Shown: piece by piece, positions 1 to 64,000 of the stretch | How the letters are laid out: each line of letters begins with the position of its first letter | How positions within the stretch are numbered: the stretch's first letter is position 1 | Assembly (NCBI GenBank): GCA_010405405.1 | Contig: MU004237.1 | Span: 662,014 to 726,013 of the forward strand | Reading direction: 5' to 3' | DNA length: 64,000 nucleotides | Source: Microthyrium microscopicum | Lineage: Eukaryota; Ascomycota; Dothideomycetes; Microthyriales; Microthyriaceae | The notes under the pieces: generated by a model | The model's database searches: none | What the model saw: the letters and a program-made list of their open reading frames with translations, nothing else | What the model was told of the DNA's origin: nothing | Made by a program: the position numbers and the translations under genes

Positions 1-625
1 TCGCCAAAACAATCGTTCGTGGAAATTGCCTACCAGTGCAACTGATTCCTCAAGGGACCCAAATACATTCCATTGGCTCCATGTCCGCAAGGGGAGCGGT
101 CTTTTGTCGCAGCGCGGGTACATACGCAACTGTACTGGGTAGAGATGAATCTTCAGCAGAGTTCAAATACATGGTGGTACGGCTACAAAGCGGAGAAGTC
201 CGAAAGGTGTCGAAGAACGCGTGTGCGACGATCGGTATAGCAAGTAATCCAATGCATCAGTATCGCCAGCTAGGAAAGGCTGGTCGGTCGCGGTGGTTGA
301 ATATTCGACCATCGGTACGTGGTGTGGCCATGAATTCATGTAAGCAGAGCGCTCCTTTACGAAATCAAGGAGACGAGGAATATTAACGTCACTATAGGCG
401 ACCATCCTCACGGTGGTGGAAGAGGTAAATCCAAGGGTAATCGTATCCCTGTCAGCCCATGGGGGCAACCGGTCAGTTTCTCCTCTGGTATTGTACTTCA
501 ATCTTCTGATACTAATGACTTCCTAGGCCAAGAGTGGATATAAGACCAGAAAAAAGACAAACGAAAACAAATGGATTGTTAGACCAAGAGAACGGAATCA
601 TGGTAAACGGCGAAGCAAGACTTAA
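1..625 (+). CDS. RML2: Mitochondrial large-subunit ribosomal protein uL2m (3' part)
   Basis: The translation matches the C-terminal half of bacterial and mitochondrial ribosomal protein L2, which binds 23S-type rRNA near the peptidyl-transferase centre. Visible landmarks are [40 protein letters not shown] and SPWGQP. The first base of the window is already inside the gene and the reading frame starts at base 3. Two introns are supported: 340-397 (GTAAGC...TATAG) and one from about 475 to 525 (GTCAGT, CTAAT branch, CCTAG). After the second intron the frame reads [10 protein letters not shown] and ends in a basic tail at TAA 623-625, as expected for L2. The 5' exons and the targeting peptide lie outside the window. 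Confidence 0.93.
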
Positions 626-713
626 GCCATAGCATATTCTGTCTTTGGACCAAATGTACAACAATGTAATAGAACGACGCGTCAAGGTCGACTCGTGGCC
701 GAAGGCGCTGACT

Positions 714-964
714 TACCGTAATTGTACGTCGAATCCCCCCCCCAGGCTAAACCTGAACCAGTGGTGGCGTCGCAAAATTTGATGGGCTCCGCCCCAAAAA
801 GTACGCCTCACCCGTACAAATGTGGATCCTGTTCATGGGCAATTTATAAGCCAGATGTCCCTTTTGCCCAAGTTTTTCCGGTTCCAAAAGTCTGAACAGC
901 CCCATTTGCCCCCTTGCTGAGTCACTAGCCTGGGGGGGGGGGGATTCGACGTACAATTACGGTA
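714..964. mobile_element. MITE of Tc1/mariner type with TA target duplication
   Basis: A 247-bp element (716-962) has terminal inverted repeats of about 34 bp that begin CCGTAATTGTACGTCGAATC and run into a C homopolymer (9 C on the left, 12 G on the right) followed by AGGCTA. It is flanked by TA on both sides (714-715 and 963-964), the target duplication of the Tc1/mariner/pogo superfamily. The interior has no convincing coding frame, so this is a non-autonomous element. The arms are identical except for homopolymer length, which suggests a recent insertion. It sits in the 3' flank of the uL2m gene. Confidence 0.85.
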
Positions 965-1634
965 CTGAACCATCATCAGCTCCTAGCAATCTGCAAGATA
1001 CGCCTTTAGCTTACTCGGTGCTCCAACGCATTTCAGGATCACGACTCTCGAAAGGGCTCGAAAGGGCGCTCAAGTCTGCTTTAGTGCGCAAATTTTGTAT
1101 CCAAATATTTGAAGCTATACTGGAATCTCTCGCACTCTTCATTAAACCAGCCACAGCAAATAACCATTTTAATGTCTAGTAAATCCTCCAAGCTCAATGC
1201 CAACGCTCTGCTCTTCATAATTGAGCTTGCATCCAAAAGTCTGGCAAACTTCTTCAAAGGGTGTAAGTCCTCCATAACCAAAAACCAAACTTGCCAACCT
1301 CGCTGACCATGTCAAAACAATATTAGTCATTCACCATTTTCCAAAGCCTCATACCCATTGCAATTATCTCCACAATCCGCCCTGTATGCACAAGACTGTT
1401 GATCCTCGGAGTATTTCCACGCTCAAAACCTGCTACCCGTCACAAATCTCCAGGTGAGCCTTTGTTTCTGCGCTGTTCACATACATGGCTCCGATATGCC
1501 CTACCTAGGGTAGATGTGTTGTTGCGTCCAAATGCACTTGATGTGTCCATTCCCAGGCCTGAATGTTTTCGACATAATTGCTATAGAGCATGAAAATCCA
1601 GCCATAGACGATAGCAATGCGTAAGATAGCGAGA
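965..1634. other. Intergenic, possible gene remnant
   Basis: No convincing gene. Short open frames on both strands around 1081-1306 overlap each other and carry no recognisable domain. The plus strand shows two consecutive open blocks in different frames, which could be a decayed gene, but this is weak. Confidence 0.3.
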
Positions 1635-3288
1635 CTACCGATGGAACACTCGCCTATAGAGCACCTGAATGCTTAGCTTATGCTCCTTCTCAGCGAGTGC
1701 TTTACGCTTCTTCTGTCGCTGGATCGAAGCAACAACATCAACAATCAGCTCCTTCTGCTTGGTCTCTATCTCAAGGTATTCAGCTGGAGTCAACGCAGAA
1801 TCCGCCAATGCATCTTGTTGTGCCTTGATGGCATTCGCTTTCCAGGCCTGCAGAAGATCGACGGGAAGCTCATCGTATTGTGCGCTGGTAAGTTTTGGCT
1901 CGGGCTTTGCTGGCTCCTCCTTCGGGAAAACGACTGGCTGAGGCATTGATAGCTGATATTTTGGTTGTTGCTGGCGTTTCGCCGTTGCGGCATCTCGTGC
2001 TTTCTTTGCGGTAGCAGGGAAGAGTTTTGATGCCGCTTTATTCGCGTGGACAGGGCGAGCTGGAGCCGTAGAGCGGTAGTCTTGCTTTTCTACTGGATCA
2101 CCAGCTTTCCGATAAACATCTCGGAGTTGTTTACGAATTTTCTCTGCTTGGGCGGCAGCCTGTTGTCGTTTGACTTCTTCTTGTTGTGTCAACTGCTTTG
2201 CTTGACCAGTAGCGCCTTTGACGGCGCTCTGAGGCTGCGCTCGCCCATGGAGTCTAGGATCCTTTGGTCGTTCGGCAGCTTGGTGAGGCACAGCATCTTG
2301 CTGTTGTATCTGTTCTTGACGATCGGGATGGACATATCCTCGCATGTCGTCCGCTCGTACAGCAGCTTGCTGACGATTGTCTTGCTCCTGACGTTGTCGT
2401 CGATCTTCGACTGAGCGTCGGAGTTCGGCTTCTTCACGTTCATCGGTCTCTCGCTGTCGCTTTCGGCTCATGTCAGAAGAAGGACGTTTCTGGAAACGCT
2501 CATCCAGGCCATATCGACCTGGACCGTAATGGTCTGCGGAATCCCGAAGCATGTCTTCTGCTCGAGCAGATGCATGCCGATGATAATCTTGAGCCCGATG
2601 TTGACGTCGCTCTTCGACCGATTTCCGCGCATCGATGTCCAGATCATACGAGTCCTCTCGCTGTCGCTTGGCTCGAACTTCAGGAGGATTACGATTCTCG
2701 AACCGCTCCTCTGGACCATAACCAGTTGGAGCACGATAGTCGGGGATATATCGGTCTGTGCTGTGCTGTTGGGGACGATATGTATGATTGGCTTTACGCT
2801 GTGGAGCAACATTCTCTTTGCTATGCTGGCCATTGAGTTGAGAAGTCGGCTGGTATGGAGCGTTTGGATATTGCGCAGTGTTCAAATATGAATAGGTGTA
2901 GGATTGAAAGCCATTCGACTCGGTCATCGTAGTTTGTACGCTATATTCGCACTGCTTCGAGGAGCGCATTGCGTTCCCAGTACGTGAGCGTTGCGCATCT
3001 CGATATTCTTTGTCGTATTTGGCGCGCTTCGAATCGTCCTTTAGCACATCATAGGCCTCCCGTATCTGCTCAAACATGCAAGTTAGTGGTTATTCCATCT
3101 ATAGTTGTCCCATGAGAGACGAGTTGGCTTACCTTGCGAAACTCGTATGGGTCGCCCGATGGCTTGTCGGGATGGTGGATTTTGGCAAGTTGACGAAATG
3201 CGCGGCGTATATCCTCCTGCGCCGTGGTGGTTTGAACTCCAAGTTCTTGGTAGTAGTCGCGCACTGGAAGCTGGGCGTCGACAGTCAT
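1635..3288 (-). CDS. J-domain (DnaJ/Hsp40) protein, copy 1 of 3
   Basis: Exons are 3288-3133 and 3065-1635, with a 67-bp intron (GTAAGC...GAGCAG), giving 528 aa. A J domain occupies about residues 10-75: DYYQ-LGV start, helix II RRAFRQLAKI, the essential HPD loop (HHPDK) and, after the intron, IREAYDVL. HPD is the motif by which J proteins stimulate Hsp70 ATPase, so an Hsp70 co-chaperone role is inferred. There is no Gly/Phe or zinc-finger region, so it is class C. The rest is highly charged and Q/R/E-rich, with two copies of a ~58-residue unit (about 168-224 and 237-294) and a C-terminal module beginning DELPVDLLQ. The intron falls between FRK and IREA in phase 0, exactly as in the two neighbouring paralogues. 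The client is unknown. Confidence 0.85.
2340..2720 (-). repeat. Internal tandem duplication in J-protein copy 1
   Basis: Two protein-level copies are encoded at about 2720-2550 and 2513-2340. Both start YG-xERF, pass through KRQRE and SVE(E/D)RRQ, and end with RA(E/D)DM. They are diverged at the DNA level, so this is an old intragenic duplication, not a recent satellite. Confidence 0.7.
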
Positions 3289-5512
3289 TTTGTTGTAAGT
3301 TGTTCGAAGAGAGTAGTTAACTGAAGGAATTGAAGATGTAACTGAATGAGAGCGGTCGCTGTCGCAGGCTAGAGGTTCAATGGAATACCTATCAGATGGA
3401 ACAAAAGAAATTTTGGTGATGTGGAGATATCAGACGAGGAGAAGGATGGTTTGAATGTGATAGGATTGATGAGAGTGATTTAACTGGGACGGGATAAGCT
3501 TTCAAGTATTTCTGCTTGGTGGAATGTCTCGAATGTTGGAAGTTCGTGGTTGTTGTATTCTAGGATGGAGGAGGAATTGGTTCTGATCAAGTAAAGTTGG
3601 TTGCTGATGGTGCCACCTCCCGAAAAACGAATAGTGAAATTGTAGGCCTCGAAGATCCGAGCTCTATGTCAATGGTCACATATAGAGCTTCACCTCGCTA
3701 TTGAGTGCCGAATTCGCGCCGAAGCTGGACAGACCAATGGAACACATGCTGAGTTGAATATAGCTACCTACAAACTCATTGTGGGTCATCTGTCTGGCTT
3801 CCATTGAGCAGCGCATAACAATACGACTGCCATCTGATTCAATAGGACCCCTCAGAAAGAACAATGCTTTATTGCCTTTGTGCGAATTGAACCAGGAATT
3901 TCACGCTCAATGGTTGCGCAACGCCTTGTGATGTCTCTTGCGTCTTAGACTCATGAACATGGTTTGTCCGCTATTCAATGTGATCGTGTCAATATAGAAT
4001 CTTAGTTTGTTCAGACCGTGCATTTCACTTATAGAAAGATTCGGAAAGCCTTTGTTCAAATCATTCTTCTTCCACCAGCTAGGTATATCAGGACACCAGG
4101 CGTCCTCAGCCATAGATATGAGTGCCCTAAGCAACGAGTTCAAGGTAGACATTTTTCCGTAGGAAGACTTAAGAACAACTAGCATGCCACTTTTTGCAGC
4201 GACTGCAAAAAGGAGGATCTGTACCCAGTACACAGCCGTACCCTTAATCTACGAATAAAGCTATCACTTTATCGTTCTGGTCGGTATCCAAAGCTACTGT
4301 AAATGAGAGAGCATAAATGCTGCTATTGTAAAACGAGAACCGAAGATAAATCAAGATAGAAATCCAGGTTCGTTTGCTTTAATTTTGCATGATCGCAGTT
4401 GCCAACAAGACCACGCTATCAGAGCTGCCATTGGTTGGCTGCTTCACTAGCTCCCGCGTTCCCGCTCGGTTGGTTCCGGCACTCCCGGTTAGCGCTTTTT
4501 CCACAACTTCGTCAACATTTGCCGAAATATGAAAACATTTGGGGTAGCAATTGTACGCGTTAAGAATGGGATAAAATGTTCATTTGGGCCAGCCAATCTT
4601 TGTTCGTTATCACATCTCTAAACCTTAAGGTCCGTGCTGCACGTCAATAAGTGCTTCGAATATAACAAGCTCCTCCTCTATAATCTCGAATGTTAGGCCA
4701 TGAGATCAATCAGTTCTTATTACAGCTGCAAACTTGAAAGATATATATAAATGAAGGCAAATCTCAGGTACTAAGCTCTTCTAAGTTTAAGATCACAGTT
4801 TACCTTCAATTCTGCAAGGGTGAGAGTAATGCGTCCCAGGCATCAAGCTAAATATGCACAAGTTCTTTGGCCGAGCAATATAGTCAGTCGTCGGTTTTGT
4901 CGGCTCTTAGCGTCAAGTTGGAAGCTTTTAATCAAAGAAAACTAATTTGCTACAAGCGCTATGATATGAATACCACCGGCAAGCTCTCTCGAGAGCTGCA
5001 TGATGAATTATCAGCTTGGCATCGGCTCCTATTTCTGGTTTTTGTAGATTTGCGAGATGCGCTTATCAAATTCTCCTGCAATAGGTTCAATGAAAATTGA
5101 CAAAAAAACCAGTTACAGTCGGATGTAAATTGTATTTGCATGACATTCGATATCAAATATGCCTAATATCCAACTGCATATAGCAAATAACGCTAACATA
5201 AACATGCGACAAGCTCTTCATAAGTATATTTGCAGGGCAATATCCATCTCTCTATTTGATCAGATGTCCTATCAAGTCATTAGACGTACAATCTCTGGTA
5301 AAGGTCCACTGGTATATATAATTTGACAGGCGGCAACAGCCTTCCCAGTATTCAGCCTGAGGTGGTAAAGCTCAGACCTCTCAATATCCTCGAGCCAATG
5401 ATATATAACGATAAAAACGAATTCAAACTGGCTGATCCTAATAACCCTCCACTATTCCTGTTCAGCTTCCTGGAAAATAATCCTGTTCCGAGCAGTGAAG
5501 GCCATACTGGCC
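3289..5512. other. Intergenic region
   Basis: This is the upstream region of J-protein copy 1 (leader about 3289-3620) and then 1.9 kb without a supportable gene. A 108-codon frame (3907-4233, minus), a 77-codon frame (4867-5100, plus) and a 78-codon frame (5323-5559, plus) show no domain, splice-linked extension or similarity to anything I recognise. The sequence at 4440-4500 is locally GC-rich. Confidence 0.4.
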
Positions 5513-6580
5513 TTAGGAGGATGTCGAAGAGCAAGGGAGATGATGACCATCCACATTAGCTGCTCTATCACCGTAAAGTGACTGCTCCCGCTGCTTGATG
5601 GCAGCGTCAAGAACATTGTGTCGTCTTCGCAATTTCTGTACTAATGGGAGGCGCTCTGCTCTCTCGGCAGTGAAGAATCTACGAGCGTCATGAATTGCTC
5701 GTATCGCGTCGAAGTGCTGCGTTCGTAGAAGAGCTAATGGCAAGTTGTCAAGCTCGTCTTGTTCAGACTGCAGCTCGCTTTCGTTTTGTTCCAATTCTGG
5801 GGTGGATTCTTGTGGTTCATTCTTCATGGTCGCGGCTTGCGGATTTCCAGCATCATTGGCACCGTGCGCTTGTTGTTCACTCTGTTCAGAGCCGGCTTCG
5901 TGAGGGGCAGTGCTAGGACTATCGCCGCGTTGAGTGTCGGCCTCCGCATCGTAAGTCGCGTCTTTCTGCTTGTCGCTGTCCAGATTTGTGCTTTGGGAGA
6001 AATTTGGGCTCGGGTAACTTTCAACTTTCGCTCGCTTATTTGATCGCTTCATAGGATAACTTTCTGGCTCAGAAGCGTCCAGTGTTGCCTCGCCAGATAG
6101 AGCTCCGGGAATCTTCCGCTTTTGTGGTCGTGGTATATGCCCCTCAGATCCTAGAGCACCCGCAGGTTAGTAAAAGTCATTGTGCTGGTTGGGGGATAAC
6201 GTGGATATCTCACTAGTTGATTGACAACCACTGGAGGGCCGTTTCTCTTTCTCGCTCTCGACATTCGACTGATCTATGTTTTCGGAGTCGGCGACATGTT
6301 CACTCTGACCCCACCGCCGCCAACACTTGACCTTCGCCCTCGCGGTATCTCGTATTGTCCGAGCTTTCTGAAGGCTTTTCAAGACTCTTATGGCCGCCTT
6401 AGATCGTTTTGTGCGCTCATTGCTATGGCGTGGTATGTCTGCAGTTTGTCGCTTCTCTGCTTTTCGTCTCGCCTCGGCGGCCTGTCGAGCTTCCATTGCT
6501 TTTTGAGCTTCTGCAGCTAATCTTGACTTCGCTGCCTGCTCTATTTCTGCTGCTCGCCGAGCTCCCGCCTGCCGCTCGGC
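5513..6580 (-). pseudogene. Downstream half of J-protein copy 2, beyond an in-frame stop
   Basis: Directly after the TAA at 6581-6583 the same frame continues open as an A/E/Q/R-rich helix to 6214. It then crosses a well-formed 63-bp intron (6213-6151: GTGAGA, TACTAAC branch, CTCTAG) and runs on to a stop at 5513, adding about 334 codons. The end of this stretch contains LDNLPLALL, the same module found at the C terminus of copies 1 and 3. It is therefore the ancestral C-terminal half of the gene, now cut off unless the stop is read through, edited, or a sequencing error. Confidence 0.6.
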
Positions 6581-7521
6581 TTATGCTGCTCGTTGAACAG
6601 CCACTGAACGTCGGATATCTGCCACTCGTTGAGCTTCCGCAGCCTGTTGTGCTTCAGCCTGCCGTTGAATCTCCGCGGCGCGCTGCTCCTCAGCTCGGCG
6701 TTGAGCTTCAGCTTGTCGCCTAGCTTCAAATTGTTTTATAGCTTCAGCTTGTCGTGCCTGGGACTGTGCTCGGGCCTGGCGCATAGCTTCAGCTTGTCGT
6801 ATGGCTTGAGCCTGTCGCATTTCTTCAGTATGTCTTCTAAACTCGGCCTGTTGCCGAGCATCATCAGGGAAGAAAGCATTTGCTTGCTGAGTTCCAAAGT
6901 AATCATGCCCCGCGCCACCAAAGCCTGTTGAGCCAGACCTTGCCGAAGGCGGCTGTTGATAATAACCGCCGTATCTGTCTTCAAATCCTGGACCCGGTTC
7001 TTGGTCAGGTCCCCGATTTCCCGAGGAGTAGAAATTGGAAGGTCGATCGCGCGGCGGACCGCTGGAAGGTTTGCTTGACTGCTCAAATGAAGAATAGAAC
7101 TGATTGGTAGTAAAGCTGTAATATCGCCTAGGTTCATCGTCAGGGGTGGTCGAGCGGGTTTTTCGTTGACGTTGCGCTTCTTGTTCTTCTCGGTATGCCT
7201 TTTGGCGCATTTGGACAGTCTCATACTGTCGATCGTATCTTGGGCGCTTTAAGTCGTCTGTCAAGACATCATGGGCTTCGCGAATCTACCGACGTACGTT
7301 AGCGCAGTCAAAACGGAACTTTCCCCTTCACCTGGGTAAAGTCTCTTGCTTACTTTGCGGAAGTCATGGGCGTCGCTGGGTGCTGCAGCACCTTGCTTAT
7401 CTGGATGGTGTATCTTTGCGAGTCGTCGAAAGGCGCGCTTGATATCCTCGCGCGTGGCGGTCTTTTGCACTCCGAGGGCTTGATAATAATCATTGAATAA
7501 TGGTTGAGGAGGGGAAGACAT
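6581..7521 (-). CDS. J-domain protein, copy 2 of 3 (truncated by in-frame TAA)
   Basis: Exons are 7521-7354 and 7285-6581, with a 68-bp intron, giving 290 aa to the TAA. The J domain is at about residues 10-80: [20 protein letters not shown] and, across the intron, FRK then IREAHDVL, with the intron again in phase 0. After a Ser/Gly/Tyr-rich linker, the protein becomes a long A/E/Q/R repeat (RQAEA, RRAEEQ types), predicted to be a coiled coil or single alpha-helix. An Hsp70 co-chaperone role is inferred from HPD. The stop interrupts the helical region: the frame stays open for another ~1 kb including a proper intron. Either a shortened protein is made or this copy is becoming a pseudogene. 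Confidence 0.75.
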
Positions 7522-8396
7522 AATGAAGCGTTACTGAGTGACTAGTAAAAGAGTAGTGCTGAGGGATTCTAAATTGGGCAGACCCGAGTCGCGAGCTGAT
7601 AGCTGGTCAGTGGTAGCTGAAGATGTGGATGTGATAATGGAGGGTTTGTTTATAAGAGTAGGCGACAATGTGGAAAATAGAACAGGATCAAATTAAGGCA
7701 CTGAATTATGCTTCGCGTATTGGGGTATGGCGGTTGAGGGGTTCTGTGGACTTGGAGGGAAAGTAATCCGGTAACAATGGTAAAAGCTGGTTGTTCAGAT
7801 GAGGATTTTCTACAGGTGGACAGTTTTGGGGCCTTGATGGCCAAAGCTCTATCTTGCACTCACTTATGAAACCGTCACCTCAAAACTGCCGCCATGTTGT
7901 CTTGATGGCTGTTACATGGGGAATCGTCGGTGTTGATTTCGGTCTATGCTGGTTTTTCAGGTGCTTCAACTCACCTCGATGCTCATTGCACTCCTGATTC
8001 TGCACCTCCCAACCATCGATGGTGGTAATCAAGACCCGCATTTCTGCGATTATCGCAGTCTGCTAGGCTTGTGTCTTGATTATAGAGACCCAAGACAGGT
8101 CCATTACCAGAATGTTGATTTCATGGTGTACAGAGTTGAGATAGAAAAACTGCAATGTGCAAACCTAGCTGCAGATCACGCTACACTTGATCGTTCCCGC
8201 GCCAATGTGGAAACTTACAGCTACTTTTGAATACTGGTCGATCAACATTGTTTGTAGTATGTACTAGCAAGTAAATCAGATTATCATTGAATTTAAAGAT
8301 GGAGTCACAGGCTGATTTTTGATTGGCTCAATGCACGGGTAGTCCCGCTCGGCCCGTTCCGACCACACCAACTAGCATGGTCGATATCCAACCGTA
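7522..8396. other. Intergenic region upstream of J-protein copy 2
   Basis: It holds the presumed promoter and leader of copy 2. A plus-strand frame at 7946-8230 (94 codons) starts with a hydrophobic stretch resembling a signal peptide and has three cysteines, but nothing else supports it as a gene. Confidence 0.35.
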
Positions 8397-8405
8397 ATTC
8401 AGAAA

Positions 8406-8492
8406 GGTTATCTCTAAATATCCACAGCCCTTTTGTTAAATATCCATAGGCCCTTTTACTAAATATCCACAGCGCTAACAGATCTAGATATA
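8406..8492 (+). repeat. Left terminal inverted repeat of the Mutator-like element
   Basis: 87 bp beginning GGTTATCTC, an exact reverse complement of 11438-11524. It contains three tandem copies of TAAATATCC(A)-type units starting at 8415, 8437 and 8460 (spacing 22-23 bp), which look like iterated transposase-binding sites. CpA dinucleotides are intact here, unlike the interior. Confidence 0.92.
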
Positions 8493-11437
8493 CTAACCTA
8501 AATAGGAAATAAATATAAATTATTAAGTATTGTTTTATAGGTTAAACTAAAAATTAGTATAAAATATTAAAGTTTTTACTATAAATAAAGCCTATGGGAC
8601 TAGTTTAGTAGATTAACTCCTATAATAGTAATTTTATACCTAAAATACGCTTCTAAAGAGATCTATTTCTTTTATATCCTATTACTATTTTTATATTCTC
8701 CTATATCTATTTCGTATCCTATCTTAAAGCTATTTTTAGTAGTATTAGTAGTTATTATATAGAGCATCCTAGTAGTCTAAAGGGAGGTTATTTAATAGGT
8801 CTTTCTTACTTCTTTAGAGATACTAGTATTATAGTATCTTCTTATTCTTTACGTAGTCTTCCTTACTTCTATATAGAAGAAACTAGTATAGTAGTAGTTA
8901 AAGTTATAATAGTACTATCTTATAAAGTTATCTTAGTAGTAGTAGTAGATATTAGCAAAGGAATTAAAGCTAAAGCTAATCTAAAAGTAGCTAACTATTA
9001 CTCTAATCTTATAATCTAAGCTTATAGTTTAGCGTTCTTATTATCTACAATTTTAGTAGTTAGCTTTATAGATCATTAAGAGCAAGCTAGCGTTAAAGCT
9101 AAAGTTAAAGCTATAGTAGTAGTTATATGCTACAGATTAGCTATAAAATTAGCTATAAGACTAATAAGATCTATAATATTTGCCTCTATAGCTACAATAT
9201 TAACTTAACGTTACTTAGTAAGTAATTCTTCTTCTAGAATTAACTAATTATCCTATTTACTATTAGCTACTTTAGCTATAGCTATAGTATCTACTACTAT
9301 AGTAGTTCTTCTAATAGAAAGTTTATATAAAGATAGAATTTAACCTATTAAAGCTTATAGACGTTAATTCTATAATACTAAAGAACGTCTACTAATAGAT
9401 ACTTATATTAGTAGTAGAATTTATAGAGAAGAAGTAAGAGCTTATTCTTTAGGTCTAATAATATATAGTAGTAGAGGAATATTACTAACTCTAGACTTAA
9501 TTTAATTATAATACTAGTACGTATTAATATTAGTCTTTTAAAGCTACTATTTATCGTTATAGAAGAGATATTCTTTAATTATATAGCTATAAAGTAATTC
9601 GTAGATAGAATTAAAGTATTTAGTATATTCTATTAGTAGTTCTTTACTTATAACCTCTCTCTTCTATTTATAATATTACTTTATAACCTCTTTTAAAGCG
9701 TAAGTACTAATATAATAGTAGAATAAGAAGGAAAGAATAGAAAAGTTCTTTTACTTTAAAAGTGCTAGATTCTTATTAGAATCCTTACTAACTTTAAGAA
9801 TTAGATACTTAATTTACTCCTTAATAGCTTTAAGGATAGTATTAACTATATAAAGCATATTTCCTATAGAATAGATTTATAACTTTAAAACATAATAAAA
9901 ACCCTCTAATAGTAATATTATAGTATACTTATAATGCTTAAATTTAAATAAGAATATAAGGCATAATTAATCTTTAAATAGCATCTAGGTATTATCTAAA
10001 TATTTAATAAATCTACAACTCTAAAGATTATTAAATTACTATTTTAAGGCGTTCTACGCTTTATCTAGTTAAGTCTCTATTAGGACGTCTATAACTTACA
10101 AATTTATTAATAAAACAACTATTTAAAAGAGGAAGATTTAGCTTATCTTTAGCTATATATTAAATACCTTATCTTATTTTTAAACTATAGTAGATTTAGC
10201 TATATAATTAAAAGCATTAGTAGCATTAAAGATATTATAAATATAGTCTCTAACGTTCTCCTTATAATAGTATTAATAGATTATTTAACAAAAAGGAATA
10301 TAATCTTAAAGGGCGTTTTTTAACGCTTTATAAGAATTAGTAAGAATAATATTTAGAAGCTTTATTATAGAACTAAGGCCTTAAACGACCTAATTAAAAG
10401 CTTTAAGAGCCTACTAATATTCCTCTTCTAATTCCCTTATTATAAAATAGAAGCTAACTAAGAAGTACTTATAAATAGCTATTCTTATACTAATATAGAG
10501 TAGTAGTATTTTATACTAATTAGTCTTATATATTAAATTAAAGAGTAAAATATTAAGATAAACGTAATAGAGAGTAATTTATACCTTTATAGTAATAAAT
10601 AGGCTTCTTAAATATAAATTATCTAGGCATATTTTAAAGATAAATTCTTTATATTATTCTAATTTATTAAGAAGTATTTCTAAAGGGGTATAGCCTACTA
10701 ATTAATCTAATTTTATAATCTAGTAAGCATTATAAATATCTAACATTTTTAGTTTTATTCCTAGAAATTTATTATAAAGTTTAGTAAGAATTTCTTATAG
10801 ATTAGTATAAGATTTATATTCCTCTTTAATCTCTATATAAATATTAAAAAGTAGTATATCTTAGCATTAAATTAAAAGAATAGAAGTAGGAACTAAGAGA
10901 GAGTATAAATAAGAATTACTATTAATAATAATCTTCTATAATAGCTCTCTTAGTAGAGTAGGATTATTAGTAAAACGCATATCTTAAAGATATAGTTTAA
11001 AATAATAACTATCTTTTCGTAATTTAGCCTAATAGATACTAATTAATTTAGAAATATATATACTATATTTTAAGTATTTTAGGTAAATATTTTAATAGTT
11101 AGCATTAGTACCTTCTAAGGGTAACTTTCTAGAGATTTAAAGTCTATAACTATATTCTTTCCTATATTTTTTATATACGTTAATAGCATCTTACTAGGTC
11201 TTATATAAAATATCTATTAGTAAGTTATTAATAGGATCGTAGTTATTTATAGTAGTAGTAGTTAAAAATTAGTATAGTAGTAGTTAAAAACTTAGAAGAA
11301 ATTCAAGATATTATAGTAAAGAGGTAAAGTTAGATAATTTACGCTAGTAAGTTATTTTAGTAAAATAATAACTATTTTGGGTTAAGATTTAGGGCTATGG
11401 CCCTAAGACTAGCTATGTTAGGTTAGTAGTAGGGTAT

Positions 11438-11524
11438 TATATCTAGATCTGTTAGCGCTGTGGATATTTAGTAAAAGGGCCTATGGATATTTAACAAAAG
11501 GGCTGTGGATATTTAGAGATAACC
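11438..11524 (-). repeat. Right terminal inverted repeat of the Mutator-like element
   Basis: An exact inverted copy of 8406-8492, ending GAGATAACC directly before the 9-bp target duplication. About 85 bp internal to it (11350-11437) is also less AT-rich than the core. Confidence 0.92.
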
Positions 11525-11810
11525 ATTCAGAAACATCTCCAAGCACTAACATCATTAATTCATCTTTCAGATTCGCATGCTGATACATAGTCTCATTGCA
11601 ATATGTTTACAGTCAAGGGTATCATGAATGTTGAAGCCACACAGTGTCCACATAAAGGCTATTGTCATCCTGGCCGGGGTGCGAGTGAATACATCCTTGC
11701 GCAGCAAAGCTGTGGTTCTTCATCTTCATGCTATTGTACACGCTCATGTGGGTAATCTCTTTAGGCATTTCCATCGCAGCCCTCGAAACACCCTGACAGC
11801 CTTCCATAAT

Positions 11811-12710
11811 CTACCATGATGCAGCAGACCAGTGTTGGGGCCCCGGATACGGTATAGACGAGGAGGTAGAATAGTTACCCTGGTTATGAGTTTCATCCAT
11901 TGCGGCATATCGTCGATGAAGTGCTGCCTCAAGATTCATAAGTCGCCGTTGAAGCTCATTCGCACGGACAGAGTAGCCTGTTCGCCTATAATGAGCCATC
12001 ATGCGTTCGCACTGCAACGCCACTGCATGCTCCTGGCGCTGGGCTTGTAGCGTGGCTAGCGGCATGTTGTCCAGTTGTAGGCCTTCAAAAAGCTGTTGGC
12101 GCTGCCTCTCTTCCTCCATGGCAATATTTTGATGACGCTGAAGACGCTCTGCCTCAATGGCAGCCGCCCGCTGACGCTCTTCCTCGGGAGACGGAGCTGA
12201 TGACCGGTGGTTCTCCTTCTGTTTGGCGGCTGCTCGTCGTCTCTCCATCTTCTTGTCATGTCGCATTTGTTTGGCTTGAGCAGCGGCTTTCATTCCCTGT
12301 GCTCTCCTGCGGGCTTTCTTTTGCTTCTTTGACTGTCCTCGTTGGGTTTGAGCCGTCGCTTGCTGACTTGTCGTCTTTTGCCAGCTCGTGGGTTCCGTCA
12401 TGTTTTCTTTGACTTTCGCATGCTTGCTGTCGTATTCCGAGCGTGTTGAATCTTCTTTCAGGACATTAAAAGCTTCTCTAATCTAAAATAAAATCCCGTC
12501 AGCGGACTAACAGTCGAGTGTTGTCAACTGTTCTCAGCCAGTGTTGCTGCTCACCTTTCGAAATGCGTCACCAGAGGCGTCGGGCCCATTTTTGTCTGGG
12601 TGGTGTATCTTTGCCAGGCGATGAAAAGCCCTCTTGATTTCTGTTTTCGTCGCGCTCTTCTGGAGCTCGAGATCTTGATAGTAGTCTCTGGTTGATGGTT
12701 CTGGATGCAT
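11811..12710 (-). CDS. J-domain protein, copy 3 of 3
   Basis: Exons are 12710-12555 and 12482-11811, with a 72-bp intron (GTGAGC...ATTTTAG), giving 275 aa. The start gives MHPEPSTRDYYQ, in register with the starts of copies 1 and 2. The J domain (residues 9-75) has [15 protein letters not shown] and the FRK / IREAFNVL junction split by the same phase-0 intron; the first exon is 156 bp, identical in length to copy 1. A very basic K/R/Q segment follows (about 95-150), then an E/R/Q coiled coil and the C-terminal LDNMPLATL module. The KKQKKARRR-type clusters could act as nuclear or nucleic-acid-binding signals (inference). This is the shortest of the three copies and lies beyond the transposon. 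Confidence 0.82.
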
Positions 12711-13245
12711 TATGTAGCAAGACTCTGGGGTAAAGGATGGGGGAACTGGTGGTTTTGAATGAGTGTATGATATGTAACGGGGTATTTTGGAGAGTTTTGA
12801 GGTGCAATATCCAAGTGGGAGGATGGAAAGCCTTGGAGCCTTCCGGTCTGAAATTTGGGTTCAAGTCGCTTCCTAGCTGTGGGTCGCTACCTGCTCAATT
12901 GAGTAGTCGTCGGTGGCAAAGGTTCAACGGCGGTTGCTAAGTCAAGTAAGCGTATGTACCAAATATGGAAGCCATGTTGAAGTTTCAATTGTTAACACCG
13001 AGCACCTGACGAACTCGCGAGAGTTAATGTTGGATCATGTCATTTTCTCAGTGTATGAAAATATACAGCATAAACACTAAAGGAGCAATCTCCGTTTCCG
13101 TTCGCAAAACATTTTAGCAAACCCAACTAATCCCCAGATATCGTCTTTCAATATGGTTCTCTCTATTGTTACACATACATTTCTCCAGTTATCCAAAAAA
13201 GTGCTAAAGAAATCAAGCATTTGAGCTTGCTGATGTTGAGCAAGT
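12711..13245. other. Intergenic region
   Basis: Promoter and leader of J-protein copy 3, and the 3' side of the carnitine acetyltransferase gene. I see nothing else in it. Confidence 0.5.
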
Positions 13246-15431
13246 CTACAGTTTGGCTGCTGGCTTGTCCAATGACGGGAGCAGAATGTCCCTCATATCG
13301 CCAGCGGCCTCGTTCAGGTAGAATGACATGCGCTCAGCACCAAGGCCCTTGCAGACGACGTTGAATTGGATGCTGTGCTCATTGATCATATAAGCGAGAC
13401 TATCATGATGTTAGCTATCATATTCTTTGCAGTTACACAAGAGTGCTGCTTACCCAAAGCCATCGTCAATGACTTGGCTGTAGCCCCAACCATTCAAATA
13501 CTCGCTACTTAGCTGAGATGTGGAAAGATGCCACGAACCACTATAACTGAAAGCTGGATCTTCAAAAACGGCTGGCACCTTCTCGCCCTCCTTCAGGCAC
13601 TTCTTCAAACCGAACAAGTGTCTGTCTACACCACGCCCATCACTGGCATCGCCCACATACTTGACATGAGCGTCTAGGGCCTTGCGAAGCAAAGTAACAC
13701 ATTGCTTGGCGTCAACATTGGGGTTCGCCATTGCCTCACAGAATGCAACGCTCTCGTCGGAAACGGTACGAGCTGCCTCCGTGCGGCCCATTTGGAAGCG
13801 ACGAGTGGCGATGGATTCGTAGGTCGGGCGGCTCTTGTTGAACATCTTGTGGTAAGCAAGCTGCATAATCATCTGTACATAGGCGTCTGGCGAGGCCTTG
13901 AACTTCTTGATCAGTCCCTTTCCGTAGCCCTGGTATGCCTGCACTCGAAGCTCATGAGCAGCAAACTGACCATCGAAGTGTTGTCGAGCGGCGTCGAGGT
14001 CGGCTTGCACTTCCTTGTTTACAGTGAATCGGATTGGTTGGGGTTCTGGGAGATTGCTTCTGACGTTCGTTGCGTCAAAGTCGAGAGCGTTGGTGGAGAG
14101 CTGCATGAGAATGGTGTCGTTGAGGCGGTTGGTAGGCGTGCCATCCATCATGCTATGCTCGCCCAAGAAGCCCGCGGTGCCGTTGTCGTTGATGATGAAT
14201 TGAAGAGGTTTGTCGAACCAGCGGTTGCTGCCGTCACCGTGCCAGTACTGGTGTGCCCGCTCCTCTAGGGTAATGGGAGAGGCGTCATCAAGGCAGATGA
14301 CGAAGGAAGCTGATTCAATCATCTCCAAAGATGCAAGATTAGTGCTGGAGGCGGCAATGAGACGCTCACGATCCTACAAAAAAGGTTAGTGTTCGATTCG
14401 GCCCTGTGATGGGGGAAGAAACACGTACATCAGCCCACTTGTCTCGGTTTTCACTGGTCAGAACGCCAATAGGAGCACTTCGCTCAGCTTTCTTGTACAC
14501 TCTGCGGAGTTGAGCTTCAAGCTCAGCGGTATTTAGCTGCTTGCCATCTACCTCGTGCAAGACTTTGAAGAACTGGTTCTTGCGTATGACCACGATATGA
14601 GCATTTTTCTTATAGTCGTACTTCTTGCCCCCGTCAACCGGCTTTGTGGGAATGCGGGAGTAGTTGAACATGTACTGGTAGCTGCTCATGGCGATGGGTA
14701 GTTTCCGCATATACTCAGGCTCGAGAGTGCCCTCATCCACCTGTTTCTTAAAAGCAAGCACAGCCGTGGAAATAGCAGCGGCACGCTTGGCCGGATCACG
14801 GCGTTTTCGATCATCACGATACGAGTAGAAGTAGCTAACGTATGGGATAACTGGATCACGATAGCCCAGATACGCCGCGTCATTCCACCAATCGATGATC
14901 CAGTTCTTTGTGTTTTCGCGTTTCGCTAACAGACGACTCTGGAGTGCTTCACCCTGTCCTCCTGGTTGTAAGAATTCCTGTACAGCTTTGGTGCTCTGCT
15001 CAAACTCGGACTCGCTGAGAAGAGGATGTAAGGACTTGAGATATCGCTTCGCCGTTTCTTCTAACGATGGTACTGGTAGTCGTGGGAGAGACTCTTCGAA
15101 GCGGAGCATGGGGCCTTTGGAGGCATCCTCCTTGTATCCTGAGCTTGCATGTTAGCTGCTGTTATCCAAAGTATGAAGAAGCCATAGGCTCTGCTATGGT
15201 ATACATTACACACCTGCTGGCAGTTTTGACGCAGCGCGGGGAGCCATTGTGGGAGTCTGCTCGAGGTATGTCAGTCTTGTGCCTGAAGGAAGCACCTGCG
15301 AATCATGAGGCTCGACGTACCTGTGCCGCTGTATTTGAAGCTGCTACACTTGGATGAAAAGCACGTTGAAGTTTAACATGTATAGTTGGCCTGCTAACAG
15401 CTCTGGCCAGGTAATTGAATGTCGGTCGCAT
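13246..15431 (-). CDS. Carnitine O-acetyltransferase, mitochondrial and peroxisomal
   Basis: Exons are 15431-15321, 15256-15214, 15138-14429, 14373-13454 and 13399-13246, giving 645 aa. The choline/carnitine acyltransferase family transfers acetyl groups between CoA and carnitine, moving acetyl units between peroxisome, cytosol and mitochondrion. The catalytic His lies in GEHSMMDG (about residue 361), and the N-terminal part carries the family block LPRLPVPSLEETAKRYL. Exon 1 encodes a 37-residue presequence rich in Arg and Ser with no acidic residue, typical of mitochondrial import. A second Met (15247) begins a form without it. The protein ends AKL, a PTS1 peroxisomal signal. This is the layout known for yeast CAT2 and Aspergillus acuJ, where one gene supplies both organelles by alternative starts or transcripts. 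Confidence 0.92.
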
Positions 15432-16121
15432 TTATCTGGCCCAGAGGTTGACCAGACCCACGCGCGTTGATCAATTTACATTTGAACTCGGGTTCTCTGA
15501 AGCGCGGTATCTACCGAGGCACGCCCGCATGCAAAATTTCTCCAAATTCCCTGGCTCCGGCTACCTTTAAGTAAGTCGTTGGAAGGCGTTGACTTCTAAT
15601 CTCGACCTTCGGCATATCTCTCCGAACCGAGGTCCAATCCAATCTGGGTTAGACTACTGCTCCACTTTAATCTCCACGTGGCTGAAGGATCGCAAAGCCA
15701 CATGGACTTGCTTCCCGTTCTTCAATGTAAACCCAACAACCTCCCTCTCTTTACTCTAGCACACCTCAGCTCCTGTCAATCATCTTTCGGAGGATCCCAA
15801 TAATGGGCGACCGATGATTGATTGCAGCTGAAGGCAACCAGGCTGCTGTCGAAGAACACCGAGCACAGCAATTCTCACGCTACGGCTATGGCTACCACTA
15901 CAACTTCTTTTCTGATTTCTGCTGTGCTTGAACCGGTTGAAAATGTGATATTTTCCCGCAAGGGTTCTTGCAGACATGAAAAAGATTATTGGAAGACGCG
16001 TCACTAGATATTCCAAATACCATGGCTGGCAGGTGAGCTGATATTCACTTCATCGTTTGCCAAGTCTGGGAAACTGTTTCACACAAGTAAGATATGGAAC
16101 AATGGAATAACGAAAACACAC
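15432..16121. other. Intergenic region
   Basis: Promoter of the carnitine acetyltransferase gene and 3' side of the bZIP gene. The short frames here look fortuitous. Confidence 0.5.
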
Positions 16122-17227
16122 TTACACTTCAAACATTCGAGGACCGACCGACCAATTCTTCAGATCCCTGATGTGGCGTTCAAAGGTTGGATTCAAGACA
16201 AGTTCCGCCTCCGGTCCATTGTCATGACTGAGCATATCCGAGAGTGGAAACGGCCAATTGACGCAAAGAGATGCATTACTAACTTCAGTCATGATCGCAA
16301 TCTCGCCGTGATATTTTGGTTCGCGAGACATGCGATCGCGAGCCTTTGGCCAGATAAAAAGATCAATCCAAACTGGGTGAGGACAACTAAGCTGAGATGG
16401 CGTTGGACGCAACCACTCTGGCATGCTGTAGTAATTGGCTGGTGTTGGAGAAACGAGCCAACGGATTACGGATCCCATGAAGAAAAGAATTGCGATCTGT
16501 TCCGGTAATGTCGGGACAGTCATGACCTGAATGATGTTGTTTACAATACTGCTTGTGACAGGACTTTTCTGTGTTTCCATCTCATCCTTTGGGTTAAGAA
16601 GGCTCTGGACGCTCGGGAATGGACGATTGCTGAACTCTAGATCGTTTCCGCGAAATATCTCGTATGTCCGCCTAGTCTGAATGATTTCTGTCACTACTCG
16701 ATCTAGCGCACATGTAGGAGTGATGTGCCTGGGGAGTATCGACCAGATTTCGCTAGAGATGGAAAGCCCGGGATTGACAACAACCTCACAGTACGAAGGA
16801 ATTCGAAGGTCTTGAGTAGAGTCGTGCGCTGTTCCCTGCACAACTGTCATCGAGGTTGTAGCGTCTATCAAGAAATAAGGACATAGACCAGGGAAAGTTA
16901 GGGCGACATCTACGAACCTAGATGATTTTGGCTTGGTACTAGGACAGTGCTATTGCTCAAGTCCTCATGGTCCCAGCTCGCATCATCAATACAGAGGTGT
17001 GACAGAGAAGGCGTTTGTAATGCAGCTTGACATTTACAATCTGTCAGTTTGCGCTTGAGATCTTCATTTTCCTGCTCTAACTGTAATACCTTTGACTCTA
17101 GGTTCTGGAGTTGAGCTTTTGTGCGTTCTCGCGCTACTCTTTGAGCGTTTCTATCGAATTCTCGTTTCCGTCGCAATTGTTCTGTAGTCAAGAAATCGAT
17201 CGATCTTAGTTTTGGCGGGTCTGGCAT
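16122..17227 (-). CDS. bZIP transcription factor with DUF3425-like C-terminal region
   Basis: Exons are 17227-16918 and 16864-16122 with a 53-bp intron, giving 350 aa. Residues about 18-62 form a bZIP: a basic region (RRKREFDRNAQRVARERTK, with the N-x2-AQR-x2-R-x-R signature) followed by a leucine zipper (LQNLESKVLQLEQENEDLKRKL). After a short Cys/Ser-rich linker, the C-terminal ~230 residues contain the W/P-rich blocks (MPEWLRPTPSQL, HPVWIDLFIWP, PLSDM) seen in the fungal DUF3425 family that often follows such bZIP domains. Binding to DNA as a dimer in the nucleus is inferred. Nothing in the neighbourhood shows its targets; the carnitine gene upstream is a possible but untested one. Confidence 0.85.
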
Positions 17228-19840
17228 TTTGGAACTGGTTTGTACAGATTAAGAGGGTCGAATTTGCAGTGAAAGCATAGCTCCAGAGGTGTCCATCTCG
17301 TCGTAGCTTTTAGCTCGCAGAACATTATCCACCGTATGAGTGCCACTACTGCATACAATCCGGGGGAAAAGGCAATTCCTGCAACCTGTCACATAGTTGT
17401 GGACAAAAAGACCAGATTGGAAAGTTCAGCGTTACGAGTCGTTAGCTGATAACCTTCCGAAATTTGTGTGGAGAGTGTGCTGAGTTTTGTACATATTTCG
17501 CATCACAACTGCTCTGCATAGAAATTGGCCTTCAAGTGAGTCCTAGGCTGTTCTCAATATGCAATCAAGAATGAGGTGGTTTAACGAATACTAAGCCCAG
17601 GTTTTAGCATCTGAGGAACCTCTTGTAGAGCAGTGCAGCCTAAAAGCCTTGGATTCCAGCACAACTGTGGTTGCCGGATAAGTATTCCAGCTTTTCCGAC
17701 GCCATACTAGAATTAAAACCTCGTCACTTTCAGACTGTACTATGAGGTTAGTCCTCGTAAGTACATTGTAATCTCTTTGAGCCAACGATGTCGGACTCTG
17801 ATTGAGCACGATTGCTAACGCCGTCGTCGTTCTCTGAGTTTGCGTGATCAAGGTCGACTGAGCATGGCAGATCGAAAGGACTCCAATGCTCGTTTCAACG
17901 CCCGTACTGTGCCCGGTTCTTTTCATTTGACAAGTCCATGCTTATGACTAAGAGGACTCTTCATTCAAGCTTGCCAAAATTCAATTAGATGTTGTGGCGA
18001 CCTTTGCCTTGTCAGTGGATGGCTGAAATGTTACACAGCCACAATCCCCTTGTCAAGTTCAAGATGTCCTAACGTTCAGGGGCAGGCGCAGGCTCGCAGC
18101 TGAGGCACTCTTCAACCTCTTAGGTCTATACTGCCTTGTAGGTAGCAAAGCGCACTTGCATGCCACTAGAGTCAAATCCCAGATCTCAGGATCAACCTGA
18201 ATCTATTCTGCTAGTACATAGTGTAGCTCATTGTAAGGTAATGTTTGCTTTCCCTTAGGCGCTTCCCAAGTTCGTAGCACCAATATTCATTTGGTTGAGA
18301 TTCTGCACTGCACCAAGCACGAGACACTTTCGATATCACGTTGTCGGTTCAAATTGAACAGCCGTGAAAGAGACCAACCAACGCCACTCTAGACCATCAC
18401 GCACTTTCAAATCGTTTCAACGGGATGTGGTCTTTCAAATATACATCATGGACAAATCTATGTCAGACATGCTTCGCCGATGGGAAGAACCTATTATACT
18501 TCCTGGGGTAGTGGAAAGATAGTAGAGAAATATCCATATGTACAAGAGCGAAGCCTTATTTTGTTAACCTATTCATCTAACCAAAAACAAAGTTTCCACG
18601 AGCATGTTTTATTGCAGATCGTTTCGAGAAGAATGCAGTTGTGTCGGATAAGACCGAAGAGCATCCAATATTTGGTCCTGTTACCTTTTATGACATAAAT
18701 GTTGGAGGAGTATATCTTCGCAACGTGTCGTGGGAATACAAAAGTAGCAAGTGTGTTGAAGAAGATATGAAAGACTGGGTTGGGTTCAGTAAGTTAGTTC
18801 TTGGAGTTGCTTCAATGGATGGCTGATACGACCTAGGAATTACTAGCGTCTGGCCGATGGCATCCCCTACAGATCGAATTGGAGAAGTTACTGAGCCAGG
18901 ATTGGGCGTGAATATTGATTACGGAATGCTTGACTGATGCTTGTAATGTCTCTTTCTTCTGTTCAAGCTACGGAATGGTTTGGATGCAACCAAAGCCTCA
19001 AACTAGAAAGTCGCCATGATAGGTAGACAATAAACTGCTAAACTCACTAGTTTTCATAATCATTCCAGTTTAGCGAAAAGACTATACTGTGTAAAGACTT
19101 CAATGCAAGGGACCTCACTGAACACTACAATCATTACAGTTGCTCAGATAACATTGTGAGCAAACTTTTGAAGTCATAACTGATCAGCAGCTTGGTTTGG
19201 TTGTCGACAAAAGTTTTCAAACGGCATTCAGCTCATATAGTTCTCAAGATGATGTCTAGATTAGAAGTTTTTCGAAGGATATATTGTAGTGTCTGACAAA
19301 GCTCAAATTAATCCACTTTTCGGCGGACTTCTTTCTATCGTACTAAATTAGAGGCGCACTTCTCAGAATGTAACAGGAAACTTCAACAGCCGCACCGGGA
19401 GCTTCAAAATCCGACTCAATGGGTTAAAATGGTCATTCTTAACATCAATCATGTTAAGCACACAGATATGATCAAACGAAATCTCACTTTGGAAGAAGCT
19501 GCGAAAACCTCAGTCAGATCAAAGATGTCGCAGCATTCAAATCTTGATGTTGACTCCGAGTCAGTTCTTTCTGCATTGAGATACTCTGCCAGTTTTGGCA
19601 GTTGAGGTGAAAGGAAGCTAGTTTGCCTCAGCTTCACCTTTTGAAGGAAGGTACCTTCATTGACGATGCCACCACGGTCACTACTACTGATGTGAAGACG
19701 TCATTTGACACGCAGTCCACCATTATTTCAGAAAGCCAAACTCTAAGCCTCTTCCAAGCACATCACAAGCATCAAGATTTGAAGGCCTGATTCTTACATT
19801 TCCAAATCCTATCAAATCCACCCAAACAACTCAATACAGT
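17228..19840. other. Gene-poor 2.6-kb region with possible small-gene remnants
   Basis: No complete gene is supportable. Between about 18350 and 18830 on the plus strand an open stretch can be joined across a plausible intron (about 18508-18616, acceptor TTGCAG) to give FEKNAVVSDKTEEHPIFG and a following ~45 residues with one Cys. A second short plus-strand stretch at 19270-19340 encodes FEGYIVVSDKAQINPLFG and then stops. The two look like diverged copies of one small coding unit. A 58-codon plus frame (19429-19605) and a 111-codon minus frame (17591-17926) have no other support. Confidence 0.3.
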
Positions 19841-22165
19841 ATGGCTGCAAATTCCAGCACCCCCGAAATTGAGTATAATCAAAAATCGCAACCTGCACGA
19901 AATCATAGAGCGATCCTCTTGCGCGAGATGCAAGCAATTCTGTCCCATAGCTCTAAATTCGCTACTGAAAATGATTCATCTTCCAACTACTCGCGATCCA
20001 TAGTGCTCTTGGATGGGAAATCCTTGAACCAAGCAGAGCTAACTGCTGTGGCTAGGTGAGAGAGAGTCTATACTTGTGTTCGGTGTTAAAAAGCTAACTT
20101 GAACACAGATATGGCGCGACTTGTAGACTTAATGAAACCCCAAAGGTAGTCAACAACGTCCAGAAGAGCCTGGAAACATTTCATCATGAACTTTGCTCTG
20201 GGAAGTCAATATACGGTAAGAACATCGCCTGGCTAAATCTGTTTAGCAACGATTCTAACTCCTCTTAGGCGTGAATACTGGCTTCGGCGGCAGCGCGGAC
20301 TTGACAAGTGACGCTCCTGAAGATCTCCAAATTGCTCTATTGCAGATGCAACAATGTGCAATCATTAATTCTTCCTCCCAAGACCCATCCCGAGCACTTC
20401 TGTCGTCAACAATGCCCGAAGATTGGGTACGAGGAGCAATTCTTGTACGATGCAATTCATTGATGCGTGGTCATTCTGCTGTACGCTTGGAAGTCATTGA
20501 AACCTTGATCCAGCTTCTTGAACTGAACTTGATTCCAGTCATCCCTCTACGCGGGAGCATCTCTGCCTCTGGCGATCTCTGTCCCCTCTCTTACATTGCC
20601 GGTGTACTTGAAGGCAACCCAGATATATTCGTCTGGAGTGGCAAAGCAGGAGCGCGTCATATGGTTAGCGCTGAACATGCCTTGAAGAAAGCAAACATAT
20701 CACCGATCACCTTCCAACCAAAGGAAGTGCTGGGACTGATCAATGGTACAGCAATATCCGCATCGGTCACTGCTCTAGCTTTGCAAGAGGCCAACCAGAT
20801 GGTATTCTTGCTCAGATTCTAACGGCCATGACTGTGGAAGCACTGATGGGCAGCTCGGCCAGCTTTCACCCATTCATACACAGCATTCGCCCACATGAGG
20901 GACAAATTGAGAGTGCTCACAGCATAGAAGCGAGTCTCAAAGGCTCCAAGCTGGTTCATCATAGTGGTGGTGGCGAGACAAAAGTCAATCATCTAGCTCA
21001 AGATCGCTATGCGACGCGCACTTCACCGCAATGGTTTGGCCCACTTCTTGAGGATCTGTTGCTTGCTCATAAGCAAGTCAAAGTTGAGCTCAATAGCACC
21101 ACAGATAACCCTCTCATCGATTCTTCCCATGACCCTCCTACGATTCACAATGGTGGTAATTTCCAAGCAGCATCACTCACGAGCGCGACTGAAAAGACTC
21201 GCTATGCTCTCCAAATGGTGGGACGAATTGTCTTTGCCCAATCATCCGAGCTGCTTAACGACTCCATGAATAATGGACTACCACCAAATCTTTCACCCGA
21301 TGAGCCAGGCGTTTCGTTTCTCTCCAAAGGACTAGACATCAACATGGCAGCTTACATGACAGAACTTGGCTTTCTAGCAAACCCTGTGAGCAGCCACGTT
21401 CAGTCCGCCGAAATGGGAAACCAAGCTGTGAACAGCGTTGCTTTGATCTCTGCTCGCCAAACTCATCAGGCAATTGATGTTTTATCTCTGATGCTGGCTA
21501 CTCACACCTGGACTCTATGCCAAGCAGTGGACTTGCGGGCCATACAGGTCCAAATCGAATCCGAGATACTGCCCCAAGTCCATGGAACATGTTCTGATTC
21601 ATTCGAGAAATACTTCCAGCCAGACACACTCACCCACCTCACGAAAAAAGTGGAAGACATCATCAAACGCGGTCTCCTAGATGCTGCGAAAGTGCAGTCC
21701 GGCCAACGCTATCACAATATTGCAGAGTCAGCTCAGAAAATATGGTACGAGGCTTTCAGCGATCCAGAACGAAAAGCACTCGAATCAGCTGGACATGTTC
21801 AAGCGATCTCAGACCCGATTCTTGCGGTTCGGGACTGGACCAAAGAGATGGCACGAGTAATGCTGGTCACCTCCAAATCTGTCAAGGAGACTTATGCTGT
21901 CACTCCCGATGCATCACATCTGCTTGGAAAGTCTTCCAGCAAAGTATATCGATTCGTGCGAGAGAGACTGGGTGTTCCTTTCTGTCGAGGCCTGGCAGAC
22001 CATCCAACTGCCAAATCGAATGATTCTGCGATTTCTCGAGGCCCAAAGAAAACTACTGGAAGTCAAGTTAGTCTCATACATTCGGCGATCCGCAATGGTG
22101 ATATTCTGGGATTGTTGGAAGACTGCATCAAGGATATTGAATCATCAATCGAGGTGCCTAAATAA
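19841..22165 (+). CDS. Aromatic amino acid ammonia-lyase (PAL-like), frameshifted
   Basis: Exons are 19841-20055, 20109-20215 and 20269-22165. About 716 residues would be expected, matching fungal phenylalanine/tyrosine ammonia-lyases, which deaminate Phe or Tyr to cinnamate or coumarate. The MIO cofactor triad Ala-Ser-Gly is present (ISASGDL, residues about 207-209), as are the Tyr of SIYGVNTGFGG (about 107), the NGTAISAS block and NSTTDNPL. The position that decides Phe/Tyr preference in yeast-type enzymes (His-Gln) reads Met-Gln here (LLQMQQC, about 134). The third exon is broken: the frame ending ANQMVFL runs into a stop at about 20819, and the frame resuming AQILTAMTVEAL is offset by one base near 20801-20815. 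Inserting one base would restore the family consensus, so this is a 1-bp deletion, a young pseudogene, or a sequencing error. Confidence 0.85.
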
Positions 22166-22354
22166 GGCTCAGTGGCCTGACCAATGCCGAAGGCCTTTGG
22201 CTCCACAGTCTAGTCCTGCATTTTGTCTTTGTTGGTCAGACGGTCAATACTTAGGAGTTAGTCTAAGGTAGTCAGAAAGATAACCTCCGTCAATTAATGC
22301 GTCTCATAAGATCTACCGCTCGTCTCTTTGATGTATTATATACACAACATCCGC

Positions 22355-24401
22355 TTAGCATCCCACTGGTTTTGGCTTCTTTAAATATGCTGGGTCCAAA
22401 TAGTCTGGTATGTTAGGAGTATAGCCAGTGAGACGATGATTTTTAATGATACCGTATCCTTGTGCAATTGCATCCTTTTGCAGGTCACTACACGAGCTTC
22501 GATCCAGTACATAGCACTCCGTTTTCGTAGGACATTTTGGAACTTGGTTCTTATGAAACCAGGTCGAGCTTGCTCCTTTCGTGCTGTATGTAGAGTCCAA
22601 GGCGGCTTGGGCTCCTGATGCGATATCTTTTCCACTAATAGCCCTGCTGAAGATTTTTTGAAGAGCCTCTGGTTGATATGCAAAAGCTAGAACTGTCAGA
22701 ATCTCGATTTCTTCCATTGGAGTTCATTGAGCTCATACCTTCTTGACCTGCATCGTAAACTCTGGTGAATGATAGTTGTCCGACTTGACGAACTTGGCCT
22801 CCTACGAATGAAGCATTTACTTGCATGTCTTGATATCCGGCAGCCTTGAAAGCTGCACTGTTGGTGTAGTTGATAGCTGTACTGACTGCTTCTCCACCAA
22901 TCCCTGTATTTATTAGCAAGACTCGAAGGACTAAAAAATGTATCCAACTCACAATTATTCGAGTAATCTCTATCCCCGTACGCTAGCGCCACAGTAACAC
23001 CGGAATCAAGTAACTGCCCAATCTTTTCCAGATGCCCTCCCAGAGCAGGATCGTAAGAATCAAACGCGGCTCGAACAACGAACTGCTCAGGAGTAAAGTT
23101 TCGAGCCACGCCGAGAGCTGACATAACTGGCTCAGAGTTCAGATAACCGATATAGTATGGTGAAAGTGAAAACGGATTTGTACGAGTAACATCAGACTGA
23201 CTTCGCTAGAAAGAATAGTTAGAGAGAATCGACAACTCGGGTTCTGTGTACTTACCCCTGAAAGAAGACTGTAGCCTCCAGCGACGTTTGAGCAAACGGT
23301 AAGAACGTGGGCACAAAGATTGACCACTTCGCCAGCATTGCCAACTTGATCAGGATCAGCCTTTGCCGCTTGTGCTCTACACTGCTTCAAGCGGGTTCCG
23401 CAACCATCTTCAGACCAGTAATTTCTAGAAACGCCAGCGTAGACCCCTTGATCCACGGCTTGGATGCCATATGTATTGTTGTAAGCAAACTGTGGAAACT
23501 TGAGTTGTTGTGTTTCCATATCAATGAAGCCATTTACAACTCCAATGCTCTTGATCTTGAGGGCTACTTCGCCAGACTTTGCTGATTTTGACTGATTCAA
23601 AAAGTAAGATGCAAGATCGGGCGCCCATCTTCCAGCATATGCAGTTCCCCAGATACTCAACTCGTTGTTTTTTGGCTTGTACTCGGGGAAATCTCCAACA
23701 AAAGCTTGCATGAATCGCCACATTGTTCTTGCTGCGATGCCCGTTGTATTCGCTGTGTTGAACGCACTTTGACTTGCGAAAACGCCATTCTGAATAGATG
23801 GATTTGTTTTCGAAGCTGATTGTCCAGGACGAACTGGCTGTGCTCCGGGCCCCGAGCTAAAATGGTTGAACGTCACGTTCATCAACACATCGTATGAGAA
23901 TCCGGTTTGTACCGGTTGGTCCACATATAGGATATTGGCGTCGTTGTTCCATGAGAATGGGTTGAGTGTAGTCGTAGTCGAATCATCCTTTACATTGCAA
24001 GGCCCTGTTCCATGAAAGAGACTTTTAAGACTTGAGGTACCAGGTCCGCCGTTGAGCCAGAGAGCAAATGGTGCGTTGGCTTGATCATTTCTCGATTCAA
24101 AGAACCAGAAGAATAAGTTAATTTCATATGCATGGACAACTCCTAGATCTGCGAGGCTTCCTTTGGGAATATGAATATATCCAGAGTAGCTCTTCACTCC
24201 TGGTGTCGTTTCGCAGATCTTGGGCTACAGGAATCAGATCACACGAAATCTTCCAGAGTTTGTGCTTAAACTTACTGATTTATAGGAGATCTTGACGCCG
24301 GGATGAGCTTTGGACTCAACAATTTTGTCATACTTTGGAGGAGGAACAAATTGCGCGTTCGCCAACGCAGCTATGCCGAAGACGAGGTATAACAGCCTCA
24401 T
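22355..24401 (-). CDS. Secreted S10 serine carboxypeptidase-like protein with lost catalytic residues
   Basis: Exons are 24401-24276, 24224-23256, 23205-22953, 22903-22739 and 22692-22355; four introns of 46-51 bp; 616 aa. The start gives a clear signal peptide ([17 protein letters not shown]). The S10 fold is evident from the oxyanion block [29 protein letters not shown] and YQPEAL. In active members the nucleophile block is GESY; here it reads GTAYAG, with Ala at about residue 237. The catalytic His block AGHEVP reads AGQEV, with Gln at about 503. The Asp-bearing segment GDRDY is kept, and Cys in NGGPGCSS is Thr. All exons are open with good splice sites, so this looks like a maintained pseudoenzyme, not a decaying gene. 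Many N-glycosylation sites. Confidence 0.88.
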
Positions 24402-25247
24402 GATGAGCTATTGAAAGTACGTATGACTTGTTGATTGACGGTTCGAAAAACATGCTTGCAGACTGTGATGGTATTCGGGTGTCAGGAAGTGCTCGCAACA
24501 CTGACCTATGTTGGTGGTACCCGGCATTCATTTGGGCTAAATTAAGCACCCATATGAGCGAAAAGATCATATTCTAAGCTCATCTCCATAGGGCTGAATG
24601 AGGCTCAAATCGTAGTAGTGCACGGGATTTACTAATACTACTCTATAGTTGAGCCATTTTCATACATCACGAAATGTATTTTGATTGTTAAGATGTTTGA
24701 AGGTCTTCAATCGGTACCATGAATTTTTCAATAGCTGTAAGGTAATCTTCATGTCAAAAAGGCACAAGCAAGAAGTATTCCTGCTAGTTCCGCATTAGGC
24801 GCATTCTGGAAATCATGAGATGCGATTCTTTGCTTCTTGCTTCGTTCTCTACGTTGCACGCTGGCTGGCTGGAAATAAATAGTTTGGAGGAGTGGATGAC
24901 GAAGTATGCAAGTCGTCGGTCCCGACATCTTCGAGCAGTGTTGCTTATCCACTTATGCACTCCGCATTTTCATTTCCTGGGGTAGGAAGTTAACTTACTG
25001 GAGCCTCATCCGAAGATCGCCATCATCAATTACGTCCTTCTCAGCCGACAACTAGTAAAATTCCAGCGGGGTAGCGGATACCAGATGACTGGAGAAAACT
25101 CCGATCTGAAAGACAGGGATGATATGCGGCTCAATGGATATGGATCGAGCGACGATCGTTGTATTTGATCTTGATATTCGCTGATGTTTCTGTCGCGATG
25201 TTCAGGGAATCTCGTTTTTGTATTATACGGGTGAACAATCAGCCATT
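24402..25247. other. Divergent intergenic region between two secreted-protein genes
   Basis: About 850 bp separate the starts of the carboxypeptidase-like gene (minus) and the GH32 gene (plus), so it must hold both promoters. I cannot name specific sites. Confidence 0.5.
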
Positions 25248-26997
25248 ATGAAACTCACGATAGCCTGGACCGCCGTTCTGGCATTGCTGCCATATGTGTT
25301 TTGTAAGACGTCAACATACGTAGAGCCCACAGTTCCAACTGGGACACCAATTGCTGGAAATTATAGTGGGCAGTTGAGACCGCAGATTCATTTCTCTCCG
25401 CCCAAGGATTTCATGAATGATCCAAATGGCATGTTCCTTGACGGGAATGGCACTTACCATCTCTACTATCAATGTAAGCTCATCTCTTGCTGTGTAAAGC
25501 AGCTCCTGATCCCTTCAAGATAATCCAACTGGTACCGTCGCTGGCAACCAACACTGGGGCCACGCAACCAGTACGGATCTGTATACCTGGATCAACCAGC
25601 CGATCGCCCTGTATCCAACAGACAACCAGACCTTCGTCTTCTCCGGCTCAGCAGTGGTCGATACCAACAACACCTCTGGCTTCTTTCCAGGCCAAGATAA
25701 TGGCGTGGTAGCGATATACACCCTGGCGCATTACAATGCCGATGGCACCGCTGGCCCCCAGACGCAAAACATCGCATACTCCCTCGACGGTGGCTTCACC
25801 TTCATACCATATGACAAGAACCCAATCATTCCCAGCACAAGTAGCCAGTTCCGTGATCCAAAAGTCATTTGGTTCGAAGACCATTGGGTAGCCGTCGTAT
25901 CCTACGCCGTCGAATTCACCATTGGTTTCTACACCTCCCCCAATCTCCGCGACTGGACACACGCAAGCAACTTCACGCCCCACGGTCTTCTAGGCTTACA
26001 ATACGAATGTCCAAATCTCGTCTCAATGCCCATCCGCGATTCCTCAGGTACCAAGACGGGCTCAGCATGGGTATTTCAAATCAGCATCAATCCAGGTGCG
26101 CCACTAGGCGGAAGCATCGCCGAGTATTTTCCCGGCAATTTCAACGGCACGCATTTCACGCCCTATGACCCCGTCGCGCGCATCGCAGATTTCGGCAAGG
26201 ACAATTATGCTGGTCAGTTCTTTTATGGGATACCAGAAGCAGATGATGCAATCAGTATTGCATGGGCGTCTAATTGGCAGTATTCGCAAAGTGTGCCGAC
26301 TGGTCCACTGGAGGGTTGGCGGAGTAGTATGAGTCTGCCGAGACGGAATTACTTGACGAACATTACGCGTGTGGGTGTCGTAATGGCGAGCACGCCGTAT
26401 GATTTAAGCCCGGTCTTGGGAGGTGTTATTGCCTCTAATTCGAGTTTGGAAAATGGTAGCTTGACGGTTGACTATTGCAAGGTGAGCAGCAATGCAGTGT
26501 GGTTGAGCATTAATGCAACCGGCATTAACTCAACGCTGCTTACGTCGATGAGTACGGTCAATTTTACGTTCAGCAGTGCGACGACGAATGAGTCCGTGTC
26601 TGGTGGGTTCTACTTTGCGGCGGATTCACATTTCTTCTTGGACCGGGGCAAGACCAAGGGTTTTGAAAATCCGTTCTTTACCGACAAAGTTTCCACAACG
26701 GACATTGTTGGCAATTCATGGAGTGCGGAAGTAGTAATCGATCGCTCAATCTTGGAGGTATTCTTGGATGGTGGAACGAGAAGCGCCACTCAAACATTTT
26801 TCTCCAACGAGCCGCTCACCAAATTGACGGTGGGTGGTGCAGCTATTCCTGCTGGAATGATAATCAGCGTGGAGGTTCAAGCGATTAAGAGTACTTGGGA
26901 GACACTGGAAGATGAGTCTGGTACGGTGGTTGGGAATTTGACAGCAAGAGGTGCAACTCACAAGAAAAGAGCCATGAAGTATGAGGCGATATTTTGA
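25248..26997 (+). CDS. Secreted GH32 beta-fructofuranosidase (invertase / exo-inulinase type)
   Basis: Exons are 25248-25473 and 25520-26997 with a 46-bp intron, giving 567 aa. The start chosen ([19 protein letters not shown]) gives a signal peptide; an in-frame upstream Met at 25218 would bury it. All three GH32 catalytic blocks are present: MNDPNG (nucleophile Asp), FRDPKV (transition-state Asp) and YECPN (acid/base Glu). The enzyme removes terminal fructose from sucrose or fructans outside the cell. Many Asn-X-Ser/Thr sites fit a glycosylated secreted enzyme. The C-terminal beta-sandwich ([15 protein letters not shown]) is complete. Sucrose versus inulin preference cannot be told from this alone. 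Confidence 0.93.
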
Positions 26998-27083
26998 ATT
27001 CGACTGAAGTAATGTTATCCAGCCAAAACGTAATGTCCACATTGAATGATGGGGTATCTTGGAACGAGATTGAAAAGAGTGAA

Positions 27084-27941
27084 CTATGACTTGTCGCGTA
27101 TCTGTTTTGTTTTGCGCTTCTTGAAGACGATTCCAGCTCCGGGTGGTGCTTCGACGGTGGGTGGAGCGGATGACATATCCTCCAACGTTGTCGACAGCTC
27201 CGTTTTCTGTTCGGCAGGAACTTCGGTCTCTTCAGTCTTGAGTACCAGATCCAAACCCTCTTCTTCCTTGACTTCGTCCTGCTTGAGCTTGATCGGCTCT
27301 TTCAGCAAATCATCCAGATCCAGATCAGCAGATTGTCCAGGATAAATTTTCTCTTGTCTTCCCCATCCTCGACGAGGTTGAACTTCTTCTTCCTCCTCTT
27401 CCACAGCCTCACTTTTTCGTTTATGCACCCCCTTGACAAGTCCATCCTTGGTTGGTTGTAGCTTCTGTTTCGGCGCGCGTACTGTTTGCCATTCTCCCGC
27501 CATAGCCATCTCGGCCCTATATTCGTCAGGGAGCGCAACGCCCATTGCCGCTAGTTGCTGCATTTGACGCTTCCGATCTTCTACCGTTGCCGTCTTTTTT
27601 GGCGCCTTCGTTATTGTTGGTGGTACGAATGTACTGCTTGCGCCGGCGTTTGAAGACGGTGCCGACTTTGCGGCGACGACGCCTGTGAGGCGTGCGACTT
27701 CATCTTTGGCACGTTGAGCATCTCGTTCGTCTCGCTCTTTTCCACGGTGTAGGTCGCGAAGGGATTTTTGGATGGCGCCTTGGTGACGGCCGGTAGCTTC
27801 GTGCTGGGATTTCTCGAGTTTCGTGTCTTTGACGAAGACTTTGCAGAATTTGCACCAGTATTTGGGCTGTACTAGAGTTAGCTAGGCCTCAAAAACAAAA
27901 GAGATGGAGTCGCGTACCGTTGATTTCCAGAATTCTGACAT
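27084..27941 (-). CDS. U1-type C2H2 zinc-finger protein (WBP4/FBP21-like splicing factor)
   Basis: Exons are 27941-27918 (only 8 codons, MSEFWKST) and 27866-27084 with a 51-bp intron, giving 268 aa. The N terminus has a matrin/U1-type zinc finger: WCKFCKVFVKDTK followed by H-x5-H (HEATGRH), preceded by the FWKS(T)PKYW block typical of WBP4/FBP21, a spliceosomal protein. A charged middle carries the LPDEYRAEMAMAGEWQ block, then an E-rich stretch, and the protein ends in a basic tail GIVFKKRKTKQIR. No WW domain is visible, which distinguishes it from the animal protein. A splicing role is inferred. It is divergently transcribed from the SLP2 gene, sharing about 230 bp of promoter. Confidence 0.85.
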
Positions 27942-28169
27942 TTTCAATTGTTAGAAAGTATGGTTGGAGTTGGTAGAAGAGGATGAAGTTGTCGTAGGAT
28001 GTGACAGTGAATGCCAAGAAATGGTCTCCAATAATATGATGAGGCCGCCCCTTCCTCAAAACAATTGCTTGGGAGCCTGGAGAATCATCACGTTTATTGC
28101 TTGCCACCTGCAACCAACAACTCATACTGCCATTGAGTGTCATCTCATCACCCACTCGCCCAAAACACA

Positions 28170-29471
28170 ATGAGCTTCGTCTCATCGGGCATGGCTGCCA
28201 GAGCCGTTCGCCAAACCTTGAGACTCACCAACCAACCGCTCCTCCACTCTTCATACAAACCTCTCGCCCTTCAAGCTTCGAGTCGGCATCTCTCCTCAAC
28301 ACCACACAGCAATGCCCAGAATCCACCCGCCAGTATTTTTGGTGTACCCACTGGAGCTGGAGGTGGATCTGGCGTCCCTACATACTTCTCGAAGCCTTCT
28401 CTTCCCGCCAATACCATCATCCGTTTCGTTCCACAACAGACGGCATGGATTGTTGAGCGCATGGGAAAGTTCCATCGCATCCTAGAGCCTGGTCTAGCCA
28501 TCTTGATCCCTTTCCTGGATCGCATCGCATACGTGAAAAGTCTAAAGGAAAATGCTTTGGAGATTCCCAGTCAGAGCGCCATTACTGCTGACAATGTTAC
28601 TCTTGAGTTGGATGGCGTCCTCTATACTCGAGTGACTGACGCATTCAAAGCAAGGTAAGCTTGCTCATCTTTCTATCGTGCGGTGATCCAAAGTTGCTGA
28701 CTGAACTCTAGCTATGGAGTCGAAGACGCAGAGTATGCCATCTCTCAGCTCGCCCAAACCACAATGCGCTCGGAGATTGGTCAATTGACCCTCGATCATG
28801 TCCTCAAAGAACGCGCCAACCTCAATTCAAATATCACAGTCGCCATCAACGAAGCTGCGCAAAGTTGGGGTGTCGTATGTCTACGTTACGAAATCCGAGA
28901 TATCCATGCACCAGATCCAGTAGTGGAAGCAATGCATCGACAAGTTACAGCAGAGCGATCCAAACGTGCCGAAATCCTGGAATCAGAAGGTCAAAGACAG
29001 AGTGCCATCAACATTGCCGAAGGTCAGAAGCAGAGTGTCATCTTAGCTTCTGAAGCTTTGCGTTCCGAACAAATCAATATGGCAAGTGGTGAGGCAGAGG
29101 CCATACTTCTCAAAGCCAAAGCCACCGCTGCTGGTATCACAGCAGTCGCAGATTCCATTGCTCAAGGAAGTGATGCCGCACAGAATGCTCTCAGTCTCAG
29201 CGTTGCAGAGAAATATGTCGACGCATTCGGAAAGCTTGCCAAGGAAGGTACTGCTGTTGTTGTGCCCGGCAACGTTGGAGATATCTCCAGCATGATTGCC
29301 AGTGCCATGTCAGTATATGGCAAAGTCAGTGATCAACAAGCGCGCGCTCAAACCTCGAAAATGTTGGAACCACCATCACACCATGGGAAAGAATCAAACT
29401 CAGGCAACAGCAATACGTCAGACGTCAAGAAAACTGTACTCGAATCATTCAACGAGCGAACCAGGAAATGA
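28170..29471 (+). CDS. Mitochondrial stomatin-like protein 2 (SLP2), SPFH/prohibitin family
   Basis: Exons are 28170-28654 and 28712-29471 with a 57-bp intron, giving 414 aa. The first ~60 residues are rich in Arg, Ser and Leu with few acidic residues, a mitochondrial presequence. The SPFH domain follows: IIRFVPQQTAWIVERMGKF, LEPGLAILIPFLDRIAYVKSLKE, YGVEDAEYAISQLAQTTMRSEIG and NEAAQSWGVVCLRYEIRDI, all close to stomatin-like 2. Then comes the coiled coil rich in A/E/Q (AERSKRAEILESEGQRQSAIN). SLP2 scaffolds cardiolipin-rich domains and proteases in the mitochondrial inner membrane. An in-frame Met 11 codons upstream (28137) is possible, but the chosen start has the better context (cacaATG). 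Confidence 0.92.
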
Positions 29472-29653
29472 GCAAGATAAACTGCGTTGCAAGTTTTAAA
29501 CATCGTCTTTTATACCCCACTCTTGCGACCGTTAGTAGTAATTGGATGTACAGCATTGGCGTCTTTGCTCCTGCTACCATATTGGGATGGAAAAGCTGAT
29601 AATCTCGACACGCATGTATCATATAACAACAGAATAAACAAATTATCAAAGCT

Positions 29654-30730
29654 TCATGTCTCTGAGCGCCCCAGTCTCCCCATCGTTGCCTTTACCCAAA
29701 CCATGTTCCCCATTTCTTGACATCCCATCACCAACCCCTTCACTCTCTCCCCATCTACACATCCCATCCCGCCCATCAACCCAACAGCCAACAAAAGTCC
29801 CAACAGCACACTAACCCACTGCGCAACAACCACCCGCCACACAAACCCCTTAACCTCCGCAACACCAATCCACTCCCCCTTCAACCGCCTCGCCGCCTTC
29901 AGTCCAGGCATCCCATCCAGCGACCTTACATTATTCTTCACCCAATACGCATCCACCTCCCCACATGCCTCCTTATTCTTCGCCCACCGCGGCAACGTCT
30001 CACGATCACACCAAACATCATCCTCCGACGCTTTCGTCAACGACTCCGCGCGCTCAGACGGTATACTAGTTCTTAATACTGGGACGCCGTAACCACATGA
30101 AGTTTGGACTTTGAAGACGTGGAGGGATATTATTGAGCGCACGGTTTTGTGGATTGCGGAGGCTTGCCAATCTTCCTGCTCTTCTTTATTGTTGGTGGGG
30201 CTTGGGTTGGCCAGGGATGGTGGTTGGTCAAAGTGGTGGAGTAGGTTGTTGAATTCTGGTGTGCCGGCTTCATGGACGGCGCCTTTGCAGAATAGGCGCA
30301 GGATGCGTGGGCTGGCGGAGTGCGAGGCTAGCATGATGGTTGCGCGGCTGTTGTCGTATAGGTGGGCGGTGGTTTCGCAGCCGGAGCCGGTGGCGTCGAG
30401 ATAGAGGACGTGGGTTGGGGAGAGGATGCGGAGAGTGCGGGATGGATGGCCTGGGTGATTTTAGTATTGCTATAGCTTGGTTGGTCTTAGATGAGTATAT
30501 GATTGAGAGTGGAGGGATTGGGGACGTATATGTACATGTCTTATTTTTAATGGACGGGAGGATAAGAGAAAGAGGAGAATGATGAAGATTTGGGTAGGAG
30601 ATTAGAAGATACCTTTTGGCGAAACGTTAATGTGTGCTCCTACTGTTGGCGCTGAGGCTATGTAGAAGACTGGCTGTTGCATGATCCATTCCTGGAGGGT
30701 TTCCGGGATTGATTTGTAGAATGTAGGCAT
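29654..30730 (-). CDS. PPOX-fold FMN-binding protein with C-terminal membrane segment
   Basis: Exons are 30730-30613 and 30450-29654 with a 162-bp intron, longer than its neighbours, giving 304 aa. The N-terminal half resembles the pyridoxamine 5'-phosphate oxidase-like split barrel: the FYIASAP/HINVSPKGHPS block (first strands), VLYLDATGSG, ETTAHLYDNSRATIM and RILRLFCKGAVHE. A CGYGVP motif, common in fungal members of this family, follows. Near the C terminus there is a strongly hydrophobic stretch (about residues 255-280, VVVAQWVSVLLGLLLAVGL), so the protein is probably tail-anchored. Binding of FMN or a related cofactor is inferred from the fold; the substrate is unknown. Confidence 0.8.
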
Positions 30731-33336
30731 TGTTATTTGGTGGTATGAGATCGACTTGAGATTCACAATGACTTCTCTGCTGTTGCTAGATTTCAAACAA
30801 AAAATATTTATGAAGTTGGAAAACAAACATTGACCTGACAGAGGAGTTGTAGAAAGTTTGGTGAGTCAATAGGTCCGGTTACGGAAGGAATAGCCATGCT
30901 GGGTTGTGATTGGTTGCAATTGGGCAAGGCTGGCATTAGGCTGAGCAAAGAGAATGCTACAATCGATCAAACATATCTGTTAGATTGGCTGGTGTTGTCC
31001 GATAGAAGCTCTGATAGGCCAATTTCTCACATGAGAATGAGCTCAGAGATCTGAGGGAATGTGAAGATATATTCGATATTTGCCATGGCAGTCAGGTATC
31101 TACTCTGCTGGTCGCTGCTGTTATCCACACTTGAGCATTACATAGAGAACCTACTACGGGAATTCGCCATATTTAGATTGTGGAATGCGTGGACCTGTTT
31201 GACGAAAACATGGGGGCATTGCTGCATGTAGCTTCTTAGTTGGAAATAGGTAGTTGGGCGACTCCTTGAAAGTTTCAGATAGTTGGCAGGTTTAAAATGT
31301 CATTTCCTCTTCGATCAGATTCTCTCAGACATATCAGAGCAAGTCATGCAAAGATTGAATGTTTTAACTTGTAGTAGTCATGATTCACCATTGCATTAGT
31401 TAGTGACACGCCAGATGCTATGCGCAGTGTCCATATTGGTTGGCATAGATAGGTGGCAGAACGTTACCCATCTGCAGCAGATCAGATTATTCGATAGAAT
31501 GGTTCATCAATGCGTTAAGTTTTTATGCCAGCTTGGCAAGCTTCACGCTTCAATCTTAAATGAACGTGGAGACGCGGCATTTATTGATGTATGGTGATCA
31601 TGGAATGCTGCGACAGAGATAAGACCATCGGTTGTTGAGATAAGGATGTCATACTACTGTCAATTGCAATCAACTGAAATTTGTCAGGGGCATTTGGAGA
31701 TGCGACGCCTTATAGCCAGGAGAGACTTTGTATATAGACAGCCGTTGAAACATGCTTGGGCATGGGCAGTTGGATCCTCTCATGGAGGCTAGGTTGGGCA
31801 CAAATGGCACATACAGAGGCCAGAGAAAGCTGGAGCTCAATGCAGGACGGTCTGAGGAAGGGATTGTTGGGTTTGACGCCCTGCATGGTTAGAGGACCAC
31901 GTTCTCGAATGATTGGAAGTTGACGGCTGAAGGCCTGAGCGGTGTATCCAGGGAGTGAAATAGATAGACAGCACGTTGGGACCTAAACAAAGTCAAAGTC
32001 TGCAGGCGAACCATTCAGCAAGAGGATAGGCAACTCGTGGATGAGATTGAGGATATATTGATACAAGGCGAAAATGGTGGATGTTGGTCAATGTCTTAAA
32101 GGAAATGGAGGTGAGGTTAAGAGAAAGTTTGATCCGAGCCGAAGATAGCCGAGACGCCGAGCAGGGATTGTGCAAAGTGTGGCTGTCATAGAATCGGTCC
32201 GATGATTTTCTGTACACGTCGGCCTGGGGGTGGAAATATATTGCAGCGCTCTAGTGTTAACTTTTATTTATTTTATTCCTTGGTAGCTTTTGCTCAAGGC
32301 TGAACTTATATGCAAACCTAGACTCTCATCAGCTGCTTGTCCCTATGTGCGCGCGCAAACTTGACGCTTCCAATACTTTGCTCTACAAATTCCATGCCAT
32401 TGAGTATTACTGCGCTAGGCTATTTGTAGCATTCTATACCATGTACGGTGAAGTCATACATGGCGTTGAATCGCTGAGCGCGTGCAAAGTGGAAAGTTAT
32501 TTTCTTAAGAGGATTGGTACGCGTATGGTTACTGCCCAAAGAGGGATAACTTCCAGACGTAGTTTCTCTCACCAACTCCACCTGAGATCCGTACATCGCA
32601 GAATCTCGTTACCTTACTCTACTCCAATTCTCTCTTCTCCATATACCACCTAATCCTGACATGCCATTCTCTTTCTTTCCTAATTCCTCCTACTGTTGCG
32701 ATAACCTCTCCCCCTAGATTTCCAGAAACCTGTTTATCCACAATTGACAAATCCATTTGTCTATTAGATTGTCTGCCAGCATCTCCCAAACGCCATCACC
32801 AACCAAAGTTGCGTCTGGCTTGCTGCAAAATCTCCCGACACGCACCGCCTTCCCGCAGCCACACTTCCATCCCATTGGAGTCCTGCTCAAAGAGTACCTG
32901 GCATCAGGTTGTCAGACTCTCAACTCTTGGATCTTGAGACTTGTTGTCTGTGCCAACGGTTAATTTTCTTATTCCTGCGCCTACTCATCCAATTACGCTC
33001 TGTTCTGGCGACTGCCTCCACGCAATCAACCTTCCGACTCGCTTGTTGGTTCCTTGCGCCTGCTGCAGTCTGCGCTCGCACACCGTACTTATCTGTGCCA
33101 TCCAAACGTCGATCGCCACAACCAAACCTCTTTTTCGGATTGCTGCAGCTTCCCTCCTGACTGGCCGTATCCTAGGGTCCATTGACGTCGCGTGGAGCGA
33201 AGAGGTGAGGTACCAAGGCGTGTTGCAGAACCACAGCTACCCATTCCACCCTCCAATCGCCTTTGCTTTGCCCGGGCAAAGCCTGCCCATTCAATTGTCC
33301 ACGCCCCCCAAGGGCCTCTCTTTCAATGTCGCCTTC
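30731..33336. other. Long intergenic region upstream of the inositol hexakisphosphate kinase
   Basis: 2.6 kb with no supportable gene. Small frames at 31403-31597, 31993-32217 and 32345-32653 lack any domain. From 32941 the plus strand is open in frame with the kinase gene, so this end may be 5' leader or an N-terminal extension. Confidence 0.4.
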
Positions 33337-36300
33337 ATGTCTGATTCCTCTCCCAATAATTCAAAGCATTCTCTGGCCCCTTCACCGGCTATTCCTCCGG
33401 CTGGACCTGCGCCTGTTTCCAACTTAAACTCTAACCATGACGGTCTCACAAATTCGTCCTCGCTGGAAGATCAACCTACCGAAGCAGCACCTGTCTTGAC
33501 GTCTACTTCTGCGAGGCTCAAGCCCGGGCCCTCGTCCCTGTCTCGTCAGCTCTGGGCAACTTCTGTTGATTCTCCACAACTATCAGAACGGGACAGTATC
33601 TTCGCTACTACCTACTTTCCTGCAAACTCTCCACCGTCTTCCTCTTACCGCCCAATTGTTCCAAAAATTAGCAACCGCTTCCATGGGGAATCATCTAGTC
33701 AAGAAGACTTTCCTCTGGCAGGAGCCATTGGCGGAAAGGTGACATTTGCTTCACCTATATCTCATCCAATTCCAATCCAAATACCAATATCAAATCCATC
33801 ATCGATCACTCCCACTGCCAAACAACCTCACTCAACTTATACATCAACTAATCGTCTTCGTCCTATTCCTATCCCCGACATTGACACTCGTAATTCACAT
33901 TATTCGTCATTATCAACCTCCAATCGTTCAAAATCTGTACCCATGGGAAACTATCAGGACGAAGACAGCGATGTCCCCCAGAGCCCACTAGGATCGCCAA
34001 TCAACTTTAGTACATCACCTTCGCGATATGAGGATCCTATTGCCAGTTCTACCGATGATCTCGGTGAGGCAGCAAGAGTTAGATATCGGTCGTGGAGAGA
34101 GGGCAATGCCGACCTTGGCGTTCATGATGGCGAGAAAGCTCGAAGAAGTAAGAGTGGGGATAATGCCACAGTGGATCGAAAAATCCAAGCCATTCTACCC
34201 CAAGTTGACTCGCAAAATACATCCACTCGAAGTCGCAAGTCTAGCCACTACATGGGTCTCTTCAAAGAGAAAGATGCTGCAGAGGATCAGATGAGACGGG
34301 AGAGTCGTGTCAATTGGACCAGTGAAATTTCAACGGATGTCAAATCAAAAGATGACATTTCGCGGCAGCGTGTACCAAGCAGGCGCAAAACAGCAATAGG
34401 CTTAGAGGTCACCAGGGAGTCACCCGAAGAAATTTCTGGTCAGAATCTGGAAAAGCCTTTTGATTTTCAGACCTCGCCTTTTGATCAATCTTCGCATCCG
34501 ACCCCAATACCAGCCAAGACAAGTTTACATCGTCAAGCACTCTTGACAAAACATGGGTCAGATGGATCGACCAGACCGCCCTCAGCTGGTAAAGGGAGCG
34601 CAGAGATAGATGCCGAACGACACGTTTCTGTAGGCTCTACCACTTCCACAATCAGTTCAAATCAAACAGAGCGTGCCAGGACAGCTAGTGACTATAGTCT
34701 TGTGGCTACTGAAGACGATGAAGACTCTGAAAAGGAGCATATTTCGTCCGCTACTTACATCCCTCATCGACAAATTCGTTCTAATCTCTCGCCACTCTTG
34801 GATGTTACTCGAAGACCAATTTTTCGATCTCAAAGCGCCGCAACTGTGGCCATGTCACCAGAACCAGTCGTCGAAGACGACACGGGTGCAAGTCCAACCG
34901 AAGTAGAAATATCGTTAAAGTCGCAGGACAAGGTTCAACTATGGCATGGCGAACTGGGTCCTCGCGGCGGTGCAGGATCACCTACAGAACTTGAACCGCC
35001 ACTTGATTACGAGGCTACTAGTTCTACTTCGGAAGCTGAAAGCTATGAAGAGTCGATAGCTTCTTCTACAGCTTATGAGTCTGAAAGTGACGCTAATCTC
35101 GATGAAGATCCTGACACTCCAAAAGTAAAGCATCGCAAGCATCGACCTCGGGTTCCTGTTGGGGTTGTTCCTCTGAAACCTTTCCGCCATCAAGTTGGTG
35201 GGCACAGCACTGTCTTTCAATTCTCGCGCCAGACTATTTGCAAGCAATTGAACAATCGTGAAAATGTGTTTTACGAGGTTGTGGAGAAGCATCATCCTGA
35301 ACTGTTGGACTTTATGCCAAGGTACGTTAGAAGTATATCTCTAAAAGTTCCAAGCTGAGACTCAGCAAGCTTCCATTCTTTTCCTCGTCCAACACTTGCA
35401 TTTTTTAGCTAACGTTTCTACAGATATATTGGTGTACTCAATGTCACATTCTCCAAAGCTCCAAAACGGCGAAAGACGGAATCAATAGTTCCAGATTCCA
35501 CGGCCCTTGAATCTGCTTCTACTGCTCAGAATGACGATTTGAAACCTACCAAAGACACTGAAGAGGCTCGGATCGTGAGCCATTCTCAAAAGCCCACTGC
35601 AATCCCCCAAGTCATCTTCGAAAATAATCGACACATAATTCCCGCAGACTTGTTCCAGGAAGCTAGAAGACCTTCCACACCCAAGCCTGTGTCCTCTGAC
35701 CTCGAACCTCGACTCAACTCCTTGTCTTTGAGACCTTTGAATCCTATTGAATCAATTTCACGCGATGGTAGTCCTAGGCCTCACATAAGATCGTGGGGAT
35801 CTACCCGTGTCAATACGAGGCTACAAGCCCAAGTACTCCGCGAGGTGTTTACACCCCCTATTATTCACCGCCATCGTCATGTTAGACACAGTTTGGCAAC
35901 TGGTCAAGGTGCTTCTATTGGTTCTTCGGCTCATACAGCGTTTCACCGTTCGCAGTCCGATCTTCCAGCATCTTTGCAGCTATCTCCTTCGGTGCCTGAT
36001 GCCTCGGCAGACAATATGTTAGACGTCGGCCTGCCTCTACATCCTTCTCGCACTGCTCCCGATGACGACGTAGAATATGTTGAACAGCGAGCTGTAAGTA
36101 CCCACGCTTCTCAATCTCTTGCTCGTTTGCCTAGGAGGCGACATTCAGGAAGCGGTCTTTTCCGTCGTGCTATAGATGCCGTGTCTGGTGTTCGAAGTAA
36201 TTTAGAATTTCATGAAGAAGACGGATATAGAGCAGATCAGGAGGATGGGGTCTTTGCTATGGACGATGATTCCCAGCTTAAGCAAGATAGCGCTTTGAAG

Positions 36301-37371
36301 ACGTCAGCTAGTCACCAGCAGCTCGCGGTCAAAGATGAAACCCTTAATCAATCAACCGGCTCATTGAATGGCCTATCGCACGAGTCCTCCCGTGGTTCGG
36401 AGCAAGAGATCAAGCCTCTGGCCAAGAGAGCCACCGATACTTCTCTTGTCTCTCAACCCACGATTCCTCAACAGCTCTCTGATCCAATCGATGGCCGAAC
36501 TGAGCTGTTTCTTCTACTCGAAGATCTCACCGCCAAGATGGAAAAGCCATGTGTCCTCGATCTGAAGATGGGAACCCGTCAATACGGCGTTGAAGCCAAT
36601 GAGAAAAAGCAACGTTCTCAACGTCGTAAATGCGCCATGACTACCTCGCGTGAACTCGGTGTCCGCGTCTGTGGTATGCAGGTCTGGAACGTCAAAACTC
36701 AGTCTTACCTCTTCGAAGACAAATATTTTGGTCGCGACCTAAAAGCAGGCACCGAATTCCAAGACGCCCTCTCCCGCTTCTTCTTCGACGGTATTGGACA
36801 TGCCAGCGCCCGTCGTTACATTCCCGTAATCCTCGAACAACTCGCCAAACTCGAGCGCATCGTTCGCCACCTCCCCGGCTATCGCTTCTACGCATCTTCA
36901 CTCCTCATCCTGTATGACCGCGCAGCAGCATCCTACCCCGGTGAAGGCGATACCTCCTCACCTAGCCCGCCTGACGATTCACCCGGCGCGAGAACGCTCA
37001 CGCGTGCAGATAGTGGTCCGCCGCCTCCGCGCTCTCGCCGCAGTGCACACCACGCCAGCGCTTCACCCATCAAAATCAAAATTGTCGATTTCGCCAATTG
37101 TGTCACGCAAGAAGATACAAGTCGCGCCGCACACGCTACTATCCCACCGCACGATCCGGACGGTGTGGATAGAGGCTATCTGCGCGGTCTGAGAACGCTG
37201 AGATTGTATCTCCAACGCATCTGGCGCGAACTTAATGATGGCGAATGGGTAGAGCGTGGTGAGGGCGAGGCAATGGCGGTGGGGCAGCGTGGTGCTGGAA
37301 GAGGGACTACTGGTCGTTCAGGCTGGCAGGATGCTGTGCCTTGGGAAGATCCGGGAAATGTGAGTGTTTGA
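33337..37371 (+). CDS. KCS1: Inositol hexakisphosphate kinase (Kcs1-type)
   Basis: Exons are 33337-35321 and 35424-37371 with a 102-bp intron, giving 1310 aa from the Met chosen (MSDSSPNNSK). The IPK family signature P-x3-D-x-K-x-G appears as PCVLDLKMG (about residue 1037), followed by GVRVCGMQVW, the FEDKYFGRDL block and, near the end, IVDFANC, the metal-binding aspartate block. An upstream part of the domain (HQVGGHSTVFQFSR, YEVVEKHHPELLDFMPRYIGVLNV) sits at the first exon-exon junction. It phosphorylates IP6 to inositol pyrophosphate IP7. The ~600 N-terminal residues are low-complexity and Ser/Pro-rich, as in fungal Kcs1. The frame is open 132 codons further upstream to a Met at 32941; that part has no family character, so the internal start was preferred. 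Confidence 0.9.
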
Positions 37372-37782
37372 TGTGGTATTATTCAAGTGGACGGCGAAGT
37401 ATTTGGAGAGAACTCGCGCAAGCATGACACACCGGTTGGTACGCAACATTCATGGATAGGTGTTTTTTGCTTTCTTTTCAAGTGCTATGATGGAAGGCGC
37501 GTACTGTTCGGCGTTCGTTGGGTTGAAATAGAATTTTTTGATAGTCATTGCTGCTCTGAATAAGAGCCAGATAGCTTCCAACTGCAATTTGTTATGGCCT
37601 TAGATGATGGCCCAGTCTTCTTTCATCTCTTCACTTTATAGCATGCCGTCTACTGATATTCAACGGTTGTGACTTCAAGTGTTTGTGGATGATGCTAATG
37701 CTAGATGGGTATAATGTCCAAACTAACCGCCTCTTTTCCAACCGGATGCTCATCTAACGGACCATCAAACTTGAATACAAGC
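37372..37782. other. Convergent 3' region
   Basis: Shared 3' flank of the kinase (plus) and ORC6 (minus) genes. Nothing else is seen. Confidence 0.6.
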
Positions 37783-39116
37783 CTATCGGCGAAGAACATC
37801 CTTCTCCAATGCCCTCAGATCCCGACGACGCGAATCACTCAACCAATTCGTCGCAAACATCATCATCTCACCACCCGGCTCCGTCGCCCGTCCATCCCCA
37901 TCCTTCTCCCCAACTCTCTGCTTTTTACCATGGCGAATCGGCAACCCTGCATCCTCATCATCTCCATCCTCCTCTTCCTCTCCATCGTCTTCTTCCTCAT
38001 CAACATCCATGCGCTCCATCTCCTCTGCTACCAAACCAGCCGCCTCCCTCACCCCCACAAACCACGCCATCTCCAACCACCCATCTCGACTCGCCGCCTG
38101 CATATACCCCTCCACCAGTCCCGCCCACTGCCCCTCCGGCACCAAAACCCCCGGATCCTCATCATCACTAACCCCCAACTCATCCGCCTCTCCACCAGGC
38201 ACATGTTCCCTCAACACAGCATACATCCGCCCCCGTCGCTCCTTATACGCCTCTTCCGTCAACTCCGCCGCCCGTGACGCCCCATCGAGTTGAATAACCA
38301 CATAATTCGCAATCGCCGCAATCAGCGGCGGCACATGGCTCAACGGCAAGCTTTGAACGCCTGGTGCGTCGTCCGATTCTGGTTGGGAGGCGAGGAGGCG
38401 CGCGACACTGGATACGCCGGCGAATATGTGGGGGCCGGCGGACGCGTGGTTGAAGAGGCTGGCGAGGGCGCGGATGGAGGCCATTATCCAGGGGGGGAAG
38501 GAGGAGTCGGGGGTGGTGGGGAGGATGCGTGTTATTGTTCGTGAGGGGTTTTTGCGGCGGGTGGTGGTTTTTGCGGGGGTGCGTTTCGAGGGTGTGCGGA
38601 TTGGGATTGCCTTTGATGTTGTTGTGGTGGTGGTGGGTGTTTTGGCGGTTGGGGTTTTGTGGGTGGGTGTTTTGGTGGTGTTGGGTGTTGCTTTTGTGCT
38701 GCCTGGTTCGCGGGTTGGGCGAGGTCGTTTGCTGGGTGTTGTGGGTTGGTTGGAGCGGGCGGTGGGTGTGGAGAGGGCGCTGTCGAGGTATTCGTAGAGT
38801 TTTTTGTAGATGCGCTTGCCGCAGGGTGGTTTGGGAGTGATGTCGGGGAGATCGAGCTTGGTTTTTAGTCTAGAAGTTGTCAGTTTTGCTATTGGTAGTC
38901 TTGAAGGCTCCAATTGAGTCTGTATACGAACCTTTCACAGGCAATATTGGCGCAAACATAACCACGGCCGATTTCTTCTTCTGGCTTTAGACTGGCAGCT
39001 TTGCTTCTTGATTGAGCCAGGAGGGACGTGGCCATTTGTACGAGCTCTGTTGGAAGCTCGTCGGCCCATCCTGGTAGCAGGCTATAGAGATCTTTGTTTA
39101 TTGCTTGACGGCTCAT
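37783..39116 (-). CDS. ORC6: Origin recognition complex subunit 6
   Basis: Exons are 39116-38932 and 38869-37783 with a 62-bp intron, giving 423 aa. The N-terminal cyclin-like fold of ORC6 is recognisable: LYSLLPGWADELPTELVQMATSLLAQSR, EEEIGRGYVCANIACER and, after the intron, LKTKLDLPDITPKPPCGKRIYKKLYEYLDS. The middle (about 110-180) is Thr/Pro/Lys-rich with many TP sites, plausible CDK targets. A C-terminal helical part (IRALASLFNHASAG...) and an acidic run (EEEDDGEEEEDGDDED) follow. ORC6 is part of the complex that marks replication origins and loads MCM helicase. The codon use of exon 2 is markedly GC-rich. Confidence 0.88.
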
Positions 39117-39601
39117 GTTGATAGTGGGTGGTAAGAAGTTATGGTAGAACGTGATCTGGAGGATTAAGTGGTAAGGTAGATAAATTGACGCGCCGCGCTA
39201 GTCGACAACGTGTTGGAACGTGGCAGCCTGTCGCGTTCTCACGTGCATTAAAATCAGTATTAATGTATTCTCCTTTTGCCAATTTGTCCCCGACTTGCCT
39301 TCTTGTCTTTAACACGAAGCAACTTGACTTTGTATCCGATCCATTCATTGGCGTCTGAGTCATTAACTGGTAGGGTTAGTGAACAATTCGAAGCTAAAAG
39401 AACCGCTTTGAGAGCTTCTGTATGTAGCTGAGAAGCTTCAAACCATACTCCGTAGATGAGGCTAGGCAGTATCAGGCTGCCTAAACGGAAGAGCTCCAGG
39501 TCAACGTCTCTTCCTCTACCAAAAACCATTTCTTGGGACGATATTTAGCCAAGTCTACAAGCAAGCTCATTTGGTCCCCGTAGTTTGGTATAAACATTCA
39601 A
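39117..39601. other. Intergenic region
   Basis: Divergent promoter region between ORC6 and a Zn2Cys6 factor. A minus frame of 89 codons (39260-39529) has no recognisable feature. Confidence 0.45.
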
Positions 39602-40672
39602 ATGGCGCAAGATCCGGAGGAGCAACTACATTCCGCTTGCGACGAGTGCCGTATGCCACGCGATGACTGATAACCGATACCGTACTGATTCGCGCTAGGA
39701 AGTCGCAAGTTGCGATGTTCAGGCGATGTTCCAATCTGCAAGCGTTGTCAAGATGAATCAATCAGCTGCTCATATTCAATTCGGAAACGAATGGGTAGGC
39801 CAAGAAAGAGAAAGAAGAGTGATGAAGAAATTACCCAAGAGCCCCCAGTTCAGAGGTCCACGGAACTGTCTTCGACTCCGGGCATTCCACCTGCACAGAT
39901 TACAAACCCTCCAGCGGTATCAAGTATCGATCAATGGTCTGGTTATAATTTCGATGCTACCTACGATCCGCTACTGGCCATGCCAATGACAGGTTTTGGT
40001 CATGGCTTAAATAATACGGCAGCGTGCCTACCAAACGTAGCCCCTCTGCAACATTTTCAGCAGCCAGACAGCTGTAATTGCGTTGAGATAATATCCCACA
40101 TTCTATCCGCCCTGCGAAATATCACAGACTTCCAGTTTCCTGTCTCAGTTGGCTATCTACGAAATGCCATAGCCAGTCTCTACGGCGTAGCTGCTTGTAC
40201 ATACTGTCCACGCACCCGCCCCTCTGCAATGCAGAATATCTCTCTGCTTAATACAGCAATACCCAGTATTGTCGATAGACTCCAAATGGCGATCCAGAAA
40301 CTCAATGAAGAGACCAAGCGGCTGGAAAAGTCTGGTGGAACAAAAGAGCTTAAAGTCGCAGATCCAGCTGATATGCAACATCATACAGGGACAGCAGATT
40401 GTCCAGCCGGTCTCATAATGCAGATCTCCGGTGCGCAGTGGCGAGAAATATCGGCCACAGCATTACGAAAATTGATCTCCGGGCCGGACTGCAGTATTCT
40501 TGATTTGATTGAAGTGGTGGAAAGAAGACAGCATCATTGGCATACTGATCCCGAAATGCAGAAACTGAGAGACGGCCTGATTGAGAAGGGCGGTGGAGAT
40601 GGACATCAGCCTGGTGGTTGTTTGTTTACTTTGGGCCTCTTTAAGGATATGTTGCAACAGCTGGATATATAA
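39602..40672 (+). CDS. Zn(II)2Cys6 transcription factor
   Basis: Exons are 39602-39650 and 39699-40672 with a 48-bp intron, giving 340 aa. The Gal4-type cluster starts at residue 13 and is split by the intron: ACDEC / RSRKLRCSGDVPICKRCQDESISCSYS, with all six cysteines. A basic stretch RKRMGRPRKRKK (nuclear signal or minor-groove contact) follows. The rest has no fungal-specific 'middle homology' domain; it carries a Cys-rich CNCVEIISHILSALR segment and a helical end, a layout reminiscent of short AflR-like regulators. Target genes are unknown. No secondary-metabolite cluster is apparent next to it. Confidence 0.85.
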
Positions 40673-40726
40673 CGCCTTGTTATGCAGATTATGAAAATGG
40701 ACTGGTAGACTCGGAATGGACCAGTT

Positions 40727-41317
40727 TCATGCTTGGGCTCCTGCTGCAGAACCTTCAGCGCCACCCTGAGCAAGTAATTTCTGGCGAAGCACTATAGAAA
40801 ATTAGTGGGTGCGAATAGGGAGTTTGAACCCTAGGATTGCATACCTTCTTCAACCATTCTGAGATTATCACTCTTGCCTCCGACTATTTTCTCCAGATCG
40901 TCCAGGTTCGTTCCTAACTCCTTGATTTTGCCCTCGTAGAAGACTTTTGCCTTCGTCCGATCCTTCTCGACGTAGAAGCCTGTACCAACATCTACCAGCA
41001 CCTTGTCTGTATCCGCCAGTCTACCAGGCACGTATAGGCTAGCTGTCAATGGAACCAGTATCGTTCGTGATGTGGCTTCCGGGACAAGGGCGGCGGATAG
41101 CGACTTTAGGCATTCATTGAACTTCGCTTGTGCAGATCGTAAGGATTGGAAGGAATTGGTGAGATGGGACACTTCTTCGTCGAGCTGTTTCTTGAGTTGG
41201 GAAAGAGTTTGGGCGGGAAGATCATTGAGTCTGACTACAGCTAATTAGAGGTTGTGTATTTACTTATACATCGCAGAGCATACCTTGTTGGCCACCGGCA
41301 GCAGCAGAGGACGCCAT
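40727..41317 (-). CDS. GIM5: Prefoldin subunit 5
   Basis: Exons are 41317-41284, 41234-40845 and 40791-40727, with introns of 49 and 53 bp, giving 162 aa, a normal prefoldin alpha length. The N-terminal helix (LNDLPAQTLSQLKKQLDEEVSHLTNSFQSLRSAQAKF), the hairpin segment with LVPLTASLYVPGRL and VLVDVGTGFYVEK, and the C-terminal coiled coil are all visible. Prefoldin is a cytosolic hexamer that hands nascent actin and tubulin to the CCT chaperonin. The C-terminal exon adds a short Gly/Ala-rich tail. It is divergent from the TMA20 gene. Confidence 0.93.
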
Positions 41318-41643
41318 GATGGAGATATCTTGTGAATTTGGAGCTGTGATGCTTTAGGATACTAGTGCTGCCATTAAAAAAATCCAGGCACAGGTGGTTG
41401 GGTTAGAGGGAGCTTAACCCTAGCGTGGCCCCTCCAACTACCCCTCTCAAATTTGATGACGAGAGAAATGTTCTGGCCATTAACTTGATCATATTTTCCG
41501 AACTGTGGAAGAAATTGGAAATCTCGGTTCGGCTACAGATTTCTCATATCCAGACGATACCTCAGGTTCCTTAAGATCACCAGGTTTCTCTCCGATCTAC
41601 GGTCAAATCACCTCGAGTCGCTCGTTCAACCGCAACCGCAAAT

Positions 41644-42321
41644 ATGTTCAAGAAAGAGTAGGAACCCAACGCAATGACATTGACGCATAGCTAACCTGAT
41701 AATGAAGTGTCTCCCCCAGGAGCAAAACAAAAGTTAAATCTTCTATACAACGAAACCTCCGCGCCAAACTAGTCGAGACCTACCCTGGCCTAGAACCACA
41801 TATCGATGAGATCCTACCCAAGAAAGAACAACTCGACGCCCTAAAACTGTACGCCACTCAATCCTGAGCTGTTATAAATGCTCACCGTTTCTAGTCCTGA
41901 GCAGCGTGCATCGTTATATATGCTTCCCGGAAAACCTCTATTCTTCCAAAAAATGGACGATCCACTTATCCCTCATCTACGCCTCGTTCATGCCTACCCA
42001 CATGCCTTTACGCGAATTCGGATTGATCGCGGCGCTATACGATTCGTACTGTCGGGTGCGACGTTGATGGCACCTGGGTTGACTTCGCCGGGCGGGAGAC
42101 TACCTGGGTCCGATTTGAATAACGACGATGCTGAGAATTATGGCACGGAAGATCTACCGGCCGGCAAGGTGGTGGTGGTAGAAGCGGAGGGGAAGGACAA
42201 TGCGTGCATGGTGGGCGTGCTGAAGGTAGGGACTGGCGAGATGAAGGCGAAGAAGAAGGGTGTGGCTATTGACGATGGGCATTATTTGGGTGATGGACTT
42301 TGGCGGCTGCAGTTGGATTAA
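41644..42321 (+). CDS. TMA20: Translation machinery-associated protein 20 (MCT-1/MCTS1 family)
   Basis: Exons are 41644-41657 (14 nt), 41720-41848 and 41895-42321, giving 189 aa. The protein starts MFKK, as in all MCT-1/Tma20 proteins. It has the pre-PUA region (RAKLVETYPGLEPHIDEILPKK) and a C-terminal PUA domain (PHLRLVHAYP, IDRGAIRFVLSGATLMAPGLTSPGG, VGVLKVGTGEMK, GHYLGDGLWRL). The family acts with Tma22/DENR in ribosome recycling and reinitiation. The 14-nt first exon explains why an automatic gene call could miss the start. An unusual Asp/Asn-rich insertion (GSDLNNDDAENYGTEDL) lies within the PUA domain. Confidence 0.93.
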
Positions 42322-42552
42322 CAGCATCCGCAAGGCGTGGGATAGTTGATAGTCGTTTTCATTCGAAAGGCCACACTTTTATATCAGACGAACTATCATA
42401 ACATATGGCCTATACCACCAGGGCCCAGTCGCTGCCATCTTGTCTGTCATATCCCAGGCATGAAAACGAACCGAGACCTTCAATGACTGCTAGAATCATA
42501 CAACAGTTCGGCTCCTGCCACGATACACCCGAGTCGTGTTGTCTTTCGTCCC

Positions 42553-44130
42553 CTACTTGTCATTTTCGTCCAGGCTATCTCCTACAATCTTGCGAGTTAC
42601 AAATTCGCGGATCTGCCAAATTCTGTGACTCAAACCAATCGCGCACGCATTGCACAAGCCTTCCGTATTGTCGCCTTTATTCTCATGCCACTTGAACTCT
42701 TCTAGCTTCCGGAGTTGGTAAAGATGATCTCTCAGCCCATAATGTCCTTGCTTTGAGAAAGGACCGATCTGTCGCTTGCGAAGCTGCGCGAGAAATTGAT
42801 GTAGAAGGTCAACATCGTGAAGACTCTTCTGGTAGGAATCAACCCAGACGGTTTCGTCTGGCAGATAGCCAAATGGAGCGACTGTATTTGTGACTCCGTG
42901 GAAATCATGGCCAATAGGTAGGCCCCACTGGCCCGGTGATCCGTGTTCAGGCAGGCCACTGATGTGCTTCGGTCCTTTGGTAGAATTTGAAACTACGGCA
43001 GTCAGATGCCCCGCAAGTTTCACCAGGTGTTCATCGATTGTTTGGACGTAAGAGTCTCGTAGTACAGCCATCCTATCTGGAAAACTGTTAGTGGTTTCTA
43101 AGCCCCATCAAAGGCAACACCGAAGCAAGGCTCATACAACGTACCGAGAAAGACGTCGCCTAAGAATGGGTGGTTTTTCATAGTCTCCTCGTGCTGTTTC
43201 CAAGTATCTTGGACTCGTTTCTCTAATTCGACTATACAATCATTAGCTGCGCACCCAGCATCACGATAAAGAGCGTAACTACCATGGAGCATTTCGTGAG
43301 GGTGACCAGAGCCCAAGTCGGTCTCCGACATGTCGAACGAGTATTCGTGCATGTGTTCAATAAGCCATTTCGTGCTCTGGGAGTAAACGTCTTCGCGCCG
43401 TAATATTACAGCACACTCTGCAACGGCAATTGAGACCCTACATGGCCACTCGAGTGGAGTCTGAAGACTTTCGACATATCCCATGAATGCGCGAAGTGTA
43501 TGATTGATGTAGAATGAGCAGGCTTTCTCAGCCTGATATTTGTCACAAGCAATCGCGAAGTTGCGGAACTGTAAACATGCGGTGTATAGTTTTCGCTCAA
43601 GAGCCATTGAGTTCTCATATTCGACGCGGAATTTTAGCCAATCAAATTCGCGAAGAAGTCGTTCCCAATCCAAGACAGGCGAGAAGTTGAAGTTCTCATC
43701 CCAACCTTGAAGCATTTGACGCATGGCCTGGGAGTCCTGGCCGGCTAGCATTCCTGCTTGATGGTACAGAATCTTGCAGAGGCTGAGCATACCATCGTAG
43801 TCATCACCCGGGAGATGCAACTGGTAAGGTTCGGAAGCTCTTTGAAAGGTTAGATTGGATGCCTCGAAACATGACCCAATTCTGACTGACTGGGCAAAAT
43901 CAGCGGCTTCTTTAAGGCCTCCGCGAAGCATGCGGTCGAACACCGGGCTGAAGGTGGTTAAGATTGTTGAGGACAACTGAAGCATGCCCGCATTGCCAAC
44001 AATGAGAACCACGTCGCCCTCAGGATCAAGAACGAAGCGGCGCCTGGTATTATTAGCACAGAACAGTCCAAGAACGCGCAGATCAAAAATACTCGGCCAA
44101 GAACTTTTGCTCAGCAGCGTGATAATCCAT
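42553..44130 (-). CDS. BTB/POZ-domain protein, copy 1 of 3
   Basis: Exons are 44130-44093, 44043-43891, 43839-43145 and 43076-42553, giving 469 aa. An N-terminal BTB fold reads DPEGDVVLIVG...LQLSSTILTTFSPVFDRMLRGGLKEAADFAQ, followed by LHLPGDDYDGMLSLCKILYH. BTB domains are protein-interaction modules, often Cullin-3 adaptors. The middle holds FRNFAIACDKYQ-type and AECAVILRREDVY blocks, and the C terminus has the CNAC motif, all shared with the next two genes. The first intron (44092-44044) has a weak donor (GTATTT) but a good branch (GCTAATA) and keeps the frame. The second (43890-43840, GTCAGT) is in frame, so an unspliced form would also be open. Copies 1-3 are a tandem family; their function is unknown. 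Confidence 0.78.
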
Positions 44131-44621
44131 CGCGATGAAATGTCTCAATGTATTGTAGCGTGGAAACGAATTGACAATTCCGTAGCGGGGCGTGTTCAAG
44201 AAGAAAAAGTGATGTGTAAAACGCAGAGGAAGTGGAAGATGAAGGTGGAGAGAGAAGATGTTGACAGCAGGTATGTAGAAGGTGGTAAGTATTGCACGGG
44301 TCTAGCATTGAGGTTGCTGGCGCTCTTGGTGATAAATGGCAAGCGCGAGGCCCCACTTTTGATTAACTTCAGTTTCAGTGAGTTGACAGAGCATTTTTAC
44401 CTAGATGGTGTTTGAGGTGATATATAATTTCAGGTGGACCATGTTGTGTAGCACTTCCCAATATGACCACTCTGTCAGCCACTTTGAAGAGAATAGCTGC
44501 CTCAGTCCCATATAGCATCTCGATTGGAAAAGGACAAGTTTGAGCTCATCAGATGAAAGGCAAGTAGCTTACAATACTGGGGCGGGATGATGTCGAAGAT
44601 TCGGTATGATGCAAGAGGTGC
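44131..44621. other. Intergenic region between BTB copies 1 and 2
   Basis: It holds the promoter and leader of copy 1 and the 3' side of copy 2. The plus-strand frame that crosses this region (43984-44415) is antisense to copy 1 and looks fortuitous. Confidence 0.5.
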
Positions 44622-46129
44622 TCATTGTTGTGGTAATCGAGGAAGCTCTAATCCATCTATCTCCGACTCAACATGACGAAAGTAGTCGCTATAAAGCACA
44701 GGAGCGAAAATGAGAAAGCAAGCATTGCAGTTCGTAGCGTCTTCTTCATGTAGTGGATGGTAGTCTGCCAGGAAGGTAGCTGACAAGTTCGCTTGCTCAA
44801 GATATCTGTCCACGTTCTGGGGCTCAGATCTATCAAAAGGTCCAATTTCAAGCTCCCGAAACTTGCCCAACATTGCCGAGAGAAGCATTAAATCATGCCA
44901 GCCATAGCGATAGCCTGTAAGCCAAGCACTGTTTTGGGCAAATTGTGTGAACATAGTTGCAGGAAGCTGACCAGGACCAAAGGTGCCATGCATTTCGAAC
45001 CCTGGTTGCATTTTGCATTTCGTAGTTGTCATTGTAAGAAACTCTATAAGAAACCTAATATGCCCTTTGATGTACTCGAGTTTACAGTCCAGCTCGTAAA
45101 TGATATCTCGCTCTAGATCAGTGTCAGCCTATCTCGAAGTCTAGAATTCTGCAGTTTTCCTCATTTACCAAAGTTAGGCGGTAGGAATTGGTTTTTTGAG
45201 CGAAATTGGGAGTTCACAAACTCAAGTCCTTCATATGTTGTCGGCCGAGCCACACCATATCGAAGGAGCCACTTGGTAGCGCGACGATACAAATCGGTGG
45301 CTCGGACAATAGTCGCACACTCCGCGATTGTAAAGGGGGCTAGACAAACGTGTGTTTCCGTGTTGTGGGTCTCGCAATGGGACATCAGTGAGTCCAGGTA
45401 TGAAGAAATGTAGAGAGAACAAGCAGAGGCAGATTGATACTTATCACAAGTAAGTACAAATTCGCGAAACCGGATAGAGTCTTCGCAGAAATGGTTATCA
45501 GAAAACTTTCGGCCGCTGTAGTCTGAGTAAGTAGAGTAACAGTCATGGGCTGGACACGATTCCAGCGGTAAACAGGGCGGCAGTTCTCCACGGTGATAGT
45601 ACGATTTGCACAGCGCAAGGATGTCATAATAGTTGTCTTCGGGAAGATGGAGCTCGTAGACGTTATTCAGCCTAAGTTATGTTAGAAACATATAACAAAT
45701 GTTCTCAGTTGAAGGACGCCATTGCACTTACGAGTTGGCAAAGTCTAAAGCCTCTTTGAACTGTCCAAAAAGCATCCGGTCAAACACAGGAGAAAACATA
45801 GACAGCATTTTCGATGAGACACGAATTTTCCCCTTCTTCTCTACAAACAGATCAACATCTCCTTGGGAATCAATGATTTCAGTGGGGAGGCTGACAGAAC
45901 AAGCCTTGTTAGCAAATTGCAAGCCATATAGTATGATTCGAGCCCTAGGAACTCGGAACTTTGGAGACAAGGCATGAGGATGGAAGAGCATTATCTCGGT
46001 GCAAACAAATCGCTCATATTTCGAAAGGATATAACATCGCAAACAGGCAAAGTTTGGCAAAGCCACTCACCATTCAATCGAAGTTAAAGCCTCCGATTCT
46101 ACAGGGGCATCTGGTAATGTGTCGTCCAT
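44622..46129 (-). CDS. BTB/POZ-domain protein, copy 2 of 3
   Basis: Exons are 46129-46071, 45890-45732, 45671-45169 and 45112-44622, giving 403 aa. The first intron is long (180 bp), the others 60 and 56 bp. The BTB domain reads LPTEIIDSQGDVDLFVEKKGKIRVSSKMLSMFSPVFDRMLFGQFKEALDFANS, then LNNVYELHLPEDNYYDILALCKSYYHRG. A Cys/Tyr/Ser-rich insert, FREFVLTCDKYQ, and FTIAECATIVRATDLYRRATKWL follow, then a C-terminal part with CNACFLIF. Start MDDTLPDAP was chosen because copy 3 begins in the same register (MEGLLQDAP), with the same TG/C split codon at the first intron. An interaction adaptor role is inferred. Confidence 0.8.
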
Positions 46130-46955
46130 AAAGACAGTAGGCGAGACCAGTACCTCGATGATGAACAATCCGTTCTTATAGGATATTGAGCGGGAAAAGG
46201 GAAAGGAGTGTCTCCAGAAAGCATTCGGAGAGGAGAGGTACGCGACGCAGAGCTCCAGCGGCTTGGACATTTTTCTAGGCCCACAAGCCTGCCGCCTTTA
46301 ACCTTAGCGTGATGTGGCTTGTTTTGCGCTTCGCACCTGCATAATTGATATTTGATACTGATCCTGCAATCCCTTCGCCACTCAACTGACCATCTCGAAT
46401 TTAGCGTTGAGTATGGGCCAACTGAAGTGCTCGGAATTAGCTTGAATAAGCCACGAAGGGGCAGTTGTGTATAGAAATTGGGGCACTGTGGCGTTTTTGG
46501 CTGCCGCCCGAGATGGTCTCCTATTAGTTCTAGGTGGCGAAGGGATACTCCTGTGACTTTTGTCTTCAAAAAGGTAAAGCTGTAAAGTGTGTTTTCCGGA
46601 CACCAGGTTTGAATTGTGTACTTTTCAATCATCATCATACCTTCTCGCCAGGAGTGATAAAGTGTCTTACGCTAAGCCGCCAGCGACAACAAATGGCCCT
46701 GCCAACGGAGCAGCTCTGAGAATCATGTACTATGCTTATCAATTGCAGGATGTAATACAATGCTCTACAGCATACTGTTCAATGCAAACGCATCGAGGAC
46801 GGAGGAAACAGCGCTAGATGTAGCGCATCAGTCTCAGGTTCGCCCGGCCATTCATTCTTGGTGCTGTAGTCCATCAACGATCCTAAAAGGTACTCTGTAG
46901 CTCGAAGTAATGCCACCTAGAGCATGAGTTCGATGATCAAAGAAAATGAGCTATA
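46130..46955. other. Intergenic region between BTB copies 2 and 3
   Basis: No supportable gene. A plus-strand frame at 46534-46719 has a suggestive C-x2-C-x8-C arrangement (CDFCLQKGKAVKC) but is short and lacks a continuation. Confidence 0.4.
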
Positions 46956-48656
46956 CTATTCCCAGTAGGGTGGCTCTAAACCGTCAATCTGGCCTCGAAT
47001 AGTCTCAAATATCTTGTAAACCTCTTCCTCAATTTTGATGTGACAAGCATTACAAGAGTCCGCATGATCACTCGAGTTCATCGCTTGCCACGCCGGCCAA
47101 AATGCCAAACATGAGACGGCCTGAAGGTTTTCTTCCAAACTCCGGAATTTGATCGCAAATGAGCCAACTCCAAGCGCTACCATTTGGCCCATGAAGTCCG
47201 TCAGGAGGGCAATATCGTGTAAGCCAGGTGTATAGTCTGTAGTCCAGCTATACCCACCTTCATCATCGTCAATATTACTAGCAGGAATGTCCCCATCGGT
47301 ATGACCATGCATTGGCCGAGAAGGTAGCTCTGCTTCACTTGACAGCAAGTACTTTTCGTCGAAATATGGTAGAGACAATGCAGCCACTTTGCTTAGATGG
47401 CCAACAATTCGGTTGGTTTCTTTGCTGATTTGGCCGAGGTAGGCAGCTTTTGCGCTCATAATCTCGTTTTCTGTTCTATAATTAGCCATCACCTTCAAAC
47501 ACCGAAAGACTATGAAGCAGAAAGCAAGTCTTCGCGCTACAAAAACGAACAAATAAACCTCGCCTAACCTCTCAGGACGTGGCTTGATGCAATACTCACC
47601 AAAAGTAGCAGGCAAGAGAGAGTGTTCACTACCAATATCATAAGCAAACCCAGTGCCTTGTTCGTTTGCGTAGGTGTATTGAATAATCCACTTGGTAGCT
47701 CTACGATAGAGACCAGTCGCTCGAAGAATTACTGCACACTCAGCGATCGTGAAAGGGGCCAATGGAGTTGGCCGATTATTCCATTTTGCACCCTCGCAAT
47801 GCGACATAAGCGAATCTAGCCAGGAAGAAATATAGAGAGAACAGACTGGAGTGGATCTAATAGGTTAGCGTGATGCTTCCAGAATATTTTGTAGCAATGC
47901 AATTTTCAAATTTGCGCTGACATGGAATTCTTCGTCAGGTCGTACAGCATATAGGGTTGTAAAGGCTAAAAGCAGTACGAGATGTTTGTTTTCCAACAAG
48001 AGCTTTTGTCTTGAGCAGGGCGATACGTACTGATATTTGTCGCAAGTAAGAACGAAGTCTCGAAATTGCAAGGACTTCTTATACATCTCATACTCGAATG
48101 TTCGGGACTTATTTTGTGCTTTCAGAACCGCAGCTTGTTGAGCATCATGTGCAGAATAGTCCATGCGCCCAGGATATGAGATGACAGGTTCAAGATTTGG
48201 CGGAAGTTCTGTGAAGTTTGAGAATGAGTAATCGGAAGTACAACGTGAGTCTCACCTTGGCGATGGTAGAACACCTTGCATAAAGTGAGCATGCCATGGT
48301 AGTAGTCTTCTGGAAGATTGAGTTCGTAAATTTTACCCGTCGAATTCGCAAAATCTACGGCTTCTCTAAAACTTCCATAGAGAAGTCTATGAAGAACTGG
48401 AGAATGTAATGCTAATAACTTAGAGGATACTCGTATCTTTCCCTTCTTTTCGACGTAGAGGTCGACGTCACCGTCGCTGTCCAGGATCTCGATTGGGAGG
48501 CTAACAGTGGGGGCAGTTGATTAGCCTCTTTTGATTTCAAAGGAGATAGTACGCAGGTCATATTGAACAACCATAATACTAATCAGATTCAGAGTGGACT
48601 CACCATTCAGAGGCAGGGGCCAACTGTTTTGGCGCGTCTTGCAATAGGCCCTCCAT
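46956..48656 (-). CDS. BTB/POZ-domain protein, copy 3 of 3
   Basis: Exons are 48656-48604, 48500-48256, 48208-48031, 47856-47600 and 47470-46956, giving 415 aa. The BTB domain reads LPIEILDSDGDVDLYVEKKGKIRVSSKLLALHSPVLHRLLYGSFREAVDFANS and continues without the intron that interrupts copies 1 and 2 at this point. An extra intron instead follows FYHRQ (48255-48209). Introns of 174 bp (48030-47857) and 129 bp (47599-47471) flank the FTIAECAVILRATGLYRRATKWI exon. The C terminus carries SCNACHIKI and GQIDGLEPP, matching copy 2 (NCNACFLIF, SEIDGLELP). Function unknown; probably an adaptor by its BTB fold. Confidence 0.8.
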
Positions 48657-48998
48657 CTCGAGATTTGCATGCACCCGAATTGGGGCACCGTTGAGTATTC
48701 GATTGATATCCAGGATTGCTAATAAATTTTGAAAATGACCAAGTTGTGGTCTGAATAATGCAAAAGTGATATCGTGTTCTCAAAGATATGTCACATGTGT
48801 GGCAACAGATATGACATCTGAGGCTGAATACAAGCGCGTGGGACCCCTGCAGTTTGAGAACACGCTAACTTTTGCTCAATTTCAACGACGAGTTGATTCT
48901 GAGACTTGAGCAATTCTTCTATCACTCTCATTTTTTTGCGTTTTGAGCCATTGCTAGTAGACGAGGCATAACATCACAATGAGTAAAGTCTAGGCAAA
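48657..48998. other. Divergent intergenic region
   Basis: 342 bp between BTB copy 3 (minus) and the glutaredoxin-like gene (plus), presumably a shared promoter. Confidence 0.6.
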
Positions 48999-49415
48999 AT
49001 GTACGTGGCAAGACCCCTACTACGCATAACGTTGTTCACGCGCGAACACTGCTCCTTATGCACGCAAGCCAAGTTTGTCCTTGATAAAGTTCAGACCAGA
49101 AACCCCTTCCAATACGCGCAGTTCGACGTAATGAAATCAGGGAATGAGAAATGGAGGATCTATGAGTTTGACGTTCCAGTTGTAAGTTTTCCAAATATCT
49201 GGCTCGCGTTGATGTGTCCGCCGCTCGCCAGCAGATGTATAAGCATCTTAAAGTTTTGGGAAGTGTAGAAGGAACACGTGGCTAAGAAGTTGTAGATCCA
49301 CATCGAGAAAGCCAATGGACCTACGCCATGGGAAACAAGCGAAAACGCAAAGAAATTGATGCATCGATTTTCGCAAGAGGATGTGGAAGCTGCCATGGAC
49401 GAAGTATCCGTATAG
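48999..49415 (+). CDS. Glutaredoxin-like (DUF836) thioredoxin-fold protein
   Basis: Exons are 48999-49181 and 49296-49415 with a 114-bp intron, giving 100 aa. The protein starts LRITLFTREHCSLCTQAKFVLDKV, i.e. a beta strand followed by a C-x2-C redox motif (Cys18, Cys21) at the head of a helix, as in glutaredoxin-like proteins such as yeast YDR286C. The cis-Pro position is present in YEFDVPVIHIEK. The acceptor at 49295 (TTGTAG) was preferred because it continues directly into VIHIEK. The length is the usual one for the family. A small mitochondrial or cytosolic thiol protein of unknown substrate. Confidence 0.82.
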
Positions 49416-50100
49416 GACATTGTACCGTCTCTACTCCATTGGAAGCTAGATCTGCACAGTCTTCGATATATTTCATAACGTGTTGTAGACTTCCATCATC
49501 TACAATGAAGACAATATATCAACCTCAGCTTCTAAGATAGCCGAGTTCTTGCACTTTTATACAACACCTGCATGCCAAGAAAGCATGCCTCTAATACTGT
49601 AGTCATCCAGGCTTTCTTTTCCATATCCCGATGCTTGTATCAGAGCTGTCGAAGCATGGAGAGGGATCAAAAAGGCCAATGCGACCGGAAGAAAGAACGA
49701 GTCCCTCAGCAAGCAAGAGCCATGCTCCACACATTGAATCAGGCATGGGCTTCAGATCGTGATAGGCAGGATATGTTTGTCTAAGATCAGGAAACAACAC
49801 AAGTCAAAGGAAGCCGCAACCATGTCTTAGCTCACTTCGAGATTGTGGCTGCAAGAGGTCTAGAGCGTTGAGCCGTTATCATTGTCACAATACCCTGCCA
49901 TATAACGATCAATCAATATTCCAGACCTATCGGTCTATGCAGTTTCCTACAAGCAGATCCCATTCCTAGATGACATATCCCTTTACCAAACATCCGGGCT
50001 TCCTAACACCGAGTTAAGCTATCCTCTCACAATATACAACCCACTACCTGCCGCCAATACACATCGTGACTCTTCAGCCAAATCCTATCATCAACACAGC
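49416..50100. other. Intergenic region
   Basis: 3' flank of the glutaredoxin-like gene and promoter of the next gene. The short frames here have no support. Confidence 0.5.
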
Positions 50101-51813
50101 ATGTCCTTCGCCAAGCGCCTACGCGACGCTCTCCGCTCCGTCCACGCAGAATCGGCAGCTCCAGAACGACGCCCCACCAGCGTCCCGTCGCCTACCTATA
50201 GCATCAATGTCGACATCTCCGTGAGCTCTTCCTCGTCTCGTCGCTCAGTGCCACGATCGCCCACTGGCAGCCTCCGCGACACTTTTGAGGCCCCCGAGAA
50301 CCCAACAAGAACCATCATCTCCTACGCACGCCCGGTCACTACCATCAGCCGGTATGCCGGCGAAGATCCCGTGCTGTCAGGGCAAATACGCCAGTTTCGT
50401 GAGGCTTCCAAATGTCAGATAAAGAGGGAAAGGAATTTTACTCTGGGAGGAGAGGAAAGGAAGATTAGTCTAGGCGGAAACAAAGCGTTGATGACGAGGC
50501 CGAGCTTGAAGAAATACAGTGAAGATGTGGCCGACCGAAACATATCTCCGGGCTTAGCTCAGATTCAGGAGGCTCCCATGGCGAATCAGCAGCGAAAAGC
50601 ACCACATGGAATACTGGTCAATTCAGGAATGTACCGCTTCAATGAGGATGTGGCAGATCGCAATATCTCATCGAGCTCTAAACCTTCATGGATGAATAAT
50701 AAGAGTGGCGAGGATGAAGTTGCCAATTGGGATCGAAGACTTTCAACAGCTTCTACGGCTTCAGGTTTAGGCTTGCCGGATACAGCGGCGATGTTTGAAC
50801 CGCTTTATGCGTTCGAATCAAGAGATCAAAATTCAACTGGTCTGAGTCTGGGCTCCAAGGCTTCTGTACCGAACTCCGATGGCTCCTCTGCCCATCCTAG
50901 CAACAACAGATCCAACTCTGGAAATGCTACCCCAAAGTGGCAGCAAGGGTCTATGCATTCAAGTCAATCAGGAGGGCAACGCAACCTTAACATCAACTCC
51001 CAGACTGCCATGCCCAATCTACAGCATGAATCGACGAGTTCAACTGCCACCTCCCGAGCTACCAGAGTCTTTTGGTGCACTCCCTCCAATACCTCCAATG
51101 CGACTGATCCACAGCAATTCGCGCGGCGTGCAAGTCAGCCAGCGGTTCTTGCTTCTGGTTCTAGTTCTAAAAAGCTGTCAGGGTCTTTAGGCTCAAGTGG
51201 ATTCGCTGAGAAGCGAAGGGCTTCGCCGCCGCTAATATCACACCGTTCATACTTTTCCAAAAGCTCGGATGGCTCTGGTCAATCTACCAGTCAAAACACA
51301 ATCGGTCGCCTTTCTGCGTTCCGCAGTGCATATTCGGGCAGTCCGCCAGATACGCCAAGCACAGTTGTCCGCTCTGGGCTCTTTCTCGACCACCAGGACC
51401 ACGGCGCATCAGACATGGTGGACACCATAATCGAAGGCGAGCGGTACACGATCACTCGCCGACGTAGCAGTACGGACCTAGCCAGCTTGAAACCCCTGCA
51501 CTCCTTCACAATGGATATTCCGCACCATCGTCTGCAGGGGCAAGACGCGGTTCCTCAGCAGGCATGGACTGTTGCCGCAACTCCAGTGTCTAGTCGAACT
51601 CCAGTGTCTAGTCCAATGCCAGTGTCTAGTCCAGAAGAATGCGCCATGCTGTATGCTTCCGACACCGGCGCCCATCGCGCGCGCTCACCAGCTCCACAAC
51701 AACCTCTCTTGATCGCACAGAGTGGGAGTTCATCCGTCTCGGGAGCACCATTAACACCACTCGCGCTATCATCACTTCAAATGACTGAAATGAGCGCCCG
51801 CGTCGAAGCATAG
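50101..51813 (+). CDS. Ser-rich, largely disordered protein of unknown function
   Basis: A single-exon frame of 570 codons. It opens MSFAKRLRDALRSVHAES, possibly an amphipathic helix, and is then dominated by Ser, Pro, Asn, Gln and Arg with no globular domain that I recognise. EDVADRNIS occurs twice (residues 141-149 and 182-190). A short TPVSS/MPVSS repeat lies near residue 500. A conserved-looking segment, MVDTIIEGERYTITRRRSSTDL, precedes it. The many RRxS and SP sites would suit a phosphorylated scaffold or regulator (inference only). Uninterrupted length and codon use argue that it is a real gene. Confidence 0.75.
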   Translation: MSFAKRLRDALRSVHAESAAPERRPTSVPSPTYSINVDISVSSSSSRRSVPRSPTGSLRDTFEAPENPTRTIISYARPVTTISRYAGEDPVLSGQIRQFREASKCQIKRERNFTLGGEERKISLGGNKALMTRPSLKKYSEDVADRNISPGLAQIQEAPMANQQRKAPHGILVNSGMYRFNEDVADRNISSSSKPSWMNNKSGEDEVANWDRRLSTASTASGLGLPDTAAMFEPLYAFESRDQNSTGLSLGSKASVPNSDGSSAHPSNNRSNSGNATPKWQQGSMHSSQSGGQRNLNINSQTAMPNLQHESTSSTATSRATRVFWCTPSNTSNATDPQQFARRASQPAVLASGSSSKKLSGSLGSSGFAEKRRASPPLISHRSYFSKSSDGSGQSTSQNTIGRLSAFRSAYSGSPPDTPSTVVRSGLFLDHQDHGASDMVDTIIEGERYTITRRRSSTDLASLKPLHSFTMDIPHHRLQGQDAVPQQAWTVAATPVSSRTPVSSPMPVSSPEECAMLYASDTGAHRARSPAPQQPLLIAQSGSSSVSGAPLTPLALSSLQMTEMSARVEA

Positions 51814-52301
51814 AATGCCGGCGGTCCAAGTTCTTGGGCCTCTGTGGAGGAGCAAGTTCACAGACCCTAGTTCCAGAATGTTCCTAGCAGATCCTAGATG
51901 CAAATTGTAATATTACTCTTGAATTGGATGACATTCCTTATAGAAAGCTCAAATGAAATTATCAATTCCATATGATCCTCGTCTGCAAGTTTTGAGTATG
52001 ATATTGCAATCAAAGGCAACACGCCTTGGAAAGAACCAGAAGGTCTTTTCATGGTGAAATCATCCTAAAAGACGTTATGGGAGCCATCGCATCTGTTGGG
52101 AGCCATCGCGTCTGTTGGGAGCCATCGCATCTGTTGGGAGCCATCGCATCTGCTGGGAGCCATCGCATCTGTTGGAAGACATCGCACTCGCATTGGAGAC
52201 GTATCTATGGAAGCCATCTGATGAGCGAGCAGCGGCCACTAGTTTTGGCATTCCGATTGTCATCAAGAAATGCCGGCTGACACCGCAAAGATCTTACCCT
52301 C
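51814..52301. other. Convergent 3' region with a minisatellite
   Basis: It lies between the 3' ends of the disordered-protein gene and VPS37 and contains the 19-bp tandem repeat listed separately. Confidence 0.6.
52078..52191 (+). repeat. 19-bp minisatellite
   Basis: Five head-to-tail copies of TGGGAGCCATCGCATCTGT (52078-52172), differing at only two positions (a G for A in unit 2, a C for T in unit 4). A degenerate sixth copy follows to about 52191. The unit length of 19 is not a multiple of three and it lies outside any called gene. Confidence 0.92.
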
Positions 52302-53087
52302 TCATCCTCTCCACCCGCCTACTCGTCCCTCATCCCACCGTTCCCTCCTTTCCCTCCGCAGATAAGCAATCTTCCTCGCCTCTCTCACCCTCCTTACGAA
52401 TTCAGCAGTCTCTCTCTCGCCAGCAACCCCGTCGCCCTCTAGAAAACTCTCTTCCATCGCCCTCACCACCTGCTCGCCTTCCAGTCCCGCAGCGCTCAGC
52501 CGCTGGTATAGCGCGCCCGCGCTGAAATCTCGCAGCGCAGCTTCCTGTTCTGCTTGTCGCGCACGCCACTGTGCTTCGAGGGCGCGAAGAGCTAGGAGGC
52601 GCGATTGAGTGGCTTGGCGGGCATCGGCGATGCGAGCTTCGAGGGATGTAAGGGCTGTGGCGGAGGAGAGGTTTGTGGCGAGGAGAGAGTGTAAAGCGGC
52701 GATAGATTGGGTGGTGCTGGGATGGGCGGTGTAGGGGGCGTGAATGAGTGCTTGTTGGAGGTCTGGGGAGGTCAGGAGGGCGTGGAGATCTGCTGTGCTG
52801 CTGAGATTTTAGCTACTTCAAGTGTGATGAGACGGGTAGACGCACGATTTGTCGCGGATTGTGTCGGGGAGCCAGCCGGGTTCGGGGTCTTGGAGGTTGG
52901 AGATGTTGGCCTGTGGTGGGAGAGTGTTCTCTGAGGCGTAAAGTGAGGAATCTCGAGCGTTGGAGTTGGGGGGCAGTGGTGGAGGAGGCCTGGGTGCTGA
53001 GGCCAAGGGAGTGGACGCGTGGCTGGATTGTTTTGGTGGTGGAGGTGGGGGAGTTGCAGAGTTGAATGGAGATGAGAAGCCGGACAT
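52302..53087 (-). CDS. VPS37: ESCRT-I subunit VPS37 (Mod(r) domain)
   Basis: Exons are 53087-52846 and 52800-52302 with a 45-bp intron, giving 246 aa. The N-terminal third is Pro/Ser-rich (runs of PPPPPP), then NLQDPEPGWLPDTIRDKS leads into a Mod(r) domain: LHALLTSPDLQQALIHAP, then a long coiled coil (LEARIADARQATQSRLLALRALEAQWRARQAEQEAAL), and a C-terminal segment of YQRLSAAGLEGEQVVRAMEESFLEG type. These are the hallmarks of VPS37/SRN2, which sorts ubiquitinated cargo into multivesicular bodies as part of ESCRT-I. Exon 2 is long but low-complexity, so frame calls from short windows are misleading. Confidence 0.88.
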
Positions 53088-53724
53088 TGTGGAGTTTGGA
53101 AATGGGCGAAATTGGATCTGGATATAGGGATGTGGTGGAGTAGTGGTATAGCGGAGGTAATGCTTGAATATCGAGCTCCTAGCTCCGTGATGGAAATGGA
53201 GCTTGAATCGATGTCATGACTGACTAAGCGTTCAGTCTCCAATCATGTCTCTATTTCTTTCTTAATTCTGTTATTCGCCCAATCATTCATCATACTAGTA
53301 CTAGTAGCTATAGCTGGGCTACAGTACAATACAGTAGTATCGTTGACGTCAAGGATTGATTCGATGCCAGAGCTCAACTAATCTGAGGATTTTAAGTTAA
53401 TTTCACAGAATGAACGACAGCACGGATAAGTTACTGAATCAAAGATGTGCTTGCCTCAGCAAAGAAATAGAGTAGGATTTCAATGTTTGCTAACGTCATC
53501 CGACTCTACTGATCTGCTTTGGCAGGCTTGATGGACACCCTCATCCAACTGCAACAGGATGGATAGACGAGGGGCAGCTAGTACAACTTGCAGGTCCATG
53601 TAATATAAATATGCCAGTCCCTGGCTGCCAGTGCCTACATGTCTTAATCTAGAAACCTCATCACTCAACTCAATTGCACTTGACCACTTGAACAACTGCT
53701 GCTACTGACCACCGCAAAAACAAC
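53088..53724. other. Divergent intergenic region
   Basis: Promoters of VPS37 (minus) and the aldo-keto reductase (plus). A short run of ACTAGT(A/AG)-like repeats is seen at about 53290-53310; nothing else. Confidence 0.5.
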
Positions 53725-54910
53725 ATGCCTTCAATCACCGGAAAAGAAGTTGGGCCAGTCGGCTTCGGCATGATGGGTGAGTAACGCAATACTTCTCAAG
53801 GAAACAACAACTAACACAAAGCTCAGGTTTAACATTGAAGCCACCAGGCAAAACTCCATCGAATGACCAGTCTTTCGCTGCCATGAAGGCTGCATTAGCT
53901 AATGGCGCCAACAACTGGAACGGCGGAGAAATCTATGGTCCTCCAGAAGCCAACTCATTGCAACTTCTCAACGCCTATTTCACCAAGTACCCCGAAGATG
54001 CAGACAAAGTCGTCATCAGCATCAAAGGAGGCTGTAATGTTGGTGGAATTATGGCAGGTGCAAAGCCCAATGGCACGCCAGAGAACATCAAGCGCAGCAT
54101 CGACGAGTGTCTTCGCGTACTGGACGGCAAGAAATTCCTAGATCTCTTCGAAGCTGCTCGTGTGGATCCCAACGTTCCCGTCGAGACTACTATTGCAGCT
54201 ATTGATGAATATGTCAAGGCTGGCAAGATCGGAGGCATTGCTTTGTCAGAAGTGAGCGCAGCTACTATCCGAAAAGCGGCAAAGGTAGCGAAGATTTCAG
54301 CGGTTGAAGTCGAATTTTCCCTGTGGGCCACCGATATCCTTGAAAATGGCGTCGCTGCTGCTTGTGCAGAGAACGATATCCCCATAATTGCCTACTCACC
54401 GATTGGTCGAGGCTTTTTGGTAAGCTCCCTACCAGAGTTTCCATGAAAACGAGCTAATCAGAGTACAGACCGGCGAGCTTCAGAAACCAGAGGATCTGGC
54501 TCCAGATGACTTGCGTCGCCACTTCCCACGCTTTCAAGGTGAAGCATTTTACGAGAACTTGAAGCTCGTCAAGGAAGTTGAGAAGATTGCGTCAGCCAAA
54601 AGATGCACTGCTGGACAAGTGGCTCTGGCCTGGATCCAAGCACACAGCGGAGCCAAAGGCTTGCCTGTTATTATCCCCATTCCAGGCGCATCAACAGACA
54701 AGAGAGTGAATGAAAACTCGAAATCTGCAAGTATCAAGTTGTCTGACTCCGAGATGACTGAAATTGAAGGTGAGAACGTCCTGACCGCGATGACCAAACG
54801 GTCTTATGTCAACGCTTGGATGCTAACATCCTATAGATCTTCTCAAGAATTTCAAGCCGACAGGAGGTAGATATCCAGGAGACCCAAAAGCCGCTTACCT
54901 TGAGGGTTAA
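53725..54910 (+). CDS. Aldo-keto reductase, pyridoxal reductase (Plr1) type
   Basis: Exons are 53725-53776, 53827-54419, 54469-54769 and 54837-54910, giving 339 aa. The barrel is recognised by the strand-1 block VGPVGFGMMGLT, GGEIYGPPEANSLQLL (containing the family's Tyr), KVVISIKGG (Lys), LSEVSAATIRKAAKVAKISAVEVEFSLW, IIAYSPIGRGFLTG and PIPGASTDKRVNEN (NADPH phosphate site). It ends KPTGGRYPGDPKAAYLEG, like yeast and fission-yeast pyridoxal reductase. The likely reaction is NADPH-dependent reduction of pyridoxal to pyridoxine. The last intron matters: without it the protein would read through to an unrelated tail. Confidence 0.88.
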
Positions 54911-55997
54911 GCGAGCGCACGACCTGGTAGTTGTGGATGATAATGTTGGGGAACAAATGCATCATTCAATAGTAGCACCGTATACATCTGCAAGCAATCA
55001 GTTAGCTAGCTGATGACAATAACATAAAATGAAATATGGTGAAAGTGTGTATCGATCAGATCAAGTGTATGTGTAAGTTAATCCGCATTCGGCTTCGCAA
55101 AGGAAGCCGTTGGCATTGCAGAACTCTTTTTGCTCATCATAAGCACAACAATGGGCGCGTAGGTAGCAACTTACATTATCAACATCACATCTAGATGGCA
55201 AAACGTTGGCCAGTTTACGGAGATATATCCGTCGGGGTTGGCTTGTTTCGCGTCGGGATTGGTGATGTTGCAGCGAGGTTGAGATTTTTTTGTCGCCTAG
55301 AGTTGACATGTTTGCTTGGCAAGAAGCCGCCACCCACAAGCCTCATCGCGATCCCTACTTCCCCAAGGACTTCAACTGTAACTCCAACGGCTTCGCCGTA
55401 CTCGACTTTCTTTCAACTTATCCGCCTCGGTAACTTGTGTCTAACAACGTTACGCACGCGTGTAAAATTGCGGCTCTGAAGTGGCAACAGATGCCTGGCA
55501 CTTGGATACGGCGCCGATGTCAATACTCCGATCCGGTCTTGTCCATGCTGCGACTTCAGTTTATCCGACTGCGCAGCGCGCGTCTCCTTTCATCATTGAG
55601 AATTTGAGATGCATGTGAAGATGCCCTGTCCCTCCAATGGAAGCACGCCGGTCGCTTCTTTATCCTACAGTCCCCAGTGCTGACCAATGACTAAGTAGTA
55701 TTAGCTCACCTACCATTGTTCCATCACAGCGGGAGCTTGTGGAAGGACAGGACTCAATCTGAAGCGTTGGTGGCTTGGGTATTTATATCTCTCAATCCTA
55801 TGTAGGCAATGCTACAAAAGACACATTATTTTAAAGATTATTATCTCTTCAGGCTTTGTATGACAATAAGCTACCCCACTAACAACAGCTCTCCTGTCCA
55901 AGCATAAAAGGAACAAAGGAGCTCAATACGATCACAGCTACCATTCAATTGCCCTTCAAACTTCTATTTGGGCAGTCATATTGCCGAATATCACACC
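54911..55997. other. Intergenic region
   Basis: 1.1 kb upstream of the CYP505 gene. A minus frame (55061-55339) has a Cys-rich C-terminal part with seven cysteines in about 38 residues, which might belong to a small secreted protein, but start, signal peptide and splicing cannot be settled. A 41-codon plus frame at 55300-55440 is equally unsupported. Confidence 0.35.
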
Positions 55998-58900
55998 ATG
56001 GCGGGTATTGTACCAATCCCTGAGCCTCCGGCGCTCCCATTCTTGGGGAACATCACAGACATCGACCAGGAGTTTCCATTGGGATCTTTCATCAGAATGG
56101 CAGATACATATGGTAACGATTATCAATGGTTCTTTTCTGATTCCAACTAATGTTCGAGGTAGGAGAGATCTACAAGCTCCACCTGGGCTCTCGATCCATC
56201 GTCGTGATATCCTCTCAAGCACTGCTGAATGAAGTTTGCAACGAGAAGCGGTTTAGCAAGAAAGTTTCCGCAGCTCTATCGGTTCGTAGGCTCTCAGATA
56301 GCTTTGAACAATTGCCTAACAAGGTGCTGTTAGGAAATCAGAAATGGCGTTCACGATGGTTTATTTACAGTATGTTCGACCTTGGCCATTTTCTACCATT
56401 TGTACTGACCGTTTCAGGCCACAGGACCAGAGGAACCAAATTGGGGAAAAGCTCATCGAGTGCTTGTTCCTGCTTTTGGTCCGATGCCAATTCACGATAT
56501 GTTCGACGAGATGCATGATATTGCAAGCCAGCTCGCTCTAAAGTGGGCGCGTCATGGACCATCCCATCAAATTCAAGTGACAGACGACTTCACTCGTCTT
56601 ACTTTGGATACACTTGCACTGTGTGCCATGGACTTTCGTTTCAATTCATTCTACTCTGAAGAACTTCATCCATTTATCGAGGCCATGGGAGACTTTCTAG
56701 TAGAATCGGGGCAAAGGTCAAGACGTACACTACCTGCATTTTGGTATCGGAAGAAGGATCAAAAGTTTCAAGCGGATATCGATATCTTGCGAAAAACTAG
56801 CGACGACGTCTTGAAAGAACGGAAAGCAAACCCCAGCGATCGCAAAGATTTGCTTGGTGCCATGCTCAAAGGCAAAGATCCGAAGACTGGTGAGGGGCTG
56901 AGTGACTCCAGCATCACGGACAACTTGATCACTTTCCTCATCGCCGGCCATGAAACTACCTCTGGCTTGCTATCATTCGTGTTCTACCAGCTCCTCAAGC
57001 ACCCAGAAACTTATCAGCAAGCGCAAAAGGAGATCGACGAAGTCATCGGCACTGGACCCATCAAAATCGAACACATGTCCAAACTCCCATACATCAACGC
57101 CGTTCTTCGCGAAACTTTGCGTCTCTGCGCAACTATCCCTATCATTGCCTTACAAGCCAATGAAGATACTGTAATCGGCGGCAAATATGCCATCAAAGGA
57201 GGCGAACCAATCCTCTGCCTGCTCGCGAAAGTCCATCTGGACCCTGCTGTCTACGGTGAGGACGCCAATGAGTTCGTTCCCGAACGCATGCTTGACGAGA
57301 ACTTTGATCGCCTCAACAAAGAATTCCCAAACTCATGGAAGCCTTTCGGCAATGGAGCACGAGGCTGCATTGGGCGTCCTTTTGCGTGGCAAGAAGCCCT
57401 CCTAGTCATGGCATTACTCATGCAAAACTTCAACTTTACTATGGACGATCCGTCGTACCATCTCAGTTATAAACAGACGTTGACTATTAAGCCTAAGGGC
57501 TTTCACATGAGAGCGAGCTTACGACGGGATATGATCGCCACACAACTTGAGCGCAACCTCATGACATCTATCGACACTTCGGCTACAAAGAAGCGGCCAG
57601 CGACTTCCAATGTTGGCCCCAGCAAGGTGGCTAAAGCAACGGGCAAACCTATGAGAATCTTCTATGGCTCTAATTCAGGAACTTGCGAGTCTTTAGCTCA
57701 GCGACTTGCCACCGATGCTTCTCGGCACGGTTTCCTGGCCTCTACAGTTGATGCTTTGGATACTCTTAATGGGAAGCTGCCAACAGGTCAGCCTGTAGTC
57801 ATCATTACTGCATCTTACGAGGGCCAACCACCGGATAACGCAGCTCATTTCGTGGCTTCGTTGGAAAACCTGAAGGGCGAAGAATTGAAAGGAATAGATT
57901 ACGCCGTGTTTGGATGTGGTGAGTCTCCCTTTTCCTCCTTATGAATTCGAGCTAATGGATCAGGTCATCATGACTGGGCCCAGACTTTTCATCGGATACC
58001 AAAGCTCGTCAACGAGAAGATGGCGGCCCATGGAGCTTCACGAATTGCAGAGCTAGGTCTCTCTGATGCTGCAAAGGGAGACATGTTTACTGACTTTGAA
58101 ACCTGGGAAGATCAACTGCTTTGGCCTGCCATGATCAAGAAGTATGAGATTGATGAGACCAGTCTTGATGAAGGTTTTGAGTCAGCGCTCACAGTCGATG
58201 TCTTGACTCCAAGGTCCTCCACTCTTCGCCAGGACGTGAAAGAGGCTGTTGTGGTTGCAGTCAAAGATCTCACTGCTCCAAGCGAACCAGCAAAGAAACA
58301 CGTCGAGATCAAACTGCCCAGTGACTCGACTTACGAAGCTGGTGACTATCTCGCAATACTTCCAATCAATCCCAAAGAAGTGGTTCAAAGAGCTATGAGA
58401 AAATTTGAGCTTGCTTGGGACTCGCATCTCTCCATTGAAGCAGTTGGCCCAACTCTACTCCCAACTGACTCCACCACTCCAGCTTCCGACGTATTCGGTG
58501 CATATGTGGAACTCGCTCAGCCTGCAACCAAACGAGTAAGCACCACTCACTCACGTCTGTGATTCTTGCAGTATTAACATCACATAGAATATTCTTGCCT
58601 TGATACCATGCACCAACGACCCAACGACGAAGACCAAACTTCAAAACCTCGCCGACGCAGCCTACGCCACTGAAATCAGCGCGAAACGCGTCTCTCTGCT
58701 CGATCTTCTTGACACATTTCCCACCATTTCCCTTCCTCTCGCCTCCTTCCTCTCCATGCTGCCACCCATGCGCATACGCCAATATTCCATTTCTTCCAGT
58801 CCGCTTTGGAATCCGCGCCACGTCACTCTCACGTATGCTGTCCTAGATGCACCTTCCCTCGCAGATCCCGCTGGTCACCGCCATGTAGGCGTTGCATCAA

Positions 58901-59484
58901 ACTATCTGGCCGGACTAGCACCAGGCGACAAACTTCACGTGGCAGTGCGCAAGAGCAATGCAGCCTTCCACCTGCCCCATGATGCAGAGCATATGCCACT
59001 ACTCCTCGTTGCCGCAGGCACAGGCATCGCACCCTTCCGCGGCTTCATCCAAGAGCGTGCAGCACAAGTCGGCGCCGGACGCGCTCTTGCGCCAGCTGTG
59101 CTGTGGTTTGGGTGCCGAGCGCCCGGTGCCGATGACTTGTATGCGGAAGAATTGGCACGCTGGGAGAAAATGGGCGCGATTGAAGTCAGGCGGGCCTATT
59201 CACGAGAGCCAGAAAAGAGTGATGGCTGCAAGTATGTGCAGGATCGCCTGTGGGCAGACCGCGAGCGAGTAGCGCAGATGTGGAAGGAAGGAGGTCGAGT
59301 ATTTGTATGTGGCAGTAGAGAGGTTGGTGAGGCGGTGGGAGATGTGGCGAGGAAGATTATGATGGAGACCGTTAGGGAGAAGGAGATTGAGGAGACAGGG
59401 GCTAGTGATATCAATGAAGAGAGGGCGAAGAAGTGGTTTGAGAGCGTAAGGAATGTGCGATATGCTACAGATGTTTTTGTTTGA
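55998..59484 (+). CDS. Self-sufficient cytochrome P450-reductase fusion (CYP505 family)
   Basis: Exons are 55998-56112, 56163-56281, 56334-56369 (12 codons), 56418-57918, 57964-58535 and 58588-59484, giving 1079 aa, close to the ~1066 of P450foxy. The N-terminal P450 has the I-helix AGHETTSG (about 266), ExxR in LRETLR and the heme loop FGNGARGCIGRPFAWQE (Cys about 406). After a ~40-residue linker, the reductase has the FMN block YGSNSGTCESLAQRLA, the FAD block RQYSISSSP and NADPH-binding GTGIAPFRGFIQE. Such enzymes hydroxylate fatty acids at subterminal positions using NADPH without a separate reductase. There is no N-terminal membrane anchor, as expected. The tiny third exon (EIRNGVHDGLFT) restores the conserved segment before PNWGKAHRVL. 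Confidence 0.93.
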
Positions 59485-59933
59485 GAGAGTAGTCTCAAGG
59501 CAGTTTGATGATATCCTACGAATTATGGCAGACTATCGAGATAATGACCTATATTTTCTTGATTATCAGATTTATGGCTCTAATTGACTCCAATGCCTTG
59601 TCGTATTATGTGCATATTTTCAGGCGCAATGAATTATTGTCGCACCATAATTCCTTTCTAGGTAGTTAGCTTCTTTATACAGATCCGGATTTGCGCCTAG
59701 AAACTAAACCATGCCGTAATAGTAATTCGTATTCAAAGGTGGCAGTGCTGCATCTTGCACCGCTTAAATTACCGTTCCTGGATGTAGATCAACTGCACTT
59801 CATAACTTCAACCTCGACTCCAAACCGTTTTTTAACCAACAACCATAACTCCCACCTGACTGACTCGAAAACTCAAGGACTACACTTGAATAAACAACCC
59901 GTCAAACACAACACGAGTGCCCAGACCAAAACA
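59485..59933. other. Intergenic region
   Basis: 3' side of the CYP505 gene and leader of the next gene. An open stretch in frame with the next gene from 59691 shows no protein-like character. Confidence 0.5.
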
Positions 59934-61033
59934 ATGGCGCCAGCACGCGCGGATCGCAAAAACAAAGGGGGGATGTTTGACTCCGTCAAGGAAGTTGTCC
60001 GCGCGGACCTCGAGTTATTCCATATTGGAGCTACGATTTCCTTGAGACCTATAGGACTGCCTCAGAAGAAGACAGCAGAAGAGCGCGCTCAAGAGAAGGC
60101 GCACAAGGCCAGAATTGCCAATGGCGCGAAAAGGGGCTTCGGACTCTTCAAGTCGCGCAAGGACGCTCCGGCAACAAAGGATATAATCTTGAGAAACGTC
60201 CACGACCAGACCCAATCGCGGTTTCTTCAGCTTCCTCCTGAAATCAGGAAAAGAATATGGTTGGAAGTTGTTGGTGGACATCTGCTTTTTGGTGGTGCTG
60301 TTGCAAATCTCCAGCACGATTATGTCTACCACTCGAGTAATGATTTCATTGATCAGGCTCATCGGCAGAAGAGCAAATCAGGACAGTTGCTGGATGTCTT
60401 GTTGACTTGTCATAAGATGTACGTCGGGGGTTTCTACACCAACAAAGTTGATCTATGCATCTAACCATGATCAGATACGATGAGGCCATAGATATCTTAT
60501 ATTCCTCGAACATATTCTACTACATCGGCGTAGAGAAGCTCGGCAGAGTCGATCCGATGTCACCAAGAATACTGCCACCCACCACCAACTTACGCTCGCT
60601 GGTCTTTGAATGCAATGTTGACTCGGTCCTTTTCCGGAACGGTCTGTTCATCTTCAGACCAAGCTCTGCTCCCTTCACAGCCGAAACATGGGACATATTT
60701 CAAACCTTATCTAGTCTCCAAATTCTCTTAATCAACTTCATTTCTCATGTCGCTGTCTTCAACACCGAAGGTACCGACAATGGAAACTCTGAGGACGCAG
60801 TGTTCGATCCTCTCAAGCGCATAACCAACCTCGAGAAATTCGAAGTAGTAGTTCGGTGGAAATGCCCATATAAACCGATGAGAGCTACGTGTAAACTGCA
60901 GAATGATTACAGCGATGCTCCGTTCCGGCTTACTGAGATCCTGGATCATGTTGTGAGAGATGAAGTGATTCATGGAAGTAGAGATATGATTGATGTGAGG
61001 GATTGGGCGTCCAAAACACTGGCACGGAAGTAG
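59934..61033 (+). CDS. DUF7730-like protein
   Basis: Exons are 59934-60418 and 60475-61033 with a 56-bp intron, giving 347 aa. The first ~90 residues are basic (MAPARADRKNKGG, KRGFGLFKSRK). Then comes the block typical of a large fungal family (often filed as DUF7730 or F-box-like): SRFLQLPPEIRKRIWLEVVGGHLLF, followed by LLDVLLTCHKIYDEAIDILYSSNIFYY across the intron. The C-terminal part has alternating hydrophobic strands (SLQILLINFISHVAVFN, NLEKFEVVVRWK), as in leucine-rich-like folds. The function of the family is unknown. The start at 59934 has a good context (acaATGG); a more upstream in-frame start would add an unlikely Asn/Ser-rich extension. Confidence 0.8.
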
Positions 61034-61460
61034 TTCACTAGAGTGAGCAACTGAGAATATCACAAATCGTATTTGATCCACTGGAGGCTGTCTTTTGTCA
61101 TGGCTTAACAAAGAAAACTTACCTGTATCATTTGCGTCAAATCGTTTCAAGAAATAGTGATGACTCTTGAGACGTGCATTATTGCATGTAGCATCAAAGA
61201 AGCCGCCGTACACTATGGGATTGTTTATATTACACACATCTTGAAGCATCGTGAAGTCAACCGCAATAAACCTCCTTTTTTTGGCTATTTTCTAATTGTT
61301 TTCCCTTGGTCAATGCTTTTTTTTGTGTTTTTCGTCTCGCCATTCTTCTTTCTCAACGTCCATAAAACCATCCTCCTGTCGATCAATTTTGTTACTTCAT
61401 CTAGTGCTTCCGTGTCCAACCATTGTCCTGGAGGTGTTGGATTATTGTTTCATGACCTTT
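61034..61460. other. Convergent 3' region
   Basis: Between the 3' ends of the DUF7730-like gene and the unknown gene. T-rich around 61270-61360; the 110-codon hydrophobic frame here looks fortuitous. Confidence 0.5.
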
Positions 61461-62981
61461 TCATCGCCTCCGTTGCTTCCCTCGCTTGACTGCACTATCT
61501 TTAACTGGATCGTATGGCAGACGAGCAGAACCGGAACTCGTCGCAACAGGAGAAGGAGCAACTTCTGGCGATCGTGATTCCGAGCTTCGCTCTTCATCAG
61601 TAAAACCAGTGTCGTAATCACTACGATTCAGTTGGAGAAGCCTATCATTCAGACCTCCCCGTTCCCAGAACTTGTCTTCTTTGGTAGGCCTAATAGAACA
61701 ATTAGATTTCGTGTCGAAATGCCTAAGGTGTTATGACTCACCAATCTTGGTCCGCAAAATAGTCGAAACCGTGATTGAGGGCGAGTAGCAAGTGTGACTG
61801 CAATACTGGGACTGCTGGCGAGGTATACGGATTGAGGTGAATCAAACCCACGATTCGATCTCTGCTGTTCTCCCGTTGAACAGCTGCGAGAAACTGGTCC
61901 CTCTTAGCATGCTGTGCGGCGGTTCGGTCACCGCTCCTTGAGTCTTCGTAAAACCACTCATTTGTCACCCGGGTGTCGAAGAATACTCCGGCAACTAGAT
62001 CGTGGGCTCCAAATACCCATTGTTCGAATTGATCCCTTCCCAAGAACGAACTGCGGGCGCTTTCAATTAGCTTGAACAGCAAAGGCTTGTCCGTGTGTTT
62101 ATTGAATGGCCTGCCAGTGTGCCTAAGGGCACTTCCTGTTGTCGTCAAGTATACCCAGTCCTCAGTCTCTTGAGCAACTATTATGCCATCAACTCCACGA
62201 CCGCGGACCCCTGCATATGTTTTGATATCTATTTGGAAAAATTAGTAAACTATCGTTTGTTGCTTGCTATTACTAACAGTCAAGGAGCATTCTAGGCGTA
62301 TTCCCGCCAAGTTTTACGGCAAATGGTATCCCCTGGGTTCTCAATCCGTCCATGAGAGATTTTAAGACGGAGAACCAAAACTCTGATCCACTCGTTAGTC
62401 AAAGAGGCATCTGGAGGCAGATTGCTTACGGGTGATATCAGATCCCGAATTTGAGCCGATTATAGTCATAGATAGGTCCAGACATATCCAGTGACATCCC
62501 TCATCATGGTTGTACCAAGATAGCAAGGTATCCAGGTCTATAGGTCGATCCCATTTTCTCTGTTCATCCATGAGCTCCGGTCAACATAGTAAGACTTTCA
62601 TGAAAAATAGGCACGTACCACCCAACCACCTGCGCGAGCAAAATAACCTATCCCTGCTGTAGGCATGGGATACCGGTCGGTGTTCCATATGTATTCTGAT
62701 AGCCCATTTCTGAATTCAGTTTCCTCGTTCCGAATCGCATTGTCGAACCAATTATTAGTATCTGAAGTCATATTGAAACCTGTTTCGAATTCCAGATCCG
62801 AGAATGCAGTTCTAAGTGACTTGATCTGTGCAGTTTTTTTGTTAGCTGATGTTGTTGGGATAACATAGCAAAAGTGAACAGAATGAGATGAGATAGACTT
62901 TTGTGGAAGGAAAGGCATAACAGACGACAATGACAATCCGAGACGCAACGGAAAAGGTAGTAGGTCTTTAGCTTCCATCAT
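61461..62981 (-). CDS. Unrecognised five-exon gene
   Basis: Exons are 62981-62619, 62559-62430, 62382-62278, 62228-61742 and 61689-61461; introns of 47-60 bp; 437 aa. I do not recognise the family. The middle is globular in character (HWICLDLSMTIIGSNS, FWFSVLKSLMDGLRTQGIPFAVKLGG, VDGIIVAQETEDWVYL, FDTRVTNEWFYED, VLQSHLLLALNHGFDYFADQDW). The last exon is Ser/Pro-rich and ends in a basic RGKQRRR. All internal splice sites keep one continuous frame. The first exon is the least certain: GCTAAC followed by GCACAG near 62835-62850 looks like an intron 3' end, so the true N terminus may lie further upstream. Confidence 0.55.
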
Positions 62982-64000
62982 ATTGGATAGAACAATATGT
63001 GAATACCGTAGCCGCCAAAGAAAGGAAGAGATACATTCGGAAAGATCAAAACATGAAGGGCAGAAACGTGTGAGCTTGGGGTTACCTGAGGTATGGGTGG
63101 ATAGTAGATTGTATGAAAGCTACAGGCCAGCTGTGATGAATGAAGTAAAGTTTGATCTGATGAATTGCTTTGAAGCCTCAGGAGGCACATAGATATACGC
63201 ATTTTGGCGTTTGAACTTTCTGCTGAACCTGATCACGAACGGGCAAAGAACGCACGGAGATGCAATCAACAGCGACTGTTACCATAACTTATATAGTATC
63301 AAACAATGTACCTAAACACCGTGTCCATCGAACGTTCTATAAAGTTGCAGGGTGAATAGGGTAGAGCACAAACGATGAACACGAAGAAATGTCAGGAGCA
63401 TCGTGAAGTATCACTGGCTAGCCGCTGTCCATCAGCGTCGACATCAATCATCAAACAAAGAGCAGACGCTCTTATCGAACGAAGTCCGTAGTACTTGATA
63501 GAGCCAAACGAAAAGCGGTCCGCGTGCGAACGAAACACATCAATCACTTTTCACGATTCACAGAGCAAAGACCACACCAACGAAATAAAGATAACAAGCA
63601 AACTCCATTGAAACTATAGAACGAAAAAACACTAGCCACAATAGCTACAATCCCCAAACCCATGAGAAGAGACACCTAGGATCAAAACAAAGCCAGCAAG
63701 CAAACCCCATTTCCCGTAGCGAGCTTAACACACTGGTTTAACAACCTGCTTTTATTGATTCCCAGACATCCAATCTCTCCCCACACAACGAAAACCTCTT
63801 TATCATCAACACACCAAGAGGGTAGTAACAGCCTTCTTCATCATGCAAACGTGTCTAGTTCGACAACGGCCAGTGACAGTCAAATGGAAATAAGGTAATT
63901 TGGTTTGCATTGACAATCACAACCGTGAGAGGAGTGAAAGAAGAAGTCGGGTCAAAATGAGGTGGTGGCAGTAGCTTTTTCATGGATTTTGGAGTAGCGA
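62982..64000. other. Window end without a called gene
   Basis: About 1 kb. Short frames at 62978-63202 look fortuitous. It may hold the promoter, or upstream exons, of the preceding minus-strand gene. Nothing else is seen. Confidence 0.4.

Follow-up and report, generated by a model that had tools for sequence, protein, structure and literature searches.

J domains that carry an HPD motif stimulate Hsp70, and class C (type III) J proteins share solely this domain with the proteins of classes A and B (PMC13254874). A described fungal representative is Mrj1 of Cryptococcus neoformans, a type III J protein with a C-terminal coiled coil and with orthologs in a few genera only; it is mitochondrial and its J domain is not N-terminal (PMC7373193). 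The three genes reported here, A, B and C, can be likened to Mrj1 by description, both being fungal, type III-like and provided with a coil, whereas the mitochondrial location and a J domain away from the N-terminus are recorded for Mrj1. The genes all lie on the minus strand of one window of 64,000 nucleotides (positions 662014-726013 of contig 8, in a genome of 36.9 Mb in 20 contigs), and are flanked by an ORF (36-383 of the window) that encodes the C-terminal domain of ribosomal protein L2, and by a carnitine acyltransferase gene (13453-15109). Gene content, short introns and a degraded transposon make it probable that the genome is fungal. A MITE-like element of around 250 bp with perfect 30-nt inverted repeats is present at 714-964, downstream of gene A. 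Elsewhere in the window, at 56460-59484, a cytochrome P450 is followed in frame by a flavodoxin, with a further ORF downstream, which looks like a P450-reductase fusion.

The class to which the three proteins belong can be derived from their domain composition. All are J proteins, with PF00226 (DnaJ) scores of 64, 71 and 64.6 bits for A, B and C, respectively, against a curated cut-off of 27.8, and with the HPD at residue 39, 39 and 37. When A, C and both pieces of B were compared with Pfam up to an E-value of 0.1, DnaJ alone was recovered and no second family. Zinc-finger-like or beta-sandwich substrate domains, as found in class A, were thus absent after the J domain in this search, and so was any C-terminal domain family, where a canonical class B protein needs a G/F-rich region and C-terminal beta-sandwich domains. 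The maximal G+F content per 60 residues was 7% in A and 5% in C, and these two proteins, with DnaJ alone and no G/F-rich stretch, fall in class C. In B it was 30% (from residue 141), and given this stretch B could also be called non-canonical class B, a type that combines a J domain and a G/F-rich region with an unrelated C-terminal domain. A and C share with the known class C proteins the HPD-bearing J domain as sole recognised domain; the three genes differ from them in having a C-terminal hairpin module of their own without a library match, and in being clustered paralogs. Within the same genome the nearest likeness is L010 (G000:C5:2207930, within 2206000-2211000), a J protein with a very long K/Q/E-rich coil. 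It has the N-terminal J domain, the place of the phase-0 intron and the long charged coil in common with the cluster, but it ends in a Cys-rich C-terminus in place of the module and its J domain lies outside the A/B/C group. Among the papers listed by the literature searches none was found to deal with this J family or with clustered fungal J paralogs, which is no proof of absence.

Gene models and kinship

Gene A (1635..3288; 528 aa) consists of exons 3288-3133 and 3065-1635, separated by a single intron (3132-3066), and gene C (11811..12710; 275 aa) likewise of two exons (12710-12555 and 12482-11811) and one intron (12554-12483). Gene B (5513..7521) has three exons (7521-7354, 7285-6214 and 6150-5513) and two introns (7353-7286 and 6213-6151), and its layout comprises, in order, the J domain, a G/F/Y-rich stretch, a Q/A/R/E-rich coil, an in-frame TAA, a charged region and the module. 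The introns within the J domains of A, B and C measure 67, 68 and 72 nt, have GT..AG ends with CTAAC or CTGAC inside, and are inserted in phase 0 between FRK and IREA. The core observation of the first-pass annotation, three same-strand HPD-bearing J-domain genes with a phase-0 intron at this place, is therewith confirmed; the in-frame TAA and the second intron of gene B, and a degraded transposon between B and C, were not part of it. The linkers that follow the J domain differ between the three proteins, with G/F/Y maxima per 60 residues of 38% in B, 18% in A and 13% in C. Direct repeats at a spacing of 18 nt (6661-6852) encode part of the gene B coil; the TAA (6583-6581) lies beyond them.

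The genome yielded 30 DnaJ matches at exon level, counted as 27 places, 24 of which were taken into a J-domain tree. C2:576457 (a stop inside the match) and the partial matches C4:2704989 and C1:2912290 were left out. In this tree, in which 17 of the 21 inner branches lacked resolution, A, B and C were found together on one side of a branch with a support of 96/87, recovered in 96% of 200 bootstrap trees. It had been put forward beforehand that the J domains might each prove closer to different genes elsewhere; the single clade of A, B and C speaks against it. Moreover, when A, C and the first 216 residues of B were used as queries, the best matches outside the own gene were always the other two. 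These data support the view that A, B and C constitute one local paralogous family, in which each member has its nearest J relatives, among those recovered from the genome, in the other two.

The shared intron had originally been advanced as proof of the duplication, a claim that we had to drop. The same codon boundary and phase occur, at the same alignment position, in G000:C3:685044 (FQV|IGEAY) and in G000:C5:2207930 (FQK|LGRAY), and since these two J genes do not group with A, B and C in the tree, the intron is not diagnostic of local duplication. The intron survey covered ten J loci besides the cluster, and with the cluster included at least 5 of the 27 places have an intron there. At C6:1358808 an intron is located 2 nt away and in another phase (by our reading of the splice sites).

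The J domains show a dN of 0.28-0.35 (73-77 codons compared), against a dS of 2.07 for B-C and beyond saturation for A-B and A-C. Judged by these rates the J domains are old and constrained, free divergence being confined to the other regions, and the earlier description of the set as fast-diverging applies outside the J domain and not within it.

The C-terminal module

The stretches that hold the module are located at 1638..1910 in gene A (with DELPVDLL), at 5516..5773 in gene B, downstream of the stop (LDNLPLALL), and at 11814..12131 in gene C (LDNMPLATL), all on the minus strand and all at the C-terminus; the three motifs quoted in the first-pass annotation were each recovered. The identity over the module stretch is 34% for B-C, 27% for A-B and 18% for A-C. 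The pairwise scores of 61 (B-C), 46 (A-B) and 31 (A-C) were reached by 0, 13 and 331 out of 6000 shuffles each, and by 0, 3 and 347 shuffles that kept the heptads. When the register was fixed and the 11 motif columns were removed, 16 (A-B), 21 (B-C) and 809 (A-C) of 20000 shuffles reached the score. In a leave-one-out profile comparison A scored 22.9 (shuffle maximum 18.4), B 37.7 (16.2) and C 29.6 (15.9), with none of 300 shuffles reaching the score of any copy. The proviso that the similarity might be no better than that of shuffled coil was thereby put to the proof and did not hold for any of the three, A being the weakest.

A rival reading is that the similarity reflects convergent coil composition only, the genes having just the J domain in common. 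For a coil control we collected 178 coil-like, overlapping windows of 70 residues (step 10) from the window and from other fetched genome DNA, leaving out L004, L006 and windows that hold the listed module words. The A-B score was reached by none of these 178 without gaps; with gaps it was reached by 5 when A was the query and by 3 when B was. A single one reached the B-C score (query C), and this was read as a piece of C that overlaps its own module. When 2671 open stretches from the window and the fetched DNA were scanned in six frames, A, B and C came out on top with summed scores of 423-441, the next being L010 with 127. With gaps allowed, some unrelated stretches of the genome match the scores of the module pairs: the L010 coil scored 54 with A (A-B 46), and an antisense stretch of L025, which had been picked as the best match of the B module elsewhere in the genome, scored 66 with B (B-C 61). 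Long coils and picked hits can outscore the corresponding module pair in this way once gaps are permitted. Considering these gapped rivals and the weakness of the A-C pair, which 331 of 6000 shuffles equal, it is the tests without gaps, in a fixed register and by profile that carry the membership of A. The leave-one-out result for every copy, the ungapped A-B control, the reading of the one B-C rival as a piece of C and the C-terminal position common to all three argue the other way, and make a purely convergent origin decidedly unlikely. In our view the modules of all three genes are homologous, with A as the weakest member; the A-C pair by itself would not show it.

The surmise that the module might be undescribed was borne out as far as the family libraries searched are concerned, none of which identified it. 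NCBIfam gave no match and Pfam no row better than E 0.018; the weak Pfam rows, each in one of the three members, were DUF465 (E 0.018), Lin0512_fam (0.076), Phage_tail_C (0.12) and FliD_C (0.14), and were taken as chance. Against the PDB the module profile returned a single row (8hcy_C, E 2.9) that is not credible. Genome searches with A, C, the B module and the first 216 residues of B (without module) recovered no further copy of the module, although distant copies can be missed in this way, given that the three known modules did not find one another in the same searches. A match of the B module at C2:3568277 (E 0.24) was attributed to chance, as it is antisense in a gene, which we take to be eIF3a. 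Viral contigs scanned with the module alignment gave 38 pattern matches and no relative.

AlphaFold models led by B and by C both show three helices, interrupted at N-L/M-P, and have a mean pLDDT of 76.3 and 75.1, respectively; the two are not independent, as they share one set of three sequences. The module is accordingly modelled as a helical hairpin. Structure comparison brought out a likeness in layout between this predicted hairpin and uL29, and the module might on this basis be a divergent fold of this ribosomal protein, which would then either anchor its J protein to the ribosome or mimic uL29. The sequence profiles differ in that no similarity above shuffles was found: hhalign of PF00831 against the module scored 9.2, which 147 of 300 column shuffles reached while the power control worked, and PF00831 was absent from the Pfam rows for the module up to E 10, a search whose filters drop most weak matches. 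The fold rows thus found no backing in the profile comparison, and we consider the uL29 reading very improbable. A wider proposal, in our estimation very improbable, would make the hairpin a novel docking domain, perhaps of uL29-like form and facing ribosome or RNA, which would define a fungal J family with a common docking site and differing coils, by which one Hsp70 could serve several clients from one place.

The stop codon in gene B and the transposon

The in-frame TAA of gene B (6581..6583, minus strand) is codon 291 and lies in the Q/A/R/E-rich coil, upstream of the module. Among GT..YAG introns of 45-220 bp whose donor resembles the consensus, none that keeps the frame was found across it. 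A relaxed search (GT or GC donor, any AG, 40-300 bp) gave 357 combinations that span the TAA, of which those with a GT donor had no branch-site-like word near the acceptor. Past the TAA the frame stays open for 334 codons, through the second GT..AG intron (63 nt, 6213-6151) up to the module, which by base composition has a chance of around 4e-7. An open frame of this length indicates a stop that is of recent origin or polymorphic, if it is not an error of the assembly. From the sequence as assembled we would expect a gene B product of 290 residues, with the J domain, the G/F/Y-rich stretch and coil and without the hairpin; gene B is either a recently truncated gene or else affected by an assembly error.

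Gene C is separated from gene B by an AT-rich (23% GC), degraded DNA transposon that is not part of the gene family (8406..11524, no strand assigned). It has terminal inverted repeats of around 100 nt and is bordered on both sides by ATTCAGAAA, a 9-base duplication. Duplications of 9 bases are typical of Mutator-like elements. A second pair of such termini with similar spacing is found at G000:C7:1898509-1901603. The TpA/ApT ratio of the transposon is 1.61, which suggests RIP.

The stop in B, the degraded transposon and the MITE-like element beside A could be taken to mean that the whole cluster is decaying after transposon invasion, with B as a pseudogene and A and C as relics under weak constraint. 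Yet the reading frames of A and C run through without interruption, that of B continues far beyond its TAA, and the J domains combine a low dN with a high dS. The TpA/ApT ratio of the genes (0.54-0.68) is furthermore near that of window positions 16000-64000 (0.65), and not near the value of the transposon. Weighing these points, we consider a decaying cluster unlikely.

Proposed role of the cluster

The specificity of J proteins is known to be largely situated outside the J domain. We estimate at about 70% the probability that the three genes arose long ago by local duplication of a single J co-chaperone gene of class C type, and in them coil and hairpin would choose the partner or the location. 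The J domain of A, B and C would stimulate the ATPase of an Hsp70, and the charged coil together with the terminal helical hairpin would form the specificity part, which may hold the protein at a partner, a client or a cellular place; the Hsp70 would then be recruited to wherever coil and hairpin hold the J protein. What stands of the interpretation given in the first-pass annotation is the local paralogous family with its shared C-terminal module, and what falls away is the intron as its proof and the fast divergence inside the J domain.

No general view is changed by these findings, as coil-bearing fungal J proteins limited to a few genera were already known (Mrj1; PMC7373193). The set belongs to a known sort of co-chaperone, and the module is the part of it without a name in the searched libraries. 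A clustered set of J proteins, in which the terminal module was kept while the coils diverged, provides a small natural experiment on the role of that module.
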